Shown piece by piece: positions 1-38,048 of a stretch of 38,048 nt of DNA; position 1 is the first letter of the stretch; every line of letters starts with the position of its first letter. A program made the position numbers and the translations under genes. The notes under the pieces are model-generated. The model saw only the letters and a list, made by a program, of their open reading frames with translations. It searched no databases and was not told the origin of the DNA. The stretch comes from Candidatus Mediterraneibacter norfolkensis (GTDB lineage Bacteria; Bacillota; Clostridia; Lachnospirales; Lachnospiraceae): contig DWUT01000249.1 of NCBI GenBank assembly GCA_019120615.1, positions 1 to 38,048 of the forward strand, given 5' to 3'.

Positions 1-1
1 A

Positions 2-229
2 TTAAGAAGAATGGGACAGAAGAAAGCTCCTTTTTATAGAATCGTAGTAGCTGACTCAAGGTCCCCGAGAGACGGAAGATTTATCGAGGAGATCGGAACA
101 TACGATCCGAACCAGGAGCCCAGCGCTATCAAAGTAGACGAGGAAGCAGCGAAGAAATGGCTTAACACAGGTGCACAGCCGACAGAGGTTGTCGGAAAGA
201 TCTTCAAGGCAGCAGGAATCGAGAAATAA
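2..229 (+). CDS. rpsP: 30S ribosomal protein S16, 5'-truncated by the window edge
   Basis: S16 binds 16S rRNA early in assembly of the small ribosomal subunit. The visible part holds the family core: [20 protein letters not shown] followed by [13 protein letters not shown]. The reading frame is open upstream of the ATG at 11 and reads LRR just before it, which matches the usual start of S16 (about ten more residues), so the true start lies outside the window and the ATG at 11 is internal. The gene is followed 31 bases later by khpA, the normal order in Firmicutes. Identification is secure. Confidence 0.96.
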
Positions 230-260
230 GTATTAGTTGTTTTCGCGGAGGTGCGCGTAA

Positions 261-488
261 ATGAAAGAGTTGGTTGAAGTTATCGCAAAAGCCCTCGTGG
301 ATAATCCGGATGAAGTTTCGGTCAATGAAAAGAAAGAAGGGCGTACTACCGTGCTTGAGCTTCATGTCGCAGAAGGCGATATGGGCAAAGTGATCGGAAA
401 ACAGGGACGCATCGCCAGAGCGATCCGCTCTGTGGTAAAAGCGGCAGCGGCAAAGGAAGATAAGAGAGTCGTTGTTGACATCGTTTAA
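261..488 (+). CDS. khpA: KH-domain RNA-binding protein KhpA
   Basis: A 75-residue single KH-domain protein. The signature GKVIGKQGR at about residues 42-50 carries the GxxG RNA-binding loop. KhpA proteins bind RNA, often as a partner of KhpB/Jag, and affect cell size and small-RNA function in Gram-positives. Its place between rpsP and rimM is conserved in Firmicutes. GGAGGTG lies about 7 bases before the ATG. Length and context agree with the family. The function in this organism is inferred from the family. Confidence 0.93.
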
Positions 489-504
489 AAGGATGATCAG
501 AGAG

Positions 505-541
505 AGGGACAGTCTCCGTATCAGCGGAGATCTGCCCTTTT
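505..541 (+). terminator. Probable terminator or attenuator between khpA and rimM
   Basis: An imperfect hairpin pairs AGGG.CAG.TCTCCG with CGGAGA.CTGCCCT around a TATCAG loop and runs into CCCTTTTCTTG. It sits 17 bases after khpA in the 132-base gap before rimM. It could end the rpsP-khpA transcript partly or fully. The T-run is short, so readthrough is likely. Confidence 0.6.
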
Positions 542-620
542 CTTGTGCGATTTTAAAGTATAAGCTGTGATCTTTTGACGAAAAAAGAAAATAATAACAG
601 GATTTTGAAGGAGACAGAGA

Positions 621-1124
621 ATGGAACAGTTTCTTCAGGTCGGGGTTATCTCATCCACTCACGGAATCCGTGGAGAAGTCAAGGTGTTTCCCACAACAGA
701 TAACGCCGCCCGTTTTAAAGAACTGAAAAACGTGCTGCTTGATACGGGAAAAGAGCGGATCGGACTTGAGATCCAGTCCGTGAAGTTTTTCAAGCAGTTT
801 GTGATCGTGAAATTTAAAGGGATTGACAATATCAACGATATTGAGAGGTATAAGGGCAGAAGTCTTCTTGTTGCAAGAGAGGACGCCGCAGAACTGGGTG
901 AAGATGAATATTATATCGCAGATCTGATCGGAATGGACGTGTTTACGGAGGAAGGGCACTTCGGTGTGCTTCGAGACGTCATGGAGACAGGGGCGAATGA
1001 AGTATATATCGTAGATTCGGACCGTCACGGGGAGGTGCTCATCCCGGCGATACGACAGTGTGTGCTGGAGGTGGATCCGGAGGAGAACAGGATGACGGTG
1101 CGGATCATGGATGGGTTGATATAG
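621..1124 (+). CDS. rimM: 16S rRNA processing protein RimM
   Basis: RimM is a 167-residue assembly factor that binds S19 and the 30S head during maturation. The N-terminal RimM domain starts with VGVISSTHGIRGEVKVFP. The C-terminal PRC-barrel ends with VLIPAIRQCVLEVDPE and MDGLI. AAGGAG lies at a normal distance before the ATG. In nearly all Firmicutes the next gene is trmD; here about 7 kb of foreign-looking DNA separates them. The rimM reading frame itself is intact to its usual C-terminus, so the insertion did not damage it. Confidence 0.95.
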   Translation: MEQFLQVGVISSTHGIRGEVKVFPTTDNAARFKELKNVLLDTGKERIGLEIQSVKFFKQFVIVKFKGIDNINDIERYKGRSLLVAREDAAELGEDEYYIADLIGMDVFTEEGHFGVLRDVMETGANEVYIVDSDRHGEVLIPAIRQCVLEVDPEENRMTVRIMDGLI

Positions 1125-1217
1125 TTAGGTGTTGTCAGAATTAAGTCCGTATTATGGGACGAGTTAAGCGATATTCTTATTGTATCAGGTGGTGTATAAA
1201 ATGAAGGAGCTGTTAAG

Positions 1218-3017
1218 TTGAACGACATTAAACACTTATTTGAAAGACCGTTACCTTCTGTTAGAAGTGGGGCTTTCTTTAATACATTTTCATATCCGAC
1301 TAAAATATCACCGGAGTCTATTGCTGTGTACATTGCGGCAACAACAAAGCCAGGTGAAACAGTTCTGGATACTTTTAGCGGGAGTGGGAGTACGGGTATT
1401 GCAGCTTTACTATGTGAACATCCAACAGATAGAATGAAGGTATTAGCGGATGAATTAGGTTTATCTCCGATTTGGGGACCAAGGAATGCTATTGGGTATG
1501 AGGTTGGGACATATGCTTCCTTTGCTTCAAAAACTATAAGTAGCAGACTAAAATCAATTGAGTTCAAAGAGGCCGTTGCAGATTTTACTAAGAAAGAAAA
1601 AGAACATCTAATGTCCTATTATTCAGCAGTAGACCCAGATGGTAAAATAGGAACTATACGATATATCATATGGTCAGAAGTCCTGCTGTGTCCTGACTGT
1701 GGTAATGAAGTTTCTTTTTTTGAAAGTGGAACAAAAAGGAATCCGGTTGTATTTGAAAAAGACATTATTTGTCCACATTGCCAAAAGAAGACGTCTGTTA
1801 ATGAGATGAAATTCCAGACAGAAAAATATAAGGACGGATTAACGGGGAAACAGTCTATAAGAAAGAAGCGCATCCCTGCATGGGTTTATGGTACTACAAA
1901 TGGAAAAAATTGGGATAGACCTGCAATAGCTGAAGATTTAGAGTATGCAATAGAGATTGAACAAGAATTACGAGAATTAGATGATAAGCCCAAAGAAATA
2001 CAATGGGGCGAATTGCACAGGAATGGATATCATTTTGGAATTAAATATTTGCATCAGTTTTACACATCACGAAATTATTTAATTATGCGCAAACTATGGG
2101 ATGCTACAAATGAATATCCACCAAAGGTTAGAGATGGATTAAAATTATTATTGCTCAGCTATAATGCATCACACTGTACTTTGATGACTCGTGTTGTCGC
2201 AAAGAAAAATGCAAAAGATTTCATTTTGACAGGAGCACAGAGTGGAGTCCTATATATAAGTAAACTACCTGTTGAAAAAAACATAATTCTTGGCATTGAA
2301 AGAAAAGCTAAATCTTTTTACGAAGCATATGCAATGTTGGAGAATTGTACAGGAAATTTTACGATCAAGAATAAATCGAGTGAAAAACTTGAGGAAAAAG
2401 ACAACAGTATAGATTTCGTGTTTACAGACCCTCCCTTTGGTGATTTTATTCCTTATGCTGAAGTAAATCAGATTAATGAGCTATGGTTGGATAAGGTAAC
2501 AGACAGAAAAAAAGAGATTATTATCAGTACATCTCAGAATAAAGGAATTAATGATTATCAGAAAATGCTTTCAAAAGTTTTTTCTGAAATAAACAGAGTG
2601 TTGAAGGATAAGTCTTATGCGGCTGTTGTTTTCCACGCTGCAAAAGCTCAAATATGGACAGCTTTCGAAGACTCCGTTCTTAGCTCAGGATTAAATATTG
2701 AGCTTACAAATATTTTAGACAAAAAACAGGCGAGCTTTAAGCAGGTTGTTTCTAAATCCTCAGTGCAGGGAGATCCATTGCTATTATTAAGCAAGGAAGC
2801 CCGACATATTGGTGCGGTTAAGAATGAGGAAGACATTATAGAAAATATCATTTTATCAATGGAGTCTGGGGGGACTTTTGACGAACGAAGGGCATATTCT
2901 CTGTATGTCAATGAGTGTCTTCGTAATAATATTCATGTTTCGTATGATGCAAAAGATGCATATGTCCTTATTCGCCGGTTACGGAAGGGGGTAATTGATG
3001 CAGCATTTCAGGGATGA
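1218..3017 (+). CDS. DNA methyltransferase with zinc ribbon (DPPF type), gene 1 of island
   Basis: A 599-residue putative DNA amino-methyltransferase. The AdoMet motif I (LDTFSGSGSTG) is at about residues 50-60. A zinc-ribbon-like pair CPDCG...CPHCQ lies at about 157-188, and the catalytic motif TDPPFGD at about 403-409. The C-terminal stretch 'ASFKQVVSKS' is of the kind seen after the catalytic domain in large adenine/cytosine-N4 methylases that carry zinc ribbons. The start is TTG at 1218, chosen because AAGGAG sits 9 bases before it and no good ATG is near. The end overlaps gene 2 by 20 bases, so the genes are translationally coupled. Base composition is clearly more AT-rich than rimM or trmD, which suggests transfer. 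Target base and sequence cannot be read from the sequence. Confidence 0.8.
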   Translation: MNDIKHLFERPLPSVRSGAFFNTFSYPTKISPESIAVYIAATTKPGETVLDTFSGSGSTGIAALLCEHPTDRMKVLADELGLSPIWGPRNAIGYEVGTYASFASKTISSRLKSIEFKEAVADFTKKEKEHLMSYYSAVDPDGKIGTIRYIIWSEVLLCPDCGNEVSFFESGTKRNPVVFEKDIICPHCQKKTSVNEMKFQTEKYKDGLTGKQSIRKKRIPAWVYGTTNGKNWDRPAIAEDLEYAIEIEQELRELDDKPKEIQWGELHRNGYHFGIKYLHQFYTSRNYLIMRKLWDATNEYPPKVRDGLKLLLLSYNASHCTLMTRVVAKKNAKDFILTGAQSGVLYISKLPVEKNIILGIERKAKSFYEAYAMLENCTGNFTIKNKSSEKLEEKDNSIDFVFTDPPFGDFIPYAEVNQINELWLDKVTDRKKEIIISTSQNKGINDYQKMLSKVFSEINRVLKDKSYAAVVFHAAKAQIWTAFEDSVLSSGLNIELTNILDKKQASFKQVVSKSSVQGDPLLLLSKEARHIGAVKNEEDIIENIILSMESGGTFDERRAYSLYVNECLRNNIHVSYDAKDAYVLIRRLRKGVIDAAFQG

Positions 3018-4980
3018 AGATTTAAAGATAAAACGCTATGGACAAGTATTCTCTGGAAAACTTGTAGGCAATTTGCTGGTTGCAATGCTGCCGGGTGATT
3101 TTGACGGAAAAACGATCATAGATCCAATGGTTGGACAGGGAGATTTGTTAAAAGCAGCATGTACAAAGTACTCGAATGCAGATTTAGTGCTGGGAATTGA
3201 TATTGATAAGGACGTGATAGATAAATGCAAAGACAACATTCCGGAAGCAAAGATAGTCAGGGATAATGCATTTATCAGCACAGAAATTAATATTGTTGAT
3301 GGTTGGGATTTAGTAATTACAAACCCGCCATATATCAGATATCAAACGCTTAGAAGAAATCCGGAGATTGGTTTGCCAGATGGCAGGGAACTCAGAAAAA
3401 GTTTAATAAAGCATATTCAGCAGTCAACAATTTTAAATGGCCGGGAAAAAAAGCTTTATTTAGAAATTGCAAATGGATATTCAGGGCTTTCAGACATGGC
3501 AGTGCCCTCTTGGATTTTATGTGCATCAATAGTGAAATCGGGCGGCTATATGGCAATGGTGGTGCCAGAAACATGGTTGAATAGAGATTATGCATTACCG
3601 ATACATTATTTACTCCTGCGGTGTTTTGAAGTCATTGCTATTGCACGAGATGTAGAGTCTGCGTGGTTTGAAAATGCCGAGGTGCGTACATGTTTGGTGA
3701 TATGTAGACGAAAAGAAAGTGAAACAATTAAAAAAAGTTTTTCAGATACAGTCGTTTTAGAGATTGGTCATAAAGTTAAAAGCGAAGATTCCCTTATTGG
3801 CAATTTGAAGTTTAATAATAGCTTCAACTACGAAGCTTTAAGGCAGATTCTTATGGAAAGGATTACTCATTCTGAAGAGGGCTTTTCGGCAAAATTAACT
3901 CCTTTGGCGGATCTTTTTCCAGGTCTTGTAGGCAGGCTTTCAGACCAGAAATGGGTTTTCAGAGAGGATAAAACAGATGTTCGGAAATCCGATTACATTC
4001 CGAATGAAATAAGGGAAATATTGGGCAATATAAATGATGTCGATTACGATTCTCTGGAATCATTAGGATGGTCTATTGGACAAGGCCTTAGAACAGGTGC
4101 AAATGAATTCTTCTATGTAAAAATTATATCTGAAGATGAGACGCCAGTTGTTAATACAGAACCGTGGTACGGGAGAGAAATACCTGTATCGGCGGATAAT
4201 CTCAGAAAGGCACTAAAAAAGCGTTCAGACATAGATGGACTTGTTGTTAATTATAATGATCTGGAAAGATGTATACTATATATTCAGCATCAGGTTAGAC
4301 AGGTGGATTTTCAAAGAGTGTCATATAAAGTAAAGGGCATGTATACATTGATGGAGACTGAACTGGATGATTATATTAGTTGTGGAGAAAAATATGTTTC
4401 ACCGTCACACAAAAAAGCCTTTAAGGAATTGTCTGCGGTTATCACTAATGAGAAAAAAATGGATGATGGATATGAAAGATTCTGGTATATGTTGCCCAAA
4501 TTAAAGAAAAGGCATGTGCCAAACTTATGCATGCCGCGAGTTTGCGGCGATAGCCCCGAAGCTCTGTTTGTAAATCAGGTAGAAGAAAAAAACATTATAG
4601 TTGACGCTAATTTTATTACTCTTTGGAATCCGGACACAAGATCTCAAGTTATCGCGTTTACTTTGTTGAATTCTACATGGGCAAAACTTTTTCTTGAGGT
4701 TATTGGAACAGTGATGGGCGGAGGTGCATTAAAAGTTGAAGCAAGTCATATAAGAAAAGTAGTATTTCCCCATTTAAATACTGAAAAGCAAAGAGAATTG
4801 GAGAAAATCGGAAAAATGATTCTTAAAGGAGGGAGGGTAGACAACAATATTCAAGAGCAAATTGACAGAATCGTAACATCTCCTTATGGAGAGGCTAAGA
4901 GCAATTTTCTGAATATTCAACTAAGAAAATTGCTTATAAAAAAATTGCATGAAAGGACTGGGCAAAAACATGATGAATAA
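2998..4980 (+). CDS. N6-adenine DNA methyltransferase with probable target-recognition domain, gene 2 of island
   Basis: A 660-residue protein with the motif order X-I-IV of gamma-type N6-adenine methylases. GQVFSG (motif X) is at about residues 15-20, DPMVGQGDLL (motif I) at 42-51, LGIDID (motif II) at about 65-70 and NPPYIRYQ (motif IV) at 109-116. The rest, about 250-660, resembles the long C-terminal target-recognition region of TaqI/Eco57I-like enzymes but lacks short motifs I can name. I chose the ATG at 2998, preceded by GGAAGGGGG; the ORF track uses a TTG one codon earlier. It overlaps gene 1 by 20 bases and gene 3 by 11, so the three form one operon. It probably modifies one strand of a target shared with its neighbours; that is inference. 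Confidence 0.85.
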   Translation: MQHFRDEDLKIKRYGQVFSGKLVGNLLVAMLPGDFDGKTIIDPMVGQGDLLKAACTKYSNADLVLGIDIDKDVIDKCKDNIPEAKIVRDNAFISTEINIVDGWDLVITNPPYIRYQTLRRNPEIGLPDGRELRKSLIKHIQQSTILNGREKKLYLEIANGYSGLSDMAVPSWILCASIVKSGGYMAMVVPETWLNRDYALPIHYLLLRCFEVIAIARDVESAWFENAEVRTCLVICRRKESETIKKSFSDTVVLEIGHKVKSEDSLIGNLKFNNSFNYEALRQILMERITHSEEGFSAKLTPLADLFPGLVGRLSDQKWVFREDKTDVRKSDYIPNEIREILGNINDVDYDSLESLGWSIGQGLRTGANEFFYVKIISEDETPVVNTEPWYGREIPVSADNLRKALKKRSDIDGLVVNYNDLERCILYIQHQVRQVDFQRVSYKVKGMYTLMETELDDYISCGEKYVSPSHKKAFKELSAVITNEKKMDDGYERFWYMLPKLKKRHVPNLCMPRVCGDSPEALFVNQVEEKNIIVDANFITLWNPDTRSQVIAFTLLNSTWAKLFLEVIGTVMGGGALKVEASHIRKVVFPHLNTEKQRELEKIGKMILKGGRVDNNIQEQIDRIVTSPYGEAKSNFLNIQLRKLLIKKLHERTGQKHDE

Positions 4981-7900
4981 AGACGAATTAAAATCATTTA
5001 TTGCAACCGCTCAGCATGAAATAGACAATGGCTCTGTGGAGGATAAACTTAGGCATTTGTTATCAGCAAGCCTGAGCAAAATATTTCCAGATACACCATG
5101 GTGGGTTCAGGATCATGTGATGGGCACAGAAACCTATCTTCATTTCGCAAATGCCAAAGGAAAAGAGCGAATTGGCTTTGCTGATTCCGTTGTTGGAAAA
5201 ACTGCAATTGAGTATGAGAAAAACCTGAGAATACCGGCTGTTTTTAATGAGGGATATCATCAGGTGGAAGAGTACTGTGCCGCATTATGTAATCTTGGCA
5301 TAGAGGAAAATGAGGTTCTTGGTATATTATCAGATACAGTAAGATGGTACGGATATTCGGTAAAAATAGTTGGGGATCATGAGAAAGAAGGGCTTTTAGG
5401 GGCTAATGATATCGAACTGAATCAAATGGATTTTGTTGACTTGTCAAATTCTACAGACGAGGAAATGGAGAAATTTGAAGTATTTGTTAATAAATATTTA
5501 GGGAGAGAACAGTCCAGAATTCTTACGGCTAAAACGCTGGTGCTGGATTTCGGTCTGGAGAGTGATTTTTACCGTAAGCAAATAAAGAGTTATAGAGATG
5601 TAGTTGAAAATGCAATGCAGTCAAATCCAAATTATGCGGAATTGATAAAAAAGTTATGGCAGAATTTTGTTGCATATTTAGGAGCATCTGAATCTGGAAC
5701 ATTCTCAATGGAAACATATACAAATGAGTATTATCTTGTTACTGTTGCAAAGATTATTTGCGCAAATATTCTTCATGGTTCCCCTCTCATTTGCGATGAA
5801 GCCGAGATGATTAAAATTTTGAACGGTCAGTATTTTCAGCAGAAGAATATCCAAAACTTCGTGGATTATGATTATTTTGGATGGTTGAACAGATCTCCAT
5901 ACGTTGAGGGGATTATTGAATGTGCAAAAAGAATACAGAGACTTCTGGTTAGTTATGACTTTAAGGTAATCGCTGAAGAAGATTTATTCGGTGCTTTGCT
6001 GGCTCAGCTATCTAATCGTGAACACCGCCTGCTTTTGGGACAGGACTTCACGCCACATTGGGTGGCGAAATGTATGGTGGAGTATGCTATTGAGGATATT
6101 GAAGAAGAGCCAGCAATTTTAGATATGTGCTGTGGATCAGGTGTATTCTTGATTGAGGCAATTAGAAAAGTACGTGAAAAGTACACGATTAATCCGAAGG
6201 AATATAATGCTGAGAAGGATAAAATAGTTTTTTCTTGTGTAATGGGATTTGACATTGATCCTCTTGCAGTTATGCTTGCAAAGGTCAACTGGATAATGTC
6301 GATGAGAGATTTATTTCCATATCACAGTGGTCAGATCACGATTCCTGTCTATCACGCAGATTCGTTATTTGTGGCAACACCAATCACCCATAATATGCCT
6401 TCCGGCAGCCAGGATTCTTATGTTATGCATTTTGATAATAATGAGGTCGAAATCCCTGGACACATGTTAACGCCTGCTCATAGACGTACATTTGATGCGT
6501 TTATGTCTATATGCTATAAATATGCCATGAAAAGGGCTGAGAAAAAGGAAAGTAATCTCACGGATAAACAAATTGATTTTGTTTTAACTTCTGTAGAAGC
6601 AGAAAGCAATATTGAGTTATCCCGTATAGAAAGGCAGACCGAGAGAGTGGCTGCGTACAACTTAATTTTACAACTGGAAAATCTTCAAAGGCGGGGGCGG
6701 AATGGAATCTGGTATTTCATTTTGAATAACAGTTATAAGCCAGGTTTAGTAACTAATCAGTTCAACTGTATTGTTTCGAATCCGCCGTGGCTGGCTATGA
6801 GTAAACTGGTTGATAATCCATACAAGAAAACCCTGCAGAGAAAAACAGATATGTTTGGAATAAAGCCACCGGGAGCTTCGCATCTTCACATGGAATTGGC
6901 GACCACTTTTTTATTAGCATCGATAGACAAATATTTGAAGGATGGCGCGAGATGGATGTGTATTATGCCGGGAAGTGTTTTAAGTGGTTATCATCACAAT
7001 CCACTAAGATTGGAAAAGTATAGAGAGTCTGCAGATTCAGTCGATACAAATATAGATATAATCTGGGAATTGCCTCTTTCAACATTCAAGAATAAGGCTG
7101 TAGTACTGGGAGGGATAAGAAGTAATAAGAAAAATGAATATCCTATCCGGGGAAGGGTTTATGTGGAACCGGATTTCTATGAAGAATGCAGATATACACT
7201 TAATAGACAGGGTAATCGTTCTGTATGGACAAATAAAGGAGAAAACGCAGATTTTTTGGATGTTATCAATTCTGATCCATGGGAATTTAATCAAGGCGCG
7301 GATATTATGCCAAGAACAGCATTGTTTCATGAATTCACAAAGTTGCCTAATGGGACATGGACAATAAAGAAAATAGAGAATAAATCTGATTTATACTATT
7401 TACTTAGTGACAGCCATAAGGATGTGTGTAGAAATTTGGAGGCAGAAGGATTCAGCGATGATTACATTTATGATTGTTTGATTTCAAAGCATTTATCACC
7501 CTTTTATGTTTCACAACCGGCAAAAGTAATCATACCTGGAAGTAAAACGGAAGGAAAATGGAAAGGAATTACTGAAGAAGAACTGGCACTGTTAAATTCA
7601 GGAACTGAATATGTTTTTTCCGAAATCCAGACGGCAAGTGGAATGCCGTTATCGGTACTGTTTGATCAGAAGATTAACATACGAAATAAGTTAGATAAGC
7701 AGAATTTTGCCCTGGCAAGATGGCTTGTATTATCTAATGCAGGTGGAACTAATCCCTGTGCTGCTTATATAGATTTAAATAAAACAGACAAGAAAAAACT
7801 AATTGTTGATCAGACAATATACTGGTATCTGGCAAAATCAGAAGAGGAAGCACTTTACATTACAGGTATATTGAACAGCGCAACATTGTCAACTGCAATA

Positions 7901-8209
7901 TCAGATTTTCAACCACAAGGAGGATTTGGCGCAAGACACATTCACACAATACCATACAAGATTATCCCTCGGTATGATGCAACTATTGATGCACATTTGG
8001 ATGTAGTTAATACAACAAAAGAGCTAATCACTGAATGGACAGAATATTGTGCTTCTGGAAAAGATGGGAGATATCTCTCTCCAAATAGTGGAAGTTTAAA
8101 TAGTAGACGGCGTAAACTGCGAACATCGCTCAAGACAATGACTTCATATGAAATTTATGAAGAAGCATGCAGTAGTATTTTGTGTACGGAACAAAATGCC
8201 CGTGATTGA
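4970..8209 (+). CDS. Putative nuclease-methyltransferase fusion (type IIG-like), gene 3 of island
   Basis: A 1079-residue protein. The N-terminal ~90 residues contain an early acidic helix (VEDKLRHLL), then GFADSVVGKTAIEYEKNL. The spacing D72-x8-E81-x-E83-K84 fits a PD-(D/E)XK nuclease core of the kind that opens type IIG restriction enzymes. A long, mostly helical linker follows. The methylase part has GQDFTP (motif X, about 356), ILDMCCGSGVFL (motif I, about 381-392), GFDIDP (about 425) and NPPW (about 604), an N6-adenine type. Roughly 180 residues separate GFDIDP from NPPW, longer than usual. The C-terminal ~400 residues probably hold target recognition. I chose the ATG at 4970; 4949 and 4973 are alternatives. 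The stop lies 45 bases before trmD. The methylase call is firm, the nuclease call tentative. Confidence 0.78.
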   Translation: MMNKDELKSFIATAQHEIDNGSVEDKLRHLLSASLSKIFPDTPWWVQDHVMGTETYLHFANAKGKERIGFADSVVGKTAIEYEKNLRIPAVFNEGYHQVEEYCAALCNLGIEENEVLGILSDTVRWYGYSVKIVGDHEKEGLLGANDIELNQMDFVDLSNSTDEEMEKFEVFVNKYLGREQSRILTAKTLVLDFGLESDFYRKQIKSYRDVVENAMQSNPNYAELIKKLWQNFVAYLGASESGTFSMETYTNEYYLVTVAKIICANILHGSPLICDEAEMIKILNGQYFQQKNIQNFVDYDYFGWLNRSPYVEGIIECAKRIQRLLVSYDFKVIAEEDLFGALLAQLSNREHRLLLGQDFTPHWVAKCMVEYAIEDIEEEPAILDMCCGSGVFLIEAIRKVREKYTINPKEYNAEKDKIVFSCVMGFDIDPLAVMLAKVNWIMSMRDLFPYHSGQITIPVYHADSLFVATPITHNMPSGSQDSYVMHFDNNEVEIPGHMLTPAHRRTFDAFMSICYKYAMKRAEKKESNLTDKQIDFVLTSVEAESNIELSRIERQTERVAAYNLILQLENLQRRGRNGIWYFILNNSYKPGLVTNQFNCIVSNPPWLAMSKLVDNPYKKTLQRKTDMFGIKPPGASHLHMELATTFLLASIDKYLKDGARWMCIMPGSVLSGYHHNPLRLEKYRESADSVDTNIDIIWELPLSTFKNKAVVLGGIRSNKKNEYPIRGRVYVEPDFYEECRYTLNRQGNRSVWTNKGENADFLDVINSDPWEFNQGADIMPRTALFHEFTKLPNGTWTIKKIENKSDLYYLLSDSHKDVCRNLEAEGFSDDYIYDCLISKHLSPFYVSQPAKVIIPGSKTEGKWKGITEEELALLNSGTEYVFSEIQTASGMPLSVLFDQKINIRNKLDKQNFALARWLVLSNAGGTNPCAAYIDLNKTDKKKLIVDQTIYWYLAKSEEEALYITGILNSATLSTAISDFQPQGGFGARHIHTIPYKIIPRYDATIDAHLDVVNTTKELITEWTEYCASGKDGRYLSPNSGSLNSRRRKLRTSLKTMTSYEIYEEACSSILCTEQNARD

Positions 8210-8254
8210 TTTAGAAAAATCAAGTCATATTTTGGAGTGAAGGAGAACAGACAT

Positions 8255-9088
8255 ATGAATTTTCACATACTTACTCTTTTTCCGGAGATGGTCCTGAACG
8301 GGCTGAACACCAGCATCATCGGGCGTGCCGTAAATTCAGGACTGCTCTCGATCGAGGCGGTGAACATCCGGGACTACGCGTTCAACAAACATCAGAGCGT
8401 GGACGACTACCCCTACGGCGGAGGCGCCGGGATGCTGATGCAGGCGGAACCGGTTTATCTTGCCTGGGAGGCGGTGGAAGAGAAGATAAGGGCGCGGCGG
8501 GAACTCCCGGCGGAGAACGAGGCGGCGCTGGCAGAACAGGCGGAAATACCGGAACAGAGCAAAGCGGCGGAGAACGAGGGAAAGAGGACCCGGGTCGTCT
8601 ATCTTTCTCCACAGGGCGATGTCTTTAATCAGAAGATGGCGGAAGAACTGGCGCAGGAGGAGGACCTGATCCTTCTGTGCGGCCATTACGAAGGAATCGA
8701 TGAGAGAGTGCTGGAGGAGATCGTGACGGACTATGTGTCTATCGGGGACTATGTCCTGACCGGCGGGGAACTCCCGGCAATGGTCATGGTGGACGCCATA
8801 TCCAGGCTGGTGCCAGGCGTCCTGCACAACGACGTGTCCGCGGAGTTTGAGTCCTTCCAGGACAACCTTCTGGAATATCCCCAGTATTCCAGACCGGAGG
8901 AATGGCACGGGAAAAAAGTGCCCCCGGTCCTCCTGTCCGGACATCACGCCAATATCGAAAAGTGGAGGCGGGAGCAGTCCATCCTCCGGACAAAGGAGCG
9001 GAGACCGGATCTTCTTGAAAAGTGCGAGCTGACGGAGAAGGAGAAAAAGTGGCTGGAAGGGCTTGCATTCCCGGAAGAAATATGGTAA
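8255..9088 (+). CDS. trmD: tRNA (guanine-37-N1)-methyltransferase TrmD
   Basis: TrmD methylates G37 of tRNAs that read CNN codons, preventing +1 frameshifts. The SPOUT knot motifs are present: [10 protein letters not shown] at about residues 54-63, [13 protein letters not shown] and [20 protein letters not shown]. The start is the ATG at 8255 with GAAGGAG upstream; the ORF-track start at 8237 is an upstream GTG. At 277 residues it is longer than the usual 240-250. The excess is an Ala/Glu/Gln-rich insert at about residues 76-111, between the first half of the knot domain and [10 protein letters not shown]-rich composition returns sharply here after the AT-rich island. Confidence 0.96.
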
Positions 9089-9091
9089 ACT
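9063..9091 (+). promoter_or_regulatory. Predicted promoter for rplS inside the 3' end of trmD
   Basis: TTGCAT and TAAACT are separated by exactly 17 bases, overlapping the last codons of trmD. This would start rplS transcription about 75 bases before its ATG, independent of the upstream operon. Confidence 0.5.
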
Positions 9092-9097
9092 ACAACA

Positions 9098-9174
9098 GTT
9101 GTGAAAAGAAGAGCGATGGTCCTCTGGCACACAGGATGTGTTAAGAACGTCAAATATTAAGGAGGTCACACAAA
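9098..9174 (+). promoter_or_regulatory. Possible ribosomal-protein L19 leader
   Basis: The 86-base gap before rplS contains a small imperfect hairpin, CCTCTG-GCA-CACAGG, ahead of AAGGAGG. A leader for L19 autoregulation is known in Firmicutes (the Rfam L19_leader family). I place this here by position and hairpin only; I did not match a covariance model. Confidence 0.35.
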
Positions 9175-9522
9175 ATGAACGAGATCATTAAGAAGATCGA
9201 AGCAGAGCAGTTAAAGGCTGAGGTTCCCCAGTTTAACGTGGGTGATACCGTAAGAGTACACGCAAAGATCAAAGAGGGTAACCGCGAAAGAATCCAGGTT
9301 TTCGAGGGAACAGTCCTGAAGAAACAGGGTGGCGGAGCGAGAGCTACTTTCACAGTAAGAAAGACATCCAACGGAATCGGAGTTGAGAAAACATGGCCGA
9401 TCCACTCTCCGCACGTTGAAAAAGTAGAGGTTGTCCGCAGAGGTAAAGTAAGAAGAGCTAAACTGAACTACTTGAGAAAACGCGTGGGTAAAGCTGCTAA
9501 GGTGAAAGAATTAGTAAAATAA
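9175..9522 (+). CDS. rplS: 50S ribosomal protein L19
   Basis: A 115-residue L19, located at the 30S-50S interface. Family features are clear: [49 protein letters not shown] and a basic tail. AAGGAGG is well placed upstream. It follows trmD as in most bacteria and ends in a strong terminator, closing the first transcription unit. Confidence 0.97.
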
Positions 9523-9530
9523 TGACCATG

Positions 9531-9567
9531 AGAGGGACAATTACAGATCTGTATTTGTCCCTCTTTT
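9531..9567 (+). terminator. Rho-independent terminator after rplS
   Basis: AGAGGGACAA pairs with TTGTCCCTCT around an inner palindrome TACAGATCTGTA, followed by TTTTGC. It lies 9 bases after the rplS stop. Confidence 0.85.
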
Positions 9568-9582
9568 GCTTATGGAGGATAT

Positions 9583-10242
9583 ATGAAGGGGTTAGATTTT
9601 CGTAAGAAGCGAAAGAAGCCGTCGCAGAGACCGCGCAGAAAGCCCGGGAGCAGCAAGCTCAAGTTTGAGGACAGAAGGCAGAAGCTTCATTTTGAAAGAA
9701 GACATATCGTCATAAATGCGAAGGCGGTCGTCATATGGGCCGTGGAGATCCTGATCCTGTGCATGGCGGCGGTATTTCTTGTGCTGGCGTTCGGCGAGCG
9801 GGTAAGTGTTGCCGGAGATTCCATGAATCCGGCCCTGAAAAACGGGGATGTTGTCCTGATCAACCGGCTCGTCTATGGGATCAAGTCACCGTCGAGAGGA
9901 GATGTTGTGGCTTTCCGGCCGAACGGGGATGTGGATGCCCATTATCAGATCAAACGGATCGTAGGACTTCCGGGGGAGACTGTCCAGATCACGGATGGCA
10001 GCGTCTATATCGACGGAGAGGAAGTGACAGATCACGTCTATGTGACGGGAATCGACTATGCCGGACTGGCGGAGGAACCGCTGGAACTGGGCGAGGACGA
10101 GTATTTCGTGATGGGCGACAATGCTTCGGCAAGCGACGACAGCCGGACGGCGGAGATCGGGAATGTCAGCCGTGACGATATCTACGGAAAAGTATGGTTT
10201 GAGGCGGGATTCGGGGAAAACTTCGGATTCGTCAGTGATTAG
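9583..10242 (+). CDS. lepB: Signal peptidase I (long form, first copy)
   Basis: A 219-residue membrane serine protease that removes signal peptides on the outer face of the membrane. A very basic cytosolic N-terminus of about 45 residues (RKKRKKPSQRPRRK) precedes one membrane segment at about 47-70. The catalytic Ser is at about 80 in GDSMNP and the catalytic Lys at about 124 in QIKRIVGLPGE. The C-terminal box reads GDNASASDDSR, missing the usual Arg after GDN. A second, shorter lepB lies 0.9 kb downstream on the other side of rbgA. The two may serve different substrates, but that is inference. Confidence 0.93.
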   Translation: MKGLDFRKKRKKPSQRPRRKPGSSKLKFEDRRQKLHFERRHIVINAKAVVIWAVEILILCMAAVFLVLAFGERVSVAGDSMNPALKNGDVVLINRLVYGIKSPSRGDVVAFRPNGDVDAHYQIKRIVGLPGETVQITDGSVYIDGEEVTDHVYVTGIDYAGLAEEPLELGEDEYFVMGDNASASDDSRTAEIGNVSRDDIYGKVWFEAGFGENFGFVSD

Positions 10243-10252
10243 GAGGGAAAAG

Positions 10253-11110
10253 ATGCACTTTCAATGGTATCCGGGCCACATGACAAAGGCAAGGAGAATG
10301 ATGCAGGAAAATATCAAGCTGATCGATCTGATCATCGAGCTGGTGGACGCCAGGATCCCCCTGAGCAGCAGGAACCCGGACATCGATGAACTGGGGAAGA
10401 ACAAGGCAAGGCTTATCCTGCTGAACAAGGCGGACCTTGCGGAGGACCGGCGCAACGACGAGTGGCTGGAATATTTTAAAGAAAAAGGATACTCTGCAGT
10501 CAAGGTAAACTCAAAAAAGGGGGGCGGGATCAAGTCCATCCAGTCTGTTATCCAGGAGGCATGCCGGGAGAAGACGGAACGGGACAGAAAGAGAGGCATC
10601 CTGAACCGCCCTGTGCGCGCGATGGTGGTAGGGATCCCCAATGTGGGAAAATCCACATTTATCAATGCGCTTGCGGGAAAGGCATGTGCAAAGACAGGGA
10701 ACAAGCCGGGAGTCACAAAGGGAAAACAGTGGATCCGCCTGAACAAAAACGTGGAGCTGCTGGACACGCCGGGAATCCTCTGGCCGAAGTTTGAGGATCA
10801 GGAAGTGGGACTGAAGCTTGCTTTTATCGGATCGATCAAGGATGAGATCCTTCAGACAGAAGAACTTGCGGCGGAGCTGATCAGGTTTCTGAACCGTGCT
10901 TATCCCGGGGTACTGGACGGGAAATACAGGATCGAGGCATCGGAAGATCCCTACGAAACTCTGGGGATGATCGCCGAGAGCCGGCACTGCCTTGCAAAGG
11001 GGAGCGGATATGACACGGAGAAGGCCGCGTCGATCCTGCTGGATGATTTCCGAAACGGCAATCTGGGGAGGATCACCCTTGAGACGCCTGAAAAAGCACA
11101 GCAGCAGTAG
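10253..11110 (+). CDS. rbgA: Ribosome biogenesis GTPase RbgA (YlqF)
   Basis: RbgA is a circularly permuted GTPase needed for late 50S assembly. The permuted order is visible: G4 NKAD at about residues 58-61, G1 GIPNVGKST at 127-135, then G3 DTPG at 171-174. The N-terminus, FQWYPGHMTKARR, is the family signature. The length of 285 residues from the ATG at 10253 matches the family. The ORF-track start at 10121 lies inside lepB and is rejected, because AGGAGG sits just before 10253. It is cotranscribed with both lepB genes. Confidence 0.95.
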   Translation: MHFQWYPGHMTKARRMMQENIKLIDLIIELVDARIPLSSRNPDIDELGKNKARLILLNKADLAEDRRNDEWLEYFKEKGYSAVKVNSKKGGGIKSIQSVIQEACREKTERDRKRGILNRPVRAMVVGIPNVGKSTFINALAGKACAKTGNKPGVTKGKQWIRLNKNVELLDTPGILWPKFEDQEVGLKLAFIGSIKDEILQTEELAAELIRFLNRAYPGVLDGKYRIEASEDPYETLGMIAESRHCLAKGSGYDTEKAASILLDDFRNGNLGRITLETPEKAQQQ

Positions 11111-11127
11111 AAAGAAGGACTGAGCAG

Positions 11128-11664
11128 ATGAAAAGCATTTTAAAAGAGCTTATGGGCTGGATCGTATATATTATTATCATAGTCGGGCTTGCCTGGGTGA
11201 TCATCACCTTTGTGGGCCAGAGGACACAGGTGAGCGGATCTTCCATGGAGACGACGCTCTCGGACGGAGATCAGCTTATCGTAGATAAGATTTCCTACCG
11301 GTTCCGGGATCCGAAGAGATACGATATTGTCGTATTCCCCTATCAGTATGAGGAGAATACCTATTATATCAAGAGGATTATCGGTCTCCCGGGAGAGACG
11401 GTCCAGGTTGTTGACGGTTATGTCTACATAGACGGGGAGCAGCTGGACGAGCATTATGGAAATGAAGTGATGCTGGATCCGGGGATCGCAGAGGAGCCGA
11501 TCACACTGGGGGACGATGAATATTTTGTCCTCGGTGATAACAGAAATAACAGCCAGGACAGCAGAGCGGCCAACGTGGGAGTGATCCACAGGAAGGATCT
11601 CCTCGGGCGCGCCTGGATACGGATCTGGCCTCTTTCGGAGTTCGGAGTGATAAAGCATGAGTAA
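11128..11664 (+). CDS. lepB: Signal peptidase I (short form, second copy)
   Basis: A 178-residue signal peptidase I with a short cytosolic N-terminus and one membrane segment at about 10-30. The catalytic Ser is at about 39 in SGSSMETTL and the Lys at about 82 in YIKRIIGLPGE. The box GDNRNNSQDSR is complete, unlike the first copy. It begins 17 bases after rbgA and its last 8 bases overlap rnhB. Both copies look catalytically intact. Confidence 0.93.
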   Translation: MKSILKELMGWIVYIIIIVGLAWVIITFVGQRTQVSGSSMETTLSDGDQLIVDKISYRFRDPKRYDIVVFPYQYEENTYYIKRIIGLPGETVQVVDGYVYIDGEQLDEHYGNEVMLDPGIAEEPITLGDDEYFVLGDNRNNSQDSRAANVGVIHRKDLLGRAWIRIWPLSEFGVIKHE

Positions 11665-12421
11665 AAGTATAGCTGAGATAAAAAAGGAATTTGATCGTGC
11701 CGCAGAGAACGAATGGGATGTTCTCTGCGGCGCGTATGCTTCTGACAGCCGCCAGGGCGTGCAGAACCTGATCGCCGGCTGCAGGAAAAAACAGGCGGCG
11801 CTTGCCCGTGAGAGGGAGCGGCTGTATGAGATGAGAGCTTATGAGAGAAAATATGAAGAGTACACTTATATCTGCGGAATCGATGAGGCGGGGAGAGGAC
11901 CTCTTGCAGGTCCGGTGGTGGCGGGGGCTGTGATCCTGCCAAAAGACTGCGAGATCCTTTATCTGAATGATTCAAAAAAACTGTCAGCCGCAAGGAGGGA
12001 GGAACTCTATGACGAGATCATGGAGAAGGCGGCGGCCGTCGGAGTCGGCATGGCTTCCCCGGCAAGGATCGACGAGATCAATATCCTCCAGGCAACCTAT
12101 GAGGCGATGCGCCAGGCGGTGGCATCCCTTTCGACAGCTCCGGAGATCCTGCTCAACGACGCGGTGACGATTCCGGATATGGTGATCCCTCAGATCCCCA
12201 TTATCAAGGGCGATGCGAAGAGCGTGTCTATCGCAGCGGCAAGTATCATCGCAAAAGTGACAAGGGACAGAGTAATGGTGCAGTATGACGAGATCCTGCC
12301 GGGATACGGGTTCGCCCAGAACAAGGGATACGGTTCAAAGGAGCATATCGAGGCGCTGAAGAAGCTGGGACCGACTCCCATACACCGGCTTTCTTTTATC
12401 GGTCATTTTGTAAATGTGTGA
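11657..12421 (+). CDS. rnhB: Ribonuclease HII
   Basis: RNase HII cuts RNA-DNA hybrids and removes misincorporated ribonucleotides. The catalytic start YICGIDEAGRGPLAGPVVAG is at about residues 71-89, with D75 and E76, and LNDSKKLS follows. The first 70 residues form the N-terminal extension known from Firmicute RNase HII. At 254 residues it is of normal length. It overlaps the end of lepB by 8 bases and precedes yraN, a common order. Confidence 0.94.
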   Translation: MSKSIAEIKKEFDRAAENEWDVLCGAYASDSRQGVQNLIAGCRKKQAALARERERLYEMRAYERKYEEYTYICGIDEAGRGPLAGPVVAGAVILPKDCEILYLNDSKKLSAARREELYDEIMEKAAAVGVGMASPARIDEINILQATYEAMRQAVASLSTAPEILLNDAVTIPDMVIPQIPIIKGDAKSVSIAAASIIAKVTRDRVMVQYDEILPGYGFAQNKGYGSKEHIEALKKLGPTPIHRLSFIGHFVNV

Positions 12422-12435
12422 GAGGGTGAGGAAAT

Positions 12436-12786
12436 ATGCCGGAGAAAAGGAACAGACGGCAGACAGGCACGGATTATGAGCGGGCGGCCGGATTCTATCT
12501 GGAACAGATGGGGTGGACGATACTGGAATACAATTACAGATGCAGGAGCGCAGAGATAGATATAGTTGCCAGAGACGGGGAGTATCTGGTATTCTGTGAA
12601 GTGAAGTACCGTTCGGACGGAACAAAAGGAGATCCGCTCGAGGCGGTGGACGCGCGGAAACAGCAGCGGATCCGAAGAGCGGCTCTGTATTATCTGACAG
12701 AGCATGGGAAGAACGACGCGCCCTGCCGGTTTGATGTGATCGGGATCCAGGGAACGAAGATCACACATATCCGGGACGCTTTCTGA
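12436..12786 (+). CDS. yraN: YraN family (UPF0102) nuclease-fold protein
   Basis: A 116-residue member of UPF0102. The family core is present: G-x-x-Y-E-R-A-A near the N-terminus, then EIDIVARDGEYLVFCEVKYR, a PD-(D/E)XK-like D...EVK pattern, then VDARKQQRIRRAALYYL. The biochemical role is not settled, although the fold resembles Holliday-junction resolvases. It lies 14 bases after rnhB, its usual neighbour. Confidence 0.9.
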   Translation: MPEKRNRRQTGTDYERAAGFYLEQMGWTILEYNYRCRSAEIDIVARDGEYLVFCEVKYRSDGTKGDPLEAVDARKQQRIRRAALYYLTEHGKNDAPCRFDVIGIQGTKITHIRDAF

Positions 12787-12829
12787 AAAATGTGCTTGAA
12801 AAAAGTTATTTGAGAAGGGAGGCGGCTAT

Positions 12830-13693
12830 ATGAGTCTGGGGCTTCATTATAAGGATGACAGGCATATATTTGACGAGCGGGGACTGGGAGGAACCCCTTA
12901 TCTGGAATTTCCTCTCTTAAGAGAAACAGGGATCGTGAAACATGGATTCTCCACCAGGCTGGGCGGTGTAAGCCGCGGAGACTACGCTTCTCTGAACCTG
13001 AGTTTTGACCGGGGAGACGATCCGGAGGCAGTGCGGGAGAACTTCAGGCGCATCGGAGCAGCCATCGGTGTGAGATGTGAGGATATGGTCCTTTCACAAC
13101 AGACCCATACTACCAATATCCGGCTTGTGACAGAAGAAGACAGAGGAAAAGGCATTGTAAGGGAACGGGACTACACAGATGTGGACGGTCTGATCACAGA
13201 TGTTCCGGGAATCTGTCTCGTGACCGGTTATGCGGACTGCGTCCCCCTGTATTTCGTGGATCCGGTTAAGAAGGCGATCGGGCTGAGCCACTCCGGATGG
13301 CGCGGCACTGTCGGGAAGATCGGGAAAAAGACAGTGGACATGATGACGGAGCAGTTTGGGTCTGATCCGAAAGATATTCTTGCCGCAGTGGGTCCTTCGG
13401 TCTGTATGGACTGCTACGAGGTAAGTGAAGAGGTGATCGAAAAGTTCCGGGAAAACTTTGATGAAGAGTGCTGGAAGGAACTTTTTTACAGAAAGGACAA
13501 TGGAAAATATCAGCTGGATCTCTGGAAAGCGAATGAATTGATCTTCCGGGAAGCCGGGATCCTGCCGGAGCATATGGCAGTGACAAACGTCTGTACCCAC
13601 TGCAACAGCCGGATCCTGTATTCTCACCGTGCGGCGGGAAACCGGAGGGGAAACCTCTCTGCGTTTCTTGCCCTCAGACAAGGAGGTAGATGA
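12830..13693 (+). CDS. pgeF: Multicopper-oxidase-like/purine nucleoside phosphorylase PgeF (YfiH, laccase domain)
   Basis: A 287-residue YfiH/DUF152 protein. Members show purine nucleoside phosphorylase and related activities, and the E. coli homologue acts in peptidoglycan editing. Motifs include HGFSTRLGGVS, SQQTHT, TGYADCVPLYF, GLSHSGWRGTV, GPSVCMDCYEV and CTHCNS, giving the conserved His/Cys metal-site set. The start at 12830 has GGGAGGCGGC upstream. It follows yraN and is nearly contiguous with mscS. Confidence 0.9.
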   Translation: MSLGLHYKDDRHIFDERGLGGTPYLEFPLLRETGIVKHGFSTRLGGVSRGDYASLNLSFDRGDDPEAVRENFRRIGAAIGVRCEDMVLSQQTHTTNIRLVTEEDRGKGIVRERDYTDVDGLITDVPGICLVTGYADCVPLYFVDPVKKAIGLSHSGWRGTVGKIGKKTVDMMTEQFGSDPKDILAAVGPSVCMDCYEVSEEVIEKFRENFDEECWKELFYRKDNGKYQLDLWKANELIFREAGILPEHMAVTNVCTHCNSRILYSHRAAGNRRGNLSAFLALRQGGR

Positions 13694-13695
13694 AT

Positions 13696-14646
13696 ATGTT
13701 TGAAACAGCAGGAAAGTTAATGGCATATCTGACGGTCCTTACATCCACATCCGGTACGACGGATCAGACTGTGGAAGAGGTGATCGACTCCGCAACGGAG
13801 GTTACGGCGGAAGCGGGACAGGAAGTGAACCAGTTCTTCCAGATGTTCCAGGACAACCTGCCGAACATTGTAGCGTTTGGACTTCAGGTTGTGTTTGCAT
13901 TTGTCTTTTTTATTATTGGAAGCAAAGTGATCAGCTGGATCCGGAAGCTGGTACGCCGGTCCATGGAACGTGCAGATGCGGATACCGGGGTGCAGCAGTT
14001 TGTGGATTCACTGCTGAAATTCGGTTTATACGCCATCCTTCTCTTCTCTATTGCAACCAGGTTTGGAGTTGAGCCATCTTCGGTTGCGGCTCTGATCGCT
14101 TCAGCAGGAGTGGCTGTAGGCCTGGCATTACAGGGGAGCCTTTCAAACTTTGCAGGCGGGATCCTTATCCTTCTCATCAAGCCGTTTGCGGTGGGAGACT
14201 ATATTATCGTGACGGGAGAAGGGATCGAGGGGACGGTAAAAGAGATCCAGATCTTTTACACGAAGATGGCGACAGTGGACAATCAGACTGTCGTCGTACC
14301 TAATGGCATCCTGACGGACAACAGTCTGACAAACGTTACGGCAAGGCCGGAGCGACAGCTCGATCTGAAGGTGGGAATCTCATATGATTCTGATCTGAGA
14401 AAGGCAAAAAGCCTGATCGAGAACATGCTTTTATCCCATGAAGATATCATACAGGATAAGGATATCAAGGTGTTTGTGGACTCTCTTGCCGACAGCGCTG
14501 TCATGATCGGGCTGAGGGCATGGGTCCCGACAGAGAAATACTGGGCGACCAGGTGGCAGCTTCTGGAAAATATCAAGCTGACCTTCGACGAGGAAGGGAT
14601 CGAGATCCCGTATGATCAGCTTACGGTACATGTGAAGGAGCAGTAA
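13696..14646 (+). CDS. mscS: Small-conductance mechanosensitive channel, MscS family
   Basis: A 316-residue membrane channel that opens under membrane tension to release solutes. An N-terminal extracytoplasmic segment precedes three membrane helices. The pore helix is ALIASAGVAVGLALQGSLSNFAGG at about 132-155, the classic Ala/Gly-rich MscS TM3. A beta domain (IVTGEGIEGTVKEIQIF, VVVPNG) and a cytoplasmic cage follow. I prefer the ATG at 13696, 9 bases from AGGAGG, to the ORF-track ATG at 13690, which is only 3 bases from it and overlaps pgeF. A strong terminator follows. Confidence 0.92.
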   Translation: MFETAGKLMAYLTVLTSTSGTTDQTVEEVIDSATEVTAEAGQEVNQFFQMFQDNLPNIVAFGLQVVFAFVFFIIGSKVISWIRKLVRRSMERADADTGVQQFVDSLLKFGLYAILLFSIATRFGVEPSSVAALIASAGVAVGLALQGSLSNFAGGILILLIKPFAVGDYIIVTGEGIEGTVKEIQIFYTKMATVDNQTVVVPNGILTDNSLTNVTARPERQLDLKVGISYDSDLRKAKSLIENMLLSHEDIIQDKDIKVFVDSLADSAVMIGLRAWVPTEKYWATRWQLLENIKLTFDEEGIEIPYDQLTVHVKEQ

Positions 14647-14702
14647 CGGGGAACGGAAGCGCCGCGCTGAAAATGAATAAGGAAATTTAAAATCTATAGA
14701 TT

Positions 14703-14752
14703 GAAGATGTATTGATTTTTGAAAATAAAAACAATACATCTTCTTATTTTTT
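14703..14752 (+). terminator. Terminator after mscS, with embedded operator-like repeats
   Basis: GAAGATGTATTG (14703-14714) pairs perfectly with CAATACATCTTC (14732-14743) and is followed by TTATTTTTT. Its arms contain the word AAGATGTATTG that recurs in the repressor promoter at 14799, so the same DNA may also be a regulator binding site. Confidence 0.75.
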
Positions 14753-14789
14753 GCCAAAAATCAGAATTTATTTTTGTGGATGCTGCGAA

Positions 14790-14818
14790 TTGTATTGAAA
14801 GATGTATTGTTTTATCAT
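14790..14818 (+). promoter_or_regulatory. Promoter of the arabinose repressor gene with a candidate operator
   Basis: TTGTAT and TATCAT are spaced 17 bases apart. The spacer holds AAGATGTATTG (about 14799-14809), the third copy of the word that forms both arms of the hairpin about 90 bases upstream. This arrangement suits autorepression by DNA looping or cooperative binding. The word does not resemble the B. subtilis AraR operator closely, so the regulator link is inferred from position. Confidence 0.55.
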
Positions 14819-14840
14819 ATTGACAGAGAGGAGGCGGCGG

Positions 14841-15923
14841 ATGCAGAAAAAATACGAAACAGTCATAGCCTGGGTCACAGAAGGGATCGAGAGCGGAGCG
14901 CTGCGGTATGGAGAAAAGCTCCCTTCTGAAAAAGAACTTGCGGAGCGGTTCGGCGTCAGCCGGCAGACGGTAAGACGGGCGCTGGAAGACCTGAACAGGG
15001 ACGGGATCGTGGAGAGCCGTAAGGGAAGCGGGACATACGCTGCGGCCACAGGCCGGAGAAGGACGGAAGAAAAGCTGACTATTGCCGCTATGCTGACTTA
15101 TGTGGATACCTATATTTTCCCTTCGATCATCAAAGGAATGGAATCGGAGATCTCTCGGGAAGAAAATGTGCTTCAGATCACGATGAATGATAATACGGCA
15201 GAAAAGGAGCGAAGGATACTGCAGGATTTTGTGAGAATGGGGTCCATTGACGGACTGATTGCCGAGGCGGTCAGGAGCAGTCTGCCGAATCCGAACCTGG
15301 ATCTGTACAGACAGCTTGAAAAGGCGGGGATTCCGGTCCTTTTTGTGAACAGCTGGTATGACGGTCTGGACATCCCTCATGTAAGCATGGACGACCGGAT
15401 GGCAGGGTACAGGGCGGCAAAACACCTGCTGGAGTGCGGACACATGAGGATCGGCGGGGTGTTTAAATCCGATGACGGACAGGGAAGACTGAGGTATGCG
15501 GGATACACAAGAGCTCTTATGGAGAAGGAGATCCCTGTGAAGGACAGCAGAGTGATTTGGATGGATTCCGAGGAAATCCGGGAACCCGGGGAGGTAAGCG
15601 AAAAAATTCTCCGAAGGCTTCAGGATTGCACGGCATGTGTCTGCTACAATGACGAGATTGCCTGTAAGCTGGTCAATATCCTGAAAGGGGCAGGGCGCGG
15701 CGTCCCCGATGATATTTCGATCATTGGGATCGATAACTCTGCTTTTGCGGAATTCTGTGCCGTACCGCTTACCTCGGTGGTCAATCCCGTGGAAGAACTG
15801 GGACGCACGGCGGCACGCAAGATCACAGACCGGATCGTACATGGACAGAAGATGGAGACGACGGAATTTCAGCCGGAGATCTGCATACGAGATTCTGTGC
15901 GCATGATCCGGGACGGGACATGA
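14841..15923 (+). CDS. araR: AraR-type transcriptional repressor (GntR DNA-binding, LacI-type sensor)
   Basis: A 360-residue regulator. Residues 1-70 form a GntR winged helix (KLPSEKELAERFGVSRQTVR, then SRKGSGTYAA). Residues about 75-350 form a LacI/PurR-type sugar-binding domain (PSIIKGMESEI, DGLIAEAV, GHMRIGGVFKSDDGQGR, CYNDEIA, ISIIGIDNS). This pairing is the hallmark of AraR, which releases DNA on binding L-arabinose. araA follows 90 bases later. The ATG at 14841 follows GAGGAGG; the ORF-track start at 14802 lies within the promoter. The sugar specificity is inferred from the neighbour. Confidence 0.88.
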   Translation: MQKKYETVIAWVTEGIESGALRYGEKLPSEKELAERFGVSRQTVRRALEDLNRDGIVESRKGSGTYAAATGRRRTEEKLTIAAMLTYVDTYIFPSIIKGMESEISREENVLQITMNDNTAEKERRILQDFVRMGSIDGLIAEAVRSSLPNPNLDLYRQLEKAGIPVLFVNSWYDGLDIPHVSMDDRMAGYRAAKHLLECGHMRIGGVFKSDDGQGRLRYAGYTRALMEKEIPVKDSRVIWMDSEEIREPGEVSEKILRRLQDCTACVCYNDEIACKLVNILKGAGRGVPDDISIIGIDNSAFAEFCAVPLTSVVNPVEELGRTAARKITDRIVHGQKMETTEFQPEICIRDSVRMIRDGT

Positions 15924-16013
15924 AACCGGAAAAACATAACAGCCGAGAAAGGAAAAAACAGAAATATTAAGAAAACGGGAGCAGACTGCTTCCTTATCAA
16001 GGAGGAAAACACT

Positions 16014-17513
16014 ATGCTGAAAAGAAAAGACTACAAATTCTGGTTCTGTACGGGATCACAGGACCTGTACGGCGACGAATGCCTTGCCCATGTGGCGGAG
16101 CATGCGAAGATCATTGTGGAAAAAATAAACGAGTCCGGCGTCCTTCCCTATGAAGTGATATGGAAACCGACTCTGATCACGAACGAGCTGATCCGAAAGA
16201 CATTTAACGAGGCAAACATGGATGAGAACTGCGCGGGCGTCATCACCTGGATGCACACGTTCTCTCCGGCCAAATCCTGGATTCTGGGACTTCAGGAGTA
16301 CAGAAAGCCTCTTCTCCACCTTCACACTCAGTTCAATATGGAGATCCCCTACGATACCATCGATATGGATTTCATGAACGAAAACCAGTCTGCTCACGGC
16401 GGCCGTGAGTTCGGACATATCTTTACCCGGATGGGAATCGAGCGAAAAGTTGTCGTGGGACACTGGTCTGACGAGAAAGTGCAGAAAAAGATCGCGTCCT
16501 GGATGCGCACTGCGGTGGGCGTGATCGAGAGCAGTCACGTCCGTGTCATGAGAGTTGCAGACAATATGAGAAATGTTGCGGTGACAGACGGTGATAAAGT
16601 GGAAGCACAGATCAGATTCGGATGGGAAGTGGACGCATATCCGGTCAATGAGATCGCCGAGGCGGTAGAGGACGTAAAAGCGGGAGAGGTGAACGCTCTT
16701 GTAGACGAGTATTATGATACCTACCAGATCCTTCTCGAGGGAAGGGATCCGGATGAGTTCCGCCGTCATGTGGCAGTGCAGGCACAGATTGAGATCGGGT
16801 TCGAGCGGTTCCTGGATGAGAAAAACTATCAGGCGATCGTCACACACTTCGGTGATCTGGGAAGTCTGAAACAGCTTCCGGGCCTGGCGATCCAGAGGCT
16901 GATGCAGAAAGGATACGGCTTCGGAGGAGAAGGAGACTGGAAGACCGCCGCCATGGTCCGCATCATGAAGATCATGACAGAAGGCATGAAAGACGCAAAA
17001 GGAACGTCGTTTATGGAGGACTATACATACAATCTGGTACCTGGAAAGGAAGGGATACTCCAGGCTCATATGCTGGAAGTGTGCCCGTCCATCTCAGACG
17101 GTCCCATCAGCATCAAGGTGAATCCGCTTTCCATGGGAGACAGGGAGGATCCGGCGAGACTGGTATTTACCGCGAAGGAAGGCCCGGCCATCGCCACGTC
17201 CCTGATCGACCTGGGAGACCGGTTCCGCCTGATCATCAACAATGTGGAGTGCAAAAAGACGGAAAAGCCCATGCCGAAACTGCCGGTGGCGACTGCGTAC
17301 TGGACTCCGGAACCGGATCTCTATACCGGGGCGGAAGCGTGGATCCTCTGCGGAGGCGCGCATCACACAGCTTTCACTTACGACCTGACTGCGGAGCAGA
17401 TGGGCGACTGGGCGGCGATGATGGGCATCGAGGCGGTTTATATCGATAAGGACACGAAGATCAGAGACCTGAAAAATGAACTCAGGTGGAACGAGATCGC
17501 ATACCGGAAATAG
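16014..17513 (+). CDS. araA: L-arabinose isomerase
   Basis: AraA converts L-arabinose to L-ribulose in the cytoplasm, the first catabolic step. The 499-residue length is typical. Family features include FWFCTGSQDLYGDE at the N-terminus, GVITWMHTFSPAKSWI, HLHTQFN, HGGREFGHI, GFGGEGDWKTAAMVR, SFMEDYTYNL and GGAHHTAF. AAGGAGG is 8 bases upstream. Probably cotranscribed with araR. No araD (ribulose-5-phosphate 4-epimerase) is in the window, so the pathway is completed elsewhere. Confidence 0.97.
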   Translation: MLKRKDYKFWFCTGSQDLYGDECLAHVAEHAKIIVEKINESGVLPYEVIWKPTLITNELIRKTFNEANMDENCAGVITWMHTFSPAKSWILGLQEYRKPLLHLHTQFNMEIPYDTIDMDFMNENQSAHGGREFGHIFTRMGIERKVVVGHWSDEKVQKKIASWMRTAVGVIESSHVRVMRVADNMRNVAVTDGDKVEAQIRFGWEVDAYPVNEIAEAVEDVKAGEVNALVDEYYDTYQILLEGRDPDEFRRHVAVQAQIEIGFERFLDEKNYQAIVTHFGDLGSLKQLPGLAIQRLMQKGYGFGGEGDWKTAAMVRIMKIMTEGMKDAKGTSFMEDYTYNLVPGKEGILQAHMLEVCPSISDGPISIKVNPLSMGDREDPARLVFTAKEGPAIATSLIDLGDRFRLIINNVECKKTEKPMPKLPVATAYWTPEPDLYTGAEAWILCGGAHHTAFTYDLTAEQMGDWAAMMGIEAVYIDKDTKIRDLKNELRWNEIAYRK

Positions 17514-17546
17514 ACCTGATGCATGCTGGAAATAGCCCGTAATACG

Positions 17547-17575
17547 TTGAAAAGTTACTCCCCGGACGGTATAAT
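17547..17575 (+). promoter_or_regulatory. Near-consensus promoter for the diaminopimelate dehydrogenase gene
   Basis: TTGAAA and a perfect TATAAT are spaced 17 bases apart. This gives the ddh gene its own strong sigma-A start, separate from the arabinose genes around it. The leader of about 70 bases shows no lysine-riboswitch features. Confidence 0.75.
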
Positions 17576-17649
17576 AACAAAAGGAGCGATGCCTTTTGGG
17601 ATCTGGTCCTGGAGTGTATCGTGATCAACAATACCAAAGGAGTAGAAAA

Positions 17650-18636
17650 ATGAGTATTAGAATCGGAATTTTAGGTTATGGAAATCTGGGACGGGGCGTG
17701 GAGTGCGCGATCCGTCAGAACAGTGATATGGAACTTGCGGCAGTGTTCACCCGCAGGGATCCGTCAGACGTGAGCATCCTGACAGAAGGAGTGCCGGTGT
17801 GCCGGATCGATGACGCGGCAGAATGGAAAGATAAGATCGATGTGATGATCCTCTGCGGGGGAAGCGCTACGGATCTGCCGGAGCAGACGCCGAAGTTTGC
17901 TGAGATGTTCAATGTGATCGACAGTTTTGACACTCATGCGCGGATCCCGGAACATTTTGCAAACGTGGACGCCGCTGCGAAGAAAGGCGGCAAAGTCGGG
18001 ATCATCTCCGTGGGCTGGGATCCGGGAATGTTTTCCCTGAACAGGCTGTATGCCAACGCGATCCTTCCGGAAGGAAAGGATTATACCTTCTGGGGAAAGG
18101 GAGTCAGCCAGGGACATTCTGACGCCATTCGCCGTGTAGAGGGCGTGAAAGACGCGAAACAGTACACGATCCCGGTGGAGAGCGCTCTGGAAGCGGTGAG
18201 AAACGGAGAAAATCCGGACCTGACAACAAGAGAGAAACATACAAGAGAGTGTTTCGTAGTACTGGAGGAAGGCGCAGACGCGGCAAAGGCGGAGGAAGAG
18301 ATCAAGACCATGCCGAACTATTTCTCAGACTATGACACAACAGTACATTTTATCAGCGAGGAAGAGCTGAAAGAGAAACACAGCGGGATCCCTCACGGAG
18401 GATTTGTCCTCCGCAGCGGAAAGACCGGATGGGAGAAAGAAAACAGCCATCTGATCGAGTACAGCCTGAAGCTGGACTCCAATCCGGAGTTCACTTCATC
18501 CGTGCTCGTGGCATATGCCCGGGCTGCTTTCCGGCTTGCATCAGAGGGAGCGTCCGGATGCAAAACTGTGTTTGATATCGCTCCGGCTTATTTGAGCCAG
18601 AAGAGCGGAGAAGAACTGAGGAAGACCATGTTGTAA
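17650..18636 (+). CDS. ddh: meso-diaminopimelate D-dehydrogenase
   Basis: Ddh makes meso-diaminopimelate from tetrahydrodipicolinate, ammonia and NADPH in one step, for lysine and peptidoglycan. The 328-residue length fits the family. Markers are the dinucleotide-binding start IRIGILGYGNLGRGVE, VFTRRDP, LCGGSATDLPEQ, SVGWDPGMFSLNR, FWGKGVSQGHSDAIRR and the C-terminal DIAPAYLS. I chose the ATG at 17650 because AAAGGAG precedes it; the ORF-track start at 17596 adds 18 residues that do not fit. The gene interrupts an otherwise arabinose-related cluster and has its own promoter. Confidence 0.95.
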   Translation: MSIRIGILGYGNLGRGVECAIRQNSDMELAAVFTRRDPSDVSILTEGVPVCRIDDAAEWKDKIDVMILCGGSATDLPEQTPKFAEMFNVIDSFDTHARIPEHFANVDAAAKKGGKVGIISVGWDPGMFSLNRLYANAILPEGKDYTFWGKGVSQGHSDAIRRVEGVKDAKQYTIPVESALEAVRNGENPDLTTREKHTRECFVVLEEGADAAKAEEEIKTMPNYFSDYDTTVHFISEEELKEKHSGIPHGGFVLRSGKTGWEKENSHLIEYSLKLDSNPEFTSSVLVAYARAAFRLASEGASGCKTVFDIAPAYLSQKSGEELRKTML

Positions 18637-18642
18637 AAGTAT

Positions 18643-18757
18643 GAGCAGGCATTTGCCGGGCAACGGACAGCGGCGCTGAACGTCCAGTGGACGTTCGTTT
18701 AGCGCGGACCGAAGCGGAGCGTAGAACGGCTTTGCTGTGAGCTGTCCGTTGTATCGC
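18643..18757. repeat. Structured intergenic repeat, family 2, copy 1 (variant with an extra hairpin)
   Basis: CAACGGACAGC (18661-18671) pairs perfectly with GCTGTCCGTTG (18741-18751). Inside are a hairpin GAACGTCC-AGT-GGACGTTC within a GCGCT/AGCGC stem and a small CCG-AAG-CGG hairpin, giving a branched fold. The reverse complement shares GCGATAC, CGGACAGCTCACAGCA, GCTGTCCGT and GCCCGGCAAA with the element at 31205-31301. It lies between ddh and the FGGY kinase gene. Confidence 0.7.
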
Positions 18758-18828
18758 ATAGATTGAATAAGGGAAAGGGGATTCCCCTGTCCGATATAAA
18801 GAGAAAAAATGACAAGGAGGAACATGGG

Positions 18829-20430
18829 ATGCGCGGAAAAGAAGAAATCAGGGAAACGATCGCGTCTGGCCAGGCCATACTGGGGATCGAACTGGGCTCT
18901 ACCAGGATCAAGGCGGTGCTCATCGATGTGGACAAGGCGCCTGTGGCTTCGGGAAGTTATGACTGGGAAAACAAATATGTGGACCATATCTGGACCTATG
19001 ACATGGAGGATATCTGGGCAGGACTTCAGGGATGTTACAGGGATCTGGTGAAAAATGTGAAAGAGGAGTACGGGGTAAAACTGACCCGGTTCGCGGCGAT
19101 GGGCGTCAGCGCCATGATGCACGGATATCTGGCATTTGACGAAAACGATGAACTCCTCGTGCCGTTCCGTACATGGCGGAACACGATCACCGGTGAGGCT
19201 TCGGAAAAGCTCTCTGAGCTTTTTGCCTACCATATTCCTCAGCGCTGGAGCATCGCACATCTGTACCAGGCGATCTTAAACGGAGAAGAGCATGTGGATA
19301 AAGTCCGCTTTTTCACTACCCTTTCCGGATATATCCACTGGAAGCTGACCGGAAAGAAAGTGCTGGGAAGCGGAGACGCTGCCGGAATGTTCCCGATCAA
19401 CATCGAGGCGAAAGATTTTGACGCTAGGATGCTGGATCAGTTCGACGAACTTGTGGCGGACAAAGGATATCCGTGGAAGATCCGGGAACTTCTTCCCAAA
19501 GTCCTTCTTGCCGGTCAGGATGCCGGCTGCCTGACAGAAGAAGGGGCAAGACTTCTGGATCCGGACGGAAATCTGGAGGTGGGGATCCCACTGTGTCCGC
19601 CGGAAGGAGATGCAGGGACCGGGATGACGGCGACCAACAGCGTTGCCGTGCGCACCGGAAATGTGTCCGCCGGGACCAGCGTGTTTGCCATGGCTGTGCT
19701 GGAGAAAGATCTGACAAAACCCTACGAGGAGATCGATCTTGTGACAACGCCGTCCGGAGACCTGGTGGCTATGGTGCACTGCAACAACTGTACCTCTGAC
19801 CTGAACGCATGGGTGGGAATCTTCAGAGAGTTTGCGGAAGCCTTCGGCATCGACGTGGATATGAACCGTCTCTTCTCAACTCTGTACAACAAGGCGCTGG
19901 AGGGAGACGAGGACTGCGGCGGACTGCTGGCGTATAACTATTTCTCGGGCGAGCACATTACCGGATTCGACGAAGGCAGGCCTCTTTTCGTCCGCACACC
20001 GGAGAGCCGCTTTAATCTTGCGAACTTTATGCGTGTGAACCTTTATACTTCCCTCGGCGCACTGAAGACCGGGATGGATATCCTGCTCAAAAAGGAGAAT
20101 GTGAAATTGGACCGCATGATGGGACACGGCGGTCTGTTCAAGACAAAGGGCGTGGGTCAGAGGATCCTCGCCGGAGCCATCGATACCCCTGTGTACGTTA
20201 TGGAGACTGCCGGCGAAGGCGGCGCCTGGGGGATCGCGCTTCTGGCGGATTACCTTGTGAGAAGGGAAGAAGGAGAGAACCTGACCGACTATCTTGCAAA
20301 TAAAGTGTTCCACGAGACGAAAGGCACCGGAATGGATCCGGTTCCCGGGGATGTGGAAGGCTATGAGAAATTCATGGAGAGGTATATAAAAGGGCTGGCG
20401 ATCGAGAGGGCGGCAGTGGAGAATCTCTGA
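18829..20430 (+). CDS. FGGY-family carbohydrate kinase, probable L-ribulokinase
   Basis: A 533-residue sugar kinase of the FGGY/actin-like fold. The phosphate-1 motif [17 protein letters not shown] is at about 18-34, the adenosine region [13 protein letters not shown] is in the middle, and [15 protein letters not shown] and [15 protein letters not shown] are near the end. AAGGAGG sits 8 bases before the ATG at 18829; the ORF-track start at 18763 is upstream of this site. Its location after araA suggests it phosphorylates L-ribulose, replacing a classical AraB. Xylulose remains possible. Substrate is inferred from context only. Confidence 0.85.
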
Positions 20431-20465
20431 TCCGGTGGGGGCGAGAATGTCCGCAGGAAGAGACA

Positions 20466-20570
20466 GACTGTTGGCAGGCACGTTTGCACTCGGAAAACAA
20501 CGCAGCGGTACATAGGCGCACAAAGAACGTGCGCCAAGTGCCGGCGTTGTTTTACGGCCTTTCAACAGTC
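20466..20570 (-). repeat. Structured repeat, family 1, copy A
   Basis: On the minus strand this reads as nested stems: GACTGTTG/CAACAGTC outside, a short GGC/GCC stem, AAAACAACGC/GCGTTGTTTT, then GGCGCAC/GTGCGCC with a GTTCTTT loop. The single-stranded words CGGCACTT and TATGT.CCGCT are the same as in copy B at 20787-20918, which lies inverted 216 bases away. Differences between copies fall mostly in paired positions and preserve pairing. No reading frame is supported here. Confidence 0.9.
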
Positions 20571-20786
20571 CATCCCTTCCTGCTGCATTTTCGTGGCCGG
20601 AAGGAGAAGGAATTCTTGGAGAAATGATTTCACGGCCGGAAGGAGAAGAGAATTTCGGGGCTGCTTTGGCTGCGGGAGGAAGGAAAACTCTCTGTGGGAG
20701 CTTTTCGAAATCCAGGGAGCAGCGCCCCTACGGGGCGTGCCTCTCCCGTCCGCTCCCGGAACTACCGCGGTGACTGGAACAACCCG
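20571..20786. other. Gene-free spacer between the two inverted repeats
   Basis: This 216-base stretch has no convincing gene. It holds a direct repeat GGCCGGAAGGAGAAG (20595-20609 and 20634-20648) and a GC-rich hairpin CGCCCC-TAC-GGGGCG enclosed by GGGAGC/GCTCCC. With the flanking inverted copies it forms a unit of about 450 bases that could be a non-autonomous mobile element or a composite structured transcript. Confidence 0.5.
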
Positions 20787-20918
20787 GCCGGAGGGGATAT
20801 GTTGACGAAAGACCGTAAAACGACGCCGGCACTTGGAGCGCGTCTTTTGCGCTCCTATGTGTCCGCTGCGTCGTTTTCCGAGCGAGAGCGGGTCTGCCGT
20901 CAACATATCCCCTCCGGC
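20787..20918 (+). repeat. Structured repeat, family 1, copy B
   Basis: A 21-bp perfect outer stem joins 20787-20807 with 20898-20918 (core GGATATGTTGAC/GTCAACATATCC). Inside are GACC/GGTC, AAAACGACGC (20817-20826)/GCGTCGTTTT (20868-20877), and GGAGCGC (20835-20841)/GCGCTCC (20849-20855) with a 7-base loop. It ends 8 bases beyond the stop codon of the minus-strand deacetylase gene, so it would form the 3' end of that transcript. There is no T-run, so it is not a standard terminator. Confidence 0.92.
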
Positions 20919-20926
20919 GGCCTGTT

Positions 20927-21805
20927 TCACTCCCCCGCCAGATCCGTAAGCGGTTTTATGGTGTATCCCATTTCCTCCCATTTTGTCAGCAGTTCATCCA
21001 GGATCTGCGCGTTGGTGGAGGAGGTACTGTGCAGCAGCACAATGGCGCCGGGATGGATCCGACCGAGGAGCTTGTCGAAGGCTTCTTCCGGGGAAGGCTG
21101 GTCATCCTGGTACCAGTCTACATATGCCAGGCTCCAGAAGAAGGTCTTGTATCCGAGTTGTTGCGCCATTTTCAGATTCTCTTCATTGTATTTCCCCTGA
21201 GGAGGCCGATAGAATTTCGTCATTTCCTGTCCGGTCACGTCCCGATAGGCGTCCTCCACATCTACAAGTTCTTTTTTGAAGGAATCCATGGTTGAGATCT
21301 GGGACATATCCGGGTGATGCCAGGTGTGGTTTCCCACAGTGTGACCTTCTTCCACCATTCTTTTTATCAGTTTCGGTTCAGAATCTATGTATGTTCCAAC
21401 TACAAAAAATGTGGCGGATACGCTGTGCTTTGCAAGGGCGTCCAGAATGGGCTCTGTGTTTCCGTTTTCATAGCCTGCGTCGAAGGTGAGATAGAGGACT
21501 TTCTCGTCAGTGTCTTCCGCATAGTAGGCGTCATATTGGGCCAGTTCGTCAAATGTGGCGTTCCCCACAGGCGTCTGTCCCGCCTCCTGAAAGCTCAGTC
21601 CCCAGTTCCCTTCCGCGGAGACGGGAAGCGCAGGGGAGCTGTAAGAGGAGTGAGAAGAGGTTCCGGAGAGTGCGTCTTCTGCAGCTCCGGCTGCCGTGCC
21701 GAGCAGAAAGGCTCCGGCAAACAGGGCGAGCGTTTTCGCGGCTGTTCTGGTGATAAAAATTCTTTTGAGAGAAGCGGATACTTTTTTGGGAAAATCTTTT
21801 TTCAT
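20927..21805 (-). CDS. pdaA: PdaA-like polysaccharide deacetylase (spore-cortex muramic delta-lactam type)
   Basis: A 292-residue exported NodB-domain protein. A basic N-terminus and membrane/signal segment cover about residues 21-42. The deacetylase domain has LYLTFDAGYENG at about 105-115, GHTVGNHTWHHPD (metal His at about 160 and 164), FYRPPQGKY, FFWSLAYVDW and HPGAIVLLHS. GYENG, VDW and the HPGAI ending match PdaA, which makes muramic delta-lactam in spore cortex. The usual TFDDG is TFDAG here; B. subtilis PdaA also departs from DD at this spot (TFDNG). It is convergent to the kinase gene. The deacetylase call is firm; the cortex role is inferred. Confidence 0.85.
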   Translation of the reverse strand: MKKDFPKKVSASLKRIFITRTAAKTLALFAGAFLLGTAAGAAEDALSGTSSHSSYSSPALPVSAEGNWGLSFQEAGQTPVGNATFDELAQYDAYYAEDTDEKVLYLTFDAGYENGNTEPILDALAKHSVSATFFVVGTYIDSEPKLIKRMVEEGHTVGNHTWHHPDMSQISTMDSFKKELVDVEDAYRDVTGQEMTKFYRPPQGKYNEENLKMAQQLGYKTFFWSLAYVDWYQDDQPSPEEAFDKLLGRIHPGAIVLLHSTSSTNAQILDELLTKWEEMGYTIKPLTDLAGE

Positions 21806-21834
21806 ATTCCTGCTGACTGATCTGGTTTACATCT

Positions 21835-21863
21835 ATTATATGAACCGAGAAAGCGGATAATGA
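21835..21863 (-). promoter_or_regulatory. Possible promoter of the pdaA-like gene
   Basis: On the minus strand a perfect TATAAT (21835-21840) lies about 30 bases before the ATG. The matching -35 region (TCATTA) is weak, and no clear sporulation-sigma -35 was seen. Confidence 0.35.
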
Positions 21864-21867
21864 AGGA

Positions 21868-21896
21868 TTGATTTCCAATCATGTTTTTAGTAAAAT
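21868..21896 (+). promoter_or_regulatory. Predicted promoter of the microcompartment gene pair
   Basis: TTGATT and TAAAAT are spaced 17 bases apart, about 90 bases before the first BMC gene and divergent from the pdaA-like promoter. Confidence 0.5.
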
Positions 21897-21983
21897 AAGA
21901 GAAGGTAAAACAGGAGAATTACAGTGTTTCCGGTGTGAAAAGTCGTTTGGATATTTACTCCGGGACAGGGTCAGGAGGAAGGT

Positions 21984-22283
21984 ATGGCAGAGAAATATAC
22001 AGGGATGGCGATCGGAGTCTTTGAACTGGACAGCGAGTGCATCTGCTTTGTGGCGCTTGATGCTGCGGCAAAAGCGGCGGATGTGAAGATCCAGGCGGTG
22101 GAGAGGAACCGTCTCGGGGCCGGCGCCTGTGTAAAGATGAGGGGAACAGTATCTGATGTGAAGGCTGCAATGGAAGCGGCTTTGGAGACAGCACGTCCGT
22201 TGGCAAAGATCATTTCCCATACAGTAATCGCAGCTCCTTCGGAAGATACGGAGACGGCGATCGCGATGACGATAGGAAAGTAG
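21984..22283 (+). CDS. Bacterial microcompartment shell protein (BMC domain), first of pair
   Basis: A 99-residue single BMC-domain protein of the kind that forms hexameric tiles of carboxysome, Pdu or Eut shells. The fold markers are YTGMAIGVFEL, the helix LDAAAKAADVKIQAVER, then GAGACVKMRGTVSDVKAAMEAAL and HTVIAAPSEDT. The usual K-x-G-G edge is altered to NRLGAG. AGGAGGAAGGT precedes the ATG. No aldehyde dehydrogenase, lyase or other BMC enzyme is encoded nearby, so this is an orphan shell pair. Cargo is unknown. Confidence 0.85.
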   Translation: MAEKYTGMAIGVFELDSECICFVALDAAAKAADVKIQAVERNRLGAGACVKMRGTVSDVKAAMEAALETARPLAKIISHTVIAAPSEDTETAIAMTIGK

Positions 22284-22337
22284 AGATAAGACTTTGGAAG
22301 TTACATGTGAATGGTAACCTTCGGGGAAAGGAAAGGT

Positions 22338-22622
22338 ATGGTTATGAAATACGGTGCTTATGGACTGGTGGAAGTTGTAGGGGATGCGAACGGCGTGATT
22401 GTTACGGACCGCATGCTGAAGACGGCGGATGTGGAGTATGTGACAAAGGATACAAAATGCGGCGGACATGTCCTGATCTTCATGGGAGGCGATGTTTCGG
22501 CGGTGACAGCGGCAGTGGAAAGCGTAAAGAATGATCCGCCCTGTCCGGTGGTGCAGTCGGCAGTTGTCTCAAATCCGTCTCCGGAGATGGTGGATATTGT
22601 GGAGACTTTCAGAAAAAGATGA
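22338..22622 (+). CDS. Bacterial microcompartment shell protein (BMC domain), second of pair
   Basis: A 94-residue BMC-domain protein. It begins YGAYGLVEVVGDANGVIVTD, continues with MLKTADVEYVTKDTKCGGHVLIFMGGDVSAVTAAVESV and ends VVSNPSPEMVDIV. The ATG at 22338 (MVMKYG) follows GGGGAAAGGAAAGG; 22344 is an equally good start. It lies 54 bases after the first BMC gene in the same transcript. The two sequences differ strongly, so they may form a mixed shell or two different tiles rather than a recent duplicate. Confidence 0.83.
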   Translation: MVMKYGAYGLVEVVGDANGVIVTDRMLKTADVEYVTKDTKCGGHVLIFMGGDVSAVTAAVESVKNDPPCPVVQSAVVSNPSPEMVDIVETFRKR

Positions 22623-22677
22623 GAAAAAGCTGTTGGATAGTCATGCAGATAAACTGCATTGACAGGTACAGGCAGAC

Positions 22678-22730
22678 ATCACGGTGCATCGGGAACGGAG
22701 GATCCGTTTCTGGTATACCGTGATATTTTT
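22678..22730 (+). terminator. Terminator of the microcompartment gene pair
   Basis: ATCACGGT (22678-22685) pairs with ACCGTGAT (22717-22724). The stem continues through G-U pairs to an AACGGA-GGA-TCCGTT tip and is followed by ATTTTTGTG. It lies 55 bases after the second BMC stop; a smaller hairpin ATGCAG/CTGCAT precedes it at about 22643-22659. Confidence 0.75.
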
Positions 22731-22934
22731 GTGTGTGGAAATTCCTGCGGAAGTCACCTGGGTCTGTCGGGTGACTGGTGCGGGGAATCCGGCAGGATAA
22801 ATCTCTGTTTTACATAGTATACACAGTAGACATCTGTTTCCGGGAGTGATAAAGTGTACAGGGAGCAATTCGAAGCTTCACAGGGGCAGATATCTTCAGG
22901 CCCCGACAGTTAGATTTACAGGAGCAGAAAGAAG
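22731..22934 (+). other. Structured leader region before the HAD gene, function unknown
   Basis: About 200 bases without a gene. A branched fold is visible: CCTGC.GG with CC.GCAGG outside and AGTCACC with GGTGACT inside. A GGGGC...GCCCC hairpin lies near 22894-22914, just before the ribosome-binding site. This could be a regulatory leader, but it matches no riboswitch class whose core I recognise. Confidence 0.35.
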
Positions 22935-23726
22935 ATGGAGAGAGCAGTCTTATTTTTTGATATTGACGGGACGGTCATAAGCGATGATACGAAGATGGTG
23001 CCGGAAAGCGCGATCATTGCGCTGAGAGAAGCGCAGAAGAATGGGCATCTGCTGTTTATCAACACGGGAAGGACGATCTGCAGCGTCCCCTCCGAGGTAA
23101 GGAGAGTACGGTTTGACGGATATCTGTGTGGGTGCGGAACCTATCTTTTATACGGTGATGAGATCCTGTTTGCACGGTCTGTACCACAGGAACGGGGAAA
23201 GAAGATCATAGAGGAGATAGGGAGATGCAACCTGGGTGGCGTTGCCGAGGGAGTGGAGGACGTTTACTTTCCAGGGCGGATGACCAGATTTGAAAATCTG
23301 GAGCAGTCAAGGAGACATTTCCGGGGAAAAGGAATGGGGATAGAGCAGCCGCTGGAATCAGGCGGTTTTATCTATGACAAGCTTTTCATATACGCGGATG
23401 AGAAGAGTGATCTGGAGCGGTTCCTGAAGTATATTGAGGAAGATATGGAAGCGATTGACCGAGGCGGGAATACTTATGAGGTGATCCAGAAGGGATATTC
23501 CAAAGCGACGGCGTGTGAATTTACTTTGAAGAAACTGGGGATACCGAAAGAGAGAGCTTATGTCTTCGGAGACAGCAGCAATGATCTGTCCATGTTTGAG
23601 TATGCCTGCCATACGATTGCCATGGGAGTTCATTCTCCGGTGCTTGACCCTTATACGGAATATGTGACCAGCAGAGTGGAAGAGGACGGGATCGCCAATG
23701 CACTGAGGCATTACGGGCTTATATGA
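22935..23726 (+). CDS. HAD-superfamily hydrolase, Cof type
   Basis: A 263-residue Cof/YbiV-type phosphatase. The nucleophile motif FFDIDGTVI is at about 7-15, INTGRT at about 41-46 (motif II), a cap domain fills the middle, and KGYSKATACE then FGDSSNDLSMF supply motifs III and IV. Such enzymes dephosphorylate small metabolites such as sugar phosphates, often with loose specificity. The neighbours do not reveal the substrate. It lies at the end of a long structured leader. Confidence 0.88.
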   Translation: MERAVLFFDIDGTVISDDTKMVPESAIIALREAQKNGHLLFINTGRTICSVPSEVRRVRFDGYLCGCGTYLLYGDEILFARSVPQERGKKIIEEIGRCNLGGVAEGVEDVYFPGRMTRFENLEQSRRHFRGKGMGIEQPLESGGFIYDKLFIYADEKSDLERFLKYIEEDMEAIDRGGNTYEVIQKGYSKATACEFTLKKLGIPKERAYVFGDSSNDLSMFEYACHTIAMGVHSPVLDPYTEYVTSRVEEDGIANALRHYGLI

Positions 23727-23825
23727 CGGAGCCCCCTCTCTGAGAGAGGGAGGAACGCACCGAAGCATACCGGACGGATCAGGATATTATGCTATACGAT
23801 GAAATAAAAGCGAGGGAGTATCAGG

Positions 23826-24809
23826 ATGAAGATTTTTGTTTTTGACTACAGAGAATTTGACGAGGCGGAATATTTTCAGAAATTTGCGGAGGAATATCAT
23901 GTGGAACTGGGGATCTGTACAGCTCCTCCTACACTGGAAAACGCCCATCTTGCGGCGGGATATGAATATGTAAGCATCATCACCTCAAAGATCGACGCTA
24001 AGCTGATGGAGCGGTTTCATGAGCTGGGAGTGAAGATGATCTCCACGAGGACGATCGGGTACGATCACATTGATCTTGACGCTGCGAGAAAGTACGGGAT
24101 CCATGTGAGCAATGTGTCTTATTCTCCGGAATGCGTGGCGGATTATACAGTCATGCTCATGCTGATGTCGATCCGGAAGATGAAGCGGATCATGCAGAGG
24201 GCAGAGGTAAATGATTTCTCTCTTCCCGGGATCCAGGGACGGGAACTCCCGAATTTTACAGTCGGCGTGCTTGGAACAGGAAGGATCGGCAGGTCTGTGA
24301 TCCGTGATCTGTCCGGCTTCGGCTGCAGGGTCTATGCCTATGATAAATATGAGAATGAAGAGGTAAAGGAGCATGCGCAGTATGCGGATCTGGATACCAT
24401 TTTCCGGGAGTGTGATCTGATCACGCTGCATATGCCTCTTACGGAGGATAATTTCCACCTGATCGACAAGACGGCAATAGAAAAGATGAAGGACGGCGTG
24501 GTCATCGTCAATACGGCCCGTGGCGGTCTGATCGACACAAAGGCGCTGATCGAGGGGATCGAATCAGGAAAAGTCGGAGCAGCAGGGCTGGATGTGATAG
24601 AAGATGAGTTCGGCCTGTATTACAATGACCTGAAATCAGATATCCTCAGCAAACGGGATCTGTATATCCTGCGCGGCTTCCCGAATGTGATCGTGACGCC
24701 GCACATGGCGTTCTATACAGACCAGGCAGTGAGCGACATGGTGAAACACTCCATTGAGAGCTGCCTGTTGAGAGCAGAGGGGAAAGAAGACCCCTGGGCA
24801 GTGCTGTAG
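23826..24809 (+). CDS. D-2-hydroxyacid dehydrogenase (D-lactate dehydrogenase / VanH-like)
   Basis: A 327-residue NAD-dependent dehydrogenase that reduces 2-keto acids to D-hydroxy acids, most likely pyruvate to D-lactate. The Rossmann motif VGVLGTGRIGRSV is at about 147-159. Catalytic elements are NTARGGLID (Arg), VIEDE (Glu) and VTPHMAFYT (His). The substrate loop reads TRTIGYDHIDL. It resembles VanH, but no D-Ala:D-Lac ligase or VanX is nearby, so a fermentative role is more likely. It ends 4 bases from the convergent aroB stop, with no visible terminator between them. Confidence 0.88.
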   Translation: MKIFVFDYREFDEAEYFQKFAEEYHVELGICTAPPTLENAHLAAGYEYVSIITSKIDAKLMERFHELGVKMISTRTIGYDHIDLDAARKYGIHVSNVSYSPECVADYTVMLMLMSIRKMKRIMQRAEVNDFSLPGIQGRELPNFTVGVLGTGRIGRSVIRDLSGFGCRVYAYDKYENEEVKEHAQYADLDTIFRECDLITLHMPLTEDNFHLIDKTAIEKMKDGVVIVNTARGGLIDTKALIEGIESGKVGAAGLDVIEDEFGLYYNDLKSDILSKRDLYILRGFPNVIVTPHMAFYTDQAVSDMVKHSIESCLLRAEGKEDPWAVL

Positions 24810-24813
24810 AATC

Positions 24814-25884
24814 TCAGACAGTGATATCCTGACTGAAAAATCTTATATCTGTGGGACAGGTATAGCTGTCGCCGATTTCACGGAGAAGTACAACGTTCAG
24901 ATGTCCGTCCAGATTTTTCTTGTCGAGCGTGATCGCTTCGGTCAGAACGGAAAGCGGAAGGCCGCACTGGGATGGAAGTCCGTAGATATCAAGGGCTTTC
25001 TTGATCTTTTCTGCACATCCCGGAGCGGTCAGACCTTTTTCTTCTGCGATCTTTGTGATCTGGTACATGCCGATCCCGACCGCTTCGCCGTGACTCTCAC
25101 GCTCGTAGTTGTAGTGCTGTTCAATGGTGTGGGCAAGGGTATGGCCGAAGTTCAGGAGCATACGCTCTCCTTTGTCAAACTGATCGGCTTCAACGACTTC
25201 TCTCTTTATGTCCACACATCTGGTGATCACATCAGTGAGGTCGGATTTCAGGTCTTCAAAAGAACTGTGGGAACACAGGGAGTTAAACAGTTCTGCATCC
25301 TTGATACAGCCGTATTTGATCACTTCCCCCATTCCGTCGTTGATAAAGTGCTGCGGAAGCGTGTCCAGGACGTCGGGATCGATCAGAACCATTTTCGGAT
25401 GATAGAAGGCTCCAACCAGGTTCTTCCCCTGAGGAAGATCTACCGCTACCTTGCCGCCCACGGAAGAGTCCACCTGGGCCAGGAGCGATGTGGGGATCTG
25501 GATCAGTTTTACCCCGCGCAGATAGCTTGCAGCGGCAAATCCGGCGAGATCTCCGATCACGCCGCCGCCGAGGGCGATGACCAGATCGCTGCGTGACAGA
25601 CGGGCGTCCAGAAGGGCAGAATAAACGGCGGGCAGTGTGCGGAAATTTTTGGTCAGCTCCCCGTGGGGGAGAACGAGAGTGTGACATTCATAATCATTCA
25701 GACTGCCCATGAGCGTGGCGCCGTACAATGGGAAAACATTGTCGTCCGAAATTATCATGATTTTTTGCCCATTAAAAACTTTTCTGACATATTCCCCTGC
25801 TCTGGGGAGGATTCCCTTTTCAATATAGATATTATAGGTGTTTTCGGCTAAATTAACTGTCAAATTCATATTTTGATACCTCAT
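24814..25884 (-). CDS. aroB: 3-dehydroquinate synthase
   Basis: AroB cyclises DAHP to 3-dehydroquinate, the second shikimate step, using NAD and a divalent metal. The 356-residue protein has the NAD-binding run LVIALGGGVIGDLAGFAA, IPTSLLAQVDSSVGGKVAVD, GAFYHPKMVLID and the metal-binding NFGHTLAHTIE with SHGEAVGIGM. It follows aroF on the minus strand after a 67-base gap that holds a long hairpin, so its expression may be set partly by readthrough. Identification is secure. Confidence 0.96.
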   Translation of the reverse strand: MRYQNMNLTVNLAENTYNIYIEKGILPRAGEYVRKVFNGQKIMIISDDNVFPLYGATLMGSLNDYECHTLVLPHGELTKNFRTLPAVYSALLDARLSRSDLVIALGGGVIGDLAGFAAASYLRGVKLIQIPTSLLAQVDSSVGGKVAVDLPQGKNLVGAFYHPKMVLIDPDVLDTLPQHFINDGMGEVIKYGCIKDAELFNSLCSHSSFEDLKSDLTDVITRCVDIKREVVEADQFDKGERMLLNFGHTLAHTIEQHYNYERESHGEAVGIGMYQITKIAEEKGLTAPGCAEKIKKALDIYGLPSQCGLPLSVLTEAITLDKKNLDGHLNVVLLREIGDSYTCPTDIRFFSQDITV

Positions 25885-25901
25885 TTTTAGAAAATATTTT
25901 A

Positions 25902-25943
25902 AAAAGGTGCCAGGTACTTTTTAAAAAGTACACGGCACCTTTT
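25902..25943. repeat. REP-like long hairpin between aroF and aroB
   Basis: AAAAGGTGCC and GGCACCTTTT flank the 18-base palindrome GTACTTTTTAAAAAGTAC, giving a 42-base near-perfect hairpin with one 2x2 mismatch. On the minus strand it is followed by a T-rich run (CTTTTTAAAATATTTT), so it could attenuate aroB transcription. GGTGCC...GGCACC words resemble palindromic repeats spread by REP-associated Y1 transposases; that link is from memory of such families. Confidence 0.7.
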
Positions 25944-25951
25944 AAAGAAAT

Positions 25952-26965
25952 TTACAGAATCTTTCCTACAACTTCAGCAATTTGCCGTACCTGTTTGAGA
26001 AGTGCATCATATTTCTCCGGTTTCAGGGACTGAGCTCCGTCGCACAACGCACATTCCGGATCGTTGTGGACTTCGATCATGAGCCCGTCAGCGCCGGCAG
26101 CGACAGCGGCTTTTGCCATCGGCTCTACCAGCCACCATTTTCCGCCTGCATGGCTGGGATCTACCATGACAGGAAGATGAGTTTTCTTACGGAGCACGGG
26201 GATGCTCTGAAGATCCAGGGTGTTCCTTGTGAAGGTCTCGAAAGTACGGATCCCTCTCTCGCAGAGGATGACATTCTCATTTCCGGCAGCCATAATATAC
26301 TCTGCGGACATGATCCATTCTTCATAGGTGGCGTTGAGACCGCGCTTGAGAAGGATAGGGCGATCGACCTGACCTAACTGTTTGAGCAGGTCGAAGTTCT
26401 GCATATTGCGGGCGCCGATCTGGATCAGGTCCACTTTCTCGTTGAAGATATCGAGATACTGCGGAGACATGAGCTCTGTCACAATGGGGAGACCGACCTC
26501 CTCTTTTACCGCGCAGAGGATATCCAGTCCCTCCAGCCCGAGTCCCTGGAAAGAGTAGGGGCTGGTCCTGGGTTTGAACGCGCCGCCGCGGAGCAGGTTC
26601 GCTCCGGATTCTTTTGCAGCTTTCGCGATCTCGAGTACCTGCTCGAAAGACTCTACAGAGCAGGGACCTGCGATCAGTCCAAGATGCCCTCCGCCGATCT
26701 TTACACCGGAGACGTCTACTACAGAATCCTCCGGGTGGAAAGCACGGTTGGCAAGCTTATATGGTTCCTGGACATGCATGACTTTGTCAACACAGCTGTC
26801 CACCTCAAACTGGCGCGGATCGATCAGTGTCGTATCTCCGATACAGCCAATGATCGTCATCTCGGTACCGCGGACAACGTGAGTGTCCAGCCCGCGTTTT
26901 TTGACAAGATTTTCCACACGTGTTATATTTTCTTCGGTCGTGTGCGGTTTCAGTACAATGATCAT
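25952..26965 (-). CDS. aroF: 3-deoxy-7-phosphoheptulonate synthase (DAHP synthase, type I-beta)
   Basis: This enzyme condenses phosphoenolpyruvate and erythrose 4-phosphate, the first committed step to aromatic amino acids. The 337-residue form has an N-terminal ferredoxin-like regulatory domain (about 1-65, starting MIIVLKPHTTEENI). The barrel follows with LIAGPCSVES, LRGGAFKPRTSPYSFQG, QIGARNMQNFDLLK, LKRGLNATYEEW and PVMVDPSHAGGK. The N-terminal domain is typically the site of feedback inhibition by an aromatic end product. A good promoter with an inverted repeat at the start site lies upstream. Confidence 0.95.
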   Translation of the reverse strand: MIIVLKPHTTEENITRVENLVKKRGLDTHVVRGTEMTIIGCIGDTTLIDPRQFEVDSCVDKVMHVQEPYKLANRAFHPEDSVVDVSGVKIGGGHLGLIAGPCSVESFEQVLEIAKAAKESGANLLRGGAFKPRTSPYSFQGLGLEGLDILCAVKEEVGLPIVTELMSPQYLDIFNEKVDLIQIGARNMQNFDLLKQLGQVDRPILLKRGLNATYEEWIMSAEYIMAAGNENVILCERGIRTFETFTRNTLDLQSIPVLRKKTHLPVMVDPSHAGGKWWLVEPMAKAAVAAGADGLMIEVHNDPECALCDGAQSLKPEKYDALLKQVRQIAEVVGKIL

Positions 26966-27012
26966 TTCTGTAATCCTCCAAAAATATATTGATAAAATTT
27001 CTTGATTTTAAC

Positions 27013-27048
27013 TTCACACTGTAAAATTTTAGTTGTTTAAAGTGTGAA
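27013..27048. promoter_or_regulatory. Inverted repeat at the aroF transcription start, candidate operator
   Basis: TTCACACT (27013-27020) and AGTGTGAA (27041-27048) form a perfect 8-bp inverted repeat with a 20-base spacer, just downstream of the minus-strand -10. It could be a repressor site or a leader hairpin. The regulator is unknown. Confidence 0.45.
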
Positions 27049-27057
27049 AACATTTGT

Positions 27058-27086
27058 ATCATAAATCATATAGTAACGATTGTCAA
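27058..27086 (-). promoter_or_regulatory. Promoter of aroF-aroB
   Basis: On the minus strand TTGACA (27081-27086) and TATGAT (27058-27063) are 17 bases apart, about 90 bases before the aroF start. Confidence 0.75.
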
Positions 27087-27101
27087 GTAAAATCATATCC
27101 G

Positions 27102-27130
27102 TTGACATACTTATATCAGAATGGTATTTT
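27102..27130 (+). promoter_or_regulatory. Promoter of lrgA-lrgB
   Basis: TTGACA (27102-27107) and TATTTT (27125-27130) are 17 bases apart. The -35 boxes of this promoter and the divergent aroF promoter are only 15 bases apart. Confidence 0.65.
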
Positions 27131-27208
27131 ATCATGTGGACGTCCGGGAAGGTGAGACGGTCTTCCTGCCGGATGTTACATTACACTATATATAAAAGGA
27201 AAGAGAAA

Positions 27209-27568
27209 ATGAAGATCATAAAACAGATAGGCATCATATTTTCCGTCTGCTGGATCAGTATGGTCATCGAGAAGATCTCCCCGGGTGTTTTCCCGGCGAG
27301 CATCATCGGCATGATCCTGCTGTTTCTGTGTCTTGCGGTCGGAATCCTGAAGATAGAGCATATCCAGGAAAAGTCAGATTTTCTCCTGGAAAATATGGCG
27401 TTCTTTTTCATCCCGGCAGGGGTGAGCATCATCAACTATACAGATATCCTGAAAAATGCGCTGGTACAACTCATCGTCATCTGCGTGGTGTCCACTGTCG
27501 TTACATTTGCGGTGACAGCTTATACAGTCCGTTTCACCATGTATCTGCTCAGAAAGAAGAAAAAGTGA
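27209..27568 (+). CDS. lrgA: CidA/LrgA-family holin-like membrane protein
   Basis: A 119-residue protein with four predicted membrane segments and a basic tail (LLRKKKK). Family features are PGVFPASIIGMILLFLCL and FFFIPAGVSIINY. CidA/LrgA proteins work with a CidB/LrgB partner in programmed lysis and in export or uptake of small acids such as pyruvate. The ATG at 27209 follows AAAGGAAAGAG; the ORF-track start at 27080 lies upstream of the promoter. lrgB follows 19 bases later. Confidence 0.88.
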   Translation: MKIIKQIGIIFSVCWISMVIEKISPGVFPASIIGMILLFLCLAVGILKIEHIQEKSDFLLENMAFFFIPAGVSIINYTDILKNALVQLIVICVVSTVVTFAVTAYTVRFTMYLLRKKKK

Positions 27569-27587
27569 TACGTAAGGAGGAAAAATC

Positions 27588-28271
27588 TTGAAAGAACTTT
27601 TTGAATCACCTTATTTCGGAGTTGCCCTGAGCGTGATTACTTTCGGGATCGGGGTAAAACTGAACCGGAAGCTGAAGACGCCGGTGTGCAACCCGCTGAT
27701 CATCGCCATAGTCCTGACATCAGGTGTACTGGTGATTTTTGACATCCCCTATGAATCCTACAATGTGGGCGGAGAGATCATCAACATGTTCCTGGCTCCG
27801 GCCACGGCATGTCTTGCCGTGGCGATCTATACAAAGAGACAGGTCCTGAAGGAATACTGGCTGCCTATCCTGGTGGGGTGCAGCGCCGGATCTGCGGCAT
27901 CCATGACAAGTGTCTACGTGATGTGCAGACTGTTCGGCCTGGATGACAGCCTGACAGTGTCTCTCATCCCGAAATCCGTGACCACGCCGATCGCGGTGAG
28001 CATCGCGGAGCCGGCGGGCGGCGTGGTCCCCATCACTGTGGTGGCGGTGATCGGAACGGGGATTCTGGGCGGGATCTTCGCCCCTCTCCTTATCAAAATA
28101 TTCCATGTCACAGATCCGGTGGCTGCGGGACTGGCGATCGGCGCATCCAGCCACGCTGTTGGAACTTCGAAAGCCATTGAGATCGGAGAAGTAGAAGGCG
28201 CTATGAGCGGACTCGCTATCGGGATCTGCGGGATCATCACAGTTCTGTTTTCCCTGCTGATCCATTTGTAA
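27588..28271 (+). CDS. lrgB: CidB/LrgB-family membrane protein
   Basis: A 227-residue protein with about six to seven membrane segments. The conserved family stretches are FLAPATACLAVAIYTKRQ, SVTTPIAVSIAEPAGG and ASSHAVGTSKAIEIGEVEGA. The start is TTG at 27588, 7 bases after AAGGAGG. It pairs with lrgA as in most Firmicutes. No LytS/LytR two-component genes are adjacent, so its regulation differs from the staphylococcal model. Confidence 0.9.
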   Translation: MKELFESPYFGVALSVITFGIGVKLNRKLKTPVCNPLIIAIVLTSGVLVIFDIPYESYNVGGEIINMFLAPATACLAVAIYTKRQVLKEYWLPILVGCSAGSAASMTSVYVMCRLFGLDDSLTVSLIPKSVTTPIAVSIAEPAGGVVPITVVAVIGTGILGGIFAPLLIKIFHVTDPVAAGLAIGASSHAVGTSKAIEIGEVEGAMSGLAIGICGIITVLFSLLIHL

Positions 28272-28310
28272 GAGAAAAAGTCTCCGGGGAAAAAGAAAGG
28301 GGCATGGATT

Positions 28311-29873
28311 ATGAAAAAAGATATATCCCATACGATACGGAGAGCAGAGCGCTTCCCGGTCATCCTGATCGGAGAAGGACTTCTGGTGGGGGCAGCAGCC
28401 GGGCTGGTCGTGCTGCTCTACCGGCTGGCGCTGACCTTTGCGGGGAATGCGCTGTGTGAGATCCTAGGATTTATCGGAAAGGATCCGCTCCGGATCCTGG
28501 GATGGATGGCCGTTCTGGTCCTGATGGCGGTGATTGTGGGAAGACTGGTGAAACTGGAACCCATGATCTCCGGGAGCGGAATCCCTCAGGTGGAGGGAGA
28601 GATCCTCGGCAAGCTTTCCCAGAAGTGGAAGAGGGTGCTGCCGGCAAAATTTCTGGGAGGTTTCCTGTGTATCCTTGGAGGTCTCTCGCTGGGAAGGGAA
28701 GGCCCGTCGATCCAGCTGGGAGCAATGACGGGACAGGGTGTATCGCGTCTGCTGGACCGTGGAAAGACGGAAGAAAAATATCTGATGACCTGCGGTGCCA
28801 GCGCCGGGCTTGCCGCTGCGTTCCACGCGCCGCTTGCAGGGATGATGTTTTCCCTGGAAGAGATACATAAAGGATTCTCCGTGAATATATTGATCTCTGT
28901 TATGACAGCATCCGTAACGGCGGATTTCATCTCCTCCCATATCATCGGGATCGACCCGGTGTTCCAGTTTTCCATTGAACATGCCCTGCCGCAGAACTAT
29001 TACTGGATGCTGCTGATCCTCGGTGTGATCCTTGGCGTCCTTGGAGCGCTTTACAACCGTCTCATGCTCAAGGCCCAGGATCTGTATAAAAAACCGGCGT
29101 TTCTCGGAGTTACAGGGCGGCTGGTGATCGCCTTCCTGGCAGCAGGAGTGGTGGGACTTATCATGCCTTCCGTGCTTGGCAGCGGCAACGGACTGATCGT
29201 CTCTCTGACAGCCGGGGAGATGACGCTGGGACTGGTCGTGATCACATTTATTGTAAAGCTTCTGTTTTCCGCAGTCAGTTTCGGTTCCGGCGCTCCGGGA
29301 GGAATCTTCTTCCCGCTGCTGATCCTGGGAGCGCTGGCAGGCGGAGCCTTTGCCATGGCCGGGGTGCAGATCTTCGGGCTGGATCCCATGTATATCAATA
29401 ACTTCGTTCTTCTCGCCATGGCCGGATTTTTCACCGCCATCGTGCGGGCTCCTATTACCGGCATCATTCTTCTCTTCGAGATGTCCGGCTCAGTCAGCCA
29501 GATGCTTTCCCTTGCGATCGTCTCCGTGGCAGCGTACATCACGGCGACGCTCCTTCGATCCGAGCCTATCTATGAGAGCCTTCTGGGGAGGATCCTGGAA
29601 GGACAGGGTGCGAAGAGACAGACTGCCGGCGGACAGAAGGTGCTGAGCGAGTTTGCGATCATGGGCGGATCTGTGCTGGAAGGGCGGAAAGTCATGGAGA
29701 TCCACTGGCCCTCCAGATGTCTCATCGTCTCCCTTGAGAGGGACGGAAAGGAACTCATTCCCAGGGGAAAGACCATACTCCAGGCAGGGGACAGGCTGAC
29801 GGTGATGACGGATGAGAGAGATGCAGGATATATACATGACAAATTGGAAAACTTATGTTATACTTCAATTTAG
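28311..29873 (+). CDS. clcA: ClC-family chloride/proton antiporter with C-terminal TrkA-C domain
   Basis: A 520-residue ClC protein. Ion-pathway motifs are GSGIPQVEGE (about 90), GREGPSIQLGA (about 127, with the gating Glu) and GSGAPGGIFFPLL (about 325). SLEEIHKGF carries the inner Glu expected of proton-coupled ClC antiporters rather than channels. Residues about 440-515 (VLEGRKVMEI, ILQAGDRLTVMT) form a TrkA-C regulatory domain. It lies 39 bases after lrgB and is probably cotranscribed, suggesting joint use in acid or ion stress. The join is inferred from spacing. Confidence 0.9.
   Translation: MKKDISHTIRRAERFPVILIGEGLLVGAAAGLVVLLYRLALTFAGNALCEILGFIGKDPLRILGWMAVLVLMAVIVGRLVKLEPMISGSGIPQVEGEILGKLSQKWKRVLPAKFLGGFLCILGGLSLGREGPSIQLGAMTGQGVSRLLDRGKTEEKYLMTCGASAGLAAAFHAPLAGMMFSLEEIHKGFSVNILISVMTASVTADFISSHIIGIDPVFQFSIEHALPQNYYWMLLILGVILGVLGALYNRLMLKAQDLYKKPAFLGVTGRLVIAFLAAGVVGLIMPSVLGSGNGLIVSLTAGEMTLGLVVITFIVKLLFSAVSFGSGAPGGIFFPLLILGALAGGAFAMAGVQIFGLDPMYINNFVLLAMAGFFTAIVRAPITGIILLFEMSGSVSQMLSLAIVSVAAYITATLLRSEPIYESLLGRILEGQGAKRQTAGGQKVLSEFAIMGGSVLEGRKVMEIHWPSRCLIVSLERDGKELIPRGKTILQAGDRLTVMTDERDAGYIHDKLENLCYTSI
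29836..29864 (+). promoter_or_regulatory. Possible promoter of pyrH-frr within the end of clcA
   Basis: ATGACA and TATACT are 17 bases apart, about 36 bases before the pyrH start. Confidence 0.45.
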
Positions 29874-29900
29874 TTAGTAAATCAAAGGAGTACTGCAGAC

Positions 29901-30596
29901 ATGAAGAGAATTTTGCTTAAACTGAGCGGAGAGGCACTGGCAGGAGAGAAGAAGACCGGATTCGACGAGGAGACCTGCATCGGTGTGGCGCAGCAGGTAA
30001 AAAAGCTGGTTGATGACGGCATCCAGGTGGCGATCGTGACCGGGGGAGGAAACTTCTGGCGCGGGAGGACAAGCGAGACGATAGACCGGACGAAGGCGGA
30101 CCAGATCGGGATGCTCGCAACGGTGATGAACTGTATCTACGTGTCGGATATCTTCCGCCATGTGGGAATGAAGACAGAGGTGTTCACTCCTTTTGTGTGC
30201 GGCGCGTTCACAACGTTGTTTTCAAAGGACGCGGCGGTGGAAGCGCTGGAGTCGGGGAAGGTGATCTTCTTTGCCGGCGGAACAGGACATCCGTACTTCT
30301 CAACGGATACAGGGGCTGTGCTCCGCGCCATTGAGATCGAGGCGGACGCGATGCTTCTTGCCAAGGCCATCGACGGGATCTACGACAGCGATCCGAAGGT
30401 CAACCCGGAGGCGGTCAAGTACGATGAAGTTTCGATCCAGGAAGTGATCGACAAAAAGCTGGCGGCAGTGGATCTGACAGCATCGATCCTCTGTCTGGAA
30501 AATAAGATGCCTATGCTCGTGTTCGGGCTGAACGAAGAGAACAGCATTGCCAGGACTATGAGCGGAAATTTCACAGGAACAAAAGTGACAGTTTAG
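29901..30596 (+). CDS. pyrH: UMP kinase
   Basis: PyrH phosphorylates UMP to UDP and is the hexameric, GTP-regulated bacterial type. The 231-residue protein starts RILLKLSGEALAG and has VTGGGNFWRGR, DQIGMLATVMN, FFAGGTGHPYFSTDT and AKAIDGIYDSDP. AAAGGAG is upstream. It normally follows rpsB-tsf; here it follows clcA instead. frr follows 12 bases later. Confidence 0.96.
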   Translation: MKRILLKLSGEALAGEKKTGFDEETCIGVAQQVKKLVDDGIQVAIVTGGGNFWRGRTSETIDRTKADQIGMLATVMNCIYVSDIFRHVGMKTEVFTPFVCGAFTTLFSKDAAVEALESGKVIFFAGGTGHPYFSTDTGAVLRAIEIEADAMLLAKAIDGIYDSDPKVNPEAVKYDEVSIQEVIDKKLAAVDLTASILCLENKMPMLVFGLNEENSIARTMSGNFTGTKVTV

Positions 30597-30608
30597 GAGG
30601 ACTCTGGT

Positions 30609-31160
30609 ATGGATGAGAAATTAGTTGTATATGATAATAAGATGACGAAGACGATCAATAATCTTGATTCTGAGCTCGTGACGATCCGTGCGGGACGCGC
30701 CAATCCCCATGTGCTGGACAAGATCGTGGTAGATTACTATGGAGCGCCCACTCCGATTCAGCAGGTGGCGAATGTTTCGGTTCCCGAGGCCAGGATGATC
30801 CAGATCCAGCCCTGGGAGAAAAGCATGTTAAAGGCGATCGAGAAAGCGATCCTTACATCGGATATCGGGATCAACCCGACCAACGACGGATCCTCGATCC
30901 GGCTGGTATTCCCGGAACTGACGGAGGAGCGCAGAAAAGAGCTGGCAAAGGATGTAAAGAAGAAGGGCGAGGCGGCAAAGGTGGCTGTCCGCAATATCCG
31001 CCGCGATGGAAACGTGGCATTTAAGAAACTGAAGGGAACCGAGATATCAGAGGACGGCATCAAGGATCTGGAAGACGGACTTCAGAAGATCACAGACAAG
31101 TATATCGAGAAGATCGACAAGATGGTCGAAGCGAAGTCAAAAGAAATCATGACAGTATAG
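30609..31160 (+). CDS. frr: Ribosome recycling factor
   Basis: RRF works with EF-G to split post-termination ribosomes. The 183-residue length is typical. Family features are TIRAGRANPHVLDKI, YYGAPTPIQQVANVSVPEARM, PWEKSMLKAIEKAI and a C-terminal basic helix bundle (KKKGEAAKVAVRNIRRDG). AGGAGG is upstream. A 216-base structured gap separates it from uppS. Confidence 0.97.
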   Translation: MDEKLVVYDNKMTKTINNLDSELVTIRAGRANPHVLDKIVVDYYGAPTPIQQVANVSVPEARMIQIQPWEKSMLKAIEKAILTSDIGINPTNDGSSIRLVFPELTEERRKELAKDVKKKGEAAKVAVRNIRRDGNVAFKKLKGTEISEDGIKDLEDGLQKITDKYIEKIDKMVEAKSKEIMTV

Positions 31161-31171
31161 AAAGAGAGGAT

Positions 31172-31202
31172 CGGATAGGGGAAGATTCCCTTCGCCTATC
31201 CG
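31172..31202 (+). repeat. Hairpin after frr
   Basis: CGGATAGG pairs with CCTATCCG around GGAAGATTCCCTTCG. It lies 11 bases after the frr stop. No T-run follows, so it may protect the 3' end or form part of the adjoining structured repeat. Confidence 0.5.
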
Positions 31203-31204
31203 CC

Positions 31205-31301
31205 GCGATACCGCGGACAGCTCACAGCACTGCTGTTCGCTGTCCGTGCCCGGCAAACAGCTGCTCGTGCAAGCATGGCAGCTGCTTGCCGGGCTTATCG
31301 C
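31205..31301. repeat. Structured intergenic repeat, family 2, copy 2
   Basis: A three-way junction is visible. GCGATA/TATCGC closes the element; CGGACAGC (31214-31221) pairs with GCTGTCCG (31239-31246); and GCCCGGCAA.CAGCTGC (31248-31264) pairs with GCAGCTG.TTGCCGGGC (31278-31294). The first half matches, in reverse orientation, the element at 18643-18757, sharing the word CGGACAGCTCACAGCA. No reading frame is supported. Confidence 0.75.
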
Positions 31302-31310
31302 ACAAAACAG

Positions 31311-31338
31311 AAAGGGGGCTTTTTTCAGGCTCCCTTTT
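31311..31338 (+). terminator. Probable terminator before uppS
   Basis: AAAGGGGGC pairs with GCTCCCTTT (one G-U pair) around a TTTTTTCAG loop, followed by TTGC. It probably ends the pyrH-frr transcript. Confidence 0.55.
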
Positions 31339-31376
31339 GCTCTGACAGCAGAATAAAAATGAGAGAGGGATAGAAA

Positions 31377-32084
31377 ATGAAAGTACCGCAGCATATAGCG
31401 ATCATCCTGGACGGAAACGGCCGCTGGGCAAAGGGAAAAGGGATGCCGAGAAATTACGGTCATGCTCAGGGGAGCAAGAACGTGGAGCGGATCTGTGAGG
31501 AAGCCTGGAGGATGGGGATAAAATACCTTACCGTGTACGCCTTCTCCACAGAGAACTGGAACCGTCCAAAGGGCGAGGTGGACGCGCTGATGAAGCTGCT
31601 CCGCAATTATATGAAGTCCTGCCTGAAAACGGCGGCGAAAAATGATATGAAGATCCGCGTGATCGGAGATATCAAAACTCTGGATGAGGATATCAAAAGC
31701 AGGATCAAGGAGCTGGAGGAAGCGACTGTGAACAACGGCGGCCTGAATTTCACCATTGCCCTGAACTACGGAAGCCGGGATGAACTGACAAGAGCGGCAA
31801 AAAGGATGGCAGAGGACTGCGCAGCCGGAAAGCTGGATCCGTCAAAGATCGATGAGACAGTGTATGAGTCTTACCTGGATACTCACGGGATCCCGGATCC
31901 GGATCTGATGATCCGGACCAGCGGAGAACAGCGGCTTTCCAACTATCTGCTCTGGCAGCTGGCATACTCGGAGTTTTATTTCACGGATGTGCCCTGGCCT
32001 GATTTTACAAAAGAAGAACTGGTAAAAGCAGTGGAGGAATACAACCACAGGCACAGACGTTTCGGCGGAGTGGAGGAGGAATAG
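31377..32084 (+). CDS. uppS: Isoprenyl (undecaprenyl) diphosphate synthase
   Basis: UppS builds the C55 lipid carrier for peptidoglycan by adding isopentenyl units to farnesyl diphosphate. The 235-residue cis-prenyltransferase has HIAIILDGNGRWAKGKG, the family P-loop with catalytic Asp, then YLTVYAFSTENWNRP and DLMIRTSGEQRLSNYLLWQ with YSEFYFTDVPWPDF. It starts the uppS-cdsA-dxr-rseP run; cdsA begins 4 bases after its stop. Confidence 0.96.
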   Translation: MKVPQHIAIILDGNGRWAKGKGMPRNYGHAQGSKNVERICEEAWRMGIKYLTVYAFSTENWNRPKGEVDALMKLLRNYMKSCLKTAAKNDMKIRVIGDIKTLDEDIKSRIKELEEATVNNGGLNFTIALNYGSRDELTRAAKRMAEDCAAGKLDPSKIDETVYESYLDTHGIPDPDLMIRTSGEQRLSNYLLWQLAYSEFYFTDVPWPDFTKEELVKAVEEYNHRHRRFGGVEEE

Positions 32085-32087
32085 ATC

Positions 32088-32900
32088 ATGTTTAAAACAC
32101 GGCTGTTAAGCGGAATACTACTGGTGATCATCGCGCTGGTCACCCTGATAACAGGCGGAAATCTTCTCTTTCTTGTTCTGCTTGCCATCAGCCTGATCGG
32201 ACTGACAGAATTGTACAAGGTGTTTGCGATCGAGAGAAAGGCGCCGGGGATCGTCGGCTATGTCTTCGCAGTGCTCTATTACGGCCTTCTCTACTTTAAA
32301 CCGATCCTCCCGGGGGATACAGTGGACTGGTTCATGATGCTCTTTCTGGGCCATCTGATCTGTCAGATGGCTGTGATCGTGTTTGCCTATCCGAAATATA
32401 ACACGCAGCAGATCATGGCGGCTTTTTTCGGCGTTTTCTATGTGGCGGTGATGCTCTCCTACATCTACCAGACCAGGATCCTGCCGGGAGGCGTGTTTAC
32501 AGTCTGGCTTGTCTTTGTCTGTGCATGGGGATGCGATACCTGCGCTTACTGTGTGGGGATGCTCATCGGAAGGCATAAGATGGCTCCGATATTGAGCCCG
32601 AAGAAATCCGTGGAAGGTGGCATTGGCGGTATCCTGGGAGCAGCTCTGATCGGAGTACTTTACGCTCTGGCGATCAATTACTGGGGGGACGCCGGTGTGA
32701 ACACACTGTCCTTTGCTGTCATCGGGGCAGTGGGAGGAGCAATCTCCCAGGTAGGAGATCTGGCGGCTTCCGCGATCAAGAGATATCACAACATCAAAGA
32801 CTACGGAAAACTGATCCCCGGACACGGCGGGATCCTGGACCGGTTTGACAGTGTGATCGTCACTGCGCCGATCATCTACTATCTTGCGATCCTGCTTTGA
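32088..32900 (+). CDS. cdsA: Phosphatidate cytidylyltransferase
   Basis: CdsA makes CDP-diacylglycerol from CTP and phosphatidate in the membrane. The 270-residue protein has about seven to eight hydrophobic segments. The family signature is at the C-terminus: GDLAASAIKRYHNIKDYGKL, then IPGHGGILDRFDS. SPKKSVEGGIGG in the middle is also conserved. The gene is tightly packed between uppS and dxr. Confidence 0.95.
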   Translation: MFKTRLLSGILLVIIALVTLITGGNLLFLVLLAISLIGLTELYKVFAIERKAPGIVGYVFAVLYYGLLYFKPILPGDTVDWFMMLFLGHLICQMAVIVFAYPKYNTQQIMAAFFGVFYVAVMLSYIYQTRILPGGVFTVWLVFVCAWGCDTCAYCVGMLIGRHKMAPILSPKKSVEGGIGGILGAALIGVLYALAINYWGDAGVNTLSFAVIGAVGGAISQVGDLAASAIKRYHNIKDYGKLIPGHGGILDRFDSVIVTAPIIYYLAILL

Positions 32901-32955
32901 GTCCATGTCTGATCGCAATAAAGAGATTATTCGAGAGAAGAAGAGGGAAACATAT

Positions 32956-34098
32956 ATGAAGAAAATCGCAATACTTGGTTCCACAGGATCCATCGGGACT
33001 CAGACTCTGGAGATCGTAAGGACGAACGGGGATCTGGAAGTAGTGGCTCTGGCTGCTGGAAACAATATCGATCTGCTGGAGCAGCAGATCCGGGAGTTCA
33101 GACCAAAGCTTGCCGCTGTTTGGAAAGAAGAGCGGGCGGCAGAGTTAAAAAGCCGCCTGGGCGACATGAATGTGCGCGTGGTATACGGTATGGACGGCCT
33201 TCTTGAGGTGGCGGCAGTACCGGAGTCGGAAATCCTGGTAACGGCGATCGTCGGGATGATCGGTATCCGCCCCACTATTGAAGCGATCCGCGCGGGAAAG
33301 GATATTGCCCTTGCGAACAAGGAGACCCTGGTCACAGCAGGTCATATCATCATGCCTCTGGCAAAAGAATGCGGCGTGTCCATTCTTCCGGTGGACAGTG
33401 AGCACAGCGCCATCTTCCAGTCTTTCCAGGGAGGGCAGAGAAAGGCTCTGCACAAGATTCTCCTGACTGCCTCCGGCGGACCTTTCCGGGGAAAGAAAAG
33501 AGAGGAACTGGAGAATATCCAGGTGGAGGATGCGCTGAAACATCCGAACTGGGAGATGGGGAGGAAGATCACCATCGATTCCTCCACCATGGTGAACAAA
33601 GGCCTGGAAGTGATCGAGGCAAAATGGCTCTTCGGGGTCACGGTGGATCAGATCCAGGTCGTCGTGCAGCCCCAGAGCATCATTCATTCCATGGTGGAAT
33701 ATGAGGACGGGGCGGTCATCGCACAGCTTGGAACGCCGGATATGAAGCTTCCGATCCAGTATGCCCTGTATTATCCGGAGCGCAGATACCTGCCCGGAGA
33801 CAGACTGGATTTCGGGACACTGTCACAGATCACATTCGAGAAACCGGATATGGAGACCTTTTACGGACTGAAGCTTGCCTTTGAGGCAGGACGCCGGGGA
33901 GGATCCCTTCCGACTGTCCTCAACGCGGCAAATGAGTTCGCGGTGGCCATGTTCCTTGACAGGAAGATAAAGTATCTTCAGATCCCGGAGATCATACAGG
34001 CGTGTATGGAGGCACATAAAAATATTCCGGATCCGACGGTGGAAGAGATACTAAAGACCGAACAGGAAACATATGAATTTATTAAAAACAGGTGGTAA
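32956..34098 (+). CDS. dxr: 1-deoxy-D-xylulose-5-phosphate reductoisomerase
   Basis: Dxr makes 2-C-methyl-D-erythritol 4-phosphate, the committed step of the MEP isoprenoid route. The protein of 380 residues from the ATG at 32956 has the NADPH motif ILGSTGSIGTQTLEIV, then NKETLVTAG, PVDSEHSAIFQ, TASGGPFRG and NWEMGRKITIDSSTMVNKGLE. The ORF-track start at 32884 overlaps cdsA and is rejected. Its product pathway feeds UppS two genes upstream. Confidence 0.96.
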   Translation: MKKIAILGSTGSIGTQTLEIVRTNGDLEVVALAAGNNIDLLEQQIREFRPKLAAVWKEERAAELKSRLGDMNVRVVYGMDGLLEVAAVPESEILVTAIVGMIGIRPTIEAIRAGKDIALANKETLVTAGHIIMPLAKECGVSILPVDSEHSAIFQSFQGGQRKALHKILLTASGGPFRGKKREELENIQVEDALKHPNWEMGRKITIDSSTMVNKGLEVIEAKWLFGVTVDQIQVVVQPQSIIHSMVEYEDGAVIAQLGTPDMKLPIQYALYYPERRYLPGDRLDFGTLSQITFEKPDMETFYGLKLAFEAGRRGGSLPTVLNAANEFAVAMFLDRKIKYLQIPEIIQACMEAHKNIPDPTVEEILKTEQETYEFIKNRW

Positions 34099-34101
34099 TC
34101 A

Positions 34102-35133
34102 ATGGGGATTATTATAGCGATCATACTATTCAGCTTTATCATCATCTTTCATGAGCTGGGACATTTTCTCCTGGCAAAGGCCAATGGTATCCGGGTGGAT
34201 GAATTTTCACTGGGACTTGGGCCGACGCTGGTGGGGAAGGAGATTGGCGGCACAAAATTCTGCATCAAGCTCCTTCCTTTCGGCGGCGCCTGCATGATGG
34301 GAGAAGACGACGCGGATGATATGTCAGAGGGGAGCTTTAACAGCAAATCCGTCTGGGCGAGGATCTCCGTCATAGCTGCGGGACCGGTGTTCAATCTGAT
34401 CCTGGCATGGATCATGAGCGTGATCATCATTCTGTTCGTGGGATACCAGCCCACAACGATCAGCGGTGTGAGCGAGGGTTACTCTGCGGAAGAACAGGGG
34501 ATGCAGGCCGGCGATGAGATCAGGGAGATCAACGGAAGGCGGGTCTACATCTGGAACGATATCAGTCTCTATACGCTCACCCATCCCAATGAGACGACGC
34601 TGGAAGTGGTGTATGAGCGGGACGGTGAAGAGTACACGGCAGTGCTGGAGGCACGTCAGCTGGAGGGAGACACTTCCTCGAAACTGGGCGTTATCAGCAG
34701 CGGTTCCGTGGAGACCGGGGTTCTGGGCTCCCTGGAATACGGAGTCTACACAGTGAGATACTGGATCACCTACGCCATCGACAGTCTGCGGATGCTGGTG
34801 ACCGGTCAGGTGGGGATCCGGGATATGTCAGGACCCGTGGGAATCGTGAGCGCGGTGGACAGTGTATACCAGGCGGCCGCGCCGTCAGGGCTTCTGATGG
34901 TGATCCTGAATCTGATGAATTTCGGTGTGTTCATATCTGCCAACTTAGGCGTCATGAACCTGCTTCCGATCCCGGCTCTGGACGGAGGACGCCTTGTCTT
35001 TCTTATCGTGGAGGCGGTGCGCCGCAAGCGTATCCCGCCGGAGAAGGAGGGAATGGTCCATTTTGCGGGATTTGCCCTTCTGATGGTGCTGATGGTGGTC
35101 GTCATGTACAACGATATTCTGAGACTGTTCTGA
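34102..35133 (+). CDS. rseP: Site-2 intramembrane metalloprotease RseP
   Basis: RseP-type proteases cut membrane anti-sigma factors and signal-peptide remnants inside the membrane. The 343-residue protein has the zinc motif FHELGHF at about residues 16-22 in the first helix. A PDZ domain spans about 110-190 (EEQGMQAGDEIREINGR). The third zinc ligand is in NLGVMNLLPIPALDGGRL near about 290-305. It starts 4 bases after dxr and ends the housekeeping operon. Confidence 0.95.
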   Translation: MGIIIAIILFSFIIIFHELGHFLLAKANGIRVDEFSLGLGPTLVGKEIGGTKFCIKLLPFGGACMMGEDDADDMSEGSFNSKSVWARISVIAAGPVFNLILAWIMSVIIILFVGYQPTTISGVSEGYSAEEQGMQAGDEIREINGRRVYIWNDISLYTLTHPNETTLEVVYERDGEEYTAVLEARQLEGDTSSKLGVISSGSVETGVLGSLEYGVYTVRYWITYAIDSLRMLVTGQVGIRDMSGPVGIVSAVDSVYQAAAPSGLLMVILNLMNFGVFISANLGVMNLLPIPALDGGRLVFLIVEAVRRKRIPPEKEGMVHFAGFALLMVLMVVVMYNDILRLF

Positions 35134-35156
35134 TCTTATAGTTGTTCTAAACAGCT

Positions 35157-35197
35157 GCCTCTGCATATATATTAAAGAAATGATCATATGCAGAGGC
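35157..35197 (+). promoter_or_regulatory. Hairpin that covers the ribosome-binding site of the next gene
   Basis: GCCTCTGCATAT (35157-35168) pairs perfectly with ATATGCAGAGGC (35186-35197). The 3' arm contains CAGAGG, the apparent ribosome-binding site of the gene starting at 35206. If transcribed whole, it would mask that site. The T-run is poor for a terminator (ATTTAATT). Confidence 0.6.
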
Positions 35198-35205
35198 ATT
35201 TAATT

Positions 35206-36471
35206 ATGAGTGAAATAAGAGCAATGCAGGATGAGGCTTCCGAAAAAGGAAAGCTCCAGATCAATATCGTATCCTCCGTGACCTCTTACCCGGTCACGAA
35301 CGCGGTGATCTCCATTTCCTACACCGGAGTTCCGGAGAGCACTCTGGAGAGACTAACCACAGATTCCTCCGGCCAGACAGAAACCATTGAGCTGAACGCT
35401 CCGCCGGAGGAGTGGAGTCTGGACCGTAACAATGAGAGACAGCCCTACTCGGAATATACGCTGGATATCAGCGCGCCCGGTTTTGAGCCGGTCAGTATCG
35501 CAGGGACGGAGATCCTGGCAAACACAAAGGCAATCCAGAATGTCAGGATGCGTCCAAGTGACAACGGTCAGGAGGAAGAAGAGGTCTTTGTAATCCCCGC
35601 ACATACCCTGTACGGGGATTATCCGCCCAAGATTGCGGAGGAGGAGATCAAACCGGTCAATGAGAGCGGAGAGATTGTCCTGAGCCGTGTGGTAATCCCG
35701 GAATACATCGTGGTCCATGACGGATCCCCGCGGGACAGTACGGCGACTAACTACTATGTAAAGTACAAAGACTATATCAAGAATGTGGCGTCCAGCGAGA
35801 TTTACGCAACCTGGCCGGCGAATACGATCCGAGCCAATGTGCTGGCGATCATGTCGTTCACGTTGAACAGGGTCTACACTGAGTGGTACAGAAATAAAGG
35901 ATATGATTTTACGATCACATCCTCCACTGCTTTTGACCACAAGTGGATCCCGGAGCGGAATATCTACGAGTCCATCTCGGTCATCGTGGATGAACTTTTC
36001 TCAAACTATCTCTCCAGGCCCAATGTGCGTCAGCCCATCCTGACCCAGTACTGCGACGGGAAAAGGGTGACCTGTCCGAACTGGATGACCCAGTGGGGGG
36101 CCAAGGAACTGGGGGATCAGGGATTCAGCCCCATAGAGATCCTTCGTTACTATTACGGGGACGATATGTATATCAATACGGCACAGGAGATCTCCGGGAT
36201 ACCAGCGTCCTGGCCGGGAAGCAATCTGGAGCAGGGATCCCGGGGCGAGAAGGTCAGGCAGATGCAGGAGGAGATCAATGTGATCGCAGGAGCATATCCC
36301 GCCATACCCAGGATCAACCCGGACGGGATATACGGTCCTGCAACCGCCGCGGCGGTGGAAAAGATCCAGTCTGTCTTCGGCCTTCCTGTGACGGGCGTGG
36401 TGGATTATAAAACATGGTATAAGATCTCAGAGATCTACGTGGGCGTCTCCAGGATCGCGGAACTGACCTGA
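35206..36471 (+). CDS. SpoIID-like cell-wall protein with C-terminal peptidoglycan-binding domain
   Basis: A 421-residue protein of three parts. A carboxypeptidase-regulatory-like beta domain covers about 15-115. A SpoIID-like region covers about 160-300 (YIKNVASSEIYATWPANTIRANVLAI, then IYESISVIVDELF). A PG_binding_1 domain covers about 340-415 (GSRGEKVRQMQEEIN, GIYGPATAAAVEKIQ). SpoIID relatives are lytic transglycosylases in spore engulfment, but the catalytic Glu is not certain here (SSEIYA is the candidate). No signal peptide is seen. The ATG at 35206 is preferred over 35188 because CAGAGG precedes it. Confidence 0.7.
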   Translation: MSEIRAMQDEASEKGKLQINIVSSVTSYPVTNAVISISYTGVPESTLERLTTDSSGQTETIELNAPPEEWSLDRNNERQPYSEYTLDISAPGFEPVSIAGTEILANTKAIQNVRMRPSDNGQEEEEVFVIPAHTLYGDYPPKIAEEEIKPVNESGEIVLSRVVIPEYIVVHDGSPRDSTATNYYVKYKDYIKNVASSEIYATWPANTIRANVLAIMSFTLNRVYTEWYRNKGYDFTITSSTAFDHKWIPERNIYESISVIVDELFSNYLSRPNVRQPILTQYCDGKRVTCPNWMTQWGAKELGDQGFSPIEILRYYYGDDMYINTAQEISGIPASWPGSNLEQGSRGEKVRQMQEEINVIAGAYPAIPRINPDGIYGPATAAAVEKIQSVFGLPVTGVVDYKTWYKISEIYVGVSRIAELT

Positions 36472-36526
36472 GGAAGAGAAGAACACTGACAAAGAATCTG
36501 ATATTACGGATACAGAGAGGAGAACC

Positions 36527-37768
36527 ATGGCGAGAAGAAAGAGAAAACGGAAAAAGAGGATATTTCCGAAAATAGCGGGGCTGGTACTCATTCTGGCACT
36601 GGCGGGTGGGGCTGCCCTGTCCGCACAGCGTTTCTGGCCCAGGTTCCTGCAGACGGCGGAAGAGACGGCAGGACAGGTATCGGAGCAGGTGCTGGAACAG
36701 GTATCGGAACAGCAGACAGAGTTTCCGGAGCTGACGATCCAGGAGGAAGAGACTGCGGATGGTTTCTATTATCAGCAGCTTACAGAGCGGGAGCAGACGA
36801 TCTACCGGGAGATACTTCAGGGCGTAAACAGCATGGAGGAGACGATACGGATCCATGCCACCATAGAGGATGATATGGGAAAAATCTATGAATATCTTCT
36901 CTATGACCGGCCGGAGCTTTTCTGGTGTGCGGGAAATACAAACCTTACGATCTATGACACGTATACGGATCTGATACCAGGATATACCTGTTCCGTGCAG
37001 GAGAAGGAGGAGCGTCAGTCGCAGATCGACGCGTCGGCACAGGAGTGCATTTCCGGAATCGACAGCGGCGCTTCGGATTATGAGAAGGTCAAATATGTCT
37101 TTGAGTATGTTGTGAATACGGTGGAGTATGACGTAAATGCGCCGGATAACCAGAACATCTACAGCTCCATGGTGGGAAAGAGGTCAGTATGCGCGGGGTA
37201 TTCCCGGATGGCGCAGTATCTGCTGAAACAGATGGGAATTCCCTGTATTTATGTCATTGGGGATATAGAAGGACAGGGGGCACACGCGTGGAATATCGTG
37301 AACTGTGACGGAACGTATTACCAGATGGACACCACCTTCGGCGATCCGGTGTTCCTTCAGGCGGAGAGCGGAGAGAATATGCCTTCCGGCAGTATAAATT
37401 ATGACTATCTTTGCTGCACGGATGCGGAGATCATGGTGGACCATGTGCAGTGGGATGAGGTGGATTACCCGGAGTGCAACTCAGATGATCTGAACTACTA
37501 CCGTATGAACGGGATGTATTATGAAAGCTTTGACTCCTATGAACTCCTGCAGAAGATGAACGACAGTGTTTATGCAGGAGAAGAAAGCTTTGTATGCAAA
37601 TTTTCCAATGCTTCTGTCTATGGGGAAGCTAGAGATACAGTGATCAATGAGCTCCTTCCCCAGGCGGCACAGAATCTGGTCTCCTACTATGGTCTGGGCA
37701 GTGTAAGTTATACTTACACAGAGGATGGGGAACATAATAAGATCACGGTGTTTTGGAGTTACGAATGA
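36527..37768 (+). CDS. Membrane-anchored transglutaminase-like protein
   Basis: A 413-residue protein. A very basic start (RRKRKRKKR) and one membrane segment at about 14-33 anchor it outside the cell. A Gln/Glu-rich linker with a VSEQVLEQVSEQ repeat follows. The transglutaminase-like core has the triad Cys at about 222 (SVCAGYSRM), His at about 253 (GAHAWN) and Asp at about 268 (QMDTTFGDP). Such domains act as cysteine proteases or cross-linkers on cell-surface proteins; the substrate is unknown. GAGAGGAG precedes the ATG. It follows the SpoIID-like gene by 55 bases. Confidence 0.85.
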   Translation: MARRKRKRKKRIFPKIAGLVLILALAGGAALSAQRFWPRFLQTAEETAGQVSEQVLEQVSEQQTEFPELTIQEEETADGFYYQQLTEREQTIYREILQGVNSMEETIRIHATIEDDMGKIYEYLLYDRPELFWCAGNTNLTIYDTYTDLIPGYTCSVQEKEERQSQIDASAQECISGIDSGASDYEKVKYVFEYVVNTVEYDVNAPDNQNIYSSMVGKRSVCAGYSRMAQYLLKQMGIPCIYVIGDIEGQGAHAWNIVNCDGTYYQMDTTFGDPVFLQAESGENMPSGSINYDYLCCTDAEIMVDHVQWDEVDYPECNSDDLNYYRMNGMYYESFDSYELLQKMNDSVYAGEESFVCKFSNASVYGEARDTVINELLPQAAQNLVSYYGLGSVSYTYTEDGEHNKITVFWSYE

Positions 37769-37876
37769 TCCTTCCTGGCAGTCCTCAGAGTTTAGGAAAA
37801 TGCGGGAAAAAAGGGAATGTAAACGATTTGTGAAAACCTGACAAAAATTGGAAAAGTTTTTTGTCTAGTATTGTTC

Positions 37877-37905
37877 TGGACAAATTGACAGATCTTTGTT
37901 ATCAT
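37877..37905 (+). promoter_or_regulatory. Promoter with overlapping inverted repeat at the right end
   Basis: TGGACA and TATCAT are 17 bases apart. An inverted repeat TTTGTC...GACAAA (about 37859-37884) overlaps the -35, as a repressor site would. Confidence 0.5.
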
Positions 37906-37928
37906 ATTTTTCGTTGAAAAGAGGATAC

Positions 37929-37955
37929 ATGAAAAGGCTTGTTACTGAAATATGA
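37929..37955 (+). CDS. Possible 8-residue leader peptide
   Basis: ATG to TGA encodes MKRLVTEI, with AAAGAGGA just before it (spacing short, about 3-4 bases). It starts about 20 bases after the predicted transcription start and ends 12 bases before a strong terminator, the usual layout of a leader-peptide attenuator. Short ORFs arise by chance, so support is weak. Confidence 0.25.
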   Translation: MKRLVTEI

Positions 37956-37967
37956 TTATCGTCAGGC

Positions 37968-38010
37968 AAGACCTATAGTCCGAATCTGTTTTCGGACTAT
38001 AGGTCTTTTT
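37968..38010 (+). terminator. Strong Rho-independent terminator near the right edge
   Basis: AAGACCTATAGTCCGAA pairs perfectly with TTCGGACTATAGGTCTT around TCTGTT and is followed by TTTATG. With the promoter at 37877 it defines a transcript of about 100 bases, or an attenuator for a gene beyond the window. Confidence 0.85.
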
Positions 38011-38048
38011 ATGTGTGCCGAGCATGGCGCTAATCTTACTGGTGCAAG

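Follow-up and report, generated by a model that had tools for sequence, protein, structure and literature searches.

The window, a stretch of 38,048 nucleotides from Candidatus Mediterraneibacter norfolkensis, contains two convergent genes whose 3' ends face each other. One encodes an FGGY-family carbohydrate kinase and ends at 20430. The other encodes a PdaA-like polysaccharide deacetylase and ends at 20927; it matches TIGR02884 at 294.8 bits, just under the cut-off of 298. The gap between them is filled by two long palindromes, copy A on the minus strand and copy B on the plus strand (Table 1). These are the longest two inverted repeats in the window (arms of at least 26 nt, at most 400 nt apart). 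Two further inverted repeats, both without a spacer, lie elsewhere: a 31-bp A+T-rich repeat at 25892-25953, between two minus-strand ORFs, is probably a terminator, and a 26-bp repeat is found at 9522-9573, between plus-strand ORFs.

Table 1. The palindrome pair, its parts, and its neighbouring genes, in window positions.
Feature	Position	Strand	Basis or remark
FGGY-family carbohydrate kinase gene	18763-20430	plus	Pfam PF02782/PF00370; 3' end towards copy A
Copy A, whole palindrome (core and arms)	about 20453-20583	minus	Fold; R1 match 20462-20581(-), 124.5 bits
Copy A, RNA-like conserved part	20462-20574	minus	Consensus structure mapped on
Copy A, P1 inner	20563-20574/20462-20473	minus	Consensus mapping
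Copy A, P2	20555-20560/20476-20479 with 20491-20492	minus	Consensus mapping
Copy A, P3	20544-20552/20495-20503	minus	Consensus mapping
Copy A, P3b	20538-20543/20506-20511	minus	Consensus mapping
Copy A, P4	20528-20535/20515-20522	minus	Consensus mapping
Copy A, P5 GNRA hairpin	20482-20489	minus	Consensus mapping
Spacer between facing 5' ends of copies A and B	20584-20786		203 bp
Degenerate 21-nt direct repeat in spacer	20589-20609, 20628-20648		
G+C-rich hairpin in spacer	about 20700-20750		
Copy B, whole palindrome	20787-20918	plus	R1 match 20789-20909(+), 129.5 bits
Copy B, arms	20787-20814 and 20891-20918	plus	93% complementary
Copy B, RNA-like conserved part	20796-20909	plus	Consensus mapping and strand test
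Copy B, P1 inner	20796-20807/20898-20909	plus	Consensus mapping
Copy B, P2	20810-20815/20892-20895 with 20879-20880	plus	Consensus mapping
Copy B, P3	20818-20826/20868-20876	plus	Consensus mapping
Copy B, P3b	20827-20832/20859-20865	plus	Consensus mapping
Copy B, P4	20835-20842/20848-20855	plus	Consensus mapping
Copy B, P5 hairpin GC-GAGA-GC	20882-20889	plus	Consensus mapping
PdaA-like polysaccharide deacetylase gene	20927-21805	minus	PF01522; 3' end towards copy B

The predicted folding energy is -92.1 kcal/mol (z -10.2) for copy B and -79.2 kcal/mol (z -8.0) for copy A; in neither case did any of 200 shuffled sequences fold equally low. The original prediction held that both copies share a set of nested stems, that changes in these stems are compensated, and that the fold is therefore under selection. 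The two copies do have the same fold. They differ at 11 of the 41 consensus pairs, of which nine are changed on both sides, two are one-sided G-U changes, and none is broken. Compensatory changes can be found in the inner stem (C-G/A-T and A-T/G-C), the 10-bp stem (A-T/G-C), the small hairpin (T-A/C-G), and the next stem (G-C/A-T), with several more in the outer stem. Among the unpaired columns, 10 of the 38 compared differ. Selection on the fold is supported by more than 100 copies.

A covariance model, R1, was built from 18 copies; its E-values are rough. With copy B as the query, 25 matches to its own genome are among the matches listed. R1 gives 23 listed matches there, and 20 of these are full length including A and B, which leaves about 18 further copies. 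In a sample of the genus, 29 of 41 genomes have from one to at least 50 copies among the matches listed, and 12 have none. R1 also matches 61 of 150 Lachnospiraceae genomes, sampled one per genus. In samples of the order and the phylum, 13 of 196 and 4 of 250 genomes match, all of them Lachnospiraceae, and no copies were found in the genomes outside this family in either sample. Because every match falls in one family, these samples also serve as a control for the specificity of R1. Matches in named public genomes come from Mediterraneibacter, from Ruminococcus turbiniformis, and from further Lachnospiraceae or relatives that are uncultured. Culturable carriers, with copies on their contigs, are R. 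turbiniformis CLA-AA-H200, M. glycyrrhizinilyticus An427, and M. catenae SW178. The element is dispersed within genomes, and its observed range is restricted to the family.

No Rfam family matches the element, even when E-values as high as 10 are allowed in the window region, and no description of this palindromic family was found in the open-access literature. Rfam matches in related loci are limited to separate T-box leaders and two weak miRNA matches far below threshold. The T-box leaders belong to ileS (L017:620-833, L073:1597-1851, and others); they reach 57-76 bits with E-values to 1e-14, below the Rfam gathering cut-off. The viral contigs searched gave no match to the element, nor did phages and plasmids searched with copy B. 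An origin from a phage or plasmid was rejected, since nothing similar was found in those collections. Copies A and B belong to an apparently uncatalogued family of small mobile elements present in dozens of Lachnospiraceae genera.

In the consensus fold the outer stem, P1, is followed by an internal loop that has UAA on its 5' side, then by a second stem (P2) and a three-way junction that joins P3/P4 and the small hairpin P5. Conserved features are the internal loops ACUUA and UUAYGU, which separate P3b from P4, and a CU bulge. P5 has a GNRA tetraloop in 102 of 103 distinct sequences from the genus and in 56 of 57 from the family. Within the genome, 28 of the 41 pairs covary; across genera (61 distinct sequences), two-sided changes are seen at 40 of 41. 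Paired cells across genera amount to 94.9%, compared with 63.4% after shuffling and 31-43% with slid partners; the covariation scores are 0.79 and 0.20, respectively, for the alignment and for the comparison. Fitting the sequences to the model favours the structure, but an effect this large is unlikely to be an artefact. Copies are related by descent, so the counts are not independent events, and no tree-based counting was done. The original prediction would have failed without further copies or without covariation above background. Further copies exist in the same genome, in congeners, and in other Lachnospiraceae genera, and the covariation lies far above both the shuffled and the slid controls.

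Mismatches in the arms can reveal on which strand selection acts. If the arms are merely symmetrical, G-T and A-C should be equally frequent; when a single strand is selected for its fold, G-U is tolerated. The arms of 102 copies from the genus and 59 from the family were aligned for this test without a preference for G-U. In the innermost 10 bp, G-T outnumbers A-C by 96 to 10 in the genus and by 26 to 5 in the family, at many positions. In base pairs 11-20 the counts are 28:28 and 19:16, and pairing is still about 87-94% Watson-Crick. Without binning, the distal arms appear to reverse the bias, with 107 G-T and 180 A-C. After binning, the two counts are even in the well-paired part, and A-C exceeds G-T only farther out, in poorly paired stretches with mismatches shared by descent.

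Because G-U lies far above A-C and the loop is GNRA, the functional single strand is the plus strand of copy B, which corresponds to the minus strand of copy A. This strand is most likely RNA, although single-stranded DNA is not formally excluded and there are no expression data; a transcript is inferred only for copies that lie in a leader such as that of ileS. The selected unit is the core together with about 10 bp of stem, or about one helix turn, and the distal arms are strand-neutral. Two criteria for a structured RNA are met: compensatory changes exceed the shuffled and slid controls, and the G-U excess over A-C and the GNRA loop are specific to a single strand.

Evidence for mobility can be found in one genome of another genus, G074, which has about 80 elements among the places listed. 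Their ends are GTAAC(A/C)GTTCAGCCGTGA, giving elements that run GTAAC...GTTAC. Forms of 216 bp contain the core and forms of 41-110 bp lack it. Near-identical copies each have unique flanks, and exact 8-bp flanking duplications are observed in 5 of 13 two-ended elements (L163, L231, L237, L251, L253). The element meets the criteria for a MITE in being short and non-coding, with terminal inverted repeats, multiple copies, and unique flanks; the criterion of target-site duplications is met in G074. In other genera the outer arms differ, and copies of the M. stercoripullorum type have the ends CTGTTCAG...CTGAACA. Among Mediterraneibacter copies, 1 of 22 has an exact 8-bp duplication, which is not significant against 0.7 expected. 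In G110, tandem copies are spaced about 140-190 bp apart; those arranged head to tail (C21:12425-12920 and C59:125283-125568; L148, L150) have spacings of 164-187 bp, as if amplified by slippage or unequal exchange.

GTAA ends with an 8-bp duplication would presumably fit a MITE derived from IS66. IS66 and ISL3 were rejected as sources of the transposase, since none of the four genomes tested has an IS66 transposase (PF03050) and no ISL3 transposase is present in the genomes tested. No long element with the same ends, as an autonomous partner, occurs among the places listed. A possible autonomous copy between two copies about 1 kb apart (G211, G268) was also rejected; judged by eye, its protein resembles a polysaccharide deacetylase and not a transposase.

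The best explanation, to which we assign a probability of about 0.7, is that A and B are MITE-like palindromic elements without a transposase, built in two layers: DNA arms and a conserved RNA core with a three-way junction. The outer layer would consist of long complementary arms that end in terminal inverted repeats. An unidentified transposase would act on these arms in trans and leave the 8-bp duplications that were seen in one genus and are inferred elsewhere. That the transposition is of the DDE type and in trans throughout the family is also an inference. The inner layer, about 100 nt, would comprise the inner part of P1, P2, P3, P4, and the GNRA-capped P5 around the junction. Selection keeps it as a fold of one strand, most likely as RNA produced by read-through. 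The original prediction had named a structured RNA and a hairpin-dependent mobile element among its alternatives. The structured RNA survives as the strand-specific core of the element. Mobility is supported by the target duplications in one genus; dependence on the hairpin has not been demonstrated, because these duplications indicate a DDE-type transposase and the short derivatives without the core have the same duplications.

The fold most probably acts for the element itself, or for a host factor binding the RNA, and not to regulate each neighbouring gene. This is inferred from the strand bias, which is equally strong in copies antisense to the neighbouring gene: G-T to A-C is 49:11 in copies antisense at gene 3' ends, 17:4 in leaders, and 51:6 elsewhere. 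Patchy retention is inferred to favour a function at the level of the element as well. More specifically, the core could be an element-encoded RNA that helps or regulates mobilisation of the element, or protects it, in palindromic elements whose ends differ across the Lachnospiraceae; this remains a tentative suggestion.

Alternately, the RNA may act for the host. A cis-acting UTR RNA could have spread to many operons, where it would control the stability, termination, or translation of neighbouring transcripts. An example that could be read this way is the leader of ileS. In many congeners this leader has a sense copy about 36 nt upstream of the start codon and downstream of the T-box terminator, and intact orthologues keep the fold; their arms differ greatly yet stay complementary, with G-U intermediates. 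A gene 3' end also lies within 100 nt of the element's 3' end 46 times, against 12 times for its 5' end (all placement statistics rest on simple gene calls, and orthologues were not fully removed). However, the ileS copy is missing or decayed in several congeners. The leader is observed with B alone, with an A-B pair, with decayed remnants, or empty (L195), and the copy is absent or decayed in L195, L214; L209, L210, L216, L219, and L223. The original prediction had proposed to look for empty sites, of which L195 is one, and for target duplications, which are exact in G074 and not above chance in Mediterraneibacter. Moreover, neighbouring genes vary widely, the bias is the same in sense and antisense copies, and genomes within one genus have from 0 to at least 50 copies. 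A role in host regulation is therefore doubtful.

The folded strand could instead be DNA. A single-stranded hairpin might be the substrate of a recombinase or an HUH transposase, like REP/RAYT, the ends of IS200/IS605, or attC. Such a hairpin would account for a fold specific to one strand, since G-T beats A-C in DNA too, and for the bulged bases, intergenic sites, and inverted pairs like those of BIMEs. Where neighbouring copies in the window and the genome loci lie less than 800 bp apart, each of the 25 pairs is arranged (-)(+), as in the window. Outside the genus, L137:2163-2286(+) has a diverged core in reverse orientation upstream of the main copy, with AUCAC/GUGAU replacing CGGCAC/GUGUCCG; inverted pairs thus occur there too. 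The DNA hairpin is nevertheless unlikely. Insertion by attC or HUH systems is without target duplication, which does not fit the exact 8-bp duplications and terminal inverted repeats in G074; to our knowledge, HUH transposases and attC recombination do not make these. The third base of the loop is always a purine, as the GNRA rule of RNA demands. The preference for RNA over single-stranded DNA is an inference favoured by this rule and by the target duplications.

The third alternative of the original prediction, a bidirectional 3'-end signal or terminator for both convergent genes, would explain the position of the pair. Convergent gaps make up 32% of the gaps that hold copies and 11% of the others (p = 0.0003), and divergent gaps are underrepresented, at 8% compared with 21% (p = 0.01). 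In the congener with the closest PdaA (G156), the orthologous A-B pair is present with two-sided arm changes, among them an insertion found in each arm. G183 and G152 have the same gene pair and, at the site, only a short terminator-like hairpin. At the window pair, however, no U-tract adjoins the stems and no terminator-like site was found in the outer stem, so the criterion for an intrinsic terminator is not met. Nor was a promoter-like site found there. Separate terminator-like hairpins stand beside several copies, and other copies lie in 5' leaders such as that of ileS. Defining the element as a 3'-end signal is not supported, and this reading is very improbable. If the elements are MITE-like, copies may persist best between convergent genes because insertion would be least harmful there.

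Terminator-like hairpins AAAAGGGGAGCG...CGCTCCCCTTTT lie upstream of the core in L010, L011, L012, L016, and L018, between convergent genes; the element thus often has a stop codon on one side and a separate terminator on the other. Another repeated palindrome, with covarying stems of its own and the conserved loop CAACTCGC..GCTCAGACAAT, was seen at about 715-830(+) of L020 and in L005, L008, L030, L031, L051, L060, L095, and L100. It is often near the first family, and Rfam gave no match to it in the loci scanned from this genome.

That no fold is selected at all, the arms being matched by arm-to-arm correction or fold-back copying with compensation as a by-product, is scarcely credible: more than 10 bp out, the complementary arms show no strand bias and change wholesale between orthologues with conserved flanks, but such processes cannot yield the strand-specific G-U excess in the inner stem, nor the GNRA rule, nor unpaired loops conserved across genera. 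They may well shape the distal arms. For the distal arms only, it is also possible that host flank was copied in inverted orientation at insertion to form the outer stem. This idea comes from the T-box terminator that adjoins copy A at ileS, and the empty sites do not settle it.

Several known families resemble the element. BOX and RUP of Streptococcus pneumoniae are small dispersed intergenic elements whose terminal inverted repeats are paired in the predicted RNA; they are proposed to be mobilised in trans by IS transposases, are thought to be active when co-transcribed, and belong to one species, with reduced frequency in close relatives (PMC3049150). In contrast, the Lachnospiraceae family has one covarying RNA core that spans dozens of genera inside different arms. 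REP and BIME sequences with RAYT transposases are likewise numerous intergenic palindromes in alternating orientations (PMC2817692). Single REPs are far shorter, whereas each Lachnospiraceae copy forms a complete hairpin 130-220 bp long, with 8-bp duplications in G074. Correia or nemis elements of Neisseria are MITE-like and palindromic with inverted-repeat ends, as here; their taxa, ends, and size differ. ERIC or IRU sequences of enterobacteria are imperfect palindromes. They are intergenic, about 127 bp long, and MITE-like (PMC2759123). They occur in other taxa than the Lachnospiraceae element. We know of no description, for ERIC, of a three-way junction, a GNRA hairpin, and a strand bias limited to the core. 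With the structured RNAs in Rfam the element shares a fold supported by covariation, and none of those families matches it. It works like BOX, RUP, and ERIC, the structured MITE-like repeats, but appears to form a family of its own, which ranges much more widely and has a conserved RNA core inside.

It has long been suspected that ERIC, BOX, and REP are important as RNA, but the symmetry of a palindrome masks selection on an RNA fold. The strand bias resolves both layers within one element: about 100 nt are RNA-like, and the remainder behaves like DNA ends. The family is common in a main family of gut bacteria and absent from the RNA catalogue searched. Since orthologous sites are filled, empty, or decayed, both its function and its mobility can be tested directly. 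If the RNA does work for the mobilisation or protection of the element itself, the family would be an RNA-dependent miniature DNA transposon.
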